Shown: in pieces, positions 1-49,090 of the stretch
Position numbering within the stretch: the first letter of the stretch is position 1
Layout of the letters: the number at the start of each line of letters is the position of its first letter
DNA from: Phycisphaeraceae bacterium
GTDB taxonomy: Bacteria > Planctomycetota > Phycisphaerae > Phycisphaerales > Phycisphaeraceae
Assembly: GCA_002716625.1 (NCBI GenBank)
Contig: PBAS01000006.1
Span: 1 to 49,090, forward strand
Length of the DNA: 49,090 nucleotides
Direction: 5' to 3'
The notes under the pieces: generated by a model
What the model was told of the DNA's origin: nothing
Seen by the model: only the letters and a program-made list of their open reading frames with translations
Database searches by the model: none
Position numbers and translations under genes: made by a program

Positions 1-1
1 A

Positions 2-745
2 GCTGCGGCAGACCATGCGGTCAAAAAGCTGGTATTTACGTCCACAAGTTGCCTGTGGGGGCAACCCATGGGGCGACCGGTCACCGAGGCTGACACCCCC
101 CACCCTGTCGACATCTACGGAGAATCGAAATGGGAAGCCGAGAAATGCCTTGAGCAATTTCGCGGACGTTTTGATTATGTTATCCTAAGAATCCCGCTAA
201 TTGTAGACGCCGGACGCATGGGCCTTCTGGCAATCCTTTTCGAGTTCATCGAAGAAGGGCGAAGTGTCTGGGTCGTTGGACGCGGTCGCAATCGATATCA
301 CTTTGTACTAGCCAGCGACTTGGCCCATGCCTGTGAATGCAGCCTTAACTATCAAGGCAGTGGCGTTTTTAATGTTGGCTCGGATGATGTCAAGCCCATG
401 CGAGAGGTATATCAGTCTGTTATTCAACAGGCCAACTCTAGTTCACAGGTTCGTTCATTACCACGCAGTCTTACCCTTGTCGCGATGCGTCTGTGTTACA
501 TGCTGGGGATATCCCCGCTGGGAGCCTACCATCGCCGCCTTATTGCTGATGATTTCATCTTTGACACCACACATATCAAAAACACGCTTGGATGGGCCCC
601 AACCGCAACCAACGAACAAATGTTATTCCGGGCTTATGAGTATTACCTTGCCCATCGCCATGTGATTCACAACCTTCATAGCAATTCAACCACATGCCAA
701 CCCGCAAAAATGGGGATTATCCGGCTGTTGAAATGGATTTCTTAA
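2..745 (+). CDS. NAD-dependent epimerase/dehydratase (extended SDR), 5'-truncated by window edge
   Basis: The reading frame is open from base 2, so the N-terminus with the Rossmann glycine motif lies outside the window; 247 residues are visible. The start is strand-like VKKLVFTSTS, then the catalytic YGESK (YxxxK) motif at about residue 38, and a substrate-binding half with an LRIPLI stretch and FNVGSDD, all typical of nucleotide-sugar or nucleoside-diphosphate-sugar epimerases and dehydratases. The family binds NAD(P) in the cytoplasm and modifies sugars or related substrates; the substrate here cannot be told. The TAA stop at 743-745 overlaps the stop of the convergent dehydrogenase remnant on the other strand (TTAA). 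An ATG at 68 is internal to the fold and is not the start. Confidence 0.85.
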   Translation, partial: AAADHAVKKLVFTSTSCLWGQPMGRPVTEADTPHPVDIYGESKWEAEKCLEQFRGRFDYVILRIPLIVDAGRMGLLAILFEFIEEGRSVWVVGRGRNRYHFVLASDLAHACECSLNYQGSGVFNVGSDDVKPMREVYQSVIQQANSSSQVRSLPRSLTLVAMRLCYMLGISPLGAYHRRLIADDFIFDTTHIKNTLGWAPTATNEQMLFRAYEYYLAHRHVIHNLHSNSTTCQPAKMGIIRLLKWIS

Positions 746-1762
746 CTAGGAATTTCAACACCCAGTTTCTTGCCCCATTCCACAAGTTGCTGAAAGACGG
801 CATCTGGTAATTCAATCCCATCCTCCAATCGCTTATCACGAATACGGCTCGCAGATTGCCCTGGAACAAGCACCTCATTGAATCCTGAGGCTGGATTAGC
901 GGCTTGAACGAAATTCAAAAAGGAGCGGACAAAACCCTGATACTGCTCACAATCTATCAACGCGTCCATCTGTATGACCTGCATGTACATACCGCGCATA
1001 GCCGAATCATCTGTACTGAAATCACCATTCAATGCGCCGAGTAAACAGGTCAGCAAACCAATACAGTAACCCTTGTGGCCTCCAAAAGGCAGCATGGTGC
1101 CGCCATCCATAAAATTAGCTGGGCTGGTTATCGACTTGCCGTTTTTATCGCGTACAAAACCCGGTGGAAGCGCTAAACCATTGGTCAATGCTTGAAAAAA
1201 CTGCCCGTTGGCAATCATGCTAGTTGAAAAATCCATTACAAAAGGGCTGCCTTCTCCCGTTAGCACACCCGCAGCGATTGGATTAGTTCCCATTACACCC
1301 TCCCTACCACCAAATGGCGCCACACGCCCGCCGCCACCCCTTCCATTGGTAATCAATGCGATACACCCCTGGTGCGCTGCTATTTCCACAAAGTGGTCCA
1401 GGCGCCCAGTATTACCGTAGTTTACTAACGTACCGCAACAGATCCCCGATTCCACCGCCTTTTCAACCAAGCGATCCATGGTTGTCTTCGCCGCATAGAA
1501 AGCCAAGCCATGCCAACATCAACCTGCAGCACAGCAGCAGATTCATGGATAACCACGGGCTTTACTGCAGGCCGAATTTCCCCCTCCTCGATCTGCCCCA
1601 AGGTAAGCCGTGTGAGTCATGACCACACAAATCCGAGTCAACAAGAATCTCTGCAACCACCTCCACGATACGTTGTGGAACATGCATAGCTAAAAACATC
1701 TGTTCTGCTACCGACCGCAACTGAGGCGCAAACACTCTATGACATACACGCATGCCGGTCAT
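742..1762 (-). pseudogene. Malate/L-lactate dehydrogenase family (Ldh/YlbC type), two frameshifts
   Basis: Three frames together give one full-length (about 340 residue) member of the Ldh_2 family of NAD(P)-dependent 2-hydroxyacid oxidoreductases. Frame 1 (1762 to about 1610) holds the N-terminus and the conserved GHDSHG. Frame 2 (about 1607 to 1510) reads LTLGQIEEGEIRPAVKP and VVIHESAAVLQVDVG. Frame 3 (1506 to 742) holds VAPFGGREGVMGTNPIA and the C-terminus. Each shift behaves as loss of one base. No long homopolymer lies at the breaks, so genuine decay is more likely than a simple sequencing slip, but an assembly error cannot be excluded. The neighbouring genes on this strand are also degraded. 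An apparent start for the 254-residue piece is a TTG at 1506, which is simply the third frame continuing. Confidence 0.8.
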
Positions 1763-1854
1763 TCATCAAACAGACCAAAGAATTTGTCCTCGTGCAAATC
1801 AACTTTCAAACAGGACCATATACAAAGCCACACAAACCTATAGGCTGCCATAAC

Positions 1855-2895
1855 TCACAACCATTTATGAAGGAACGACTGAACCTTTTTCCCTGACCAC
1901 ACATGTTCACCGGTAAAGATGTCCGACTCAATATGATCACTTGACCCAAAACATCGGTAGTTCAACCTCACACGTCGAATGGCCTTACGGGTCGCATCAA
2001 CTGGACACAGTGGGTCACGAGTGCCCGACTCAAATAAAATCGGTCGTGGTGCGATTAGCGTGGCTATATCTGACATATCTAAATGCTGTACCAGCCCAGG
2101 TGCAGCATTACACATGCAACGGCGCATAGCCATTGGTCCATCACGATAAGTGGTCATGTAGCCACTTATGACAGCCGCTTTAAGCCGAGGTTCAATAGCA
2201 CAGGTCCACATGGTCAATTGCCCACCACCAGAAATCCCCATCAGCCCGATCCGATCACCATTGATTTCAGGAACTGTTTCCAAATAGTCAAGGCAGCGAC
2301 GTATGTCATTGATGCGAATGCACGGCAATGTCGTGCCCAGCATGAATGCCATAAATGCAGCTTCATGGCAGCCATTATCCCCTGCTGTTGGCAAAAGTAG
2401 CATTTCCTTCTCACGACGCTCGCCAAAACCCAGGGGTTCAACAACCAATACGGGATACCCCAACCGCACAACCTGCAGAGCGTAATCCTTCTGATACCCC
2501 GCGCCCTCACGGCGTCTTCTTCTTCGGATATTCATCGCCAGAAGATCCTTGGCGCCAATTCCGTGACCTGGGGTCGCAATCATGGCTGGCTGCGGGTCTC
2601 GACGACTCACGTCATCCGGCATACATAGCCAGCACAACGCTTTCAGACTCCGCGCCGTGGTCAAAGTAAACATTGTGCGGGTATAGCCGCCCATCTGTTT
2701 CTTCTCAAGGATATGGCGACGCAGTGGGATAGGAGGCGGGGGAGAACCAAGGATTTCAAGAAAACGCCGCCTGGCTTTGCACTGCCAGTTCCGCGCGGAT
2801 TGTAATGAACTAGCCTTAAAAGCCAAACGCGGTCGTGTCGCCGCCCAAGCCTTCAGGTTATTGCGGATCGTCAGACCGGGAGACAGCGGTTTCAA
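1855..2895 (-). CDS. Alpha/beta hydrolase, acetyl-xylan-esterase-like (Abhydrolase_7 type)
   Basis: A 346-residue protein with a complete serine hydrolase triad: nucleophile elbow GISGGG (S222), acid in GTRDPLCP (D294) and histidine in GEHVW (H331). The preceding TPGHGIGAKD and EGAGYQKDYALQ stretches are characteristic of a planctomycete-rich family related to acetyl xylan esterase, so a carbohydrate ester is a plausible substrate (inference). No signal peptide is visible. Residues 124-129 are six consecutive arginines in a loop where relatives carry an acidic or glycine-rich segment; the same bases in another frame read YPKKKTP, so a compensated pair of indels is possible. It lies between a frameshifted dehydrogenase and an SGNH hydrolase; the triad suggests it may still be active. 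Confidence 0.8.
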   Translation of the reverse strand: MKPLSPGLTIRNNLKAWAATRPRLAFKASSLQSARNWQCKARRRFLEILGSPPPPIPLRRHILEKKQMGGYTRTMFTLTTARSLKALCWLCMPDDVSRRDPQPAMIATPGHGIGAKDLLAMNIRRRRRREGAGYQKDYALQVVRLGYPVLVVEPLGFGERREKEMLLLPTAGDNGCHEAAFMAFMLGTTLPCIRINDIRRCLDYLETVPEINGDRIGLMGISGGGQLTMWTCAIEPRLKAAVISGYMTTYRDGPMAMRRCMCNAAPGLVQHLDMSDIATLIAPRPILFESGTRDPLCPVDATRKAIRRVRLNYRCFGSSDHIESDIFTGEHVWSGKKVQSFLHKWL

Positions 2896-2913
2896 CTAAT
2901 CCTCCGTTATGCT

Positions 2914-4080
2914 TTATGGTAGTAAACCATGTTCAATCAAAAATTGGGCAATGCCGTTCGCAATGACTTGGTGTCCATATTTATTGGGGTGATACACATC
3001 ATTGGGTAAAAAATAGTTATCCTTGGTCTTTCCCTCCACCAATGCGTGTTCATTGATGACATCTTCTATCTCGATTATGGGCACCGAATTTTCATCGGCC
3101 AAGCGCGTTAATATACACTGATGCGGTATGCTGACTGGATAACTTGGGTGCAGAATAACCAGTTTCACACCTTGGCGACCAGTGATTGCAATCAAATCCT
3201 TAATATATTTTTCCCTTAAAGGATCAGGAAGTCGCACCAAACGGCTCTCGTTGGCAAGCCATGGCTTCTCAACATTTGGCGGCACCAATGGCAAATCAAT
3301 ATATGGCAACGCGCCAACCAATAGAACCGTACGATCGTGTTTCTTGGCGAGTTCTTGCTCTGTTGCCGTTGCAAGTGAGCGTGCCCATCCTAAACGCACC
3401 TCTGTCACCACACGCGATTGGCTGGCCAATCTACGAAACCACGACCGCCGCTGCATGTGTTTGGCAAGTTCAACATCGTTAAGACCCGCTCCATGAACTT
3501 TTAATCCCCGAAAGGTCGTGGGCAGGAAATCATTGACTTCGTGATAAAACAAAACCATGTCTGGCTCTAGGCGTTCGATCTCCCTATCGAGGAATCGGAC
3601 GGACTGATAGGTTGACCAGACACGCACGCCACCATTGATCACCTGAATTGGCTTCTCTTTGCGAAGAGACCTTTCCAGTACATAGGAGTAGGTCTCGTTA
3701 AATTCAACACCATACCCATAGGTTGTTGACTCACCCAACGATAGAATTCGATACGTACCCTTTGGTTTGGCCAGGGTGATGGGTTGCCCCCGAAAACCCA
3801 AATCATTGATTGGACCATCCTGACCACCACCGCCATATCCGGGCTTATGCCGCCAGAGCAGTTCCTCATCTTCAATTTCATTAGGATTGAGGCCCGGAAA
3901 CTGATTAGGTGGCACTGGGCCTAGAAGCAATCGACCACCGAATTCAATCATCATCAAAGTGACGCAAAAACAGCATGCGGAAAATAGCAGTTTGTACCGC
4001 AACCCATATTTCTTGATGCGTACACCCGGCATTAGAGGAAGGTCAGAGGTGGTTGTGTTCCGGCCGGTCATGTCATTCAT
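2914..4080 (-). CDS. Membrane-anchored SGNH/GDSL-type hydrolase
   Basis: The 388-residue protein has a cytoplasmic N-tail, a single membrane helix at about residues 29-50, then an extracytoplasmic SGNH fold. Block I is LSLGESTTYGYG (S118 nucleophile), a block III-like HEVND follows, and block V is DVYHP (D361, H364). Such proteins are esterases or O-acetyl-transfer enzymes acting on polysaccharides or lipids at the envelope; the exact substrate cannot be told. ATG at 4080 is used; a second ATG at 4071 is possible and neither has a strong ribosome-binding site. The gap to the hydrolase downstream is only 18 bases, so they are probably co-transcribed. Confidence 0.82.
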   Translation of the reverse strand: MNDMTGRNTTTSDLPLMPGVRIKKYGLRYKLLFSACCFCVTLMMIEFGGRLLLGPVPPNQFPGLNPNEIEDEELLWRHKPGYGGGGQDGPINDLGFRGQPITLAKPKGTYRILSLGESTTYGYGVEFNETYSYVLERSLRKEKPIQVINGGVRVWSTYQSVRFLDREIERLEPDMVLFYHEVNDFLPTTFRGLKVHGAGLNDVELAKHMQRRSWFRRLASQSRVVTEVRLGWARSLATATEQELAKKHDRTVLLVGALPYIDLPLVPPNVEKPWLANESRLVRLPDPLREKYIKDLIAITGRQGVKLVILHPSYPVSIPHQCILTRLADENSVPIIEIEDVINEHALVEGKTKDNYFLPNDVYHPNKYGHQVIANGIAQFLIEHGLLP

Positions 4081-4125
4081 TTTCGGCCAAATACATAAAA
4101 CTCATCAATAGAGTAGACCTGCCCA

Positions 4126-4772
4126 TCAGAAAATTACTGGATAGGTTCCTTCCGGTTCATATCCTATCACTCTCTTGGCCGGTTCTAGGTCAAAAATAAC
4201 GCGTTCAAGGCTGCCACTGGTCGCCACTAATACAGCAAAATCGATATTCCTAGCCTCCGCAGTTGTAGTGAAAAACCGTCCCGCACCATTGCGACTGAGA
4301 TAAACAAGCCGATTGACCTTCTTGGATGAGTGCAAGGCGGGCAATCCCAGATCAGCGGCAGGCAACTTATGAGGCACTACGCCGATTCTTATCGCAATAA
4401 TCGAGAAGCTAAACCCTAACGCGTACCATTGGGTAGTCTGTTCGTACCAAAGTTTAAGCAAACCATTATGGTTGGTCAGTGACGTTTCGTCTTCAACCCG
4501 GATTATTCGGTGATATTCAACAAGGTCCATAATGGGCCGGATGCGGCTGGCCCCAACCAGTCCTTGAAGACCCGATGAACAATACCATCCATGCCCTCCA
4601 TGGCGCTACAGACGGGCTGAGGATCTGTTATTGACAGTTTAACTAACTTGGAAACTGATCCACCTATAGGCTGAATATCGAAACCGTGAACATGGTATCC
4701 ACGCGTGCACAGTTCATGGCAGATAGCCTGACGAATCACGCTGGCAGAACCCATTACCGGTACGCTATGCAT
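4126..4772 (-). pseudogene. Decayed NAD-dependent epimerase (uronate-dehydrogenase-like)
   Basis: Two pieces in different frames are the two ends of one SDR enzyme. The N-terminal piece (4772 to about 4503, from an ATG reading MHSVPVMGSAS) has AICHELCTRGYHVHGFD and AMEGMDGIVH, like the beta-alpha-beta NAD site, but the glycine-rich TGxxGxIG motif is ruined (GSASVIRQ). The C-terminal piece (about 4520 to 4126) has RVEDETSLTNH, then GLLKLWYEQ where the active-site YxxxK should be (the tyrosine is gone), and ends with FDLEPAKRVIGYEPE, the hallmark of this subgroup. About 80 codons of the middle are missing. Motif loss, internal deletion and frameshift together make this a real pseudogene rather than a read error. 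Confidence 0.78.
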
Positions 4773-4930
4773 GCGATACACTCCTACACTACCAAAGCAA
4801 AACATGTTCTAATTTGCGATATGAAAAATATCTAGGATCATGCGAGGTGCTATCGTATCCCCGCAATTGTGAATTCACGCCCGACGGCAGATAGGTTTAA
4901 CCACTGACAACAGCATTTAGAATTCCATTG

Positions 4931-7030
4931 ATGGGCAAAGAACCAACACAAAAAGACCTGAATATTTTTATGAGATGGGCTCGATGCCTGCAATCACCCG
5001 TCGACATGGCGTCCCTGGCATGGTTCCGCATCGTGTTTGGGGGAGCACTACTTGCTCAAACTTTATTGTTCGGCCAATACATATCATCCGATGGTCGATG
5101 GCTGGGCACCCATTTCCACTTCAGTTTCGTGGGGTTCAGTTGGTTGCATCCTTGGCCGGCTGGAGGCATGTTCTGGCACCTATGCGTGCTCGGCTTACTC
5201 GCATTCTGCGTCATGATTGGTTTTTGCTACCAAATCACATCAACTCTCTGTTTTATCGCCTATACCTATGTCTTTCTACTAGACAAATCGACCTATCAGA
5301 ACCACTGGTACTTATTGAGCCTTATCGCTTTCCTCATGGTGTTTATTCCCGCAGGTCGCGCTGCATCAGTTGACGCGTGGCTATGCCCGAAAAGGGCATG
5401 CACAACCATACCAAGATGGACCATCTGGGCATTACGAATACAGATCGGTATCCCTTTCTTCTTCGGCGGCATTGCCAAGCTTCATCCCGACTGGCTATCC
5501 GGCGAACCCATGCGAATGATCCTATCGCAAAAAACTGATTTCCCAATCATCGGCTCATTGTTCAACGAACCCTGGATGGCCTATCTCTACAGCTACAGTG
5601 GAGTACTCCTTGATCTTCTCGTCGTACCGTTTTTACTCTGGCGACCGACACGCATGGCAGCTTATCTCGTTGCACTTATGTTTCACCTAAGCAACCTGAT
5701 TATGTTTCCTGAAATCGGGGTCTTCCCTTGGTTCATGATCGGCGCAACTACCATATTCTTTGAGCCTAAATGGCCCCGATCACTCACCTATATTTTTCGG
5801 CGGACCACTCACTCCCTAGACACCTTACCCGATAGTCCAACCCCTGAATGCCATGCTGGAAACAATCATTTCTTGGTGCTCTTCGCCATCTACTTTGCTG
5901 TACAGTCTGGGTTACCCCTTCGCCACTGGCTCTACCCTGGCGATGTAAACTGGACCCAGGAGGGTAACGACTTCGCTTGGCGCATGAAGATGACACATGT
6001 CAGAAGCCGTGCCCAGTTCTATGCAACCGACCCAACCAACCACAAGACCTGGGAAATCAATCCAATGGACTACATGGTCATGGGTCAACTTGTAAACATG
6101 CGATCTCGTCCTGCCATGATTCTTCAATTTGCCTCTGCGGTAGCTCATGATCTGCAACGCAAAGGACATCACACGATCGAGGTCAGAGCCAAGGTGGCAG
6201 TCTCACTCAATGGTCGTCGCTCCCAAATGCTGATTGACCCAACGGTGGATCTCGCGGCAAAACCACGCAACCACCTGCCTGCCAGATGGATCAATCCTCT
6301 GTCCATCCCACTGGTTCAACGGTTTGATCGGAAGCGCTACGAGCAACATTTTAGTCGCACCGCAATTGAAATGACCAATCTGGGACTGATGGAGAAAGCC
6401 GAAGCGGTACAAGCAGATCACTACGGCCAAGTAGCGAAGGCAGAGCATCATCTCAGTCAGGCAATCAAGCATTTTCGCCAAGCATTGCATCTTAACCCGG
6501 AATCTGTCACGGCGCACAAACAGTTGGCAACAATCCTACAATCAGGAGGAAAACTTGATTTGGCAATTGCCCACTGGGTTTATTTATTGCGAAACCAGCC
6601 AGAAGATGCTGATGCACATAACAATCTGGCCATTGCCCTCATGAATAAAGGTCATTTCGCTGCTGCACTACAGCATTTTCAACAAGCCATAGAAATCAGG
6701 CCACAGTGGGCCACGCCACATAATGGAATCGCATGGGTTTTGGCCAGCAATCCTGATAAAGCAGTACATAACCCATCGCAGGCCATGCATCACGCCCAAC
6801 GTGCGGCAGAACTATCAGGCCATGCAGACGCTTCAATCCTCGATACCCTTGCGGTTGCTTATGCTGCTACAGACCAATTTCACACGGCAATACAAGTTGC
6901 CAAGAACGCCCGTAATCTGGCAATCCAAAATAATCAGCCACAGGTTGTTCTTGAAATTGAAAGCCGTCTCAAGCTATACGAGCATTTAAAAACCAATGGA
7001 ACAGGCACACAACAACCATCTCACCCATGA
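4931..7030 (+). CDS. Vitamin-K-dependent gamma-glutamyl carboxylase homologue fused to TPR domain
   Basis: A 699-residue membrane protein. Residues 1 to about 290 are a multi-helix HTTM/VKG carboxylase domain; LLDKSTYQNHWYL aligns with the segment of human GGCX holding its proposed catalytic base Lys218, making K119 the equivalent. FFGGIAKLHPDWLSGEPM also matches. Residues 290-450 follow the GGCX lumenal part (WRMKMTHVRSRAQ; SLNGRRSQMLIDPTVDLA), so this is the full-length family, not a minimal HTTM protein. Residues about 470-690 are TPRs, absent from animal carboxylases. Known animal enzymes carboxylate glutamate using reduced vitamin K and O2; the bacterial role is unknown. The start is the ATG at 4931, one codon after an in-frame TTG. 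It stands alone, divergent from the decayed epimerase. Confidence 0.88.
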   Translation: MGKEPTQKDLNIFMRWARCLQSPVDMASLAWFRIVFGGALLAQTLLFGQYISSDGRWLGTHFHFSFVGFSWLHPWPAGGMFWHLCVLGLLAFCVMIGFCYQITSTLCFIAYTYVFLLDKSTYQNHWYLLSLIAFLMVFIPAGRAASVDAWLCPKRACTTIPRWTIWALRIQIGIPFFFGGIAKLHPDWLSGEPMRMILSQKTDFPIIGSLFNEPWMAYLYSYSGVLLDLLVVPFLLWRPTRMAAYLVALMFHLSNLIMFPEIGVFPWFMIGATTIFFEPKWPRSLTYIFRRTTHSLDTLPDSPTPECHAGNNHFLVLFAIYFAVQSGLPLRHWLYPGDVNWTQEGNDFAWRMKMTHVRSRAQFYATDPTNHKTWEINPMDYMVMGQLVNMRSRPAMILQFASAVAHDLQRKGHHTIEVRAKVAVSLNGRRSQMLIDPTVDLAAKPRNHLPARWINPLSIPLVQRFDRKRYEQHFSRTAIEMTNLGLMEKAEAVQADHYGQVAKAEHHLSQAIKHFRQALHLNPESVTAHKQLATILQSGGKLDLAIAHWVYLLRNQPEDADAHNNLAIALMNKGHFAAALQHFQQAIEIRPQWATPHNGIAWVLASNPDKAVHNPSQAMHHAQRAAELSGHADASILDTLAVAYAATDQFHTAIQVAKNARNLAIQNNQPQVVLEIESRLKLYEHLKTNGTGTQQPSHP

Positions 7031-7099
7031 CAAATCCATGCGATGCGAGGACCGTGAAATGAGCTATTCAATCCCAGTCCGCCATGCGAAATGGATTCA

Positions 7100-7501
7100 T
7101 CATCCGCCCTTGCTACCTGAAGCACGATCAGCAACATTCAACTTGATTTCGCCAAACTGATCTTCGTAACGCCGAATCAATTGCCCCAGCGTAATGGCGA
7201 GCCGTTTAGCGGTGTAATAGTTAAGTACCACACGATCGTTGACCTCAAAGAGGATCTCGCCCACCGCATCGGATCCGCCTGATTGTTCGGCCGGACGTGC
7301 CTGAGCAACCTGATTGAGTCCAAAATCGAGCATAATCTCCTCTGCCGTCGTACTTGTTCGAAACGCATTGGCGTAACTCGTACCCATGTTTTTCTGGTCA
7401 ATCCGCAATCGAACCTGCTGCTGCCCAGTCTGTTCTTGGGCCTGCGCTTCAACCGTAGGCGTCTCAGAAGCGGAAGTGCCTGTATCTTGCTCTTCAGCCA
7501 T
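7100..7501 (-). CDS. DUF3467 family protein
   Basis: A 133-residue protein with a low-complexity acidic/glutamine N-tail (to about residue 28) and then the DUF3467 core: RIDQKNMGTSYANAFRTS, EEIMLDFGLNQV, NDRVVLNYYTAKRLA and LGQLIRRYEDQFGEI. This small cytoplasmic family is widespread in planctomycetes and some other phyla; its function is not established. The ATG at 7501 is preferred over upstream in-frame codons because AAGGGAA lies about 10 bases before it. It is the last gene downstream of the iron-importer genes, 116 bases after the ATPase, so read-through is possible but not shown. Confidence 0.88.
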   Translation of the reverse strand: MAEEQDTGTSASETPTVEAQAQEQTGQQQVRLRIDQKNMGTSYANAFRTSTTAEEIMLDFGLNQVAQARPAEQSGGSDAVGEILFEVNDRVVLNYYTAKRLAITLGQLIRRYEDQFGEIKLNVADRASGSKGG

Positions 7502-7617
7502 AACATCTATTCCCTTGCATGAATGGTGAGGGTCGGAAAAAATCATCCAAACCGCTTGATATCCTAAGTACGATCATCATAAGCAAAAACTGCCGAAAAT
7601 CCACCACAGGCCATGAA

Positions 7618-8652
7618 TCAGGCGTCAACCACAACGGCCGGTTCAACCGGCACCACCCGCACACTCTGACCAACAGAAAATGGACAGTCGTAATCGGCTT
7701 GCACCACCAATGATTGGTCACCCAATGCAACTTGGTAGGTAAGATCATGGCCCTTGAACTCTCGACGTGTAATCTGCCCGGCAGGCTGGCCGGGGTATAG
7801 ATGCTGAAAACGCAGGTGCTCGGGCCGAATGGCAATAGTCACAAAACCACGTGCTTTTTTGTAAAGACGCACGACACCTAAAGGACATTCAGCTCGATCA
7901 CCATTCGCCTGAGCGGGGAGAAGATTCGTATGGCCAAGAAATTTAGCCACAAAGCTTGTACGTGGATGCTCATAGAGTTCCTGTGGTGTTCCGACCTGTT
8001 CGACCCGACCATCGCGCATTACACCAATCCGGTCCGCAAAGCTTAATGCCTCTTCCTGATCATGGGTCACCATAAGCGATGACATGCGGTTACGCCGCAA
8101 AAGGACGCGCACCTCGTTGCGGGTTGATTGCCGAGTTTCTGCATCAAGATTGTTAAATGGTTCGTCAAGCAGCAAAAGCCTGGGGGCGACCGCCATCGAG
8201 CGAGCTAACGCCACCCTTTGCTGTTGACCGGAGGACAGTTCATGTGGCATACGATCAGCCAGATTTCGCATGCCTACCATCCCTAATACGGAGAACGCGC
8301 GATTAGCCCGCTGGATATGGGACTTTCCGCGGAGGCCAAAACACACGTTCTTGAATACCGACATATTTGGAAACAATGCGTAATCTTGAAAGACGAATCC
8401 AATATTTCTCTTATCTGTTGGTACGTGTGCTGAACTGCCTGTAATAAGATGTTCACCAATTGTGATGGTACCGCTTTCAGGATAGTCATACCCGGCAATC
8501 AACCGCAGAATAGTCGTCTTGCCACAACCCGATGATCCAACCAACACGAAAATTTCGTTGGCGCCAATGTCAAATGACACACCATCAACCACATACGGCT
8601 GGTCAATGCCAAATCTTTTTCTCAATCCTTGAACTTGTAATAATTCACTCAT
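7618..8652 (-). CDS. fbpC: Ferric-iron-type ABC transporter ATP-binding protein
   Basis: A 344-residue ATPase with Walker A GSSGCGKTT (residues 39-47), Q-loop FQDYALFP, signature LSSGQQQRVALARS, Walker B LLLLDEPFNNLD and the H-loop VTHDQEEAL. A C-terminal regulatory TOBE-like region (about 240-344) follows, as in FbpC/PotA/CysA importers. It should energise the fused permease encoded just upstream. The start is the ATG at 8652: it overlaps the permease TGA by the four-base ATGA, and everything further upstream in this frame overlaps the permease. Iron as substrate rests on the binding protein of the operon. Confidence 0.92.
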   Translation of the reverse strand: MSELLQVQGLRKRFGIDQPYVVDGVSFDIGANEIFVLVGSSGCGKTTILRLIAGYDYPESGTITIGEHLITGSSAHVPTDKRNIGFVFQDYALFPNMSVFKNVCFGLRGKSHIQRANRAFSVLGMVGMRNLADRMPHELSSGQQQRVALARSMAVAPRLLLLDEPFNNLDAETRQSTRNEVRVLLRRNRMSSLMVTHDQEEALSFADRIGVMRDGRVEQVGTPQELYEHPRTSFVAKFLGHTNLLPAQANGDRAECPLGVVRLYKKARGFVTIAIRPEHLRFQHLYPGQPAGQITRREFKGHDLTYQVALGDQSLVVQADYDCPFSVGQSVRVVPVEPAVVVDA

Positions 8653-10247
8653 ACCAAGAGATCCGCCGTGCTTTTCCTTGGTCCGCTGAAAGTCTGTCCC
8701 CCTCTGGAAAGTAGGATCCACACGAAACCGCCCGAAGACAACAAAATACATAATGCAAATGGAGCCGCCTCGGCAAAATAGGCGTCTTCGCTGTATGACC
8801 ACACATTCACTGCCAGCGTATCGAAATTAAGTGGTGCCAGCAGCATCGTAATTGGCAACTCCTTCATAACAGACAAAAACACCAGAGCAGCACTAATAAT
8901 CAAACTATTTCGCAATAATGGAAGTGTTACTCCCATCAGAATCCTCCAAGAACCGACGCCCAAAGCTCGGGCCGACTCTTCAAGACGTGGTGTGGCAAGG
9001 TATAGGCCACTGCGAATTGGCCCAATCGATTCAGCCAAAAAATGTAGCGAATAGGCAATGATTAAAGGGACGAAACCTTGATAAATCCATCCGCGCAACA
9101 TTGGAATCTTCTGTTCAATCTGCAAGGAAAGGAAAATAAAAGACAACGCGAAGGCCAATGAAGGGATCGCATAACCAATGTATGCTGAACGGCCCAAGAT
9201 AGCGGACCACCGTGCCGGATAGCGTTTTACTAACAAAGCAATGGGCGTGGCCAGTGCAACCGCCATCGCCGCCGCAGGAAAACTAACCGCCAATGAGCGG
9301 GCTAGAGCAGGTAAAACCCCATCAGCAACGGACGCCAATGGTGTCTGAAGGAACCAAAAGACAACAAGTCCAGCCGGTGCAACCACCCCAACCATAATCA
9401 CAATGACCACAAACAAGTAAGCTACAAGCGACCATGATCCCAATTCAATTAGGCTTTTCTTTCGAGGAGTGCCTGCTGTTACACGGTGCAATGTAAGCCC
9501 CCTCAAGAAAAACACATCCGCCATCAGGATTAACATGGCCATCATGATTAGAACCAGAGCAGGAACGGCAAACGCGCCTCGATCCATCGTTTCGTTCGCG
9601 CTGTAAAGGGCTAAACTGAATGTTTCGAACTGCATCAGACTAACCACACCAAAATCTGCAATCACATGTAACGATATAAGTAATCCGCCGGACAACAAGG
9701 CAGGCCGCAACTGGGGTAAAATTACGCGAACTAGCAGGCTTAACCGGCCATGCCCCAATGATCGGCCGGCCTCCTCCAAGGAAGGATCAAGATCACTAAA
9801 TGCGGCGCGTAGATTAAGATACATGTAAGGCATGTTGTACATACCTAATGCCAATAGTGCTCCCCAGTAACCTTTTGGACTTGCAATCACCTGCCCGGTT
9901 AATCGATGCCAAAATCCACCGTAACCACCTAGCGCCAATATAGCGTAGGCCATAATGTAACCGGGCACGGTTAACGGAAGCACCCCTCCAAGTGCCATCC
10001 AACTGCGACCACGAAGATTTGTCTGCGCCGTCAAATAAGCGATTGGCAAAGCCACTAATGAGGAGAAAACCAGGACGCCAAAGGTTAGCGCTGCTGTATT
10101 GCCAAGCAGTTCGATGGTTCGGTAACGAAACAAATCCGCGGCAATTCTGCTTGGATCACGCTGCACTGCATTAATTACAAGGTACGCAACCGGCAGGATA
10201 ACCGCCAGAGCGCTACCCAACGCTGGCACAAGCAAACACCAGGGCAC
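8649..10247 (-). CDS. fbpB: Iron ABC transporter permease, two fused permease domains
   Basis: A 532-residue inner-membrane protein with about 12 hydrophobic helices and two binding-protein-dependent permease modules. The first has the EAA coupling loop EEAGRSLGHGRLSLLVRVILPQ at about residues 157-178, the second EESARALGVGSWRILMGVTLP near 425-445 (both shortened here by motif). This fused arrangement is typical of the FbpB/SfuB ferric importers. The likely start is GTG at 10247, since no ATG occurs between it and the in-frame stop upstream, and no clear Shine-Dalgarno is seen; the frame could begin a few codons earlier. The binding-protein gene ends 23 bases upstream and the ATPase start overlaps its stop. 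Confidence 0.92.
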   Translation of the reverse strand: MPWCLLVPALGSALAVILPVAYLVINAVQRDPSRIAADLFRYRTIELLGNTAALTFGVLVFSSLVALPIAYLTAQTNLRGRSWMALGGVLPLTVPGYIMAYAILALGGYGGFWHRLTGQVIASPKGYWGALLALGMYNMPYMYLNLRAAFSDLDPSLEEAGRSLGHGRLSLLVRVILPQLRPALLSGGLLISLHVIADFGVVSLMQFETFSLALYSANETMDRGAFAVPALVLIMMAMLILMADVFFLRGLTLHRVTAGTPRKKSLIELGSWSLVAYLFVVIVIMVGVVAPAGLVVFWFLQTPLASVADGVLPALARSLAVSFPAAAMAVALATPIALLVKRYPARWSAILGRSAYIGYAIPSLAFALSFIFLSLQIEQKIPMLRGWIYQGFVPLIIAYSLHFLAESIGPIRSGLYLATPRLEESARALGVGSWRILMGVTLPLLRNSLIISAALVFLSVMKELPITMLLAPLNFDTLAVNVWSYSEDAYFAEAAPFALCILLSSGGFVWILLSRGGQTFSGPRKSTADLLV

Positions 10248-10270
10248 ACGTCGATGGAATACAGCAGCGT

Positions 10271-11290
10271 TTATAGCAACCCAACCTCCTTAAGCATTGC
10301 GATCGTATCCGCCACATCACTCAGTTCGTCCAACTTCACCGATGGCGCAAGTTCCAACAACCTCTCATGAGAGACCAACCGACTCGATGCCTCCACCCCA
10401 TCAATGACAGGATACTCAAACACTTGTTTGGCAAAGTACTGCTGGGCTCTAGCAGAAAGCAAGAAGTGGACAAATTTCATCGCTAGCTCTTGGTTCGGCG
10501 AGTACTTGACAACCCCAATTCCAGCCACGTTGACCAGGTTACCGATATCCCCCGGTGCAAAAAATTGCTGCTCAACGGGAAACTGATCATCATTCGCTTT
10601 GAACCGCAACAGGTAATAGTGATTCGGCAAACCCAAATCGATCTCCCCTGCAGCCAAGGCCTTAAGGATCGGCGTATTCTTAGCATAATTACGGGTACCA
10701 TTGATTTTCATGGCTACCAGCCATTTCTTGGTTCGACCATCGCCCCATGAATTACGCATTGCGGTCACTGCAGCCTGAAATGATGCATTCGTCGGGGCCC
10801 AACCCACACGCCCCTTCCACTTTGGATCCACCAATTCTTCAAGTCGCTGTGGCAGTTCCTCGCGCGATACCCTGAGCGGTGCAAAGGCTAATACCCGAGC
10901 CCGCCCACTAGTTGCCACCCACTGGCCACCTCGATTGCGAAATTGGGGAGGGATCGAATCGACAATTTCCGGATGCAACGATGCCAGAAGTCCGGACTTT
11001 GATAGGACCCCCAAAGAACCTGCATCCTGCGCCCAAAACAGATCCGCTCGACTCTGCTGGCCTTCTTCGACCAACGCCACGGCAAGCTGCGCCGTCTTGG
11101 CATAACGAACCTTCACCCGAATCCCTGTTTCAGACTGAAACTGATTCAATAAAGGCTTCACAAGTGCCTTACTACGACCACAATAAAGCACCAACTGGCC
11201 ACTAGGAACACCCTTGCCAAAGGATGTAAAACAAAACCACCCAACCACCAAAACAACAGGAATAAGATATTTAGCTAAGCGGAAGGACAT
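10271..11290 (-). CDS. fbpA: Iron(III) ABC transporter substrate-binding protein
   Basis: A 339-residue periplasmic-binding protein of the FbpA/AfuA class. Residues 1 to about 25 form a signal peptide (MSFRLAKYLIPVVLVVGWFC). The mature part opens with LVLYCGRSKALVKPL and continues FQSETGIRVKVRY and RADLFWAQDAG, all standard for this family. The adjacent tyrosine pair in PNHYYLLRF corresponds to the iron-ligating tyrosines of FbpA, supporting Fe(III) binding. The ATG at 11290 is chosen because it places the signal peptide at the N-terminus; the longer open frame to 11362 would precede it with 24 unlikely residues. First gene of the importer operon. Confidence 0.9.
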   Translation of the reverse strand: MSFRLAKYLIPVVLVVGWFCFTSFGKGVPSGQLVLYCGRSKALVKPLLNQFQSETGIRVKVRYAKTAQLAVALVEEGQQSRADLFWAQDAGSLGVLSKSGLLASLHPEIVDSIPPQFRNRGGQWVATSGRARVLAFAPLRVSREELPQRLEELVDPKWKGRVGWAPTNASFQAAVTAMRNSWGDGRTKKWLVAMKINGTRNYAKNTPILKALAAGEIDLGLPNHYYLLRFKANDDQFPVEQQFFAPGDIGNLVNVAGIGVVKYSPNQELAMKFVHFLLSARAQQYFAKQVFEYPVIDGVEASSRLVSHERLLELAPSVKLDELSDVADTIAMLKEVGLL

Positions 11291-11412
11291 AGACTGATTC
11301 CCAATTTGAGTACAAGTACAAGCTTGCGCCGAAAGGCGCCAATACAATCCCAGTGCCACCAAATGATATTGAGTCTCAAAAAAGGATCAAGAACAAGCCC
11401 GTTTCCAGCAAA

Positions 11413-13470
11413 TCAGCGGCCATTGAGACGATATGGCTCTCCCCGCCCATACACTACCAGCCGTTCGGTCACCCTCTGGACCAGTGCCTGATTATCCTGC
11501 TCCTGAGCAAGCGCCGCTGCCTTGCGGGCTATTTCCACTGCGTGAGGATAATCACCTGCGTTGGCATAGGTTGCCGCAAGCGTATCAAGAACCATCGGCT
11601 CAACATAATTTGTCAATTCGCAAGCCGCCGTAGCATACTTAATGGCGTCACTTGAGTCGTCATTCTGGTCACCGGGAACGGTTGCCAGAACCCAGGCCAA
11701 GGCATTTAAGGAAATAGGGTTATTCGAGACCCATTGCACTGAATTTCGAAAATATCCGATCGCCTCCGATGACTTGCCATCACTCATTTTCTTCTGTCCC
11801 AGCCAGAAGTTTGCTTCGGCAGCTCGGATCGTAATCGATTGGCCCACCTTGTTGGGATAATCATGCTTCGCATGAGTAGCTAGCCGTGCCACGAGGACAT
11901 GCTCCGGTTCGGATACCCCGCTGGCCAGATTAACGGCCACCCCATAATCATCAATTCGAGGATCTTGCGGACGAAAATCATCCCGTGTTACCTGATTGTG
12001 TATGTATAAACCAATCAAGACCAGGCAAATTGCCAGAGGTATCCGGAGCCACCGTCGTGTACGTATGTCAACCACCACCACCTTCACAAAAACCGCAGCG
12101 TATACGAGAAAAAATGGAACAAGATAGAGACGATAACGCGCAACGGCATAGACCAAACTCAGTGAAGCCGCCATTGCTGTTATATACAACAACAACACAA
12201 GATGGCCGGATAACGAGCAGGTGCTCAGATCTGTTGGTGACGAACTGGGTGGATCGTACGAACCACTTTTATGTTCGCTGCCAAAGCTTGCCAGCTTGGC
12301 CCTGACTACCTGGATTCCCAAGATAATGACTGCCGAAAATGCCGCTGGAAATAGCCACCGAAAATCTGGCATCCACTTCGGCAGGCCCATGATGTTCATA
12401 TAAAATGCATAGGACGTGTTTGCCGGCACTTCCCATTTATTCCAAATCATTGCAAACCGCTGGCCCCAATTGGAGATAAGCAAGCCAAGATCTCCCGAGT
12501 AACTATCCCATACCCCCTTCAACGCTTCTGTCGTGCCTCCCTCTGCCTGATCAAGAATCCTGATCGCCGTAGGCGACAATTGGGTAGGAATCGAGCCCCC
12601 AGCCGGCGCTGTTGCCTCGTTACAGTTGACAAAAAGAATGGATGTCATACCGGAAACGGCAAACGGTGGAGCACCAACAGCAATATTACGCGCCATCAGG
12701 GGCGAAAATCCTATCAGGTAACCGATCGTGATTGCCAGCACTGCAGTCGCTGCATACCGAATTCCCCGGCAGCCAAAATGAACCGCCAAGCTGGTGACCA
12801 CCACCGCAATCATGACCTTGCTCATCTCATGAAAAATGGCAAAAAGACCTGTAAGCAAACCTACCCCCACACACAAAGTCACGATGCCGTGCGTGCCAAG
12901 CTTGGAGGATCGGCCAACTATGAATACCAGACAAAACAGGATGAGCGCTAGAAGAAAAACACCAGGCCCCACTCGCAGGAGTTGTGGTTCAAAATAAAAA
13001 AGCGGCGCATAAAGACATGCCAGAATGCCAGCCAGGCAACCTGCAAACAAACCAGCTAAGCGGAATGCAATCAAAAACATCAAGACACATGTGCCAGCCC
13101 CAATGATTAACTGAACGGCCTTGACCAACGGCAATGAATCGTCGAAAAGCCTGTCTGCCGCCGCTAACACATACGAGTAGGCAGGAGCTTGATAAAACAC
13201 ACGAGGGTTGACCCAACTGGCCCATTTTTGTTCCGATGCAGATGCATGCCAGAGGTGGTAAGGGCGAAACGGATCCTTTGCTAGCCAGCCCTCCGTACGC
13301 AGAAGACGAGCCTGCTCCAGATAGGTGGACATGTCCGTCTGATCCCATTCATGCCATCGGTCCAGTGCTGTACCGCAATATTGCGACCAGTACCCAAAGC
13401 GTATACATAACGCCAGCAAAAAAATGAGTGCAGCTGCCACAATGGTTGGATTGGCGCGGATGATTTTCAT
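11413..13470 (-). CDS. GT39-like (PMT/ArnT type) membrane protein with C-terminal TPR tail
   Basis: A 685-residue integral membrane protein. The N-terminal helix is followed by an extracytoplasmic loop with the acidic HEWDQTDMSTYLEQA, reminiscent of the catalytic Asp loop of lipid-linked-sugar glycosyltransferases, then roughly ten further helices to about residue 500. Residues about 560-680 are TPR-like: ANFWLGQKKMSDGKSSEAI, NALAWVLATVP and VLDTLAATYANAGDY. Likely role: transfer of a sugar or other group at the outer face of the membrane (inference). The tail closely resembles that of the carboxylase homologue at 4.9-7.0 kb. Start ATG at 13470. The 122-base gap to the iron operon suggests separate transcription. 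Confidence 0.75.
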   Translation of the reverse strand: MKIIRANPTIVAAALIFLLALCIRFGYWSQYCGTALDRWHEWDQTDMSTYLEQARLLRTEGWLAKDPFRPYHLWHASASEQKWASWVNPRVFYQAPAYSYVLAAADRLFDDSLPLVKAVQLIIGAGTCVLMFLIAFRLAGLFAGCLAGILACLYAPLFYFEPQLLRVGPGVFLLALILFCLVFIVGRSSKLGTHGIVTLCVGVGLLTGLFAIFHEMSKVMIAVVVTSLAVHFGCRGIRYAATAVLAITIGYLIGFSPLMARNIAVGAPPFAVSGMTSILFVNCNEATAPAGGSIPTQLSPTAIRILDQAEGGTTEALKGVWDSYSGDLGLLISNWGQRFAMIWNKWEVPANTSYAFYMNIMGLPKWMPDFRWLFPAAFSAVIILGIQVVRAKLASFGSEHKSGSYDPPSSSPTDLSTCSLSGHLVLLLYITAMAASLSLVYAVARYRLYLVPFFLVYAAVFVKVVVVDIRTRRWLRIPLAICLVLIGLYIHNQVTRDDFRPQDPRIDDYGVAVNLASGVSEPEHVLVARLATHAKHDYPNKVGQSITIRAAEANFWLGQKKMSDGKSSEAIGYFRNSVQWVSNNPISLNALAWVLATVPGDQNDDSSDAIKYATAACELTNYVEPMVLDTLAATYANAGDYPHAVEIARKAAALAQEQDNQALVQRVTERLVVYGRGEPYRLNGR

Positions 13471-13791
13471 GGCCGCTATTGAATCTAAAAGAAATACGGA
13501 CTAATACGCAGCATTAACCTGAACGCTGAGATGTCATCGACCAATTCTGGCAAGGAGAACCATGACTAAAACGCATATTAAAAAAGTTCCAGAATAACCA
13601 GCACCCAGCGGAAACGAATCCGTGGGCATTAAGCTCTTGCTTCAATCCATGCGTGCCATGATCAGATCATAACGAGACGAGGGACATGCAATAGACGGAC
13701 GCCGCAAATCAAAACAGAAAGGCATGAAGCTTGTTACACCTGGCGCTTGACTGCTGCATATGTGACCGGACTCTCTCAAGCTGATGTCGAT
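13471..13791. other. Intergenic stretch without a recognised gene
   Basis: No credible gene is seen. The one notable item is an 11-codon open frame starting at 13562 (ATGACTAAAACGCAT...) behind a strong AAGGAG at 13552-13557. It is too short to judge and could be chance. No terminator with a T-run is evident. Confidence 0.5.
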
Positions 13792-14316
13792 TTATAATGC
13801 TGCCTTGACAGCATTAATCGCAGCTGCGTAATCTGGCTCCTCAGCAACCTCGGTAACTAGTTGTTTGTATTGAACCGTCCCTTGACGATCCAGTACCAGT
13901 ACCGCCCGCGCCAGCAAACCTAGTTCTTTGATGCACAAGCCATACGCTTCTGCAAACGAGTGGTCTTTGTAGTCAGACAACGTGATAACACTCTCAACCC
14001 CCGCCGCACCACACCAACGCGCTTGGGCAAACGGCAGATCCATGCTCAATGTCAAAACCGCCACGTCATCACCTAAACCAGAAGCCTCTTCATTGAAGCG
14101 GCGGATTTCCGTGTCGCAAACAGGCGTATCCAACGACGGGACGGCGAGGATCACAACCACTTTGCCATCAAACGCCGACAGTTCCACCGGCGACAGGTCA
14201 TTACCTACAGCCGTAAATGACGGCGCCTTGTGCCCCACATCAGGCTGGTCACCAACCAATGTCAAAGGATTACCCTTGAATGTAACTGCTCCAGATCGCT
14301 CAATTATGGTGGTCAT
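13792..14316 (-). CDS. tpx: Thiol peroxidase (atypical 2-Cys peroxiredoxin)
   Basis: A 174-residue peroxiredoxin of the Tpx subfamily. The peroxidatic cysteine is C67 in SLDTPVCDTE and the resolving one C102 in ARWCGAAG, 35 residues apart as in the atypical 2-Cys mechanism. The N-terminus carries the family-specific VTFKGNPLTLVG. It reduces hydrogen peroxide and lipid hydroperoxides in the cytoplasm (or periplasm in some enterics; no signal peptide here). The ATG at 14316 is preferred over the longer frame because AGAAGGAAA precedes it by about 8 bases and the protein then has the normal length. It is divergent from the FmdB-like gene. Confidence 0.95.
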   Translation of the reverse strand: MTTIIERSGAVTFKGNPLTLVGDQPDVGHKAPSFTAVGNDLSPVELSAFDGKVVVILAVPSLDTPVCDTEIRRFNEEASGLGDDVAVLTLSMDLPFAQARWCGAAGVESVITLSDYKDHSFAEAYGLCIKELGLLARAVLVLDRQGTVQYKQLVTEVAEEPDYAAAINAVKAAL

Positions 14317-14449
14317 TGGAAATTTCCTTCTTTTCGCCTCGCGGCAATATTGTAAAATCGACCGCATTGTAGGGCCGGTTACCGACAACGCAATCGTCTG
14401 ATTCCCCGATAACCAATCTGCCATCAGCAACCCGACGGAGTAACCCACC

Positions 14450-14743
14450 ATGCCTATTTATGTCTATGAGGTCATTATCGAGGATGAGGAACATGGACAT
14501 GTATTCGAAGTCATCCAGCGAATATCTGAACCACCGCTCACCAAACATCCCACCACCGGACAGCCGGTAAGACGGATTATCCAAGCGCCGAACCTGCCTA
14601 AAACATGGACAGACCATCATGCCAAGCAGATGTTAAGCGATGAAAATATTACTAGGCACGGCCTTACTCGTTACGAGCGAGGCGCCGATGGGAAATTTGA
14701 TAAAACCGCGGGGAAGGGCCCAGATCAGATCTCGGCTGATTAA
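14450..14743 (+). CDS. FmdB-family-like small protein lacking zinc-ribbon cysteines
   Basis: A 97-residue protein that begins MPIYVYEV and continues FEVIQRISEPPLTKHP and GQPVRRIIQAPN, following the FmdB zinc-ribbon regulator family. Classical members have two CxxC pairs; here there is no cysteine at all: the first pair is replaced by an acidic loop (IEDEEHGH) and the second by HPTTGQ. The remaining tail (KTWTDHHAKQMLSDENI... GKGPDQIS) is well formed and not degenerate, so it is probably a functional metal-free variant. GGAG lies about 9 bases before the ATG. It is divergently transcribed from tpx across 133 bases. Confidence 0.78.
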   Translation: MPIYVYEVIIEDEEHGHVFEVIQRISEPPLTKHPTTGQPVRRIIQAPNLPKTWTDHHAKQMLSDENITRHGLTRYERGADGKFDKTAGKGPDQISAD

Positions 14744-14952
14744 TTGCTTTTGCTCTTTCACGCCACCCACATCTTTTTAATAAACCCGCCATGCCACCCC
14801 TTCCATACCGGCGTGCTAACACCAGTTGCAGTCCAAGAACCCAGCGAAACGTCACAGCCAAGGGTCTCCAGATCTGTTTTTTTGCCCCGCATGTCTTGAC
14901 CTGAGGTTGTGTGCCAGCATACCGTACTAATAAGGGGGGAATTGCAATAATT

Positions 14953-14968
14953 ACGGTCGACCGACCGT
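14953..14968. promoter_or_regulatory. Inverted repeat ACGGTC-GACC-GACCGT, possible operator
   Basis: Perfect 6-base arms around a 4-base centre, in the style of TetR-type operators. It sits 7 bases before GGAGG (14975-14979) and an ATG at 14986 that opens a frame of only 15 codons (to 15033). No regulator gene is adjacent. It may be the leftover control region of a lost gene; function is inference only. Confidence 0.3.
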
Positions 14969-15351
14969 TGTAATGGAGGTTCACAATGTTAGATAGACTG
15001 CTTTGCGGAAAGGTTACGCCCTCCCCACTATGAAATAATACTGAGGAACATACAGTACAAATCTGCACAAGCTGAAAGGGATTCGCGTATGAAGAGAGAG
15101 CCGCACTAGATCCAACTAAAACCAATTGAAACCGGGGATCGGGGTCACTTGGCATGCCCATATAATGTATTGCATTGTTTTATTTTAACAATATTTTCTC
15201 GACATAAATGCTGTTGCGCAATTATCACACTCTTATGAATAGAACCTCCTTCGCCTACTAACGAAGCACGACCATGCATCACCCGCTATTTCATCCTACC
15301 CGAAACCACACCGCCCACGACCGGACAATACGACGCAGCCTAATCGTCCCA

Positions 15352-15365
15352 ATGCATATATGCAT
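15352..15365. promoter_or_regulatory. 14-base perfect palindrome ATGCATATATGCAT
   Basis: A perfect palindrome 25 bases before the Shine-Dalgarno (AGGAGG, 15391-15396) of the large repeat-protein gene. It could be an operator for a dimeric regulator or a mRNA leader element. No second copy was noticed in the window. Confidence 0.3.
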
Positions 15366-15404
15366 ATTGCCGCCCAATCCGCTTTGCCCTAGGAGGACTT
15401 GGTC

Positions 15405-18400
15405 ATGATCCGTATGCCGCGCAAACTCAGGTTCAATCCCACCAAGTCCCAGTCACAGAAAAGTGACAAGCAATACAAAACCATCGCCACCCGCCCATCA
15501 TGCGCTGATATGAAACCATGGCAAGGCCTAGAGACACTTGAAACACGTGTCCTCCTATCAGCTGGCGCCGCCATTCCAACCGATCCAACTTCATCGCAAA
15601 ACCCTCAAGGCACGATCATGGGCACGGTCATGCTGGGTCGTGATGACAACACGAAATGGGACCATCCCGCAACAGGGATGCCAGGCATTACCATCTATAC
15701 TGATTTAAACCGTAATGGCATCCGTGACCATTTCGAACCACAGACAATCACCGAGACAGACAACCCTCGCACCAAGTTTGATGAATCAGGCCGGTACGCA
15801 CTGAGAGAACTGCCGCGCGGCACTTATCTTGTACGCCAAATTGTCCCCAGTGGGCACGAACAGAGTTTCCCAAGTGACCCCCAAGAGCACGAAGTCCGCT
15901 TAGGTGATGGGGACATTGTTTTCAATATCAACTTCCATAATAAACCGTTTCCCATGTCTTCAATTCATGGACTTAAATGGTTGGATGAAAACGGTAATGG
16001 CAAACGTGATCAAAAAGAGTCCGGGTTGGCAGGCGTAACGATATATACGGACCTCAATCTAAATGAAAAACTCGACCCATTTGAACCATACACAAAAACC
16101 CTAGATGACAACCCGATCACCAAATTTGATGAAACCGGGTTTTACTGGCTTAGGGATCTTCCACATGGTTTTTACACCATTCGCGAGGTCATGCCTGACG
16201 GTTTAGTGCAGACGTTTCCCGGGCCTAATGATGGTGGTGTTCATGCAGTAACCCTGGAACCTGGTGTAAACGTTGATGGCATTGATTTTGGAAACCGGCG
16301 CGGCCCGGATGATTTCGGATCGATTCATGGCGTCAAGTGGTTGGATCTAAATGGAAATGGTCAGCGGGAAAGGAACGAGCCGGGGCTGGCCGGCGTGACA
16401 ATCTACCTCGATCTTAACAACAACCGCGTGCTGGATGATGACGAACCAACAACCTTAACGTCAGGTCCCTTGCTGCATACAGACCCGCAGATGAAATCTA
16501 TCCGCCAAGATGCATATGAGATGTCGCGCAAGCATCAAGATATGCACTTCGAACAGTTGTTGGACAAGCGCCGTGTAGGGCACTATGCATTTACGGAACT
16601 TGACCCAGGACACTATACAGTCCGTGAAATAGCACCGGATGGGTTTAGCCAAACGTTCCCCGTGGGGCCGATCCCACTTGCCGAGCAGACCGATGCCGTC
16701 TTGCCGCCCGGTGGGCATTACGTCTTGCTTGAAGCAGGCGACCGGATTAAAGGAATCGACTTCGGCAACCAACCAATTAAACCGGGATCCATTCACGGCA
16801 CCAAGTGGGCTGATCTCAATGGCAACAGCGAAAGGGACCCGGATGAGCCAGGTCTGCCCGGTGTTCTGGTCTACGTCGATCTCAACCACAACGGCATGTT
16901 CGATGAGAATGAACCGCATGCCATAACGATGAAGGACATTCCAGAAACTGACTTTGACGAGGCCGGCATGTACTCGATTGATGACCTCGAACCAGGCCAC
17001 CACGTTGTACGTGAAGTGGTACCCGATGGCTTTCGGCAGACATTTCCACGTATTTTCATGCCGATGCATGATTCCGCAATTAAGCGGAACGGCGATGCAG
17101 ACCTATTTGCAACCATTCTCCCGGACTCAATCGATATCACGCTCACTCCCGGCGAGATCTTTGATACCGTTGTTTCAATCCAAGTCCACCCCTTCTTGCT
17201 TGTGCCTCTAGAAGTTAACGTCGTAGCCTCAAATCCCAATACACCATTTGAAAATCTTACGGGGAGCCTAGCCAATGGCGGTGGTGGTGATACATCCACC
17301 TTTGAAGTTGCACTGCTGGGAACTAGTAATCACCAAGCATTTGACCTTGAAATCATCAATGGGTCGTTTGGAAATTCCAGCCTCATGGGCACCGTCCCCG
17401 TCCGCATCCAATCGGCGGTAGGTGGTGGCAGTCACGATGTCATCGTCCGGCCCGGCGAATCGATCGATCACATCAACTTCGGCAACCAGCCCTTAGGCTT
17501 GGGTTCCGTTCGTGGCATCAAATGGCTGGATGAAAATGGTAATGGTCAGCGTGATGATGATGAACCCGGCCTGCCTGGTGTAACGATTTATTCAGACATC
17601 AACCGTAACGGCCATCTGGACCCTAACGAACCTCGCACGGCTACTGTCGAAGACAGCCCGACCACACTCGTCAATGAAGCAGGACACTACTGGCTGGAAG
17701 GACTTAACGCGCAGATCCACGAGATTCGCGAAGTCGTACCCGATGGATTCGTGCAGACATTCCCACATTGGGGTGCCGAATTGGGCATGTCGCAGACCCA
17801 TGACCATGCGCCCGGCATCGCGCTTGACTTCGACCTTACCGGCGTCGAAGCGCAAGTTATTGCGAATAACATTTTGACGACAGAAATCGAAATGACCGTT
17901 GTGTGGCCCAATTCATGCGGGGCGATCATGGAGCACGAAACAGAATACGCAGTCGAAAATCACGAAATTTTCATCAAGATGTTCGGCAAACAAGGTGGGC
18001 AGGTATGCGCCGAAGTGATCTCACCCCAGTCACAATCCATCCGCATCGAAGGCCTCGATCCAGGGAAATACACCGTATTGGGGACACTACACGAAAATCT
18101 TGACACCAACACCAGCAGAAAGTTTGTGCCAACCTTAGAAGTTGAAGGCATTTTCGAAATTTTGGGTCATAGCTATATCATCGAATTGCACCCCGGCGAA
18201 ACAGTGGATGGCGTCGATTTTGGCAACCGCGTGCGGCATGATGGCTCGATTCATGGAATCAAATGGGTTGACCTCAACGGTGACTCCCAACGCAGCTTGG
18301 ATGAACCGGGGCTAGCCGGTGTAACGGTCTATATGGATCTAAATGAAAACGGCAAACTTGATGATGCTGAACCATATACCCAAACAATCCAAGATGACCC

Positions 18401-19805
18401 CACGACCAAACAAGACGAAACCGGACAATACCATCTGTCTGATCTGGCAGCTGGCGAATACCTGGTGCGTGAGGTGATACCCGAGGGCTCTATACCAACC
18501 TTCCCGCTATCGGCATCCGGAGAACCGGAAGGACATAAGGTCCAGTTGGATGCCGGCGGTACGGTCAAGAACATTAATTTTGGCAATATGCCTACCGATC
18601 TGACCGGCTCAATCCATGGGATCAAATGGGTGGACCTTAACGGCAACGGTAAACATGAACCCGATGAACCAGGACTAGCTGGTGTGACAATATACCTTGA
18701 TATCAACCGCAACGGTCAGTTTGATCAGAATGAACCACATGCGACAACCAAGGGGGGTGACAACTCCACATCGAAGGATCAAACCGGTGAATACTCGCTG
18801 AATAATGTCACGCCAGGCTTTTACATTGTCCGGGAAATTGTTCCAGTACAATTCGACCAGACATTCCCTGAAGTCCTCACATGCAGGGCCCTCTTCTGTA
18901 CAGGCAGAGCTCACCTGGTCACGGTTGAGCTTGGTGAAAAGATCACGGGGATCGATTTCGGCAATCATCCGGTGGAGGAAAAAGGCTCAATTCACGGCAT
19001 CAAGTGGCATGACAAAAATAACAACGGCGTACTTGATGACAAAGAACCGGGACTGCCTGGCGTCACGGTCTATCTGGACCTAAACCGAAACAGCAAGCTT
19101 GATGGCCAGGACCCGCATACCCAAACGATTCAAGACAACCCCAACACCAAACACAACGAAGCCGGCCAGTACAAGCTGACTGACTTGGCGCCTGGTGAAT
19201 ACCTGGTACGCGAGATCGTTCCTGATGGTTTTACCCCAACCTATCCGCTAGCGGCATCCGGAGGACCGGAAGGACACAGAGTCCAGCTGGAAACTGGAGG
19301 CAAGGTCACTGGTATTGATTTTGGAAACCGCCGTACTAAGCCCGGCATCATCAGAGGGCGTGTCTGGCATGACCATAATGGCAACGGACAGCAAGACATA
19401 CACGAAACAGGGCTGCTAGGCGCAACTGTTTTCCTTGACCTCAACAATAATCATGTCCTTGATGACAATGAGCCTCATCAGTTGACCTCGGGGCTGTTGC
19501 CCTACACTGATCCAATCATGAAGGATCTCCTGCAGGAGGTTCCAAACATCACGCTTCGTGAGTCAGAGATTGACTTTATGACTCTGCTAAATCACCATCG
19601 AAAAGGGCACTATCAATTCAAGAACCTTCAGCCAGGCCAATACATGGTGCGGCAAGTTGTTCCCCAGGGGTTCATTCAAACTTTTCCTACCCACCAAGCT
19701 GGACATGAATTGAACGTGGACCCCGGCGCCATCATGCGCGATATTGACTTTGGTAATCGCCGAACAGATGGCCTACGCGATGACGTCGGGGTTGACTTGG
19801 GATAA
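15405..19805 (+). CDS. Large secreted protein with nine SdrD_B-like repeats and LEPR-XLL-type N-terminus
   Basis: A 1466-residue protein. The ATG at 15405 is chosen because AGGAGG lies 8 bases before it. The N-terminus is basic, lacks a classical hydrophobic signal and carries LETLETRVLLSAG at about residues 46-58, the LEPR-XLL element found on large planctomycete surface proteins. Then nine repeats begin near residues 69, 185, 305, 461, 700, 947, 1068, 1194 and 1314. Each has a GSIHGIKWxDxNGNGxRDxxEPGLxGVTIY core, DLNxNGxLDxxEP, a YxLxDLxPGxYxVREVxPDG segment and IDFGN. The Dx[DN]xNG loops suggest Ca2+ binding, as in SdrD B repeats. Repeats 4 and 5 carry extra inserts of about 120 residues. 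No PEP-CTERM, LPXTG or other C-terminal sorting signal is seen. Likely an adhesin or matrix protein (inference). Confidence 0.88.
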   Translation: MIRMPRKLRFNPTKSQSQKSDKQYKTIATRPSCADMKPWQGLETLETRVLLSAGAAIPTDPTSSQNPQGTIMGTVMLGRDDNTKWDHPATGMPGITIYTDLNRNGIRDHFEPQTITETDNPRTKFDESGRYALRELPRGTYLVRQIVPSGHEQSFPSDPQEHEVRLGDGDIVFNINFHNKPFPMSSIHGLKWLDENGNGKRDQKESGLAGVTIYTDLNLNEKLDPFEPYTKTLDDNPITKFDETGFYWLRDLPHGFYTIREVMPDGLVQTFPGPNDGGVHAVTLEPGVNVDGIDFGNRRGPDDFGSIHGVKWLDLNGNGQRERNEPGLAGVTIYLDLNNNRVLDDDEPTTLTSGPLLHTDPQMKSIRQDAYEMSRKHQDMHFEQLLDKRRVGHYAFTELDPGHYTVREIAPDGFSQTFPVGPIPLAEQTDAVLPPGGHYVLLEAGDRIKGIDFGNQPIKPGSIHGTKWADLNGNSERDPDEPGLPGVLVYVDLNHNGMFDENEPHAITMKDIPETDFDEAGMYSIDDLEPGHHVVREVVPDGFRQTFPRIFMPMHDSAIKRNGDADLFATILPDSIDITLTPGEIFDTVVSIQVHPFLLVPLEVNVVASNPNTPFENLTGSLANGGGGDTSTFEVALLGTSNHQAFDLEIINGSFGNSSLMGTVPVRIQSAVGGGSHDVIVRPGESIDHINFGNQPLGLGSVRGIKWLDENGNGQRDDDEPGLPGVTIYSDINRNGHLDPNEPRTATVEDSPTTLVNEAGHYWLEGLNAQIHEIREVVPDGFVQTFPHWGAELGMSQTHDHAPGIALDFDLTGVEAQVIANNILTTEIEMTVVWPNSCGAIMEHETEYAVENHEIFIKMFGKQGGQVCAEVISPQSQSIRIEGLDPGKYTVLGTLHENLDTNTSRKFVPTLEVEGIFEILGHSYIIELHPGETVDGVDFGNRVRHDGSIHGIKWVDLNGDSQRSLDEPGLAGVTVYMDLNENGKLDDAEPYTQTIQDDPTTKQDETGQYHLSDLAAGEYLVREVIPEGSIPTFPLSASGEPEGHKVQLDAGGTVKNINFGNMPTDLTGSIHGIKWVDLNGNGKHEPDEPGLAGVTIYLDINRNGQFDQNEPHATTKGGDNSTSKDQTGEYSLNNVTPGFYIVREIVPVQFDQTFPEVLTCRALFCTGRAHLVTVELGEKITGIDFGNHPVEEKGSIHGIKWHDKNNNGVLDDKEPGLPGVTVYLDLNRNSKLDGQDPHTQTIQDNPNTKHNEAGQYKLTDLAPGEYLVREIVPDGFTPTYPLAASGGPEGHRVQLETGGKVTGIDFGNRRTKPGIIRGRVWHDHNGNGQQDIHETGLLGATVFLDLNNNHVLDDNEPHQLTSGLLPYTDPIMKDLLQEVPNITLRESEIDFMTLLNHHRKGHYQFKNLQPGQYMVRQVVPQGFIQTFPTHQAGHELNVDPGAIMRDIDFGNRRTDGLRDDVGVDLG
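15609..19773 (+). repeat. Nine tandem SdrD_B-like coding repeats
   Basis: Unit starts are at 15609, 15957, 16317, 16785, 17502, 18243, 18606, 18984 and 19344. Regular units are about 350-380 bases; the unit at 16785 is 717 and that at 17502 is 741 because of inserted segments. Units 6 and 8 (18243, 18984) are the most alike, sharing NGKLDDAEP/NSKLDGQDP, HTQTIQD and FPLSASG/YPLAASG parts, which points to recent duplication. Unit 1 is the most diverged. Units 3 and 9 share a distinct LTSGxLxxTDPxMK insert, also suggesting block duplication. Confidence 0.85.
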
Positions 19806-19972
19806 CTGCCCCACCAGAAGCCTTTTTTGTTCCATACCCAATACTGATATGCAGCCGTGCCCCAAAGACTGCGAACTGTGGATACAACCTGCCCGGCCGG
19901 GATCAGATGTCAATTTTCCCATGACTCGGTAAGCTCTTAGCGTTCTTAACAGTCAACAAAGGATCATGAAAG

Positions 19973-20962
19973 ATGCAATACCGTACGTTGGGAGCCAGTG
20001 GGCTTCAGGTATCACCCATCTGCCTGGGAACCATGACATTTGGAACGCCCGTATCTGAACCTGATGCAATCAAACTGGTTCACGGCGCAATCGACCTGGG
20101 CGTCAATTTTATCGACACAGCAAATTCCTATGAAGGCTATGCTCGAATACCAGGAAGCCCTGGCGGCTTGGGTGAACAGATCACCGGCAAGGCGATCGGT
20201 GACAAGAGGGAAAAAGTTATTCTAGCTACCAAAGTGGGTTCCCCCCTTGGCCTTGGACCAATGGACAAAGGCCTGAGTGCAACTCATGTGCACCGTGAGT
20301 TGGACAACAGTCTCCGCCGCTTGCAAACGGACTATATCGATCTTTACATCATCCATTGGCCAGACAAGCTTGTACCGCTTGAAACCACCTTGTCGGCGAT
20401 GGAGGTTGCTGTACGCCAAGGCAAGATCCGACATTTCGGTGTCTCCAACCACACCGCGTGGCAAATCTGTAGGTTACTCTGGCTGGCCGAGCAACAGGGC
20501 GGTCCGAAAGTGATTGCATCCCAAGTTCCATTTAGCCTTCTGCGACGCGACTTCACAAATGACCTGGACTTCTGCCGCCAGTTTAATGTTGCCGTTACCC
20601 CGTACCAATCCCTTCAAGGAGGATTACTGGCCGGGAAGTATCGTCGTGACCAAAAACCCCCGACCGGTTCGCGCGGCGCAGATAAGCCGCAGTGGATGTG
20701 GCCGATGGATGACAAGCTTTACGATAAGCTAGAAGCGATTGAAACCCTCGCCAACCACACGGGTGTTCCAGTATCACAGTACGTTTTGGCCTGGACCCTT
20801 GCCCAGCCAGCAATGACATCATTGGTTGTTGGCGCAACACGATTAGAACAGATCAAGAATGCAATGAGTGCCATTGATGTCACTGTGCCAGATGAACATT
20901 TTGCCAAAATTGACTCGGTATTTCCTCCACCATGGCAACAGGGCGACCCGATCCGGGACTAA
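19973..20962 (+). CDS. Aldo/keto reductase
   Basis: A 329-residue NADPH-dependent oxidoreductase of the AKR superfamily. The catalytic tetrad is complete: D48 and Y53 in DTANSYEG, K87 in LATKVG and H128 in IIHWPD. The cofactor side shows GVSNHTAW and the C-terminal SLVVGATRLEQIKNAM. It resembles the YhdN/IolS-like branch acting on small aldehydes or sugars; the natural substrate cannot be told. AAGG lies 11 bases ahead of the ATG at 19973. It is a single gene, 167 bases after the repeat-protein gene in the same direction, with no shared function apparent. Confidence 0.92.
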   Translation: MQYRTLGASGLQVSPICLGTMTFGTPVSEPDAIKLVHGAIDLGVNFIDTANSYEGYARIPGSPGGLGEQITGKAIGDKREKVILATKVGSPLGLGPMDKGLSATHVHRELDNSLRRLQTDYIDLYIIHWPDKLVPLETTLSAMEVAVRQGKIRHFGVSNHTAWQICRLLWLAEQQGGPKVIASQVPFSLLRRDFTNDLDFCRQFNVAVTPYQSLQGGLLAGKYRRDQKPPTGSRGADKPQWMWPMDDKLYDKLEAIETLANHTGVPVSQYVLAWTLAQPAMTSLVVGATRLEQIKNAMSAIDVTVPDEHFAKIDSVFPPPWQQGDPIRD

Positions 20963-21158
20963 CCCCCCGCTGAACAGGTTGCCAACATCAACTGGAGCAC
21001 TAGAAAATTGCCCTGAGGCGAACTCGCTATTGGCTTTCACATGGTGGCCACCGGCCGATGGCGCAAACTCTCATTGGTAATAAACCAGCCCTTGAATGAT
21101 CTTTGTACGACCAGCGCCTAGAACGGAAACCACGGGAGAACTGGGTCTAAAAATCAAG

Positions 21159-21572
21159 CTAGGCTGCTTGGCTAACGGTACCGGAATCTATCAGATAGGT
21201 TGTTAACCGCTCATGATCGCTTTCACGAACAAAGTGGTCGAACGCCATTCCCATACGCATCGGGCCTTGCTCATCGCGGTCGTCATGTAGGCGCACGACG
21301 TGCCCTGTCGCATTAAAGGTAATGTGCCTAGAACCCGGCAGCATGGCTCGCACTTCGATCGGCGTACCTGGTTTTAGGGGCTGATCTAATTCGAAACGCA
21401 TACCAGAATCGCTCACATCATAGATGTGGCCGGTCCAACAATACCTTTTATGCCCTTGGGGGCGCGCCCGCAAAAGCGTGTACATAGCTGGCAGTTTCAA
21501 TCGTGGCTTGTGACGTGCATCCATAAAGCTGTTTATGGGCCTTGCAACTGGCCCATCCTCTATATTGAGCAT
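21159..21572 (-). CDS. PilZ-domain protein (putative c-di-GMP receptor)
   Basis: A 137-residue protein with both PilZ ligand motifs: RxxxR as R20-HKP-R24, and DxSxxG as D52-V-S54-DS-G57. The beta-barrel strands (IYDVSDSGMRFELDQPL; HITFNATGHVVRL; RMGMAFDHF) follow. Binding of cyclic di-GMP is therefore likely; the regulated process is unknown. A lone fliM lies 20 kb away, so motility control is possible but not indicated by context. Start ATG at 21572; an internal ATG at 21524 (MDARHKPR) would also keep both motifs. Confidence 0.85.
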   Translation of the reverse strand: MLNIEDGPVARPINSFMDARHKPRLKLPAMYTLLRARPQGHKRYCWTGHIYDVSDSGMRFELDQPLKPGTPIEVRAMLPGSRHITFNATGHVVRLHDDRDEQGPMRMGMAFDHFVRESDHERLTTYLIDSGTVSQAA

Positions 21573-21888
21573 AGCCTGGAACCGTCATTACCATCGTCCC
21601 ATTGTTCTCAATGGTTTAGATTACACATAACCGTACGATAAATTGAAGAAATTTTTTTGTTTACTAAAGATGTCAAGTTGGTCATTTGCCCCGTTTTACG
21701 CACATAGACCCGGCCCCTCACTAAACACGGTCAGGGAAAAATATGTTTCTCTGCGCTTAACGATGAATTCATGGAGGAATATATCCCGACCTTTGAGACT
21801 AAAATCACCTTTGAATTGTGTCTCTGCCCGATAACCAAAGAATCATTGCCGCTTGCGACATATTCACTGTGCTGTTAACACTACAAGC
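21573..21888. other. Divergent intergenic region between PilZ gene and rph
   Basis: No gene is supported; short open frames here use TTG or lack coding character. It must contain the promoters of two divergent genes and has an A/T-rich centre (21640-21665). No clear sigma-70 pair, operator or riboswitch was recognised. Confidence 0.5.
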
Positions 21889-22602
21889 ATGTCACGACGC
21901 CGTCCCCCCAACCAACTGCGGCCAACTCGAATTGAACGCTACACAACTGCTGCTGCCGGTGGTGTACGGATCACCCAAGGTAACACCCAGGTCTTGTGTA
22001 CTGCCAGCATCGCCAAAGATGTGCCACCCTGGCTGACCGATCGCCATACTGGTGAGGCCACATGCGGTTGGATCACAGCTGAATATGCCATGCTTCCCGG
22101 ATCAACTCCCGACCGCAAACGCCGCGGCACCGACAGCCGCTCCACTGAAATCCAGCGTCTCATTGGCCGTACCCTGCGTGCCGGCGTCGATCTAGAGAAG
22201 ATGCCGGGGCTTATGATCACGTGTGACTGCGATGTCCTGATCGCCGATGGTGGCACACGAACTGCAGCAATCACCGGCGCATATGTTGCACTTGCACAAG
22301 CCATTGCACATGCCCGCAATCAGAAATTGATTAAAAAAAATCCGATTAAAGGCCCTATTGCAGCCATCAGCGTCGGCATTATCGACGGGCAACCACAGTT
22401 GGATCTCGATTATGCTCTGGATGTACGTGCCGAAGTTGATATGAATATCGCAATGAACCACAAGGGTGACTACGTTGAAATCCAAGGCACCGCGGAAGCA
22501 GCCACTTTTACGCACAAACAACTCGACCAAATGCTCGCTCTGGCAACCCGTGGCATCAGAAAACTCATGCCGCTCCAACGAGCTGTGTTGCGACAAGGTT
22601 AA
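21889..22602 (+). CDS. rph: Ribonuclease PH
   Basis: A 237-residue phosphorolytic 3'-5' exoribonuclease that trims tRNA 3' ends. It shows the family hallmarks RRRPPNQLRP at the N-terminus, GNTQVLCTAS, WITAEYAMLPGST, RKRRGTDSRSTEIQRLIGR, the phosphate-site region and CDCDVLIADGGTRTAAITGAYVAL. Length is normal. The ATG at 21889 is chosen by alignment to the family start; a 12-codon extension from an upstream ATG at 21853 is unneeded. It acts as a hexamer in the cytoplasm. No rdgB or murI partner gene follows. Confidence 0.97.
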   Translation: MSRRRPPNQLRPTRIERYTTAAAGGVRITQGNTQVLCTASIAKDVPPWLTDRHTGEATCGWITAEYAMLPGSTPDRKRRGTDSRSTEIQRLIGRTLRAGVDLEKMPGLMITCDCDVLIADGGTRTAAITGAYVALAQAIAHARNQKLIKKNPIKGPIAAISVGIIDGQPQLDLDYALDVRAEVDMNIAMNHKGDYVEIQGTAEAATFTHKQLDQMLALATRGIRKLMPLQRAVLRQG

Positions 22603-22705
22603 ATCCCGTCTCACAGCAGCAATGGTAGGTGGTAATCACAGGCAAAACCATCTGGTTTGGGGCATTCCACTTCAGCGAATTACACTTTTGAGCGGGAACT
22701 GAAGC

Positions 22706-23203
22706 ATGAATGACAAGTACGCATTACGCCTTGCGTGTGAAGACGACATGGACGCCGTGGCCAAGATCGTTCACCGTGCCTGGGAGCCAGTGTTGGCCCA
22801 TCATAAGCAGAACATGGGGTTAGATCTTTTCGATGCCACCTATTCGAGATGGTCGCAGGCGGCTGGCAATAGGATGCGATCGCTTTTCAGTCGAAATCCT
22901 AATTGTTTTTCTGTAGTCGAGTTATGTAAAAGTGGCGAATTGGTCGCCTTTGTCACATATCAGATAGATCACGATGGCAGCATGGGAACCTTGGGCCTCA
23001 ACGCCGTTGCCCCGCAGTTCCAGGGACAGGGGATCGCATCGATGATGTACCAGTTTGTGCTCGATCAGTTTCGCCAAGCAGGACTCAAATTCGCACGGGT
23101 TAGAACCGGTATGAATGACACCCAAACATCTGCCCGCCGGGCCTACGAGAAGGCAGGATTTGATATCGCGCAGTGTGAGGTACGGTACTACATGACACTT
23201 TGA
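22706..23203 (+). CDS. GNAT-family N-acetyltransferase
   Basis: A 165-residue GCN5-related acetyltransferase. The acetyl-CoA pyrophosphate-binding motif A is APQFQGQGIASMMY, with Q104-x-x-G107-x-G109, followed by the motif B-like NDTQTSARRAYEKAGFDI, which is typical of small-molecule or protein N-terminal acetyltransferases (RimI-like). The substrate is unknown. ATG at 22706. The gene is in line with rph 104 bases upstream, and may be co-transcribed. Confidence 0.88.
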   Translation: MNDKYALRLACEDDMDAVAKIVHRAWEPVLAHHKQNMGLDLFDATYSRWSQAAGNRMRSLFSRNPNCFSVVELCKSGELVAFVTYQIDHDGSMGTLGLNAVAPQFQGQGIASMMYQFVLDQFRQAGLKFARVRTGMNDTQTSARRAYEKAGFDIAQCEVRYYMTL

Positions 23204-23259
23204 CCGGGGTCATCTATTCTGAAATTTAAAGGATTCAAACCGCAAAAAGGAACTCCTGT

Positions 23260-23529
23260 ATGCGGCTGAGTGAAGAGCGAGTCTGCTCCTTCTGGAAAAA
23301 CGGGTGCCTAGTAGTCGAAGACATCCTGGACGATCAGAAGCTCGATGCCGCGGGTAGTCCCCAGAACGGATTCCTGTCCGAAGAAGCTGGACGCATCACC
23401 GGCGACAGCATCCGACCACTCGTCACATGGAACGAGAGCCCGGATATCACAAAGCTCTCAGACCGCGTTATACACCTGCAGTTTCACATCAAGAATGTGT
23501 GGTTGTATTCGTTTGCTGCTCTCAACTAA
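23260..23529 (+). pseudogene. Truncated phytanoyl-CoA dioxygenase (PhyH) remnant
   Basis: The 89-residue frame opens with MRLSEERVCSFWKNGCLVVED, the usual N-terminal helix and strand of PhyH-family Fe(II)/2-oxoglutarate oxygenases, and continues NGFLSEEAGRI and SPDITKLSD, also PhyH-like. It then stops; the HxD...H iron site and about 200 residues are missing. Its stop overlaps the end of the GC-rich sialidase-type gene by 4 bases on the other strand, as if the downstream part was replaced. There is AAGGA upstream of the ATG. It might be transcribed but cannot be an active oxygenase. Confidence 0.65.
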
Positions 23530-25958
23530 CCCGAACCTCGACGGAAGAACCGCACCTGCACCCTGCCGTGCAGTTCCCGGGTAACGACGTGTTCAGGCGG
23601 CGTCGGCTTACAAGCAGGCATCAATCCGGTATCGGTAATCACCACGGCCGTGTCGTGATCCAAAACCCGGACAACTGATTCGCCGCCTGGTGGCCACTGC
23701 CAGACTGGGTCAGCGGCATCACGGGCCCAAGGAAGTTCCGCTGGATCCACCTGCAACTGCCAGGTGTGGCCGTCGTCATACGAGAGCCATGCGCTGGCCA
23801 GCGTGTCCTCACGGTATGCGCACAGGATCACGCCGTCTCCCAGTGAAACCATGTCCACCTCGACGCCCAGGAAACCGAACGCGGGCGTCCAAGTCCTGCC
23901 GTCATCCTCGCTGTGCGTGAAGCAGATGTGCGGCATGCCTGATGGTCCGAAATATTTATCAAAAGGCGCCACCGAGCCTCGCTCCTCGCGGTAGGTACCC
24001 AGCCACCGACCCGGGCCGGTACGGATCAAGCCGCATTCGCTGCGCACCCCCAAACCCGCATGCAGCCGCTCCGGATAGTGGCTCTCCTGTGACTTCGCCC
24101 AGAAGTGCGGCTTGCTCCATGTCTGCCCATCGTCGGTGCCGACGGTGTAGCAGAGATCGCCCTTGGCCTCGTGCCATTCCTCGCGGCCCACATGCAGCGT
24201 CCAGATCAACCTGCCGTCTTCGAGCTGCTCGATCCGGCTACCACATCTCAACCCACGGAGTCCGATCTGACTTGAGATCAGGCCTAGCGAGGCCCAACTC
24301 AATCCTTCATCGTCGGAATAGAACAGTTCCATATCCCGATCGAGCGAACGCCAATGGCCGCGCGACACCGGCAATAGCAGCCGGCCAGTCTTCGTCTGCA
24401 TCATTGTCCCCGGCGTGTCGCTACCCGTGCCCGGATCGCTGACCGCTTCATGCTCGCCCCGGTCCACCTGACCCACCTTGGTCCACGGGCCTTCGATGTC
24501 CGGCGCGCGAACCACGACGAAGCCCTTGCCCGTGAAGCCGTAGGAACCTTCGCCCGTGAAGGTCTGTCCATACCCGATGGCCATCCAGTCGCCGCTGTCG
24601 AGCGGGAGCATCGTTCCGATTTTAATGCCCCCCGGTACGTCGGGGATATCAGGTACCTGGAGGGCCTCAGCCATCTGCCAACGCCGACCGGGATCGGACT
24701 GCATCGGCGCGGCAGGCGTCGCAAACGAAACCTCGCGTCGCCGCAGGAGTTGACTGCGGACCTCACAGCCGTCGATGTCATCACCAACCCGGTGCATCCA
24801 ATGGTATGTCGCGAGGACGGTGTCACCATCTAGATTCAACAGGTGAAGACCACCGCGATCACCAGCCTGATACCCGATGCAGTCCCACACGTGGTCCTGG
24901 TAGTGCAGGGCTTCGCCGCTGTTGAGCATCATGTTAAAAATGACGCCCCGATCTTGGCGGGTGCCCACCATGAGCCGGCCGCCGTCCAGTAACGCCAGTG
25001 ATGGTTTGGGACCCAGCAGGATTGCTGCCGGCGTCGGCCAGGTGCGGCCGTCATCGGTGCTGACCGTACGGCAGATACGCGGCCTGGCATAGTCTCCCAA
25101 ACCACGGTAATTGCCCTGTAGCATGCCCAGCCAACGTCCATCTGGCAGGACGGCAATCTCCCCCGGTCCGTAGCCGATGTTATGCTTCATATCCGCGCGG
25201 GCCAGCCAATGGGAAAACTGCCAGCTCTTACCCGAATCGTCGCTGCGCATCAGGCCCACGCTGCCAAGTGCCGCGCCCATCTCCGCTTGGTCGGCAGGAC
25301 CATACACCCCAAACCACAATGCACCATTGGCCAAGAAAATACGCCCCATGGCCAAAGGCGCTATCGGGGCTCCGGCCGTATCGCACAACGTGTTAGTCCA
25401 CGTCTGGCCGTTGTCATCACTCACAAGCACCTTGAGCATGCTTCTACAGCTAAAACCCCGCCATGCGTAGTGGTGGACCCCGCGCGGCTCTTCAGCCACC
25501 CATTCGACCTGGCCCGAAATCTCGCGCCGCAGTTGCTGACGGGGCACCGGGTAGGGAGCCTTGGCCAACCGGTAGTGATAAAGTGGGGAACACCCCGTAT
25601 AGGTCCAGGGCAGCATATCCTGCCACTCATGAATAGCCAGCACCAGGCGCCCGCAATCAAGTGAACCGGCGGCACCCACCGTGATACGGTTGTCCTGCGC
25701 CGCATGTGCAATACTCCCAAGTACCTGCCAGCTTGCGCCGTCGTCGTTACTTTGCGACAACACCACACTACGACTTGCGCGGCAACTCGCGGCCACCAGC
25801 AGCAGTCCGTTAGCCGTACGCAAGGCGACCGGATCGATTGCATCATACTCACCGCTTACAGCCGTGACCGGTACCGTGGATACCCACTCACTACGCAGGG
25901 TATCAATCGTCGCGTCGCCTAAACAAACCCGGGATGTAGATTCTTGATCGTGCTGCAT
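23526..25958 (-). CDS. Sialidase/BNR-repeat protein, two-lobed, GC-rich
   Basis: An 810-residue protein with eight Asp-box motifs (SxDxGxxW type): SNDDGASW, SDDNGQTW, SDDSGKSW, STDDGRTW, SDDEGLSW, GTDDGQTW, SEDDGRTW and SYDDGHTW. This indicates two six-bladed beta-propellers of the sialidase superfamily. Catalytic arginines cannot be assigned safely, so exo-alpha-sialidase activity is unproved; related planctomycete proteins are annotated as sialidase or glycoside hydrolase. No signal peptide is seen from ATG 25958; an upstream extension to 26033 adds none either. Sampled rows of the gene are about 65-68% G+C against about 48% on both flanks, with GC-ending codons, strongly suggesting horizontal acquisition. 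It ends inside the PhyH remnant. Confidence 0.82.
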   Translation of the reverse strand: MQHDQESTSRVCLGDATIDTLRSEWVSTVPVTAVSGEYDAIDPVALRTANGLLLVAASCRASRSVVLSQSNDDGASWQVLGSIAHAAQDNRITVGAAGSLDCGRLVLAIHEWQDMLPWTYTGCSPLYHYRLAKAPYPVPRQQLRREISGQVEWVAEEPRGVHHYAWRGFSCRSMLKVLVSDDNGQTWTNTLCDTAGAPIAPLAMGRIFLANGALWFGVYGPADQAEMGAALGSVGLMRSDDSGKSWQFSHWLARADMKHNIGYGPGEIAVLPDGRWLGMLQGNYRGLGDYARPRICRTVSTDDGRTWPTPAAILLGPKPSLALLDGGRLMVGTRQDRGVIFNMMLNSGEALHYQDHVWDCIGYQAGDRGGLHLLNLDGDTVLATYHWMHRVGDDIDGCEVRSQLLRRREVSFATPAAPMQSDPGRRWQMAEALQVPDIPDVPGGIKIGTMLPLDSGDWMAIGYGQTFTGEGSYGFTGKGFVVVRAPDIEGPWTKVGQVDRGEHEAVSDPGTGSDTPGTMMQTKTGRLLLPVSRGHWRSLDRDMELFYSDDEGLSWASLGLISSQIGLRGLRCGSRIEQLEDGRLIWTLHVGREEWHEAKGDLCYTVGTDDGQTWSKPHFWAKSQESHYPERLHAGLGVRSECGLIRTGPGRWLGTYREERGSVAPFDKYFGPSGMPHICFTHSEDDGRTWTPAFGFLGVEVDMVSLGDGVILCAYREDTLASAWLSYDDGHTWQLQVDPAELPWARDAADPVWQWPPGGESVVRVLDHDTAVVITDTGLMPACKPTPPEHVVTRELHGRVQVRFFRRGSG

Positions 25959-26352
25959 GGCAGATGTGTTAGACGACAAAGGAAAACTTTGCTCTTCTTC
26001 TATCACGATTATAGGGATTCTCCATCCCATCACTGGCCAGGGCGCATCCCCGTTCCAGTGCCACCATTATAAACGCTTATCGTCCTCAAAAATAGCATTC
26101 AAGCCATTTATTATGGGTGGCATGAATGCTTACGATGCATGCAAATAGCCTCCTGATTGCCCAAATTGACATGAGCTAAATAGCTTGGGTAAGACAGAGG
26201 CCATCGGTCATCTATATACAATCTCCTGCATGTCCCATTGAAAGCCCTGAGTGTTCGTGCAAAGATGATCATCTAGAATATGTCAAGACGTCCACCTACT
26301 GGCGTAACACCAACAACCGCCCATTGACTTGCGGATCACCTCCGACGGTCCA
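25959..26352. other. Divergent intergenic region, sialidase-type gene / lptF
   Basis: About 390 bases without a supported gene. Base composition falls back to about 45% G+C immediately left of 26000, marking the edge of the GC-rich segment. No promoter pair, terminator or repeat could be recognised with confidence. Confidence 0.5.
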
Positions 26353-28011
26353 ATGCCCCGAACACTATACACCTACATTCTCAAGGACCTCATCCGACTT
26401 CTCGTGTTGTCAAGCACAGTGCTTGTCCTGGTCATAAGTTTTGCTGCTGCAATTGAACCGCTCACCAAAGGGCAACTGGGACCATGGCTATTAATCAAAT
26501 ACGTCCTTTACGGGATTCCAACTACATTAACCGTTGTCTTGCCATTTTCCTGCGCATATGCAGCGACTATCGTCTTTACACGAATGGCCACTGACAATGA
26601 GATCATGGCATGTTCTGCTAGCGGCCTGAGCTATCGATCAATCTTGATTCCGGTTGCAGTGGTGGGCCTGCTGCTCTGTGGGTCACTGTACTACCTTAGT
26701 AATTGGGTCGTGCCGTGGTTTTACCACCGGTTGGAACTTATGCTGCATCGGGATCTACCTTCATTGATTGTGGAGCATGTAAAAACCGGAAGACCACTGG
26801 CAATCGGCGACGGCAACGTCATGTATGCCGATTCGGCTGACGAATTAGTGCCAAGCACCGGACCGGTTGATACTGGCGTTGCGCCCTATCGTCTGATCAT
26901 GGTTCGCGGCGTTGCCATTGGCAAATTTGATCGCCAACACATACTGCGTGACATTACGACCACCTCCGAAGCAGATATCTATCTTTACCGCCATGAAGGG
27001 CATACTTGGGCGCAACTACACTTACAGAACGTGATGACACTAAATCAACTGACGGGGAACTATGCCACAATAAAAAAGCCCCAGATTCGCCCCTTCGCCG
27101 TTCCCAGCCCGTTTAAGGACGACCCACGATTCTTGAGCTGGCCCAATTTGGTCCGGCTGGCAACCGAACCTCGGCACTACGAGCCAGTGCAACGAAAGAG
27201 CCACCAACTCGCTCGGCACATGGCCCAACACAGGCTCCTGGGGTTCATGACCACTCACTTAGACCGATCCATTGGTAACGGCACCGTTATATTACAAGCC
27301 GATGAACACGAACAATACATACTCAGCACTCCAAGTGTTGAGTTGCTCAAAACAGGGTTGTATCTAAGCGGCAACAACGATCAGCCGGTACGAGTCGAGC
27401 GGCGTTCTCATGGGCTTCTTGCACTTGTCTATGAATCTCCCTCAGCAGATCTTTCTATAAAAGTGAGTCCCGAACAGCCTGAACCAATGATCAAACTGGA
27501 AATGGCAGCCGTCACCGTCACTGATCGATCCAGCCAGAACAGAAAGACCCAAAAGAAAGCACAAGTCATTCGCAATATCCGTTGGCCGCAGCCGATTCTA
27601 CAACCTCTATTGGCCCAATCCCCCAGAGAGATGCGTGCCCAAGCACGCATGTATTTTCGTGATTCGGTAACCGTCCAGCAGGCGGACAAGATCCTGTATG
27701 ACAGCATTGACAAACTGCGCCGAAAGATCAAGGGACATATTCATGAACGCGCAGCGTTGTCAGGTACTAATATTTTCGTGCTCCTGCTGGGATCGCTACT
27801 TAGCATTTACCTGCGCGGATCGACACCGCTAACCATTTACTTTTGGACCTTTGTGCTAACGGCAATATCCGTTTTTGTAACACGCAGCGGAGAGAACGTG
27901 GCCTCTGACGCGAATTCCAGTGTTGTTCTCGGGCTATCGATCATTCATCTTGGCAACCTGGTGCTCTGTGCCGTAGTGATCGGAATCTACTGGAAGCTAT
28001 CTCGAAACTAA
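26353..28011 (+). CDS. lptF: LptF/LptG-family permease, large version
   Basis: A 552-residue YjgP/YjgQ permease, the inner-membrane part of the Lpt machine that extracts LPS and passes it to the periplasmic bridge. The first helix begins after MPRTLYTYILKDLIRLL, followed by GIPTTLTVVLPFSCAYA and MATDNEIMACSASGLSYRSI, the family loop. The C-terminus has three more helices. Length exceeds the usual 350-390 because of an expanded periplasmic region (about residues 120-450), including a polar RSSQNRKTQKKAQ stretch. ATG at 26353 fits the family start; a TTG at 26329 adds eight residues. Three bases separate it from the next gene. Confidence 0.85.
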   Translation: MPRTLYTYILKDLIRLLVLSSTVLVLVISFAAAIEPLTKGQLGPWLLIKYVLYGIPTTLTVVLPFSCAYAATIVFTRMATDNEIMACSASGLSYRSILIPVAVVGLLLCGSLYYLSNWVVPWFYHRLELMLHRDLPSLIVEHVKTGRPLAIGDGNVMYADSADELVPSTGPVDTGVAPYRLIMVRGVAIGKFDRQHILRDITTTSEADIYLYRHEGHTWAQLHLQNVMTLNQLTGNYATIKKPQIRPFAVPSPFKDDPRFLSWPNLVRLATEPRHYEPVQRKSHQLARHMAQHRLLGFMTTHLDRSIGNGTVILQADEHEQYILSTPSVELLKTGLYLSGNNDQPVRVERRSHGLLALVYESPSADLSIKVSPEQPEPMIKLEMAAVTVTDRSSQNRKTQKKAQVIRNIRWPQPILQPLLAQSPREMRAQARMYFRDSVTVQQADKILYDSIDKLRRKIKGHIHERAALSGTNIFVLLLGSLLSIYLRGSTPLTIYFWTFVLTAISVFVTRSGENVASDANSSVVLGLSIIHLGNLVLCAVVIGIYWKLSRN

Positions 28012-28014
28012 AAC

Positions 28015-29169
28015 ATGACTGTGCTTGATCGTTATATTACGCGCCAGCTCCTGATCAATTTCTTCATATTGCTCGTTGTGCTGTTCGCTCTAATTATCCT
28101 CTTCGATCTTGTCTTAAATCTAGATGAGTTCCTTGAGGTCACGCAACAACCGCTTAATGCTGATGAAATTCTTTCATCCCCGCAATCTGTTTCCAACGTC
28201 TGGTTACGATTGCGACACACTGCATGGCTGATCCTGGATTGGCATGCCCCGTTAAGTGCACTGGCTTATGTTCACCTTAGTGGTTTGTTGGTTTTAGGAG
28301 CGATGGGATTTACATTCTGCGAACTAACACGGCGTGGTGAACTGATTGCCGTCATGGGCAGTGGGGTGAGCCTCTACCGAGTCGCTGCACCGGTACTGGT
28401 GATCGGTTGCGGCCTGAATCTAATCTCGCTGCCCATCCAGGAACTGGTGATCCCTCCGTTAGCTACGAAACTGGCACGTAGCCATCAGCAAATCGGGCTT
28501 CCCAGCATTCATAGTTTCCCGATCCAGTTTGCTCCCGATGGGGATGGGCGACTTGTCAGTGCAAGTCGATTCGATCCGCAACAGGAAATGCTAACCAACG
28601 TGCACATTCTAGAACGCGAGGAATCCGGACTTCCCCGGTCAGTTATCACGGCCGACCAGGGATTATGGGATCAAGACCGAACCGGCTGGGATCTCCTGGG
28701 CGGATACCGACAGACACCTACCCGCCCATCAGATCTCAATCACAACATTGCTGTTGGGGAACCGCCACAAGTAGATTTCTGGCCTTCAAGTTTGACGCCT
28801 CAAACATTGATTGCACGCCAGCAGCAAAGCTATCCACAATTCCTGAGTATCGCGGAGTTACAAAGGCTTGCCAAAAACGCCGGAATCCCAGCTGCTCAGG
28901 CCAGCAGCATCATACATAAGAGATTAAGCATCACGGTCGTCAACCTTCTAGTTCTCATGATGGGACTGCCGTTTTTCCTAGGACGTGAGCCGGTCAACTT
29001 GGTCTCTAGGACAATCCAAGCAGTTGCATTGTGCCTAGGCGCATGGTTGTCCTGTTATGTTGTCCTGCAACTAAGCGCTGACCAACTCAATCCCGTGACC
29101 GCGGCATGGCTACCGGTTGTAATCTACCTCCCCATTGCGGCCTATCTCATGCAGCGGATCAAGACCTAA
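28015..29169 (+). CDS. lptG: LptF/LptG-family permease, second subunit
   Basis: A 384-residue YjgP/YjgQ permease of normal length. N-terminal LDRYITRQLLINFFILLVVLFALIILFD is the hallmark first helix, GFTFCELTRRGELIAVMGSGVSLYRV the cytoplasmic coupling loop contacting the ATPase LptB, and residues about 300-384 the final three helices. It should pair with the larger permease encoded 3 bases upstream. The ATPase lptB is not in this window. The pair supports an LPS-bearing outer membrane in this organism. Confidence 0.88.
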   Translation: MTVLDRYITRQLLINFFILLVVLFALIILFDLVLNLDEFLEVTQQPLNADEILSSPQSVSNVWLRLRHTAWLILDWHAPLSALAYVHLSGLLVLGAMGFTFCELTRRGELIAVMGSGVSLYRVAAPVLVIGCGLNLISLPIQELVIPPLATKLARSHQQIGLPSIHSFPIQFAPDGDGRLVSASRFDPQQEMLTNVHILEREESGLPRSVITADQGLWDQDRTGWDLLGGYRQTPTRPSDLNHNIAVGEPPQVDFWPSSLTPQTLIARQQQSYPQFLSIAELQRLAKNAGIPAAQASSIIHKRLSITVVNLLVLMMGLPFFLGREPVNLVSRTIQAVALCLGAWLSCYVVLQLSADQLNPVTAAWLPVVIYLPIAAYLMQRIKT

Positions 29170-29485
29170 AAGCCATGTGTTGCAGATGATCTATACCTAT
29201 GGCGCAAAAATAGAGAACTTCAATCTGAATAAAGGTTGAAATCTCTTCTTCGTAACACGATTCATACCAGTACTTCACGCATCCAAACACCCGCGGCTCA
29301 ATACAGGAAATTGGTGAAATACTCAATAGGGCGACCCACATCCCAGGCAAACAGTAAATCACCGGTTTGCTTTACGAAAACATTGACGTCAAGCACCAGC
29401 AGTTTTTTTCACCAGCAACACTTTGATAGGATGCCAAACCTGAACTGAATTGCCTAAGGTGAATGCCATTACTATTCTTTGAATC
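29170..29485. other. Intergenic stretch before trpA
   Basis: About 316 bases with no gene supported. TTGACG at 29383-29388 resembles a -35 box but no good -10 is found at the right spacing. The A/T-rich block 29400-29412 contains a seven-T run without a hairpin upstream. No trp leader peptide with tandem Trp codons was seen. Confidence 0.45.
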
Positions 29486-30313
29486 ATGCATCGAATCGAC
29501 CAGATATTTTCTGACTTGCGAGCCCGGGGTCAAAAGACCTTGATGCCATTCGTTACTGCTGGCGATCCAGACCTTGCAACAACTGAATCGCTGCTTGGTG
29601 CATTTGAGCGTGCTGGCGCAACAGTATGCGAACTGGGAATCCCATTCTCAGATCCCATTGCCGATGGACCAGTGATGCAAGCATCAATGGCGTATGCACT
29701 TCAAAATGGGATCCAAACATGTGATGTTCTGGAAATGGTGGCGCGGTGCCGTCAAAACACAACCCTTGGCTTGGTAGCCATGGTCAGTTTTTCAATTGTT
29801 TACCGCCTTGGAGCAAAAAAATTCTTTAAGGAGGCAAAAAGTGCGGGAATCGATGGCCTGATCATCCCTGATTTGCCTTTAGAAGAGTCCCCACGAATCA
29901 GCGACTTGCTCGGCGCCGAAGGCCTTACCTGTACCATGCTGATTGCCCCAACGACATCGGCAGATCGTGCCGAACGGATTGTCCAATCTTGTACTGGCTT
30001 TGTCTACCTACTGGCCCGTTCAGGACTAACCGGCGAACAGAAGACGCTGGCGGCAGATCTACCCAGCCACATTCGAAACATAAGATCCATCACAGACCTA
30101 CCCATTGTGGTGGGATTTGGAATTTCCAACGCCCAGCAGGTCCAGGAAGTTACCGGAATCGCTGATGGCGCAATCGTCGCATCAGCCATTATGCGCCGGG
30201 TTGGTGCATGTCGCAACGAACCAACTGACCAACTTGTGACCCAAATTCAAGAGTTTGTTACCGGACTTGCCGAAGGGTTGGATCCAACTGGAATGCGACC
30301 AACACCCGAATAA
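29486..30313 (+). CDS. trpA: Tryptophan synthase alpha subunit
   Basis: A 275-residue TIM-barrel lyase that cleaves indole-3-glycerol phosphate to indole and glyceraldehyde 3-phosphate. Catalytic E49 (CELGIPFSDP) and D60 (IADGPVMQA) occupy exactly the numbers of the enteric enzyme; the substrate-phosphate loop GFGISNAQQV and the LLARSGLTGEQ loop are also present. It should work with TrpB, which passes indole on through a tunnel; trpB and the rest of the pathway are not in this window, so the gene is unlinked. ATG at 29486 gives the standard N-terminus. Confidence 0.96.
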   Translation: MHRIDQIFSDLRARGQKTLMPFVTAGDPDLATTESLLGAFERAGATVCELGIPFSDPIADGPVMQASMAYALQNGIQTCDVLEMVARCRQNTTLGLVAMVSFSIVYRLGAKKFFKEAKSAGIDGLIIPDLPLEESPRISDLLGAEGLTCTMLIAPTTSADRAERIVQSCTGFVYLLARSGLTGEQKTLAADLPSHIRNIRSITDLPIVVGFGISNAQQVQEVTGIADGAIVASAIMRRVGACRNEPTDQLVTQIQEFVTGLAEGLDPTGMRPTPE

Positions 30314-30385
30314 ACACTTGTAAGCATTTAATATTAAAACATTTACATGGATTATCATTCGCGGAATAATCCCAGGCAAAGTGTT
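30313..30385 (+). terminator. Nested inverted repeats just after trpA, possible 3' structure
   Basis: Outer arms AACACTT (30313-30319) and AAGTGTT (30379-30385) enclose GGATTAT (30349-30355) / ATAATCC (30366-30372) and the 12-base palindrome TTTAATATTAAA (30327-30338). It begins on the last base of the trpA stop codon. No T-run follows, so intrinsic termination is doubtful; it may stabilise the mRNA end. Confidence 0.3.
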
Positions 30386-30433
30386 ATTGCCGTCATTTAA
30401 ATGGATCAAACAGGAAAACCAGGGGGCGGTAAG

Positions 30434-30605
30434 ACCTCCATGTGCAAACCCAGCACTATGACCACATTATTGTGGTAATGATTTTTATGTTTCCGTGCGC
30501 TGATGTACCACACCTTGTTGCGCCGATGGAGGTTAAGTGCTTAAATCGTCGGTGGTTGCCCCATGGGATATGGGGAAAACACTGAACTGGTGCCAAGGTG
30601 TACCA
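30434..30605 (+). ncRNA. Structured leader or small RNA candidate upstream of secreted TPR gene
   Basis: A nested set of perfect helices: ACCACA/TGTGGT hairpin (30461-30476, loop TTAT, followed by AATGATTTTT); ATGGAGGT (30526-30533) complementary to ACCTCCAT (30434-30441); ACACCTTG (30510-30517) closing with CAAGGTGT (30594-30601); inside it CGCCGA/TCGGTG (30521-30526, 30549-30554) and CCCCAT-GGGAT-ATGGGG (30559-30575). TGTACCA is directly repeated at 30504 and 30599. Alternative pairings exclude each other (30526-30533 is used twice), as expected for a switch. It lies 24 bases before the ATG of the next gene. No known riboswitch class was recognised. Confidence 0.4.
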
Positions 30606-30628
30606 GCAGGCTAGGAGTCACTTTATAA

Positions 30629-33055
30629 ATGTTGCGTTGGGTATGTAAAGCAATACAGATATTGACTGCCGTGGCGTTGCTAGCAGGCAGTGGTCATATT
30701 TTCGCGTATGCCGCCAAAGCGGAAACTTATACCATCAATGGCAAGACCATGGTTGGTGACCAGTTGGTCCGGCGGGCAGTAATCATTAGCGGTTCGACCA
30801 ATACACCACGCCCCGATCAACTGGATCGATCCGCCATCCTGCTGGATCTGGCATTACAAATGGATGAAACGAATGCCGAGATTTGGCGGCTGCGATATGA
30901 ACTGGCTGAATTGATTAACGACACTGAAGGTCATATCGATGCGCTCACCAGGTACTGTGATCTACGCCCCACCGACGATGCAGCCCAGCTAAAACTCGTG
31001 TTTGCCCGCATCAGTCGCTTGCAGACGATGCAGGACCGTGTTGCAACGGCTCAACGCGTCTTGACCAGCAAAGCGACGAAGAATTTCACTCCGGCGTTCC
31101 ATTCTCGCCTCGCCTCACTCGTGGCTGGCGGTGCAGCTGAAATTGGAGATGACAAACTTTTTCGTCAATACCTGGCCCAGGCATTACAACTGGATGCTAC
31201 CAACCGCACTGCCGCCGAGATGCAATATGAATTTATAACCCGGCGCCAGTCATCCAACCTTGAAGTTGCAATGGCCATGATGCAATTGATTCGCACCGCG
31301 CCATTCGATGAATCGATCCGCATCCCATTTGCTCGGTTCCTATTAGCACAAGGTATGTACAAGGCAGCCGCCCAGCAATTGAGTATCGCCAATCGCTTTA
31401 ATCCTTTAGTTTCAGATTCATCTGCACTATTCGACTGGTGCCTGAGTCTTGCCGCCTCTGGCGACTCAAATAGTGCCATTACGTTACTCAACTTGGCAGA
31501 GGCACAAAATGCCGAGACGCCACCCGTTGAGCAGGATGTAACAACACCAACATCACCGCAAACCCCACCCGTTGAGGTTGGATTAGATCTGGATCTTGAA
31601 TTACTACGATTAACAATCCTTGACCGTGGCGGGTGGGCTGCTACAGCAGATGGAGCATTTGGCCGCATCACCCAGAAGTTACAGGCAAAGATCGACCAAG
31701 GTCACCCACAAGCACAACAAGATCTGGCTTGGCTTGCCGTCTTATTCAACCGCCACGATAAGGGAGCGGACCTTCTTGGGGATATACCTGGGGACCAAAA
31801 AGAGAATGAATCGTGGATCCAACTTGTCCGGGGCTGGACCGCTCTTCATGAAAACCAGCTGCAAAAGGCTGCCCATATTCTCAAACCCCTTATTAAGCAC
31901 GACCCATTTGCTGCATATGGCTATTCCAAAACTCTCACCACGGATGAAGAGCAAACCGAACGACACCGCCTCCTCAGGTCTGTTATACAGATGTCTCCGG
32001 GTCACATCGCGGGACTGTTCGCAGCCATTGATCACGTACAGGAAAATCGAACAATAAAACTTAGTAACGAGGCCGCCCAAATTGCCAAAATTTATGACCA
32101 ATGGCCACGTAGTATCCGGGAACCCAACAATAAAGAAGCGCCTCTACTTAAATTTGATGTTGTTATTAGTCCAAAGACTGCAAGCTATCTACAACCGCTC
32201 TGGGCTACTGTGCATATTGGTAATCTTACCGGCGGACCACTGGCCATCGGTCAGCCCGGCGCCATTCCTGCAAATGTAATGATCGTGCCTTCACGACAGC
32301 TGATTGGCGATATACGGGATATTCCGCCAATTATTGTAAACATGAACCGGCAACTACGGCTGGATGCTGGGCAAACCATCACGGCGCAGGTACGCCTTGA
32401 CTGGTCCGTAATGGGGGTACTGCTGGATCGGGCGCCAACCGACCGCATTGGATTGTCGTTTGCATCGCTACTGGCACCAATTCCCACCGGGTCGGGGCCC
32501 CCGGAAATAGGACCCGTCGGCGCTATTGACAATGATCGTTTCGTTGAGCGATATGGCTTCTCGCCCACAACCGAACAGGTTGGTGAATGGATCAACAGCC
32601 ATAATAACCCTGACCCGATCGAACGACTCCGCGCTTTAGCAAGGATTTGTAATCTTGCTCCACGACTCGCGGACAATGAGGAAATGCAGGACTATAGCGA
32701 ACAGATCTATGCAACTCTTAACCGGATCTTTCCGAATCTTGCCCCCCACGAACAGGCATGGATCCTTTTTTTCCTGAGCAATGACGAGGCCGTCAAACAA
32801 TCACTTGGCATCGTCCATGACACTGCACAACGCAGTGATGATCCACTTGTGCGGATTGCCTACACCATTATGCAGGTCAATGACCCTTCGTCATCAGTTC
32901 TCAATGCGGGCATGCGTCACAGCAACCTGAAAATCAAGCGCTTCTCTGAAGCCACACGCACCGGAATCATTAAAAATCGTGAAGCTGAAATTGAGTTTAG
33001 AAAGCAGCAAAAGCAGCTATTACGCAAACAGCAAGACCTTCAAGAACTGCGCTAA
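30629..33055 (+). CDS. Secreted TPR-repeat protein of unknown function
   Basis: An 808-residue protein with an N-terminal signal peptide (about residues 1-27, LTAVALLAGSGHIFAYA) and alpha-helical TPR-like repeats over about residues 60-480 (LDLALQMDETNAEIWRLRYELAE; QYLAQALQLDATNRTAAEMQ; QDLAWLAVLFNRHDKGADLL). A linker of Thr/Pro-rich residues lies near 300. A beta-rich part (about 500-620) precedes a last helical part with a charged C-terminus (EIEFRKQQKQLLRKQQDLQELR is shortened here). It is probably periplasmic and a scaffold; I do not recognise a family with known function. TAGGAG lies 11 bases ahead of the ATG. It is preceded by the structured leader. Confidence 0.7.
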   Translation: MLRWVCKAIQILTAVALLAGSGHIFAYAAKAETYTINGKTMVGDQLVRRAVIISGSTNTPRPDQLDRSAILLDLALQMDETNAEIWRLRYELAELINDTEGHIDALTRYCDLRPTDDAAQLKLVFARISRLQTMQDRVATAQRVLTSKATKNFTPAFHSRLASLVAGGAAEIGDDKLFRQYLAQALQLDATNRTAAEMQYEFITRRQSSNLEVAMAMMQLIRTAPFDESIRIPFARFLLAQGMYKAAAQQLSIANRFNPLVSDSSALFDWCLSLAASGDSNSAITLLNLAEAQNAETPPVEQDVTTPTSPQTPPVEVGLDLDLELLRLTILDRGGWAATADGAFGRITQKLQAKIDQGHPQAQQDLAWLAVLFNRHDKGADLLGDIPGDQKENESWIQLVRGWTALHENQLQKAAHILKPLIKHDPFAAYGYSKTLTTDEEQTERHRLLRSVIQMSPGHIAGLFAAIDHVQENRTIKLSNEAAQIAKIYDQWPRSIREPNNKEAPLLKFDVVISPKTASYLQPLWATVHIGNLTGGPLAIGQPGAIPANVMIVPSRQLIGDIRDIPPIIVNMNRQLRLDAGQTITAQVRLDWSVMGVLLDRAPTDRIGLSFASLLAPIPTGSGPPEIGPVGAIDNDRFVERYGFSPTTEQVGEWINSHNNPDPIERLRALARICNLAPRLADNEEMQDYSEQIYATLNRIFPNLAPHEQAWILFFLSNDEAVKQSLGIVHDTAQRSDDPLVRIAYTIMQVNDPSSSVLNAGMRHSNLKIKRFSEATRTGIIKNREAEIEFRKQQKQLLRKQQDLQELR

Positions 33056-33188
33056 GACCACTTCGACAACCCCATGCCTAACGTGACAAGTTGGGGGATT
33101 CCACTGGACTCGTGCCCACCATACAAATGGGCCCAAATACCATCCCCAAAATACGGCGATCGGCAATGAAAAACTTCAATACTTGATA

Positions 33189-34544
33189 CTAAAGCCGTGC
33201 CTGGTCAATTTGTTTTTGGTAGCTGTTCAGGTAATTCTGATAAGCCTTGGCAATATCGACAATGGATGAGTCGCCCTCTTGTAGATCACTGGCTAACTGC
33301 CTTGACTCTTCCAGAACCACAATGGCTTCCTGTATGAGTCCGTGTTGCTCTTTGACGACCCCAGTAGCTGTATCCCGGATGACCTCTAATTGGGCGTGAA
33401 CATGCCGTTCTGTCTGATCGGCTGTAAATAATATGGTCCGACCATAACTACCAGCAATCGCAATCTGCTGTGTGACCACGTGCAACCAAGTAAGGTTTGC
33501 GCTTAATCTATCCAATTCAATGCTGGATTGTTCGCGGCGATTTCGTGAGCGAGCTGTTGACAGGATCCCAATCGCATCGTCGGCCATAGCGGCTGATAAC
33601 TCAAGAACTGATGTGACGTTCTCAACATACTGCTCCTGAACCGATTGAAACCGGTTAAACATTTCATGACTTAGTTCTTGCATCCTCTGGACAGCTGCCT
33701 CTCGAAAACCTTTATCTTTTCTCTGGTGATCCTGCATTAATTTAATCTGGTGACCAAGCCATACAGAAGACTCCTCCGCCGATGAATTGCGGCGTTCTTC
33801 GATATACAGTTGGCTTTGCAACTTGTCGCGTTTTACTGCCAGCGTCTGGATATCCATCTCTTTGGATGCTGCATTTCGGTTGGTATCAGCAGCTCGTATG
33901 TATAGTTCATATCGACTGCCTTGAGGTGCGGTAAATGCATCACGTCGCAATTGCCCCGCACGACCAATCAATGCATCCTTGTCCGCACGCAAGCCTGCAA
34001 TCTGTTTCTCTAATTTATCAATCGATCGCCTCAACGATTCCTCATTCCGTGCCGATATCTCCTCTTGGCCCTCAACTGCCTGCTTGCTTGACTGCAATCG
34101 ATCCAATGCAGAGCTGCCATCAACGTCCAACACCGCCACCTGTGCACTGATCCGATTGATCTGCGCGATATCATCGAGAAGATAAGCAACATCATTTGCT
34201 GCCCGCCCCCAGTGGGTCAGTGCATTTCGTGCGTAATGATAGGCGGTTGATTTGTAATAGTCCGCGAGCAACCGGCTAACTGCAGTTTTCTGATCCCCGG
34301 TTGTGGCTATTACTGCCTCGTTGAGCGCCAGAATCACATCTTTGATCTGCTTCTGGCGATAGACCTGAAGATCCATCGGGGAAGCATTCTTGGGCACAAA
34401 ACCGCGCTCCGCTTCCCTGATTTTTTCTATCGCCAAATCAATCTTCTCAAGGCCCTGACGCTGCCTGGCAGCCTCCTGGTCGCCACAGCCAGCTAAAAGA
34501 GCCGAAACACAACACAACATCCATATAAAATATCTGGCCACCAT
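33189..34544 (-). CDS. Coiled-coil lipoprotein of unknown function
   Basis: A 451-residue protein. From ATG 34544 the signal peptide ends in the lipobox LLAGC (Cys20 or so), so a mature lipid-anchored protein is expected; AAGGA sits 4 bases before that ATG, which supports it over the longer frame to 34607. The rest is almost wholly alpha-helical with long heptad-rich parts (LDRLQSSKQAVEGQEEISAR; LRRSIDKLEKQIAGLRADKD; IEERRNSSAEESSVWLGHQ). No enzyme motif is visible. It may act as an envelope tether or a partner of the downstream-facing genes; function is unknown. Confidence 0.7.
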   Translation of the reverse strand: MVARYFIWMLCCVSALLAGCGDQEAARQRQGLEKIDLAIEKIREAERGFVPKNASPMDLQVYRQKQIKDVILALNEAVIATTGDQKTAVSRLLADYYKSTAYHYARNALTHWGRAANDVAYLLDDIAQINRISAQVAVLDVDGSSALDRLQSSKQAVEGQEEISARNEESLRRSIDKLEKQIAGLRADKDALIGRAGQLRRDAFTAPQGSRYELYIRAADTNRNAASKEMDIQTLAVKRDKLQSQLYIEERRNSSAEESSVWLGHQIKLMQDHQRKDKGFREAAVQRMQELSHEMFNRFQSVQEQYVENVTSVLELSAAMADDAIGILSTARSRNRREQSSIELDRLSANLTWLHVVTQQIAIAGSYGRTILFTADQTERHVHAQLEVIRDTATGVVKEQHGLIQEAIVVLEESRQLASDLQEGDSSIVDIAKAYQNYLNSYQKQIDQARL

Positions 34545-34667
34545 AAGGTCCTTGTTTATGGCTCCGGCTCGGCCGTAAACACCCGGCCGCCCACCGCAAC
34601 TTCCCACTACGATAACGTAAAATGCAAGAATGAATCAACACCCATGGTTTGGCTGGGCCAACCTGGC

Positions 34668-35978
34668 CTACTGCTGGGCTCCTAGCGGGGTATTTGTCGG
34701 ACTCTCCGTATCTTGCGGCCGGGAAACACCCAAATCATCGAACTTAATCAGGTAGTTGGGCGGCCGCTTCGAATAAAGGGACCTGATCCAATCCTCCATC
34801 ATTTTTATTCTCGGATCGTTCCGGCGACGAAAATTAGGCTGCCACCCATCCACCTCGGGGTGGGCTTCGGATGCTGCTGATCGCGGCAAGCCATATTGAA
34901 TCAGTAATGAATTCTTTGGTTGCCCCCGATCGATCAGGTCAAACTTGCCCGCTGAACGATGGGAATCCAAGATAAAGAAATTCGTATAAACGGTCTCATC
35001 ACTAATTGGCTTGGTCCGAAAGAGAAACAGTTTTCCAGCCTTGGACCCACCGTGGCAACCCGCTGTACCGCAATAATTGATGACATAATTTTTGTGAATC
35101 TTGGTACGAAATGTCCGCAGTGCAGGTGGGTCCGTTTTAACAACAACCTCGCTGTACAATGAACGAATCTCTGGATTCGTTTGGCTGAGCTCAAATATTA
35201 TCGCCAGTTGCTCGTGATTTCTGAGAGACAGGAATCGTTTTTGATTACGTGCACCCAATAGCTGGGGATCATCTCCAGCGTACTCATCCAAAACTTTCCT
35301 GATAGTCTTCGAAGAAATTTGCACAACAGGCTTCAGTTTCAAGTCAATCTCAAAGAGACGAATCAGATTCAACTGCTTGCGGGTTAGACGCTGGGATGAA
35401 TTCCGATATGACGCACCATTCGAGCCAGATACCCCACTCGTTACTGGTAGTTTATTCGATTTATCAGCCCCGCTGGAATCCTCAGATTTCTTGCTCTCAA
35501 GTTTCTCACGCTTTTCAATCACACCAGCCAGGGTGATGACACGCTGATCATCTGGAAATTGTTGGCGAAGACCCTTCAATTCAGACTGCGCAAGCCGATA
35601 CAAACCTCGTTCATACAGCCAATAGGACAATTTATAACGGCCATTTAGATCATCATCTTTTAGTTTTTCTCGCCGTAGAGCATATTCCTCCGCCGGTGAG
35701 CTTCGTGGCTCCACCTTGCTAATCCTGGTTCGGGGGATAGGAAGATTTCGACCGCGGACCTTGATCGTAATTACATCTGCCGATTTGCCAATCAACTCGC
35801 CTTCGTACTGCTTGCCATCCTCAAGAGTAACCGCCACGTAATCGCCTTGACTGATTCCCACCAAGCAGGCCAGCAGAAGCATCAGGGCCATGAGGTTGCG
35901 ACGGACCAATCCCATATTGCGGAGTCGCCTAATACCGCCGAACGGGGACGATCGAAGAATCCGGGGTGGAGTCTGCAT
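34668..35978 (-). CDS. Secreted protein with CX4CH haem-type motif and N-terminal SH3-like region
   Basis: A 436-residue protein with a basic N-tail and a hydrophobic segment (MALMLLLACLVGISQ) that acts as a signal or anchor. Next is a short beta-rich stretch (VAVTLEDGKQYEGELIGKSADVITIKV), resembling a small SH3/LSM-like barrel, then a helical TPR-like part, a Ser-rich linker near residue 175 and a C-terminal domain with YCGTAGCHGG, a CX4CH cytochrome-like motif, plus later lysine/arginine-rich helices. Covalent haem attachment is therefore possible but unproved; only one motif is seen. The ATG at 35978 has AGGAAA 8 bases before it; a second ATG at 35915 also precedes the hydrophobic segment. 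Confidence 0.62.
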   Translation of the reverse strand: MQTPPRILRSSPFGGIRRLRNMGLVRRNLMALMLLLACLVGISQGDYVAVTLEDGKQYEGELIGKSADVITIKVRGRNLPIPRTRISKVEPRSSPAEEYALRREKLKDDDLNGRYKLSYWLYERGLYRLAQSELKGLRQQFPDDQRVITLAGVIEKREKLESKKSEDSSGADKSNKLPVTSGVSGSNGASYRNSSQRLTRKQLNLIRLFEIDLKLKPVVQISSKTIRKVLDEYAGDDPQLLGARNQKRFLSLRNHEQLAIIFELSQTNPEIRSLYSEVVVKTDPPALRTFRTKIHKNYVINYCGTAGCHGGSKAGKLFLFRTKPISDETVYTNFFILDSHRSAGKFDLIDRGQPKNSLLIQYGLPRSAASEAHPEVDGWQPNFRRRNDPRIKMMEDWIRSLYSKRPPNYLIKFDDLGVSRPQDTESPTNTPLGAQQ

Positions 35979-36086
35979 TGTGAATGTTTCCTGACTACGC
36001 CCAGCCCGTGAAAGTTGGAATCCAGCCCCCAATTCACGCCCACCCCATCGAGTTGCGACACCATCTGCTGAATGATTTTGCGTGAT

Positions 36087-36482
36087 CTAACTCGTGCCTA
36101 ACTGCTCTTGGGCAAGTGTAATGAGTCGCTCCAAGCGAACTGGCTTAAGCATATAGGCATCCACCCCAAGATTTTCAGCATATTCCTGGTGTCGCTTACC
36201 CTCATTTGCTGTCACCATAAACACGACCGGAGCTTCCGATATTTTCTTGATCTTCTCTAAAACCAGAAACCCGCTCCGCTTCGGTAGCATCATATCAAGC
36301 ACCACCAAATCGGGCGGATCATTCTGGCAAATTCGCACGGCACTGTTGCCGTCGCCACATGTCTGCGTGAGAGCACCTTCCGCCTGCAACGCTTGGTCGA
36401 TGGCAGATAATACTTCTTGATCATCATCTACAATTAAGACCTTCTTGTCCTTAAGTCGTTCTTCGAAAGTTTTTTCAGCCAT
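36087..36482 (-). CDS. Stand-alone response-regulator receiver domain
   Basis: A 131-residue CheY-like receiver with no output domain. Phosphoacceptor D63 in LVVLDMMLP, acidic pocket D19-D20-D21 (VDDD), switch T91 (MVTANEG) and K113 (MLKPV) are all present, so it should be phosphorylated by a histidine kinase that is not in the window. ATG at 36482 is preferred over the TTG three bases upstream; GGAGA lies about 10 bases before it. It is followed on the same strand, 108 bases on, by the CX4CH protein, and may act by protein-protein contacts. Confidence 0.9.
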   Translation of the reverse strand: MAEKTFEERLKDKKVLIVDDDQEVLSAIDQALQAEGALTQTCGDGNSAVRICQNDPPDLVVLDMMLPKRSGFLVLEKIKKISEAPVVFMVTANEGKRHQEYAENLGVDAYMLKPVRLERLITLAQEQLGTS

Positions 36483-36614
36483 CAATGGGCGATCTCCAAA
36501 TACATTACCTGTGAAAATTAACAGGAGGACGTAAGGGGTAATTATTGAGACAAGTCAACCGATTTTCCATTTTCCGCTGCAAATGCAGGAACGTCAAGAA
36601 ACAGGAGCAAATTT

Positions 36615-37613
36615 TTAGCCAATAAGGCTTTGAAGTGCCCCACCGTCTAGCCATGGCAACTCTTCAAGATTCTTGCGTAAACGCGCTGGCATGGGCCGGC
36701 CTTGCAGCTCAAACCGTGGGCGACTCTTCCACCTACGATGCATCCAAAGGTATTGATGCGGACTCTGGCGTACCATCGTTTCGATCGCATGCATATACCG
36801 AGCCGTCACATAGAACAGCGGATCATCGTGTGACTCCCAGTCCTCGGGTTGAATCGTATCTACAACACCAACCTCGTACTGAAATTGTTCTCCGACACGC
36901 CGAGCATATCCACAGACTATCGGCACACGTCTATTAATCGCCAGAAGACCGATCGATTTGTAACTACTCGCCAATCGACCAAAAAATGGGACAAAAACAC
37001 CTCGATCGCCCGCATTTTGATCTGCAATAAACGCAAGTCCACCACCGCGCTCGATAACTTCCAGCATATGCGCCGTGGCTCCCCATTTAGTGATGATCTG
37101 CAAGCCGCGTCGCTGTCGTATTCCGTAGAGCCAATCACCGAGCAACCAATTATCAAGCGGTCTGGCTATGGCTGATACCTGCAAACCCAGAATACCCAAC
37201 AAGTACCCCAGAACCTCCCAATTGCCCACGTGGCCTGTAACAAAGATGATTGGCTTGCCTTCATTAATCAAACGGATTGACGGCGCCAAACCGATGCGAT
37301 GCGTTCGTTGGGCCCAGCTATCGCCATGAAGCAAACGTGGCGTATACAGAATCTCGACCACCAACTGCACCAGACTCTCGAAACTCTTTTGTGCCAACTG
37401 ACGAATCTGATCATGCGATTTATCGGGGAAAGCAATACGCAGATGCCGAAAAGTACGTGTTCGATGCCGCTTGTCACTACGGTAGAGCCAACGCCCCAAG
37501 TGTGCCGCTGCATGTAGATTCGTTTCAACCTCACTGATCGTCAGCGCGGTTGCAGCCACACGCGCAGCCAGATACTGACTCCATGCAATCAGCGGTGAGA
37601 GTTTGCGAGACAT
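36615..37613 (-). CDS. LpxL/HtrB-type lipid A acyltransferase family protein
   Basis: A 332-residue protein of the lysophospholipid acyltransferase superfamily, LpxL/HtrB branch. The catalytic H(X4)D/E motif is H128-VGNW-E133 in TGHVGNWEVLG; the second conserved region is GGGLAFIADQNAGDRGVFVPFFGR and the C-terminal HQYLWMHRRWKSRP is typical. These enzymes add secondary acyl chains to lipid A at the inner membrane, consistent with lptFG here. There is no strong N-terminal membrane helix beyond a weak amphipathic start. The gene begins 10 bases after the stop of the BRCT-like coiled-coil gene, so the two are co-transcribed. Confidence 0.88.
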   Translation of the reverse strand: MSRKLSPLIAWSQYLAARVAATALTISEVETNLHAAAHLGRWLYRSDKRHRTRTFRHLRIAFPDKSHDQIRQLAQKSFESLVQLVVEILYTPRLLHGDSWAQRTHRIGLAPSIRLINEGKPIIFVTGHVGNWEVLGYLLGILGLQVSAIARPLDNWLLGDWLYGIRQRRGLQIITKWGATAHMLEVIERGGGLAFIADQNAGDRGVFVPFFGRLASSYKSIGLLAINRRVPIVCGYARRVGEQFQYEVGVVDTIQPEDWESHDDPLFYVTARYMHAIETMVRQSPHQYLWMHRRWKSRPRFELQGRPMPARLRKNLEELPWLDGGALQSLIG

Positions 37614-37623
37614 CGCTGAAATA

Positions 37624-39012
37624 CTATCGCTGGTAATAACCGACCAGATTGACGAACCGATTCTGATTCAAGACAGGAATGGATAGCGATTGAGCCTTGA
37701 CCACCAATTCCTGAAATTCATCAAAAATTTTCTTCAGTCTTTCGTACCGAATAAGGTCTGCTAATGGTGAGTCCTCTCCAGGCGGTGGTGGTAAATCAGG
37801 GGCATCACCCAGTACCAGATAATCTGTCTGATAAGAAAGGTCGCCACTAACACGCCCACCCCAACCCGTAATCATCGCCTGAACGCGTTTGTTGTCACCT
37901 TCTGTCGATTGGCCCGTGTTATCCAAATCAAACGTGCCATGTACAAAAAATTCCGGCACGGCATGCCGCGAATAGGCCACGTTAATAATCTGATCACCCT
38001 CGCGAACAGCAACGTTCCTCTCCCGACGGACAATACGAGCAATCGAAGCCGCTTCCCCAACCCGTACCACTTCGACCGTGGCCTTCCCACGCTCATCACC
38101 AAACTCGTCAGTTTTAATAACTGTATTCTCATCGGCCACTTCAAAGGTCATACCGGACAAGATCCGATCTTGCTGCGTCAGACTGATGTAAAGTAACCGT
38201 GGGTCGTTCGTCAATTCAACGATTTGACCATCTGGTTCAAGCGTTTTAGTGCCGCCACCACGATCTGGGCCAATGACGTCAGCAAGCCGACGCTTAAGCG
38301 TCCTAATCTGCTCATCTCTTTCCTTGACCGTACCGCCCAGCCGGGCCATCCGGTCCCCTGTTTGGGCGCGAACATCCTTCAAATGACCTTCGATTACTTG
38401 CAGGCGGCCATCACTTGCCGCCTTGTAGCTGTCCAATTGATTGGCCATGGCAGCCAGCCTTGCATCCACATCACGGACCTTTGCCTGGAACGTATCTGCC
38501 AGCTGCGCTTTTTCTTTCTCAAGTTCAACAATCCTTTGGTTGGCATTCTGAACAGAAATTTCCGCACTATGCGCCCGCTCCTGAGAGGCTTTATATTCTT
38601 TCGTCAAGCGTGTCACTGCCGTAAGCAAGGGGGTGCTTTCATCGATCCCAAGGCCACCAGCTGCCGTGTATTGTGCCTTACGGTCGGCAACAATTGCCTC
38701 CAGGGTTGAACTGGATGACCGGGCAATCACCCGCAGTTTTTCATTCTTGTCAAGAAGAATCCGTACAACTGACTTCCCCCGCTGTTCCTGGCCCGCTGCT
38801 TCTTGCAACAAAGCCTTCACATCATCACTGCCAATTTCCTTGCGTGTGATATATTGGTCTTGGTTGCTTTCAACCTTCTCCAGCGTATCTTGGGCACCGC
38901 CCACTTTAACGCCAAAGAGAATCGCAAGAACCAGACACAAAATGAAGCAAGCGCCGAACAGGACCGTGGCCACGGCCCACCCTGTCGCACCGCTGGATTG
39001 CACGCGTGCCAT
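37624..39012 (-). CDS. Membrane-anchored coiled-coil protein with BRCT-like C-terminus
   Basis: A 462-residue protein. One membrane helix (about residues 13-35, AVATVLFGACFILCLVLAIL) is followed by long coiled coil to about residue 230 (RIVELEKEKAQLADTFQAKV; LDSYKAASDGRLQVIEGHL). A beta-rich middle part with IVELTNDPRLLYISLTQQDR follows. The last 90 residues (RVQAMITGWGGRVSGDLSYQ, then TDYLVLGDAPD and IPVLNQNRFVNLVG) have the BRCT pattern: hydrophobic strand, GGxVSxxxSxxTDYLVxG and the late hydrophobic helix. BRCT domains normally sit in DNA-repair proteins; here the orientation across the membrane decides whether it is cytoplasmic. ATG 39012 has GGAG 9 bases upstream. Function unknown. Confidence 0.72.
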   Translation of the reverse strand: MARVQSSGATGWAVATVLFGACFILCLVLAILFGVKVGGAQDTLEKVESNQDQYITRKEIGSDDVKALLQEAAGQEQRGKSVVRILLDKNEKLRVIARSSSSTLEAIVADRKAQYTAAGGLGIDESTPLLTAVTRLTKEYKASQERAHSAEISVQNANQRIVELEKEKAQLADTFQAKVRDVDARLAAMANQLDSYKAASDGRLQVIEGHLKDVRAQTGDRMARLGGTVKERDEQIRTLKRRLADVIGPDRGGGTKTLEPDGQIVELTNDPRLLYISLTQQDRILSGMTFEVADENTVIKTDEFGDERGKATVEVVRVGEAASIARIVRRERNVAVREGDQIINVAYSRHAVPEFFVHGTFDLDNTGQSTEGDNKRVQAMITGWGGRVSGDLSYQTDYLVLGDAPDLPPPPGEDSPLADLIRYERLKKIFDEFQELVVKAQSLSIPVLNQNRFVNLVGYYQR

Positions 39013-39114
39013 AATCAAATGCTCCTAGATGTCGTACAATGAGGACGCTTTTCTTAGCTCCCGGAAGGCGTCCGTAAAGCCCACCAATTCACTAACATCA
39101 GAATTATAAGGCCG

Positions 39115-39576
39115 TCAGCGTACCTGGGCAATCAGCTCAAGCTCGACTGTCGAGCCCAGTGGCAATGCAATCACGCCAACAGCTGACCTTGCATGTAAAC
39201 CGATTTCACCAAATAATTGACCCAGCAATTCGCTGGCACCATTGGCAACCTTCGGCTGATCAGGAAATCCCGGATCGCTGGCCACAAATAACCCAATCTT
39301 GACGATCCGCACAAGCCGCTGCCAATCTTGATCAATATGACTATCCAAAACCGCCAGCGCATTAAGAACTGATTGCCGTGCCGCCTCATATGCCTGTTCA
39401 ACCGTCACATGGGATGGCACCGAGCCAACCGCCAGCAATTGGCCCTCTTTAAAAGCAAGCTGCCCACTGATAAACACCAGATCACCTGCTTGAACTGACG
39501 GCACATAAGCAGCTACCGGTTTGGGTGCTGTGGGCAACGTATAACCCAGCTCGTGTAATTTCGCATGGATATCCAT
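39115..39576 (-). CDS. RidA/YjgF/YER057c-family protein
   Basis: A 153-residue RidA-superfamily protein. It has the conserved GDLVFISGQLAF, the ALAVLDSH helix region and the key arginine R130 in LHARSAVGV, equivalent to R105 of the enteric RidA that hydrolyses reactive enamines/imines arising from PLP enzymes. It is longer than classical RidA (about 128), with an N-terminal extension (MDIHAKLHELGYTLPTAPKP), like the RidA-related subgroup often next to unrelated genes. Its start is ATG at 39576; the dsbD gene ends 39 bases upstream. It acts as a trimer in the cytoplasm. Confidence 0.92.
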   Translation of the reverse strand: MDIHAKLHELGYTLPTAPKPVAAYVPSVQAGDLVFISGQLAFKEGQLLAVGSVPSHVTVEQAYEAARQSVLNALAVLDSHIDQDWQRLVRIVKIGLFVASDPGFPDQPKVANGASELLGQLFGEIGLHARSAVGVIALPLGSTVELELIAQVR

Positions 39577-39615
39577 TTATCTATCTTTAATTCATATGAA
39601 AAATTGGATGAAATA

Positions 39616-41592
39616 TCAAAAATCGGGATCCACTCCACTTGCCGTATTCCCTGTTAACGTGGCCCGATCTATTGCGTCAAGAACCTGCTCCACACCGTAG
39701 GCATCACTTTTAAAAACCTCCACTCCATCAGCTGAAAACACGACGAGCAGAGGAATAGTGACACGCCCTACAGTATCCAACATCTTATAGCCATCTATAT
39801 TTTCTCGACTTGTGATGTCGACCTTCATCGCCACCACATCTTTTCTTGATAAACGGTCAAGAACTTTCTCGTGGTAGAGAACCGCCGCCTCAAGGACCTT
39901 GCAGTTGAGACACCAATCGGCAGTAAAGTCGAGGACAACCGCGTTTCCTTCATCTAGTGCAGTCTGGAACCCCTCTTTTGTAAAGTAGACCCATTGTGGC
40001 GGCTTAGCAGACAAATGATAGGCAGAATATAACGACGTAACTGCCAGCAATACACCCAAACCCACACAGGCAAGGCGGCGACTTGGCCTACGCGTAATAA
40101 AAAACACTTGATGGGCCAACCAAAGACCCGCTGCAACAACAATGATCGCGACCACCCACCAGTATGCACCACTTGGGGCCTTGGTCCCGTCGTTAACAAC
40201 ACCATTAATTCCCGAGCCGATAAAATACGCTGCAGCAGCAAGCATCAGCAGACCCATCAACTGTTTAATCAATTCACTGGCCGGCCCTGTTCGTGGCATT
40301 TTGTCGACCCAAGCCGGGTTTGCTGATAGAACCAGATAGGGCAGAGCCATCCCCAACCCGATGACAGAAAATGTCAATAAAGCAAACGGGGCGGTCTGTG
40401 TCGCCGCCCAAGCTGCGGCAAATCCGAGGAATAATCCCGTACACGGCGTTGACAAAACCGCTGTCATTACACCAAACCCAAAAGAACCCACCATGGTGTC
40501 CTGGCCAGGGCTAAAACCATAAACAAACTTGGGTAAATGCAGCGTAAAGAGTCCACACATTCCTACGGCCAGTATGGCAATTACAATACCGACCGTCAGG
40601 GTAAATGCTGGATACCCAAACAACTGGTTGCTGGTCGTAAAACCGCTGACCAGTGATACCAGCGAGCCAATCACAACCCAGAAAGCCACAACCCCCAAGG
40701 TCATTGAAGCACCAAGCAACAGACATCGGCGGCGACTTCCCGCAACTTTACTTAACCCAATTATCTTGATGGGAATCACAGGCAGAACACACGGCGTGAA
40801 GTTAAGGAGAAATCCACCTAGCCCGGCCAGCATCATAAGAAGAATTACCCCTGAAGCTGTTCGTGTGTCTAAGTGGATCCACACACCAAAGAAGTTATAG
40901 GCCAACGCCCCAGGCGTGCCCCTGTTACCTTGTGAGACATTGAAAGGCGTAACAGGATTTATATCAACATCTTTTGTCGTTACAGGCAATTGGCCAACAC
41001 CGTCTGGCTCCTGTTCCACAGCATCACCGTGTTGATACGTAGCGAAAATATGCGGGTTGATTTTTGTGACCGTAACGTGAGAACCTACAATCCGCAGTTC
41101 CGTATCCACCGCGATATGTGCAGGCATCAGACATCTTTTGTCATCACACGCCTGGTAATGCAGATTCAATATCAACTGCTGGACACCTAGTTTCGTGGTA
41201 TCACTAATCGTAACTGGTAGAAAGAAGATGGCTTGATCCTCAAATACCATCGCCTTGAGCAACTTGCCCATCTCAAAATGGTGCGGTTCAGGATAGACCA
41301 CGGGGGCAAATGCCAAGCCTGAGGGTGCGTGGTCGACCTGAATAGTGGTCGGTATCAGTGAAACCCCACCCGTGTCCTTGTATTGCTGATCGCGATCACT
41401 GTAGATGTGCCAACCCAGTTCAATATCAGCTACAACCGCCAGCACCAAACTGTCGCCAACATGAGCTGCATCCTGGGACCAGACCACGCGAGTTTGGACC
41501 ACCTGATGGGGTTGGGCCCAAGCCCAACTGGGGGAGACCAGCCCCAGACCGATCAGAACACAAACCCAAACTGCGTATAGTCTTTGACTCAT
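39616..41592 (-). CDS. dsbD: Thiol:disulfide interchange protein DsbD
   Basis: A 658-residue inner-membrane reductant carrier. Signal peptide (about 1-27); N-terminal periplasmic domain with the redox pair C149/C154 in QACDDKRCLMP; a central membrane domain with LNFTPCVLPVIPIKI and LSTPCTGLFLG holding the second pair; and a C-terminal thioredoxin-like domain with DFTADWCLNCK (CxxC). It moves electrons from cytoplasmic thioredoxin to periplasmic partners, including cytochrome c maturation and disulfide isomerases. The ATG at 41592 is preferred because AAGGA lies 7 bases upstream; two ATGs upstream are in the same frame. It heads an apparent operon with ridA-like, coiled-coil BRCT-like and acyltransferase genes. 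Confidence 0.92.
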   Translation of the reverse strand: MSQRLYAVWVCVLIGLGLVSPSWAWAQPHQVVQTRVVWSQDAAHVGDSLVLAVVADIELGWHIYSDRDQQYKDTGGVSLIPTTIQVDHAPSGLAFAPVVYPEPHHFEMGKLLKAMVFEDQAIFFLPVTISDTTKLGVQQLILNLHYQACDDKRCLMPAHIAVDTELRIVGSHVTVTKINPHIFATYQHGDAVEQEPDGVGQLPVTTKDVDINPVTPFNVSQGNRGTPGALAYNFFGVWIHLDTRTASGVILLMMLAGLGGFLLNFTPCVLPVIPIKIIGLSKVAGSRRRCLLLGASMTLGVVAFWVVIGSLVSLVSGFTTSNQLFGYPAFTLTVGIVIAILAVGMCGLFTLHLPKFVYGFSPGQDTMVGSFGFGVMTAVLSTPCTGLFLGFAAAWAATQTAPFALLTFSVIGLGMALPYLVLSANPAWVDKMPRTGPASELIKQLMGLLMLAAAAYFIGSGINGVVNDGTKAPSGAYWWVVAIIVVAAGLWLAHQVFFITRRPSRRLACVGLGVLLAVTSLYSAYHLSAKPPQWVYFTKEGFQTALDEGNAVVLDFTADWCLNCKVLEAAVLYHEKVLDRLSRKDVVAMKVDITSRENIDGYKMLDTVGRVTIPLLVVFSADGVEVFKSDAYGVEQVLDAIDRATLTGNTASGVDPDF

Positions 41593-41699
41593 GCGAAGAT
41601 CCTTCATCATACCCTGCAACCGTTATCGGTCTATGTGAAGTGAATGGCAGCAAATTCCCGATAACACTCACAGGTTACAGGAGCGTTATTCGTACGAAC

Positions 41700-42731
41700 A
41701 TGGCAGAACTGCTTGATCAAAATGAAGTTGATGCCCTCTTGGCGGCAGTCGAGAGCGGTGATGTCGGAGATTCTGGAGATTCGGCTTCGCAACCACCACC
41801 ACAGGTCTTTTCCAGTCGCCGCAGCGACTTCGATAACCTTGAAATACGGCCATATGACTTCAAGCGACCGGAAAGAGTCAGCAAAGACCAGATGCGATCT
41901 CTGGAAACACTACATGAAAGCTATAGCCGTAGTCTTGGTGCACAGTTGTCAGGGTTCTTACGCACCATCATGGAGGTGAAGGTTTCTAATATTGAACAAA
42001 TGACATTTAGCGAGTTCACACACAGCCTACCAAACCCAACTTGCTTCAATCTGCTGGCATGCGACCCGTTGGATGGGAATATGTGCCTTGAGATCAGCCC
42101 CCTGATCATCTATCCAGTAATTGATCGGCTGCTGGGTGGATCAAATGCAGATTTGTTTATTCCACAACGGCCGTTAACAGCCATTGAGATGCGATTGGTT
42201 GGAAAAATCATCGATCGTTCCATGCATTCTCTAAAAGAGGCATGGGGAAGCATTACCCCAATTAATTTTACACTTGAGGAATCCGAGTCTAATCCACAAC
42301 TTGTGCAAATCGTCCCCCCCAATGAGGTCGTGGTTGTTGTGGGCTTTGAACTCAAGATGGGGGGGCGTGTCGGTACGATGAGCCTCTGCATTCCCTATAA
42401 CGTGATCGAACCAGTGATCGAAAAATTATCCAATCAAACATGGGCTGCGTATAAACGGGCTCGCGGCAACGACCTGCTCCGTCACCGTGTAGCCCGTCAC
42501 TTAGATTCGACACAACTCACGGTCCGAACTATTCTTGCTGACACAACCATCAAACTAAGCGAACTTGTCAATCTTCAGGTTGGTGACATTGTTCTCACCA
42601 ACAAACCGGCCAGCGCCCCGCTCACGATGATGATTGAAAACAAACGCAAGTACATCGGCCATCTGGGGCAATTCAAAGGCAATCGCGCCTTCAAGGTTAA
42701 ACGACCACTGGATCCCAAGGACCGGGTATAA
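41700..42731 (+). CDS. fliM: Flagellar motor switch protein FliM
   Basis: A 343-residue protein of the flagellar C-ring. Its N-terminal AELLDQNEVDALLAAV matches the CheY-binding (LSQxEIDALL) peptide, a Ser/Pro-rich linker runs to about residue 40, and the CheC-like middle domain includes YDFKRPERVSKDQMRSLE and IYPVIDRLLGGSNAD. The SpoA C-terminal domain is TILADTTIKLSELVNLQVGD. The start is the ATG at 41700; the longer frame back to 41358 overlaps dsbD and codes no FliM sequence. It is divergent from dsbD with a 107-base gap. No fliN, fliG or other flagellar genes are next to it. Confidence 0.94.
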   Translation: MAELLDQNEVDALLAAVESGDVGDSGDSASQPPPQVFSSRRSDFDNLEIRPYDFKRPERVSKDQMRSLETLHESYSRSLGAQLSGFLRTIMEVKVSNIEQMTFSEFTHSLPNPTCFNLLACDPLDGNMCLEISPLIIYPVIDRLLGGSNADLFIPQRPLTAIEMRLVGKIIDRSMHSLKEAWGSITPINFTLEESESNPQLVQIVPPNEVVVVVGFELKMGGRVGTMSLCIPYNVIEPVIEKLSNQTWAAYKRARGNDLLRHRVARHLDSTQLTVRTILADTTIKLSELVNLQVGDIVLTNKPASAPLTMMIENKRKYIGHLGQFKGNRAFKVKRPLDPKDRV

Positions 42732-42755
42732 TTCGATCACCCATTTTGCCTATTA

Positions 42756-43730
42756 TCAAGCCCATGCAACATCTTGAGCATTAAAAACCGGCCCATCAGT
42801 ACAGGCAAGTTTGTACCGCCAATCACCCGTTTCACCTATATCCCCCGGCTGGTCATGGATCTTGACAACGCATGACTGACAGGTCCCCATACCACATGCC
42901 ATGGCCTGTTCCAAACAGACTTGGCAGTCCACGCCATAGGCTTGTGCCAAATGGGCCGTTGCTTGCATCATCGCCTGAGGTCCACATACAAAAACCACTG
43001 CCTGGCGACGTCTAGGTACACTTAGTCCACGAAGTAGAGGCTCCAGCCCATCTGTCACCCTACCCATAAGTCCCTGCGATCCATCGTCTGTCGTGACCAC
43101 CGCAGGAAAGTTGAATTGTGAAAATTCTTCGATGCAATGAGTCGGCAAGCCACCAGGGTCCGGCTCCTGTCCTGAATTACAGGTTACTGCAAGCAAGTCG
43201 CGTGTCGTGGCTCCAACAAAGCCCACAACGTCCCAACCCGCTTGATGCATCCACTGAGCCAAATAAAACATTGGAGGCAAACCCACACCCCCACCTACGA
43301 GCAAACCGAGCGATTTGTCGTCAGGCAACTCAAATTGGTTTCCTAATGGGCCAATTAGATCAACCCGATCCCCGGCAGCTAAATGTGCAAGCCACTGCGT
43401 CCCTGTGCCCACCACACGGTGGATCACATCAATCCAGGTACCGGTAGCATTGTCGCCACGCCCGGCAAGACTGAACGGGCGCCGCAGCAGCGCAAGTTCC
43501 TCACAGAGTTCGGTCTGGGTCAACTTGGGGGGAATAGCCGTATCCCACTCAATACATTGGCCCAAAAGTGCCTCTTGATTCTGCCCACCACCCGGGGGGC
43601 GGCAACCCAGTTGAACAAACTGGCCTGGTTTCGTGGGAGAAAATCGCCCCGGCAAGCCCAGACGCAGCCGAAAATGTTCACGGCAGATGGGCTCATTGAA
43701 GACGACCGTGGCGCCCACTAGACAACGCAT
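42756..43730 (-). CDS. pyrK: Dihydroorotate dehydrogenase electron-transfer subunit
   Basis: A 324-residue (from ATG 43730) ferredoxin-reductase-like subunit. FAD site RRPFSLAG (about 80-90), NAD(H) site LLVGGGVGLPPMF, VCGPQAMMQATA near the C-terminus, and the [2Fe-2S] cysteines in MACGMGTCQSC plus LACTDGPVF. This is the PyrK partner of class 1B dihydroorotate dehydrogenase in pyrimidine synthesis; pyrD is not in the window. It is longer than the usual 260, because of extra loops (PPGGGQNQEALLGQC). ATG at 43730 (MRCLVGATVV) fits the family start; ATGs at 43766, 43772 and 43787 are alternatives. TATAAT on this strand (43779-43774) sits just upstream and could be the -10 box. Confidence 0.9.
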   Translation of the reverse strand: MRCLVGATVVFNEPICREHFRLRLGLPGRFSPTKPGQFVQLGCRPPGGGQNQEALLGQCIEWDTAIPPKLTQTELCEELALLRRPFSLAGRGDNATGTWIDVIHRVVGTGTQWLAHLAAGDRVDLIGPLGNQFELPDDKSLGLLVGGGVGLPPMFYLAQWMHQAGWDVVGFVGATTRDLLAVTCNSGQEPDPGGLPTHCIEEFSQFNFPAVVTTDDGSQGLMGRVTDGLEPLLRGLSVPRRRQAVVFVCGPQAMMQATAHLAQAYGVDCQVCLEQAMACGMGTCQSCVVKIHDQPGDIGETGDWRYKLACTDGPVFNAQDVAWA

Positions 43731-43773
43731 TGGGATGGTGGATACATTTGCTGGTAATGACCCCATGGCCGAC

Positions 43774-43779
43774 ATTATA
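43774..43779 (-). promoter_or_regulatory. Possible -10 box for pyrK
   Basis: TATAAT on the minus strand, with a start expected near 43767, 37 bases before the favoured ATG (43730). No convincing -35 is found 17 bases upstream. It lies at the junction with the divergent comF remnant; the plus-strand ATG at 43786 and the minus-strand ATG at 43787 overlap within CATG. Confidence 0.35.
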
Positions 43780-43785
43780 GCCCCC

Positions 43786-44480
43786 ATGAACGATAAGATG
43801 ATTCAATGTTGGCGACAGTTAAACACAACGCTATCCACCGTAATTCCCAGATCATGTAATGAACGCGTCGAACACGCACGCCGTCAGGGATGGAAGATCG
43901 ATCCGCCCAACCAGTATTGCCAACGTTGCGGGACCACCGTTGCGCCAGGCGCGTGGGGCAACAATCAATGCTCTCGCTGCACTGGAAAATCAATTGCATG
44001 GCCGTTTATCAGCTTATGATGAACCGGTTTCTGATTGGATTGTGGCGATGAAATTTCCCGGTGATTGGACTTGGTCACCATGGTTTGGCAGGAAGTTAGC
44101 CGAGCAAATCGACACCCGTGACTTCTCCAAACCACACAATTACCTGCCCGGTCCCTATGCATATTTTACGACGCGCACACCGTGACTTCAATCAATCCCA
44201 ACTTATGGCCACGGCATTTGCGGCCAAGAACAAATGGCCAATGGTCAATCTGCTTCGTCGCAGACGAAGCACCCCCCCCCAACCAGTCTCTCAACCAAAA
44301 AACGATTTGAAAATGTACAGGATTCCTTCCAGGGAAAATACATTGACCTACGGGGATGGACTTGTCAGGCTTATAGATGATGTCAAAACCACTGGTGCGA
44401 CACTCACCATGTGTACTCGAGAGTTGCGTCGTATTGGTGCGTCCCGAGTCTGTGTTGCTGTAGCATCTGTCGGGGAATGA
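43786..44480 (+). pseudogene. comF: ComF-family phosphoribosyltransferase, frameshifted twice
   Basis: Three frames together give a ComF-like competence-related protein. Frame 1 (43786 to about 44010) has the zinc-ribbon YCQRCGTTVA and NQCSRCTGK. Frame 2 (about 44000 to 44110) has GRLSAYDEPVSDWIVAMKFP and GDWTWSPWFGRKLAEQID. Frame 3 (about 44120 to 44480) has TCPVPMHILRRAHRDFNQSQ, RRRRSTPPQPV and the PRTase loop VRLIDDVKTTGATL. Each shift is a net +1. A run of nine C at 44272-44280 lies in frame 3 but is not itself at a break. Either a real pseudogene or sequencing error; all motifs are still well kept, so decay would be recent. Confidence 0.75.
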
Positions 44481-44500
44481 TTAATCGATGACAAAAAAAC

Positions 44501-46120
44501 TTAGCGAGCGTACTCAATGGTACGCATTTCACGAAGAACTGTAACACGAATTTCACCCGGAAAAGTCATCTCTTCACTCACTCGTTTGGCAATGTCCCGT
44601 GCCACATAACGGCTGTTAACATCATCAACCGCCTCAGGATCAACCACCACCCGAACCTCCCGCCCAGCCTGGATCGCATACGCCTGCTTAACGCCCTTCA
44701 TGCTGGTAGCGATCTCCTCAAGTTGCTCAAGACGTTTTACGTATTTCTCGAGCGTCTCCCGGCGAGCACCGGGGCGAGCACCACTAATTGCATCTGCTGC
44801 CATTACGATTGGTGTATAGGGGGTAGTCGCGGGAATATCATTGTGGTGGCCACCAATGGCATTGAGCACCGCCTCGCCCTCACCAAGCTTCTTGCAGAAA
44901 TCCATGCCGATTGCTGGATGGCCTCCCTCAACTTCATGATCCATGGCCTTGCCAATATCATGCAGGTAGCCACATCGACGCGCAATCTGTCCGTCGAGCC
45001 CCAATTCATCGGCAATTACCTGGCAGAGATATGCCACCTCGATCGAGTGGCGAAGGATATTCTGGCCGTAGCTTGTTCGATAATGCAGCCGGCCCATCAT
45101 GTCGCTAATTTTTCCGTGCAGACCTTGAATGTTGGCTTCGATACATGATTCCTTGCCAATCTTGACCAAACGCTGTGACATCTCTTCATGTATCTGCTCA
45201 ACAATTTCCTCGATGCGCGAAGGATGAATTCGGCCATCTTCAAGTAGCTTCTGCAACGCCTCTGATGCCACAGCACATCGAATAGGATCAAAACAGGAGA
45301 CCACCACCACGCCTGGCGTGTCGTCCACAATCATGTCGACGCCGGTAGCCTTTTCAAAGGCCCTGATATTACGGCCTTCGCGGCCGATAATCCGCCCCTT
45401 CATGTCATCGGAAGGAATTAACACTGCCGAAACAGTTGAACTGGATGTATGTTCTGATGCATACCGCTGAATGGCCTGAAGCGTGATCTTTAAGGAGACT
45501 TCCTTGCACTCTTCTTCTGCCCGCTCGGTACCACGCTGGATGAGTTGAGCCGCGTCGTGCTGAACCTCATGTTCCACCAAACGAAGCGCTTCCTTGCGGG
45601 CATCTTCAACCGAAAGATTACTGATCCGCAATAGCGACTGTTTCTGTTCCTGGGTGATTTTTTCCAAAAGCTTCCTGCGATCGGTGATGAGCTGGCCTAG
45701 CTTTGCATCCTTTACAGAAACCGCTTTTTCCCGATCCTTTATTTTATCCTCAAACTCATCGAGAAACTTCGTTTTAGTGGTCAGCATATCAAGCTTGCGA
45801 TCAAGGTTATCTTCCCGCTTGGCAAGGCGCCGTTCGATATCCTTCAGTTCATTTCGATCACTGTTGCTCTGGCGATCAAACTCCTCGCGCCGCTTGGCAA
45901 TCTCATTTCGAGCATCTAGTTCGATCTGCTTGCCGGCAGTCTCTGCCTCCTGTCGGCTGGATGACAGTAGTTGTTCGGCCTGACGTCGGGCGTCACCAAT
46001 CATTCGAACCCCCATCACCCTACTTAATAGAATGACCGCAATCACACCGACAAGGAGTCCGCCTAAACCCCCGAAGATCAACCAGGCCATGTCCGTTGTA
46101 TCTAAACCCATGCTCGGCAT
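44501..46120 (-). CDS. rny: Ribonuclease Y
   Basis: A 539-residue membrane-anchored endoribonuclease that starts mRNA decay. N-terminal helix (about residues 12-36), long coiled coil (about 45-210), KH domain around 230-290 with [12 protein letters not shown], then an HD domain with [11 protein letters not shown] and [18 protein letters not shown] (H358 and the H387-D388 pair numbered from ATG 46120), and a C-terminal portion ([11 protein letters not shown]). The ATG at 46120 has AAGGG 8 bases upstream and is preferred to the GTG one codon before. The pseudo-comF ends 20 bases from its stop, in convergent orientation. Confidence 0.96.
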
Positions 46121-46794
46121 CACGTTTACCCTTCATTATGATGCGAACCGAAGCGCAGAAAAAGAGCACTTCAGTACCATCAAGGCACTAGCTGGATACG
46201 AAAGGCCTAGGGTATCCGATCAGAGAGTAGTATGGACAGCTGACAAAAAAGGTGATCGCTTTGACGCTTGGCTTGGCAGATCTGCCAGCGCAAGGTCAAC
46301 CATGGCGCCCACAAGCCCGTACCGGGACGTCATGCCAACGGTATCGAATCGCCAGCTCACGTAAGCCAGCACTTCATGTACAGAATTTTGTCGAAAATCA
46401 CCAAGTAATTGATACATTGTCAATCTATCCCGTCCGCATGGCGGACGTTCCGGCGTATGCATTGACTGAACACGCCGGACTGATCGGTCACGGCCTCGGA
46501 TGGCCATCCACCCAGCTCGTGCCGGTTGTTGCTAATCCCCCGCAAAAGTTTCTTGGCGGCCGCACTATGCACCCTGCCAAGAAACGATACTCAAGCATAG
46601 GGCATATCGAAGTATCATGTCAAGAAGAGGTCCTTTAAATTACCCATGAACATCGACAGAACAAAATAATCAATGAATGGATCATATAACATTGCCATAT
46701 AAGTGTTTATGAAATCAGATCTAGATGGCTGGCCTAGGCGCCAATCCGCAAAGGGTGTGGCAACCAAGCCAAATTCAATGATAGGAAGCGGCTA
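46121..46794. other. 674-base stretch without a supported gene
   Basis: Open frames here (46220-46507 on minus, 46252-46638 on plus) carry no recognisable domain and are not favoured. The right half (46408-46616) is full of perfect inverted repeats and is listed as a separate RNA candidate. The left part must contain the rny promoter on the minus strand; no clean -35/-10 pair is visible. Confidence 0.5.
46408..46616. ncRNA. Cluster of perfect hairpins, candidate structured RNA
   Basis: Consecutive perfect helices: ATTGA/TCAAT (46408-46412, 46420-46424); CGTCCGC-ATG-GCGGACG (46431-46447); TCCGGCGT/ACGCCGGA (46449-46456, 46472-46479, loop 15); palindrome GGATGGCCATCC (46498-46509); a 12-pair stem with one G-U pair, 46548-46559 with 46574-46585 (outer part GTTTCTTGGC/GCCAAGAAAC, loop 14); and GATACT/AGTATC (46586-46591, 46611-46616). 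The strand is undecided: read on minus, the big stem is followed by TTTTG, weakly terminator-like. The place upstream of rny is where 6S RNA lies in some other bacteria, but no 6S rod shape was found. Confidence 0.42.
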
Positions 46795-47598
46795 ATGATT
46801 ACGGTGATTTTACTAGTTATTGTCGGAGGAATCAGCCTATCGCAGGCCGTCAGTGATCCCCATCAGGTAACACTGCGTTGGCTGCGACTGGGTGGCATCA
46901 TTGCAGTGACCTTATTGGCGGTTGCCGTAACAATAGAGATGAGCAGATTAGGACGCTCAAGCGTCGGCTCGCTCGCTGTACTCACCGAACCAGAACTCCA
47001 GTCAACCGACTGGGCGCTTCTTACCCTGACCGCCACTGTCCTGATGATACAACTTACCGCGACACAAAAAGCTAAACACCAGATTCAACGGCGAGCGGCC
47101 GGATGTGGATTTCTACTTGCCTCGGGCACAGCAGGAATAATTGTCACACATCATCTGACCACTGCAATCAACCTGCCATCGATCGCTTTTACCACTGCGC
47201 TGAGTGCTGGTCTTGTCGGTGGCACACTGATGACCATGCTGCTCGGTCATGCCTATCTCACGGCAGGCAATGAGATGACGCAGAAACCTTTTATGCGGCT
47301 GCTCCTGATGGTCATCATCCTCTTGGCCCTGCGCCTGATCTTCAGTGCCATGTGGGGCGGGTACAGTTATTACACCTCATCGCGTACTGGGCCAAATTCA
47401 TGGAACCTAATGATGATAATGACCCGCTACTTGGTGGGATTTGGCGTACCCTCGGTGTTTGCTTATATGACTTATGATTGTATTAAGCGACGAGCCAACC
47501 AATCGGCCACAGGGATTCTCTACATCACCTATGTGATGGTAATTATCGGTGAGGGGGCCGCTTTGGCGCTGCTCGGCGCAACAGGTTGGGCTTTTTGA
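46795..47598 (+). CDS. Multi-pass membrane protein of unknown function
   Basis: A 267-residue protein with about seven hydrophobic segments: a start helix (VILLVIVGGISLSQAV), and further ones near residues 32-45, 70-90, 102-118, 130-155, 165-185 and 240-262. A polar loop TQKAKHQIQRRAAG and a conserved-looking stretch WGGYSYYTSSRTGPNSWN are the only notable motifs. I do not recognise the family. The gene stands alone between the hairpin cluster and a convergent glycosyltransferase gene, 7 bases from its end. ATG at 46795 gives a plausible membrane N-terminus. Confidence 0.65.
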   Translation: MITVILLVIVGGISLSQAVSDPHQVTLRWLRLGGIIAVTLLAVAVTIEMSRLGRSSVGSLAVLTEPELQSTDWALLTLTATVLMIQLTATQKAKHQIQRRAAGCGFLLASGTAGIIVTHHLTTAINLPSIAFTTALSAGLVGGTLMTMLLGHAYLTAGNEMTQKPFMRLLLMVIILLALRLIFSAMWGGYSYYTSSRTGPNSWNLMMIMTRYLVGFGVPSVFAYMTYDCIKRRANQSATGILYITYVMVIIGEGAALALLGATGWAF

Positions 47599-47605
47599 TG
47601 CGTAC

Positions 47606-48772
47606 TTAGACTCGACCAGTAAAGCGTAAACCTCCTGTCGGTTCCATGGGGGGGACCTCGATTTCACTACCCGCGACCATCTGCTCATACACACGTTGCA
47701 ATGACTGGCAGTACCGTTGGCGGGAGAAAAAACTAAATGCTTCATGCCGTGCCGTATCACGCAGTTGCCAAGATACCTGATCGTCGGACATTAACTGGCA
47801 TAGTCGGTTAGCCAGTGCATATCTTGCTCTAGGGGGTGCCAAGAGCGCCGAATGACGATCCTCCACCACCTCGCTGATCTCATAGGTCGCTTCGGCCACG
47901 ATAGGCGTATTGCATGCCATTGCCCACCGCAAACTCAGACCGCCCGCCCCGGAACCGATGGCTAATGCCAGGTCACACGCCGGTAATATCTTCCACGGCT
48001 GAGCCAATCGCGCATCCGTCAAATTCCGTTCACCGTGGCCCAAGTCTGCCATAATACTCTGCCCACGACCGCGATTATGCTGCTCCGGATGGACCAACAA
48101 TCGCATTGCCCGTGGTACCTCTTGGGAATCAGCTACCAGAAGCAGAGTCATGATCGCCTCGAGCGCATCACTCCGATGGGGTGGATCACAAAGTAAGGCC
48201 ACCACCACCGTGTCATCATCTACATCAATCCCCCACGATGCTCGTGTTGCCATACGGCTGCTATGCACAGCCTTACCAAAATCCAAAGCAGGCAACAGCA
48301 CATGGGCGTCTGCCGCTGACAAACCACCGCTAAGTAACGTTCGATGAATGGCCATGCTCATGGGCAGCAAAATGGTACGGGACTGTGCATGCTGCGTCAG
48401 CACACGTAGCCACCGAATCACACTGGGTTCAGGATCCCCCGTTAGCGTGATGAACCGTGGCACTGAACGCAATGCGATCGACGACCAGTTCAGCGTACCA
48501 AGCGACCAGCAATGAATCAGATCGAAAACACCCATGCGCTTAACTGCTGCAGAGACCGCCATCCAACCAGCTATGGCGTGCCCCATTGGAACACCAACAT
48601 GGGCAAAATCCGAAATGCCCGCTGCACGAGCTTGTTGAATAAAACGTTGGCCACCGAGTAAAAGCACCCGCTGGTCAACAGCTGCCAGCCGGCCTAAAGA
48701 CGCCTCAAGCAGCGCCAAAGTTGTCGGCGATGCCTGAGGACCACCGGCATCAATCAGGTGTAAAACACGCAT
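47606..48772 (-). CDS. Glycosyltransferase, GT4/GT1-like (GT-B fold)
   Basis: A 388-residue cytoplasmic protein that looks like a GT-B glycosyltransferase. N-terminal Rossmann half: MRVLHLIDAGGPQASPTTLAL and FDLIHCWSLGTLNW. C-terminal half: VVVALLCDPPHRSDALEAI, LLVHPEQHNRG, ACDLALAIGSGAGGLSLRWA and MACNTPIVAEATYEISEVVE, followed by SALLAPPRARYALANRL, the usual donor-binding pattern. The ExxxxxxxE motif of GT4 is only partly clear. It is likely to add a sugar to a surface glycan or lipid; acceptor unknown. ATG at 48772 follows the partial gene by about 30 bases and may be co-transcribed with it. Confidence 0.78.
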   Translation of the reverse strand: MRVLHLIDAGGPQASPTTLALLEASLGRLAAVDQRVLLLGGQRFIQQARAAGISDFAHVGVPMGHAIAGWMAVSAAVKRMGVFDLIHCWSLGTLNWSSIALRSVPRFITLTGDPEPSVIRWLRVLTQHAQSRTILLPMSMAIHRTLLSGGLSAADAHVLLPALDFGKAVHSSRMATRASWGIDVDDDTVVVALLCDPPHRSDALEAIMTLLLVADSQEVPRAMRLLVHPEQHNRGRGQSIMADLGHGERNLTDARLAQPWKILPACDLALAIGSGAGGLSLRWAMACNTPIVAEATYEISEVVEDRHSALLAPPRARYALANRLCQLMSDDQVSWQLRDTARHEAFSFFSRQRYCQSLQRVYEQMVAGSEIEVPPMEPTGGLRFTGRV

Positions 48773-48802
48773 TTGAATAAATCGAATTTAGGGTCGGCAG
48801 CC

Positions 48803-49090
48803 TTAACCTGGGGGCTCACCTGGTTGGCGGGGTAGGTAATCAAAAAAAAGGCGGCTTGCATCACGAGCAATCCGCAGGGCAAGCTGATGCTCAACCGCAC
48901 GACGAAGCCCAACTTTATGGTCGGGTATGCCCCGGGCTGACAACCGCACCTTGAACTTGTAGCCAGGTGGAGCCAATGACTGCACTTGGCCCTGCATGCC
49001 TGGCACTGTGGTGGGAAACATGCGTTTCTTGTTTATCACGTCAACCACCTTCACCTCCACTTGCGCAGTAGGATGCAGTAAACCAGGCTG
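48803..49090 (-). CDS. C-terminal part of an unidentified protein, cut by window edge
   Basis: The frame is open to base 49090, so only about 95 C-terminal residues are visible. It contains QMEVKVVDVINKKRMFPTTV, a strand-rich part, and a terminal helix RAVEHQLALRIARDASRLFFDY ending in PRQPGEPPG (shortened). A short basic helix with RIARxxxRLFxDY after a beta sheet resembles the end of planctomycete LptE-like or outer-membrane lipoproteins, but this is only an impression. ATG at 49060 exists but is probably internal. It precedes the glycosyltransferase gene by 30 bases. Confidence 0.5.
   Translation of the reverse strand, partial: QPGLLHPTAQVEVKVVDVINKKRMFPTTVPGMQGQVQSLAPPGYKFKVRLSARGIPDHKVGLRRAVEHQLALRIARDASRLFFDYLPRQPGEPPG

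Follow-up and report, generated by a model that had tools for sequence, protein, structure and literature searches.

One known relative of the protein analysed here is the vitamin K carboxylase of animals, GGCX. In the human enzyme (PMC12589487), K218 acts as the base and removes a proton from vitamin K hydroquinone, the Glu side chain is coordinated through N159, H160 and Y395, and hydrogen bonds at the membrane/lumenal interface are formed through K154; past the part that is matched by the bacterial protein, the human chain continues into the rest of the propeptide-binding domain and a flexible Arch. The HTTM domain is treated in PMC5343777. Two further papers concern TPRs: the TPR tail of TMTC proteins is described as lumenal (PMC7801869), and the substrate specificity of the flagellin glycosyltransferase FlmG is described as being conferred by its TPR-holding domain (PMC7591256). 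Judged by titles and the starts of abstracts, none of the open-access papers listed by our searches dealt with a substrate or a TPR fusion of a bacterial VKGC-type protein, and the substrates of the bacterial relatives of the blood-clotting carboxylase are apparently an open question.

We analysed a stretch of 49,090 nucleotides from a planctomycete, referred to here as the window, which contains a gene for a VKGC-type protein with a TPR tail (the window protein). The features of this gene are as follows.

4931..7030, + strand: TPR-tailed bacterial VKGC-type (GGCX-like) protein of 699 aa, a single unbroken ORF
4997..5773, + strand: HTTM membrane domain, residues 23-281 (PF05090, E 6e-79; span repeated in a second search)
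5285..5287, + strand: K119, equivalent of human K154 and not the catalytic base (alignment of 233 bacterial rows)
5300..5305, + strand: N124-H125, equivalents of human N159-H160 of the Glu-binding pocket (N and H in 233/233 rows)
5477..5479, + strand: K183, equivalent of the human catalytic base K218 (Lys in 233/233 rows)
5864..6301, + strand: VKGC lumenal domain, residues 312-457 (PF22777, E 5e-39; span repeated in a second search)
6353..7003, + strand: TPR tail, residues 475-691

The original prediction, that approximately the first 450 residues follow GGCX through both its membrane and its lumenal parts and that TPRs make up the C-terminus, is borne out by several comparisons. The HTTM and VKGC carboxylase families proposed for a profile search both scored above the Pfam cut-off of 27.7 bits, PF05090 at 265.7 bits and PF22777 (VKGC_lumenal_dom) at 134.2 bits (E 4.6e-39), with TPR families placed by Pfam at residues ~497-630. 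Residues 9-461 match human GGCX by phmmer (E 1.9e-43), and the predicted model superposes on substrate-bound GGCX structures over the membrane and lumenal parts, where its fold is that of GGCX. In sequence this match extends to human residue ~509 and in structure to ~542, out of 758 full-length residues, with the TPRs following; the complete propeptide-binding region and Arch are therefore not encountered, and to call the protein a 'full-length' homologue was an overstatement. In the predicted model, helix 312-334 is the counterpart of the last membrane helix, and because only the lumenal domain and the TPRs come after it, we infer that the two would share one side of the membrane, the periplasm. 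A hydropathy scan, which is too insensitive for topology, returned 5 membrane segments and none past residue 264. As in TMTC proteins, the polytopic head is followed by TPRs, whose membrane side in the window protein is predicted from the GGCX fold only.

Such a fusion could in principle stem from a chimeric assembly or from two genes mistaken for a single one, and the head and the tail are indeed unlike in GC3 (0.56 vs 0.41). However, the frame is open throughout, and a separate database protein, P0002, matches the window protein along its whole length at 98% identity and has the identical 699-aa architecture with the same junction; of the 13 differences between the two proteins, 7 fall within the head and 6 within the tail. 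The domain order is repeated in four divergent proteins (P0003-P0006, 42-44% identical), in which TPRs also follow the lumenal domain, and the confidence of the predicted model is high across the head-tail junction. P0002, the four divergent proteins of like order, and the split of the differences between head and tail rule out an assembly artefact, which was the outcome that would have undone the predicted TPR fusion in a planctomycete; we leave the chimera practically no chance. These comparisons support the assignment of the window protein as a vitamin K carboxylase homologue with a genuine TPR fusion.

The catalytic residues were located by aligning 233 bacterial rows (the window protein, 120 database proteins, and 112 proteins from the fetched loci) with human GGCX. 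K119 had been put forward as the catalytic lysine, an assignment that is ruled out because this residue aligns with the interface residue K154 and varies across the bacteria, with Gln in 143 rows, Lys in 50, and Glu in 23; the true counterpart of the base is the invariant K183. W223, F286 and F299 (human numbering) are likewise conserved in all rows of the alignment. Other human positions are altered in the window protein, which has A182 for K217 (Ala in 231 rows), N346 for Y395 (His in 209 rows), T355 for H404, V357 for R406, E375 for the propeptide contact Y425, and F64/A403 for the disulfide pair C99-C450. At the Y395/H404/R406 equivalents the window protein, with N, T and V, is also off the bacterial consensus of H, R and K. 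Departure from the consensus at two or all three of these positions was seen in 3 of the 4 fusion lineages and in 24 of the remaining 227 (Fisher p 0.005). This comparison is exploratory and post hoc, is uncorrected for relatedness, and includes among the 24 a row with a gap at these positions. A departure of this kind would fit an altered substrate entrance.

The TPR fusion is rare among VKGC-type proteins. A protein search with the window protein had 1290 matches, and P0002-P0006 are the 5 proteins with TPR domains among the 120 listed. BLAST detected no TPR tail in the 112 other proteins of the fetched loci (those of the window and of L002 excluded), in which the longest stretch beyond the lumenal domain is 74 residues, two of the rows being cut short. 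Of 392 genomes surveyed in the phylum, 39 contain PF22777 (38 above cut-off), as do 7 of 400 in the order, the window's genome being included in both counts. The other frames of more than 600 aa in these two surveys are those of G211, G177, G333, G205, G121, G044 and G655. Of the six that were read (all except G205), those of G211 and G177 have N-terminal extensions, those of G333, G121 and G655 have an insertion in the lumenal domain, and the G044 frame has a divergent head and no TPR tail. The six fusions are scattered in a FastTree phylogeny over a clade of 190 of the 233 tips, and 4 changes are needed to explain them on a smaller tree. A single fusion clade was not rejected by the AU test (p 0.523; 50 rows consisting of 6 fusions, 22 near ones and 22 random ones), so the fusion may have originated in one event or in several.

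Additional architectures were observed within the VKGC-type family. Three planctomycete proteins of 730-770 aa (L174:327-2519, L175:559-2805, and L178:682-2994) contain an insertion of ~200-270 residues within the lumenal domain, and P0035 represents another fusion, having an extra PF04134 domain according to precomputed annotation. VKGC-type genes were also found in adjacent pairs in planctomycete genomes (L086, L097, L100, and L177).

We also examined the genome for a supply of quinone. Two genes of the MqnA/MqnD type (PF02621, E 4e-69 and 3e-35) are present, which makes the futalosine route the probable source of menaquinone in this organism. Little is added by the MqnC-like matches, because they lie under the curated cut-off and the model also matches in 10 of 14 control genomes. 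The proposed search for VKOR genes gave two VKOR-family matches elsewhere in the genome. No Glu-rich neighbour was obvious in the window (6.5% Glu in the product of 15399-19805 and 10.0% in that of 44501-46123). The VKOR match on contig C51 (L033:1453-2841) lies in a 462-aa ORF whose C-terminal part is thioredoxin/DsbA-like by eye, which points to the making of disulfides more than to the recycling of vitamin K. The match on contig C1 (L034) has a flagged internal stop, followed by a separate frame that is DsbA-like by eye. The frame at 15399-19805 (+ strand) codes for a 1468-aa protein with SdrD B-like repeats, in which 8 stretches match Pfam; no link of this protein to the carboxylase was seen. 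SdrD B-like domains bind calcium.

The scanned flanking ORFs (few of them beyond position 23203) included none recognisable as a gene for a substrate-like protein or a quinone reductase, in agreement with the earlier statement that none is adjacent. The flanking genes include those for an ABC importer, a DUF3467 protein, GDSL and alpha/beta hydrolases, a redoxin, an aldo/keto reductase, and others. A scan of genome contigs for relatives kept the best 80 of 240. When 80 named loci were compared, seven neighbour clusters (the carboxylase aside) were found, each in 5 to 13 loci. Representatives of five clusters were scanned, four being response-regulator, ABC-transporter, histidine-kinase and DUF1559 genes, and the fifth a divergent HTTM gene that was seen only in Nannocystis, where it lies beside a VKGC-type gene at L050. 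Across the 80 loci, with five of the seven recurrent clusters scanned, there was no constant partner gene. Assignment of a substrate from the neighbourhood was dropped. The best match to the Gla domain (PF00594) in the whole genome had an E-value of 0.64 and 12.8 bits vs a cut-off of 27, and the same loose search gave matches in 4 of 14 control genomes, none above cut-off.

TPR tails related to that of the window protein are found elsewhere in the genome, one of them within the window.

11413..13470, - strand: second window protein with a related TPR tail and a polytopic head, GT-C-like by eye (own-genome tail search E 8e-12)

This gene is located 4.4 kb from the carboxylase gene; its product carries an LDTLAATYA end, and its head has no Pfam match. 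Heads with related TPR tails in the same genome comprise PMT_2, sulfatase, UnbV/ASPIC, GDSL and HTTM, and with related tails on such unrelated heads the tail may have a general scaffold role. Among the 120 database matches listed for the tail, seven bear the name protein O-mannosyl-transferase. Structural matches include the TPRs of OGT and those of MamA and PilW, which are assembly proteins. A second HTTM-TPR protein of the genome, P0241 at L002 (G000:C4:60379-61191, minus strand), is without the lumenal domain; it keeps the catalytic-type Lys and His and has Gln for N159. Of the 71 matches obtained with P0241, 11 list HTTM and TPR domains, as does P0186. In HTTM proteins without the lumenal domain, Lys is found in 70 of 72, His in 70 of 72, and Gln for N159 in 69 of 72, this set leaving out P0312 (one of the 71 matches of P0241) and containing two rows, P0283 and P0309, that list no HTTM domain.

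We place at about even the chance that the window protein is a bacterial GGCX relative that would, probably with menaquinone hydroquinone as the driving cofactor, carboxylate Glu in a protein docked by the TPRs. By extension from human GGCX, K183 would take a proton from menaquinone hydroquinone in the membrane pocket, and oxygen would then convert the quinone to its epoxide with production of a strong base. This base would remove the gamma proton from a substrate Glu gripped by N124 and H125, and addition of CO2 would yield Gla. The fold suggests that the lumenal domain would be exposed to the periplasm, in correspondence to its place in the ER lumen of animal cells. The TPR tail, which stands at the place of the human propeptide-binding remainder and Arch, would recruit a substrate having no animal-type propeptide; its position fits a replaced substrate recognition, and FlmG, OGT and the TMTC proteins would be analogues for such recruitment. 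Against this explanation are the absence of human K217, Y395, H404, R406, Y425 and C99-C450, the lack of a Gla domain near its cut-off and of a constant partner in the searches above, the related tails on unrelated heads, and the reportedly altered activity of a Leptospira homologue. The protein might accordingly be a quinone-dependent HTTM enzyme that performs menaquinone epoxidation, or that directs the base at another substrate, perhaps a small molecule or lipid, with no carboxylation of protein Glu. In the wider HTTM set, which has no lumenal domain, the Lys and His are kept but N159 is replaced by Gln, the N, T and V of the window protein at the Y395/H404/R406 equivalents point the same way, and the Leptospira homologue is reported to have altered activity (Rishavy 2005). 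We nevertheless consider such an enzyme rather unlikely, since the window protein, unlike the wider HTTM set, retains both the lumenal domain and the equivalents of N159, H160 and K218, and since the model superposes on substrate-bound GGCX in both the membrane and lumenal parts.

The protein could also be a carboxylase whose tail serves in scaffolding or oligomerisation, as a module common to many proteins of this organism, and not as a substrate receptor, and the related tails on five kinds of head, together with the MamA and PilW TPRs among the structural matches, are what such a module would lead one to find. The OGT TPRs match as well, however, and in FlmG a TPR-holding domain confers specificity upon a modifying enzyme; we regard the scaffold explanation as possible but somewhat doubtful. 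Returning to the TPR-docked carboxylase, a broader proposal, which we offer as a long shot, is a propeptide-free gamma-carboxylation in which a single type of TPR receptor, mounted on about a dozen heads (GT-C-type, sulfatase, GDSL, and two of HTTM quinone type), would bring in client surface proteins, vitamin K chemistry and glycosylation thus sharing their clients. The TPR tail is a natural bait that alone could pull down a client, which would make bacterial Gla formation directly testable. It would also be shown that the targeting of vitamin K carboxylation does not depend on a propeptide of the animal kind.

Compared with known systems, the window protein lacks the propeptide-binding remainder and Arch of animal GGCX and has the TPR tail instead, nor does it retain K217, Y395, H404, R406, Y425, or the C99-C450 pair. 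The short bacterial VKGC-type proteins (PF05090 plus PF22777, ~430-570 aa), some of which are named 'vitamin K-dependent gamma-carboxylase' or 'HTTM domain-containing protein' at source, show 43-51% head identity among the listed matches and have the same catalytic residues, but end soon past the lumenal domain, TPRs being present in 5 among the 120 listed. Nannocystis exedens and Leptolyngbya sp. PCC 7375 are among the carriers of this short form. HTTM-TPR proteins without the lumenal domain (P0241, P0242-P0248, P0252, P0253, P0286, P0311, and P0186) share the HTTM head with its Lys and His and a related TPR tail (36% identical over 220 residues); they differ in the absence of PF22777, in Gln for N159, and in additional hydrophobic helices ahead of the TPRs. 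TMTC1-4 and the TPR-tailed bacterial GT-C-type proteins resemble the window protein in having a polytopic head and then a TPR tail, whereas their catalytic head and chemistry are unrelated. FlmG is similar in carrying a TPR-holding domain on a protein-modifying enzyme, and differs in being cytoplasmic and of GT-B type, with its TPRs at the N-terminus.
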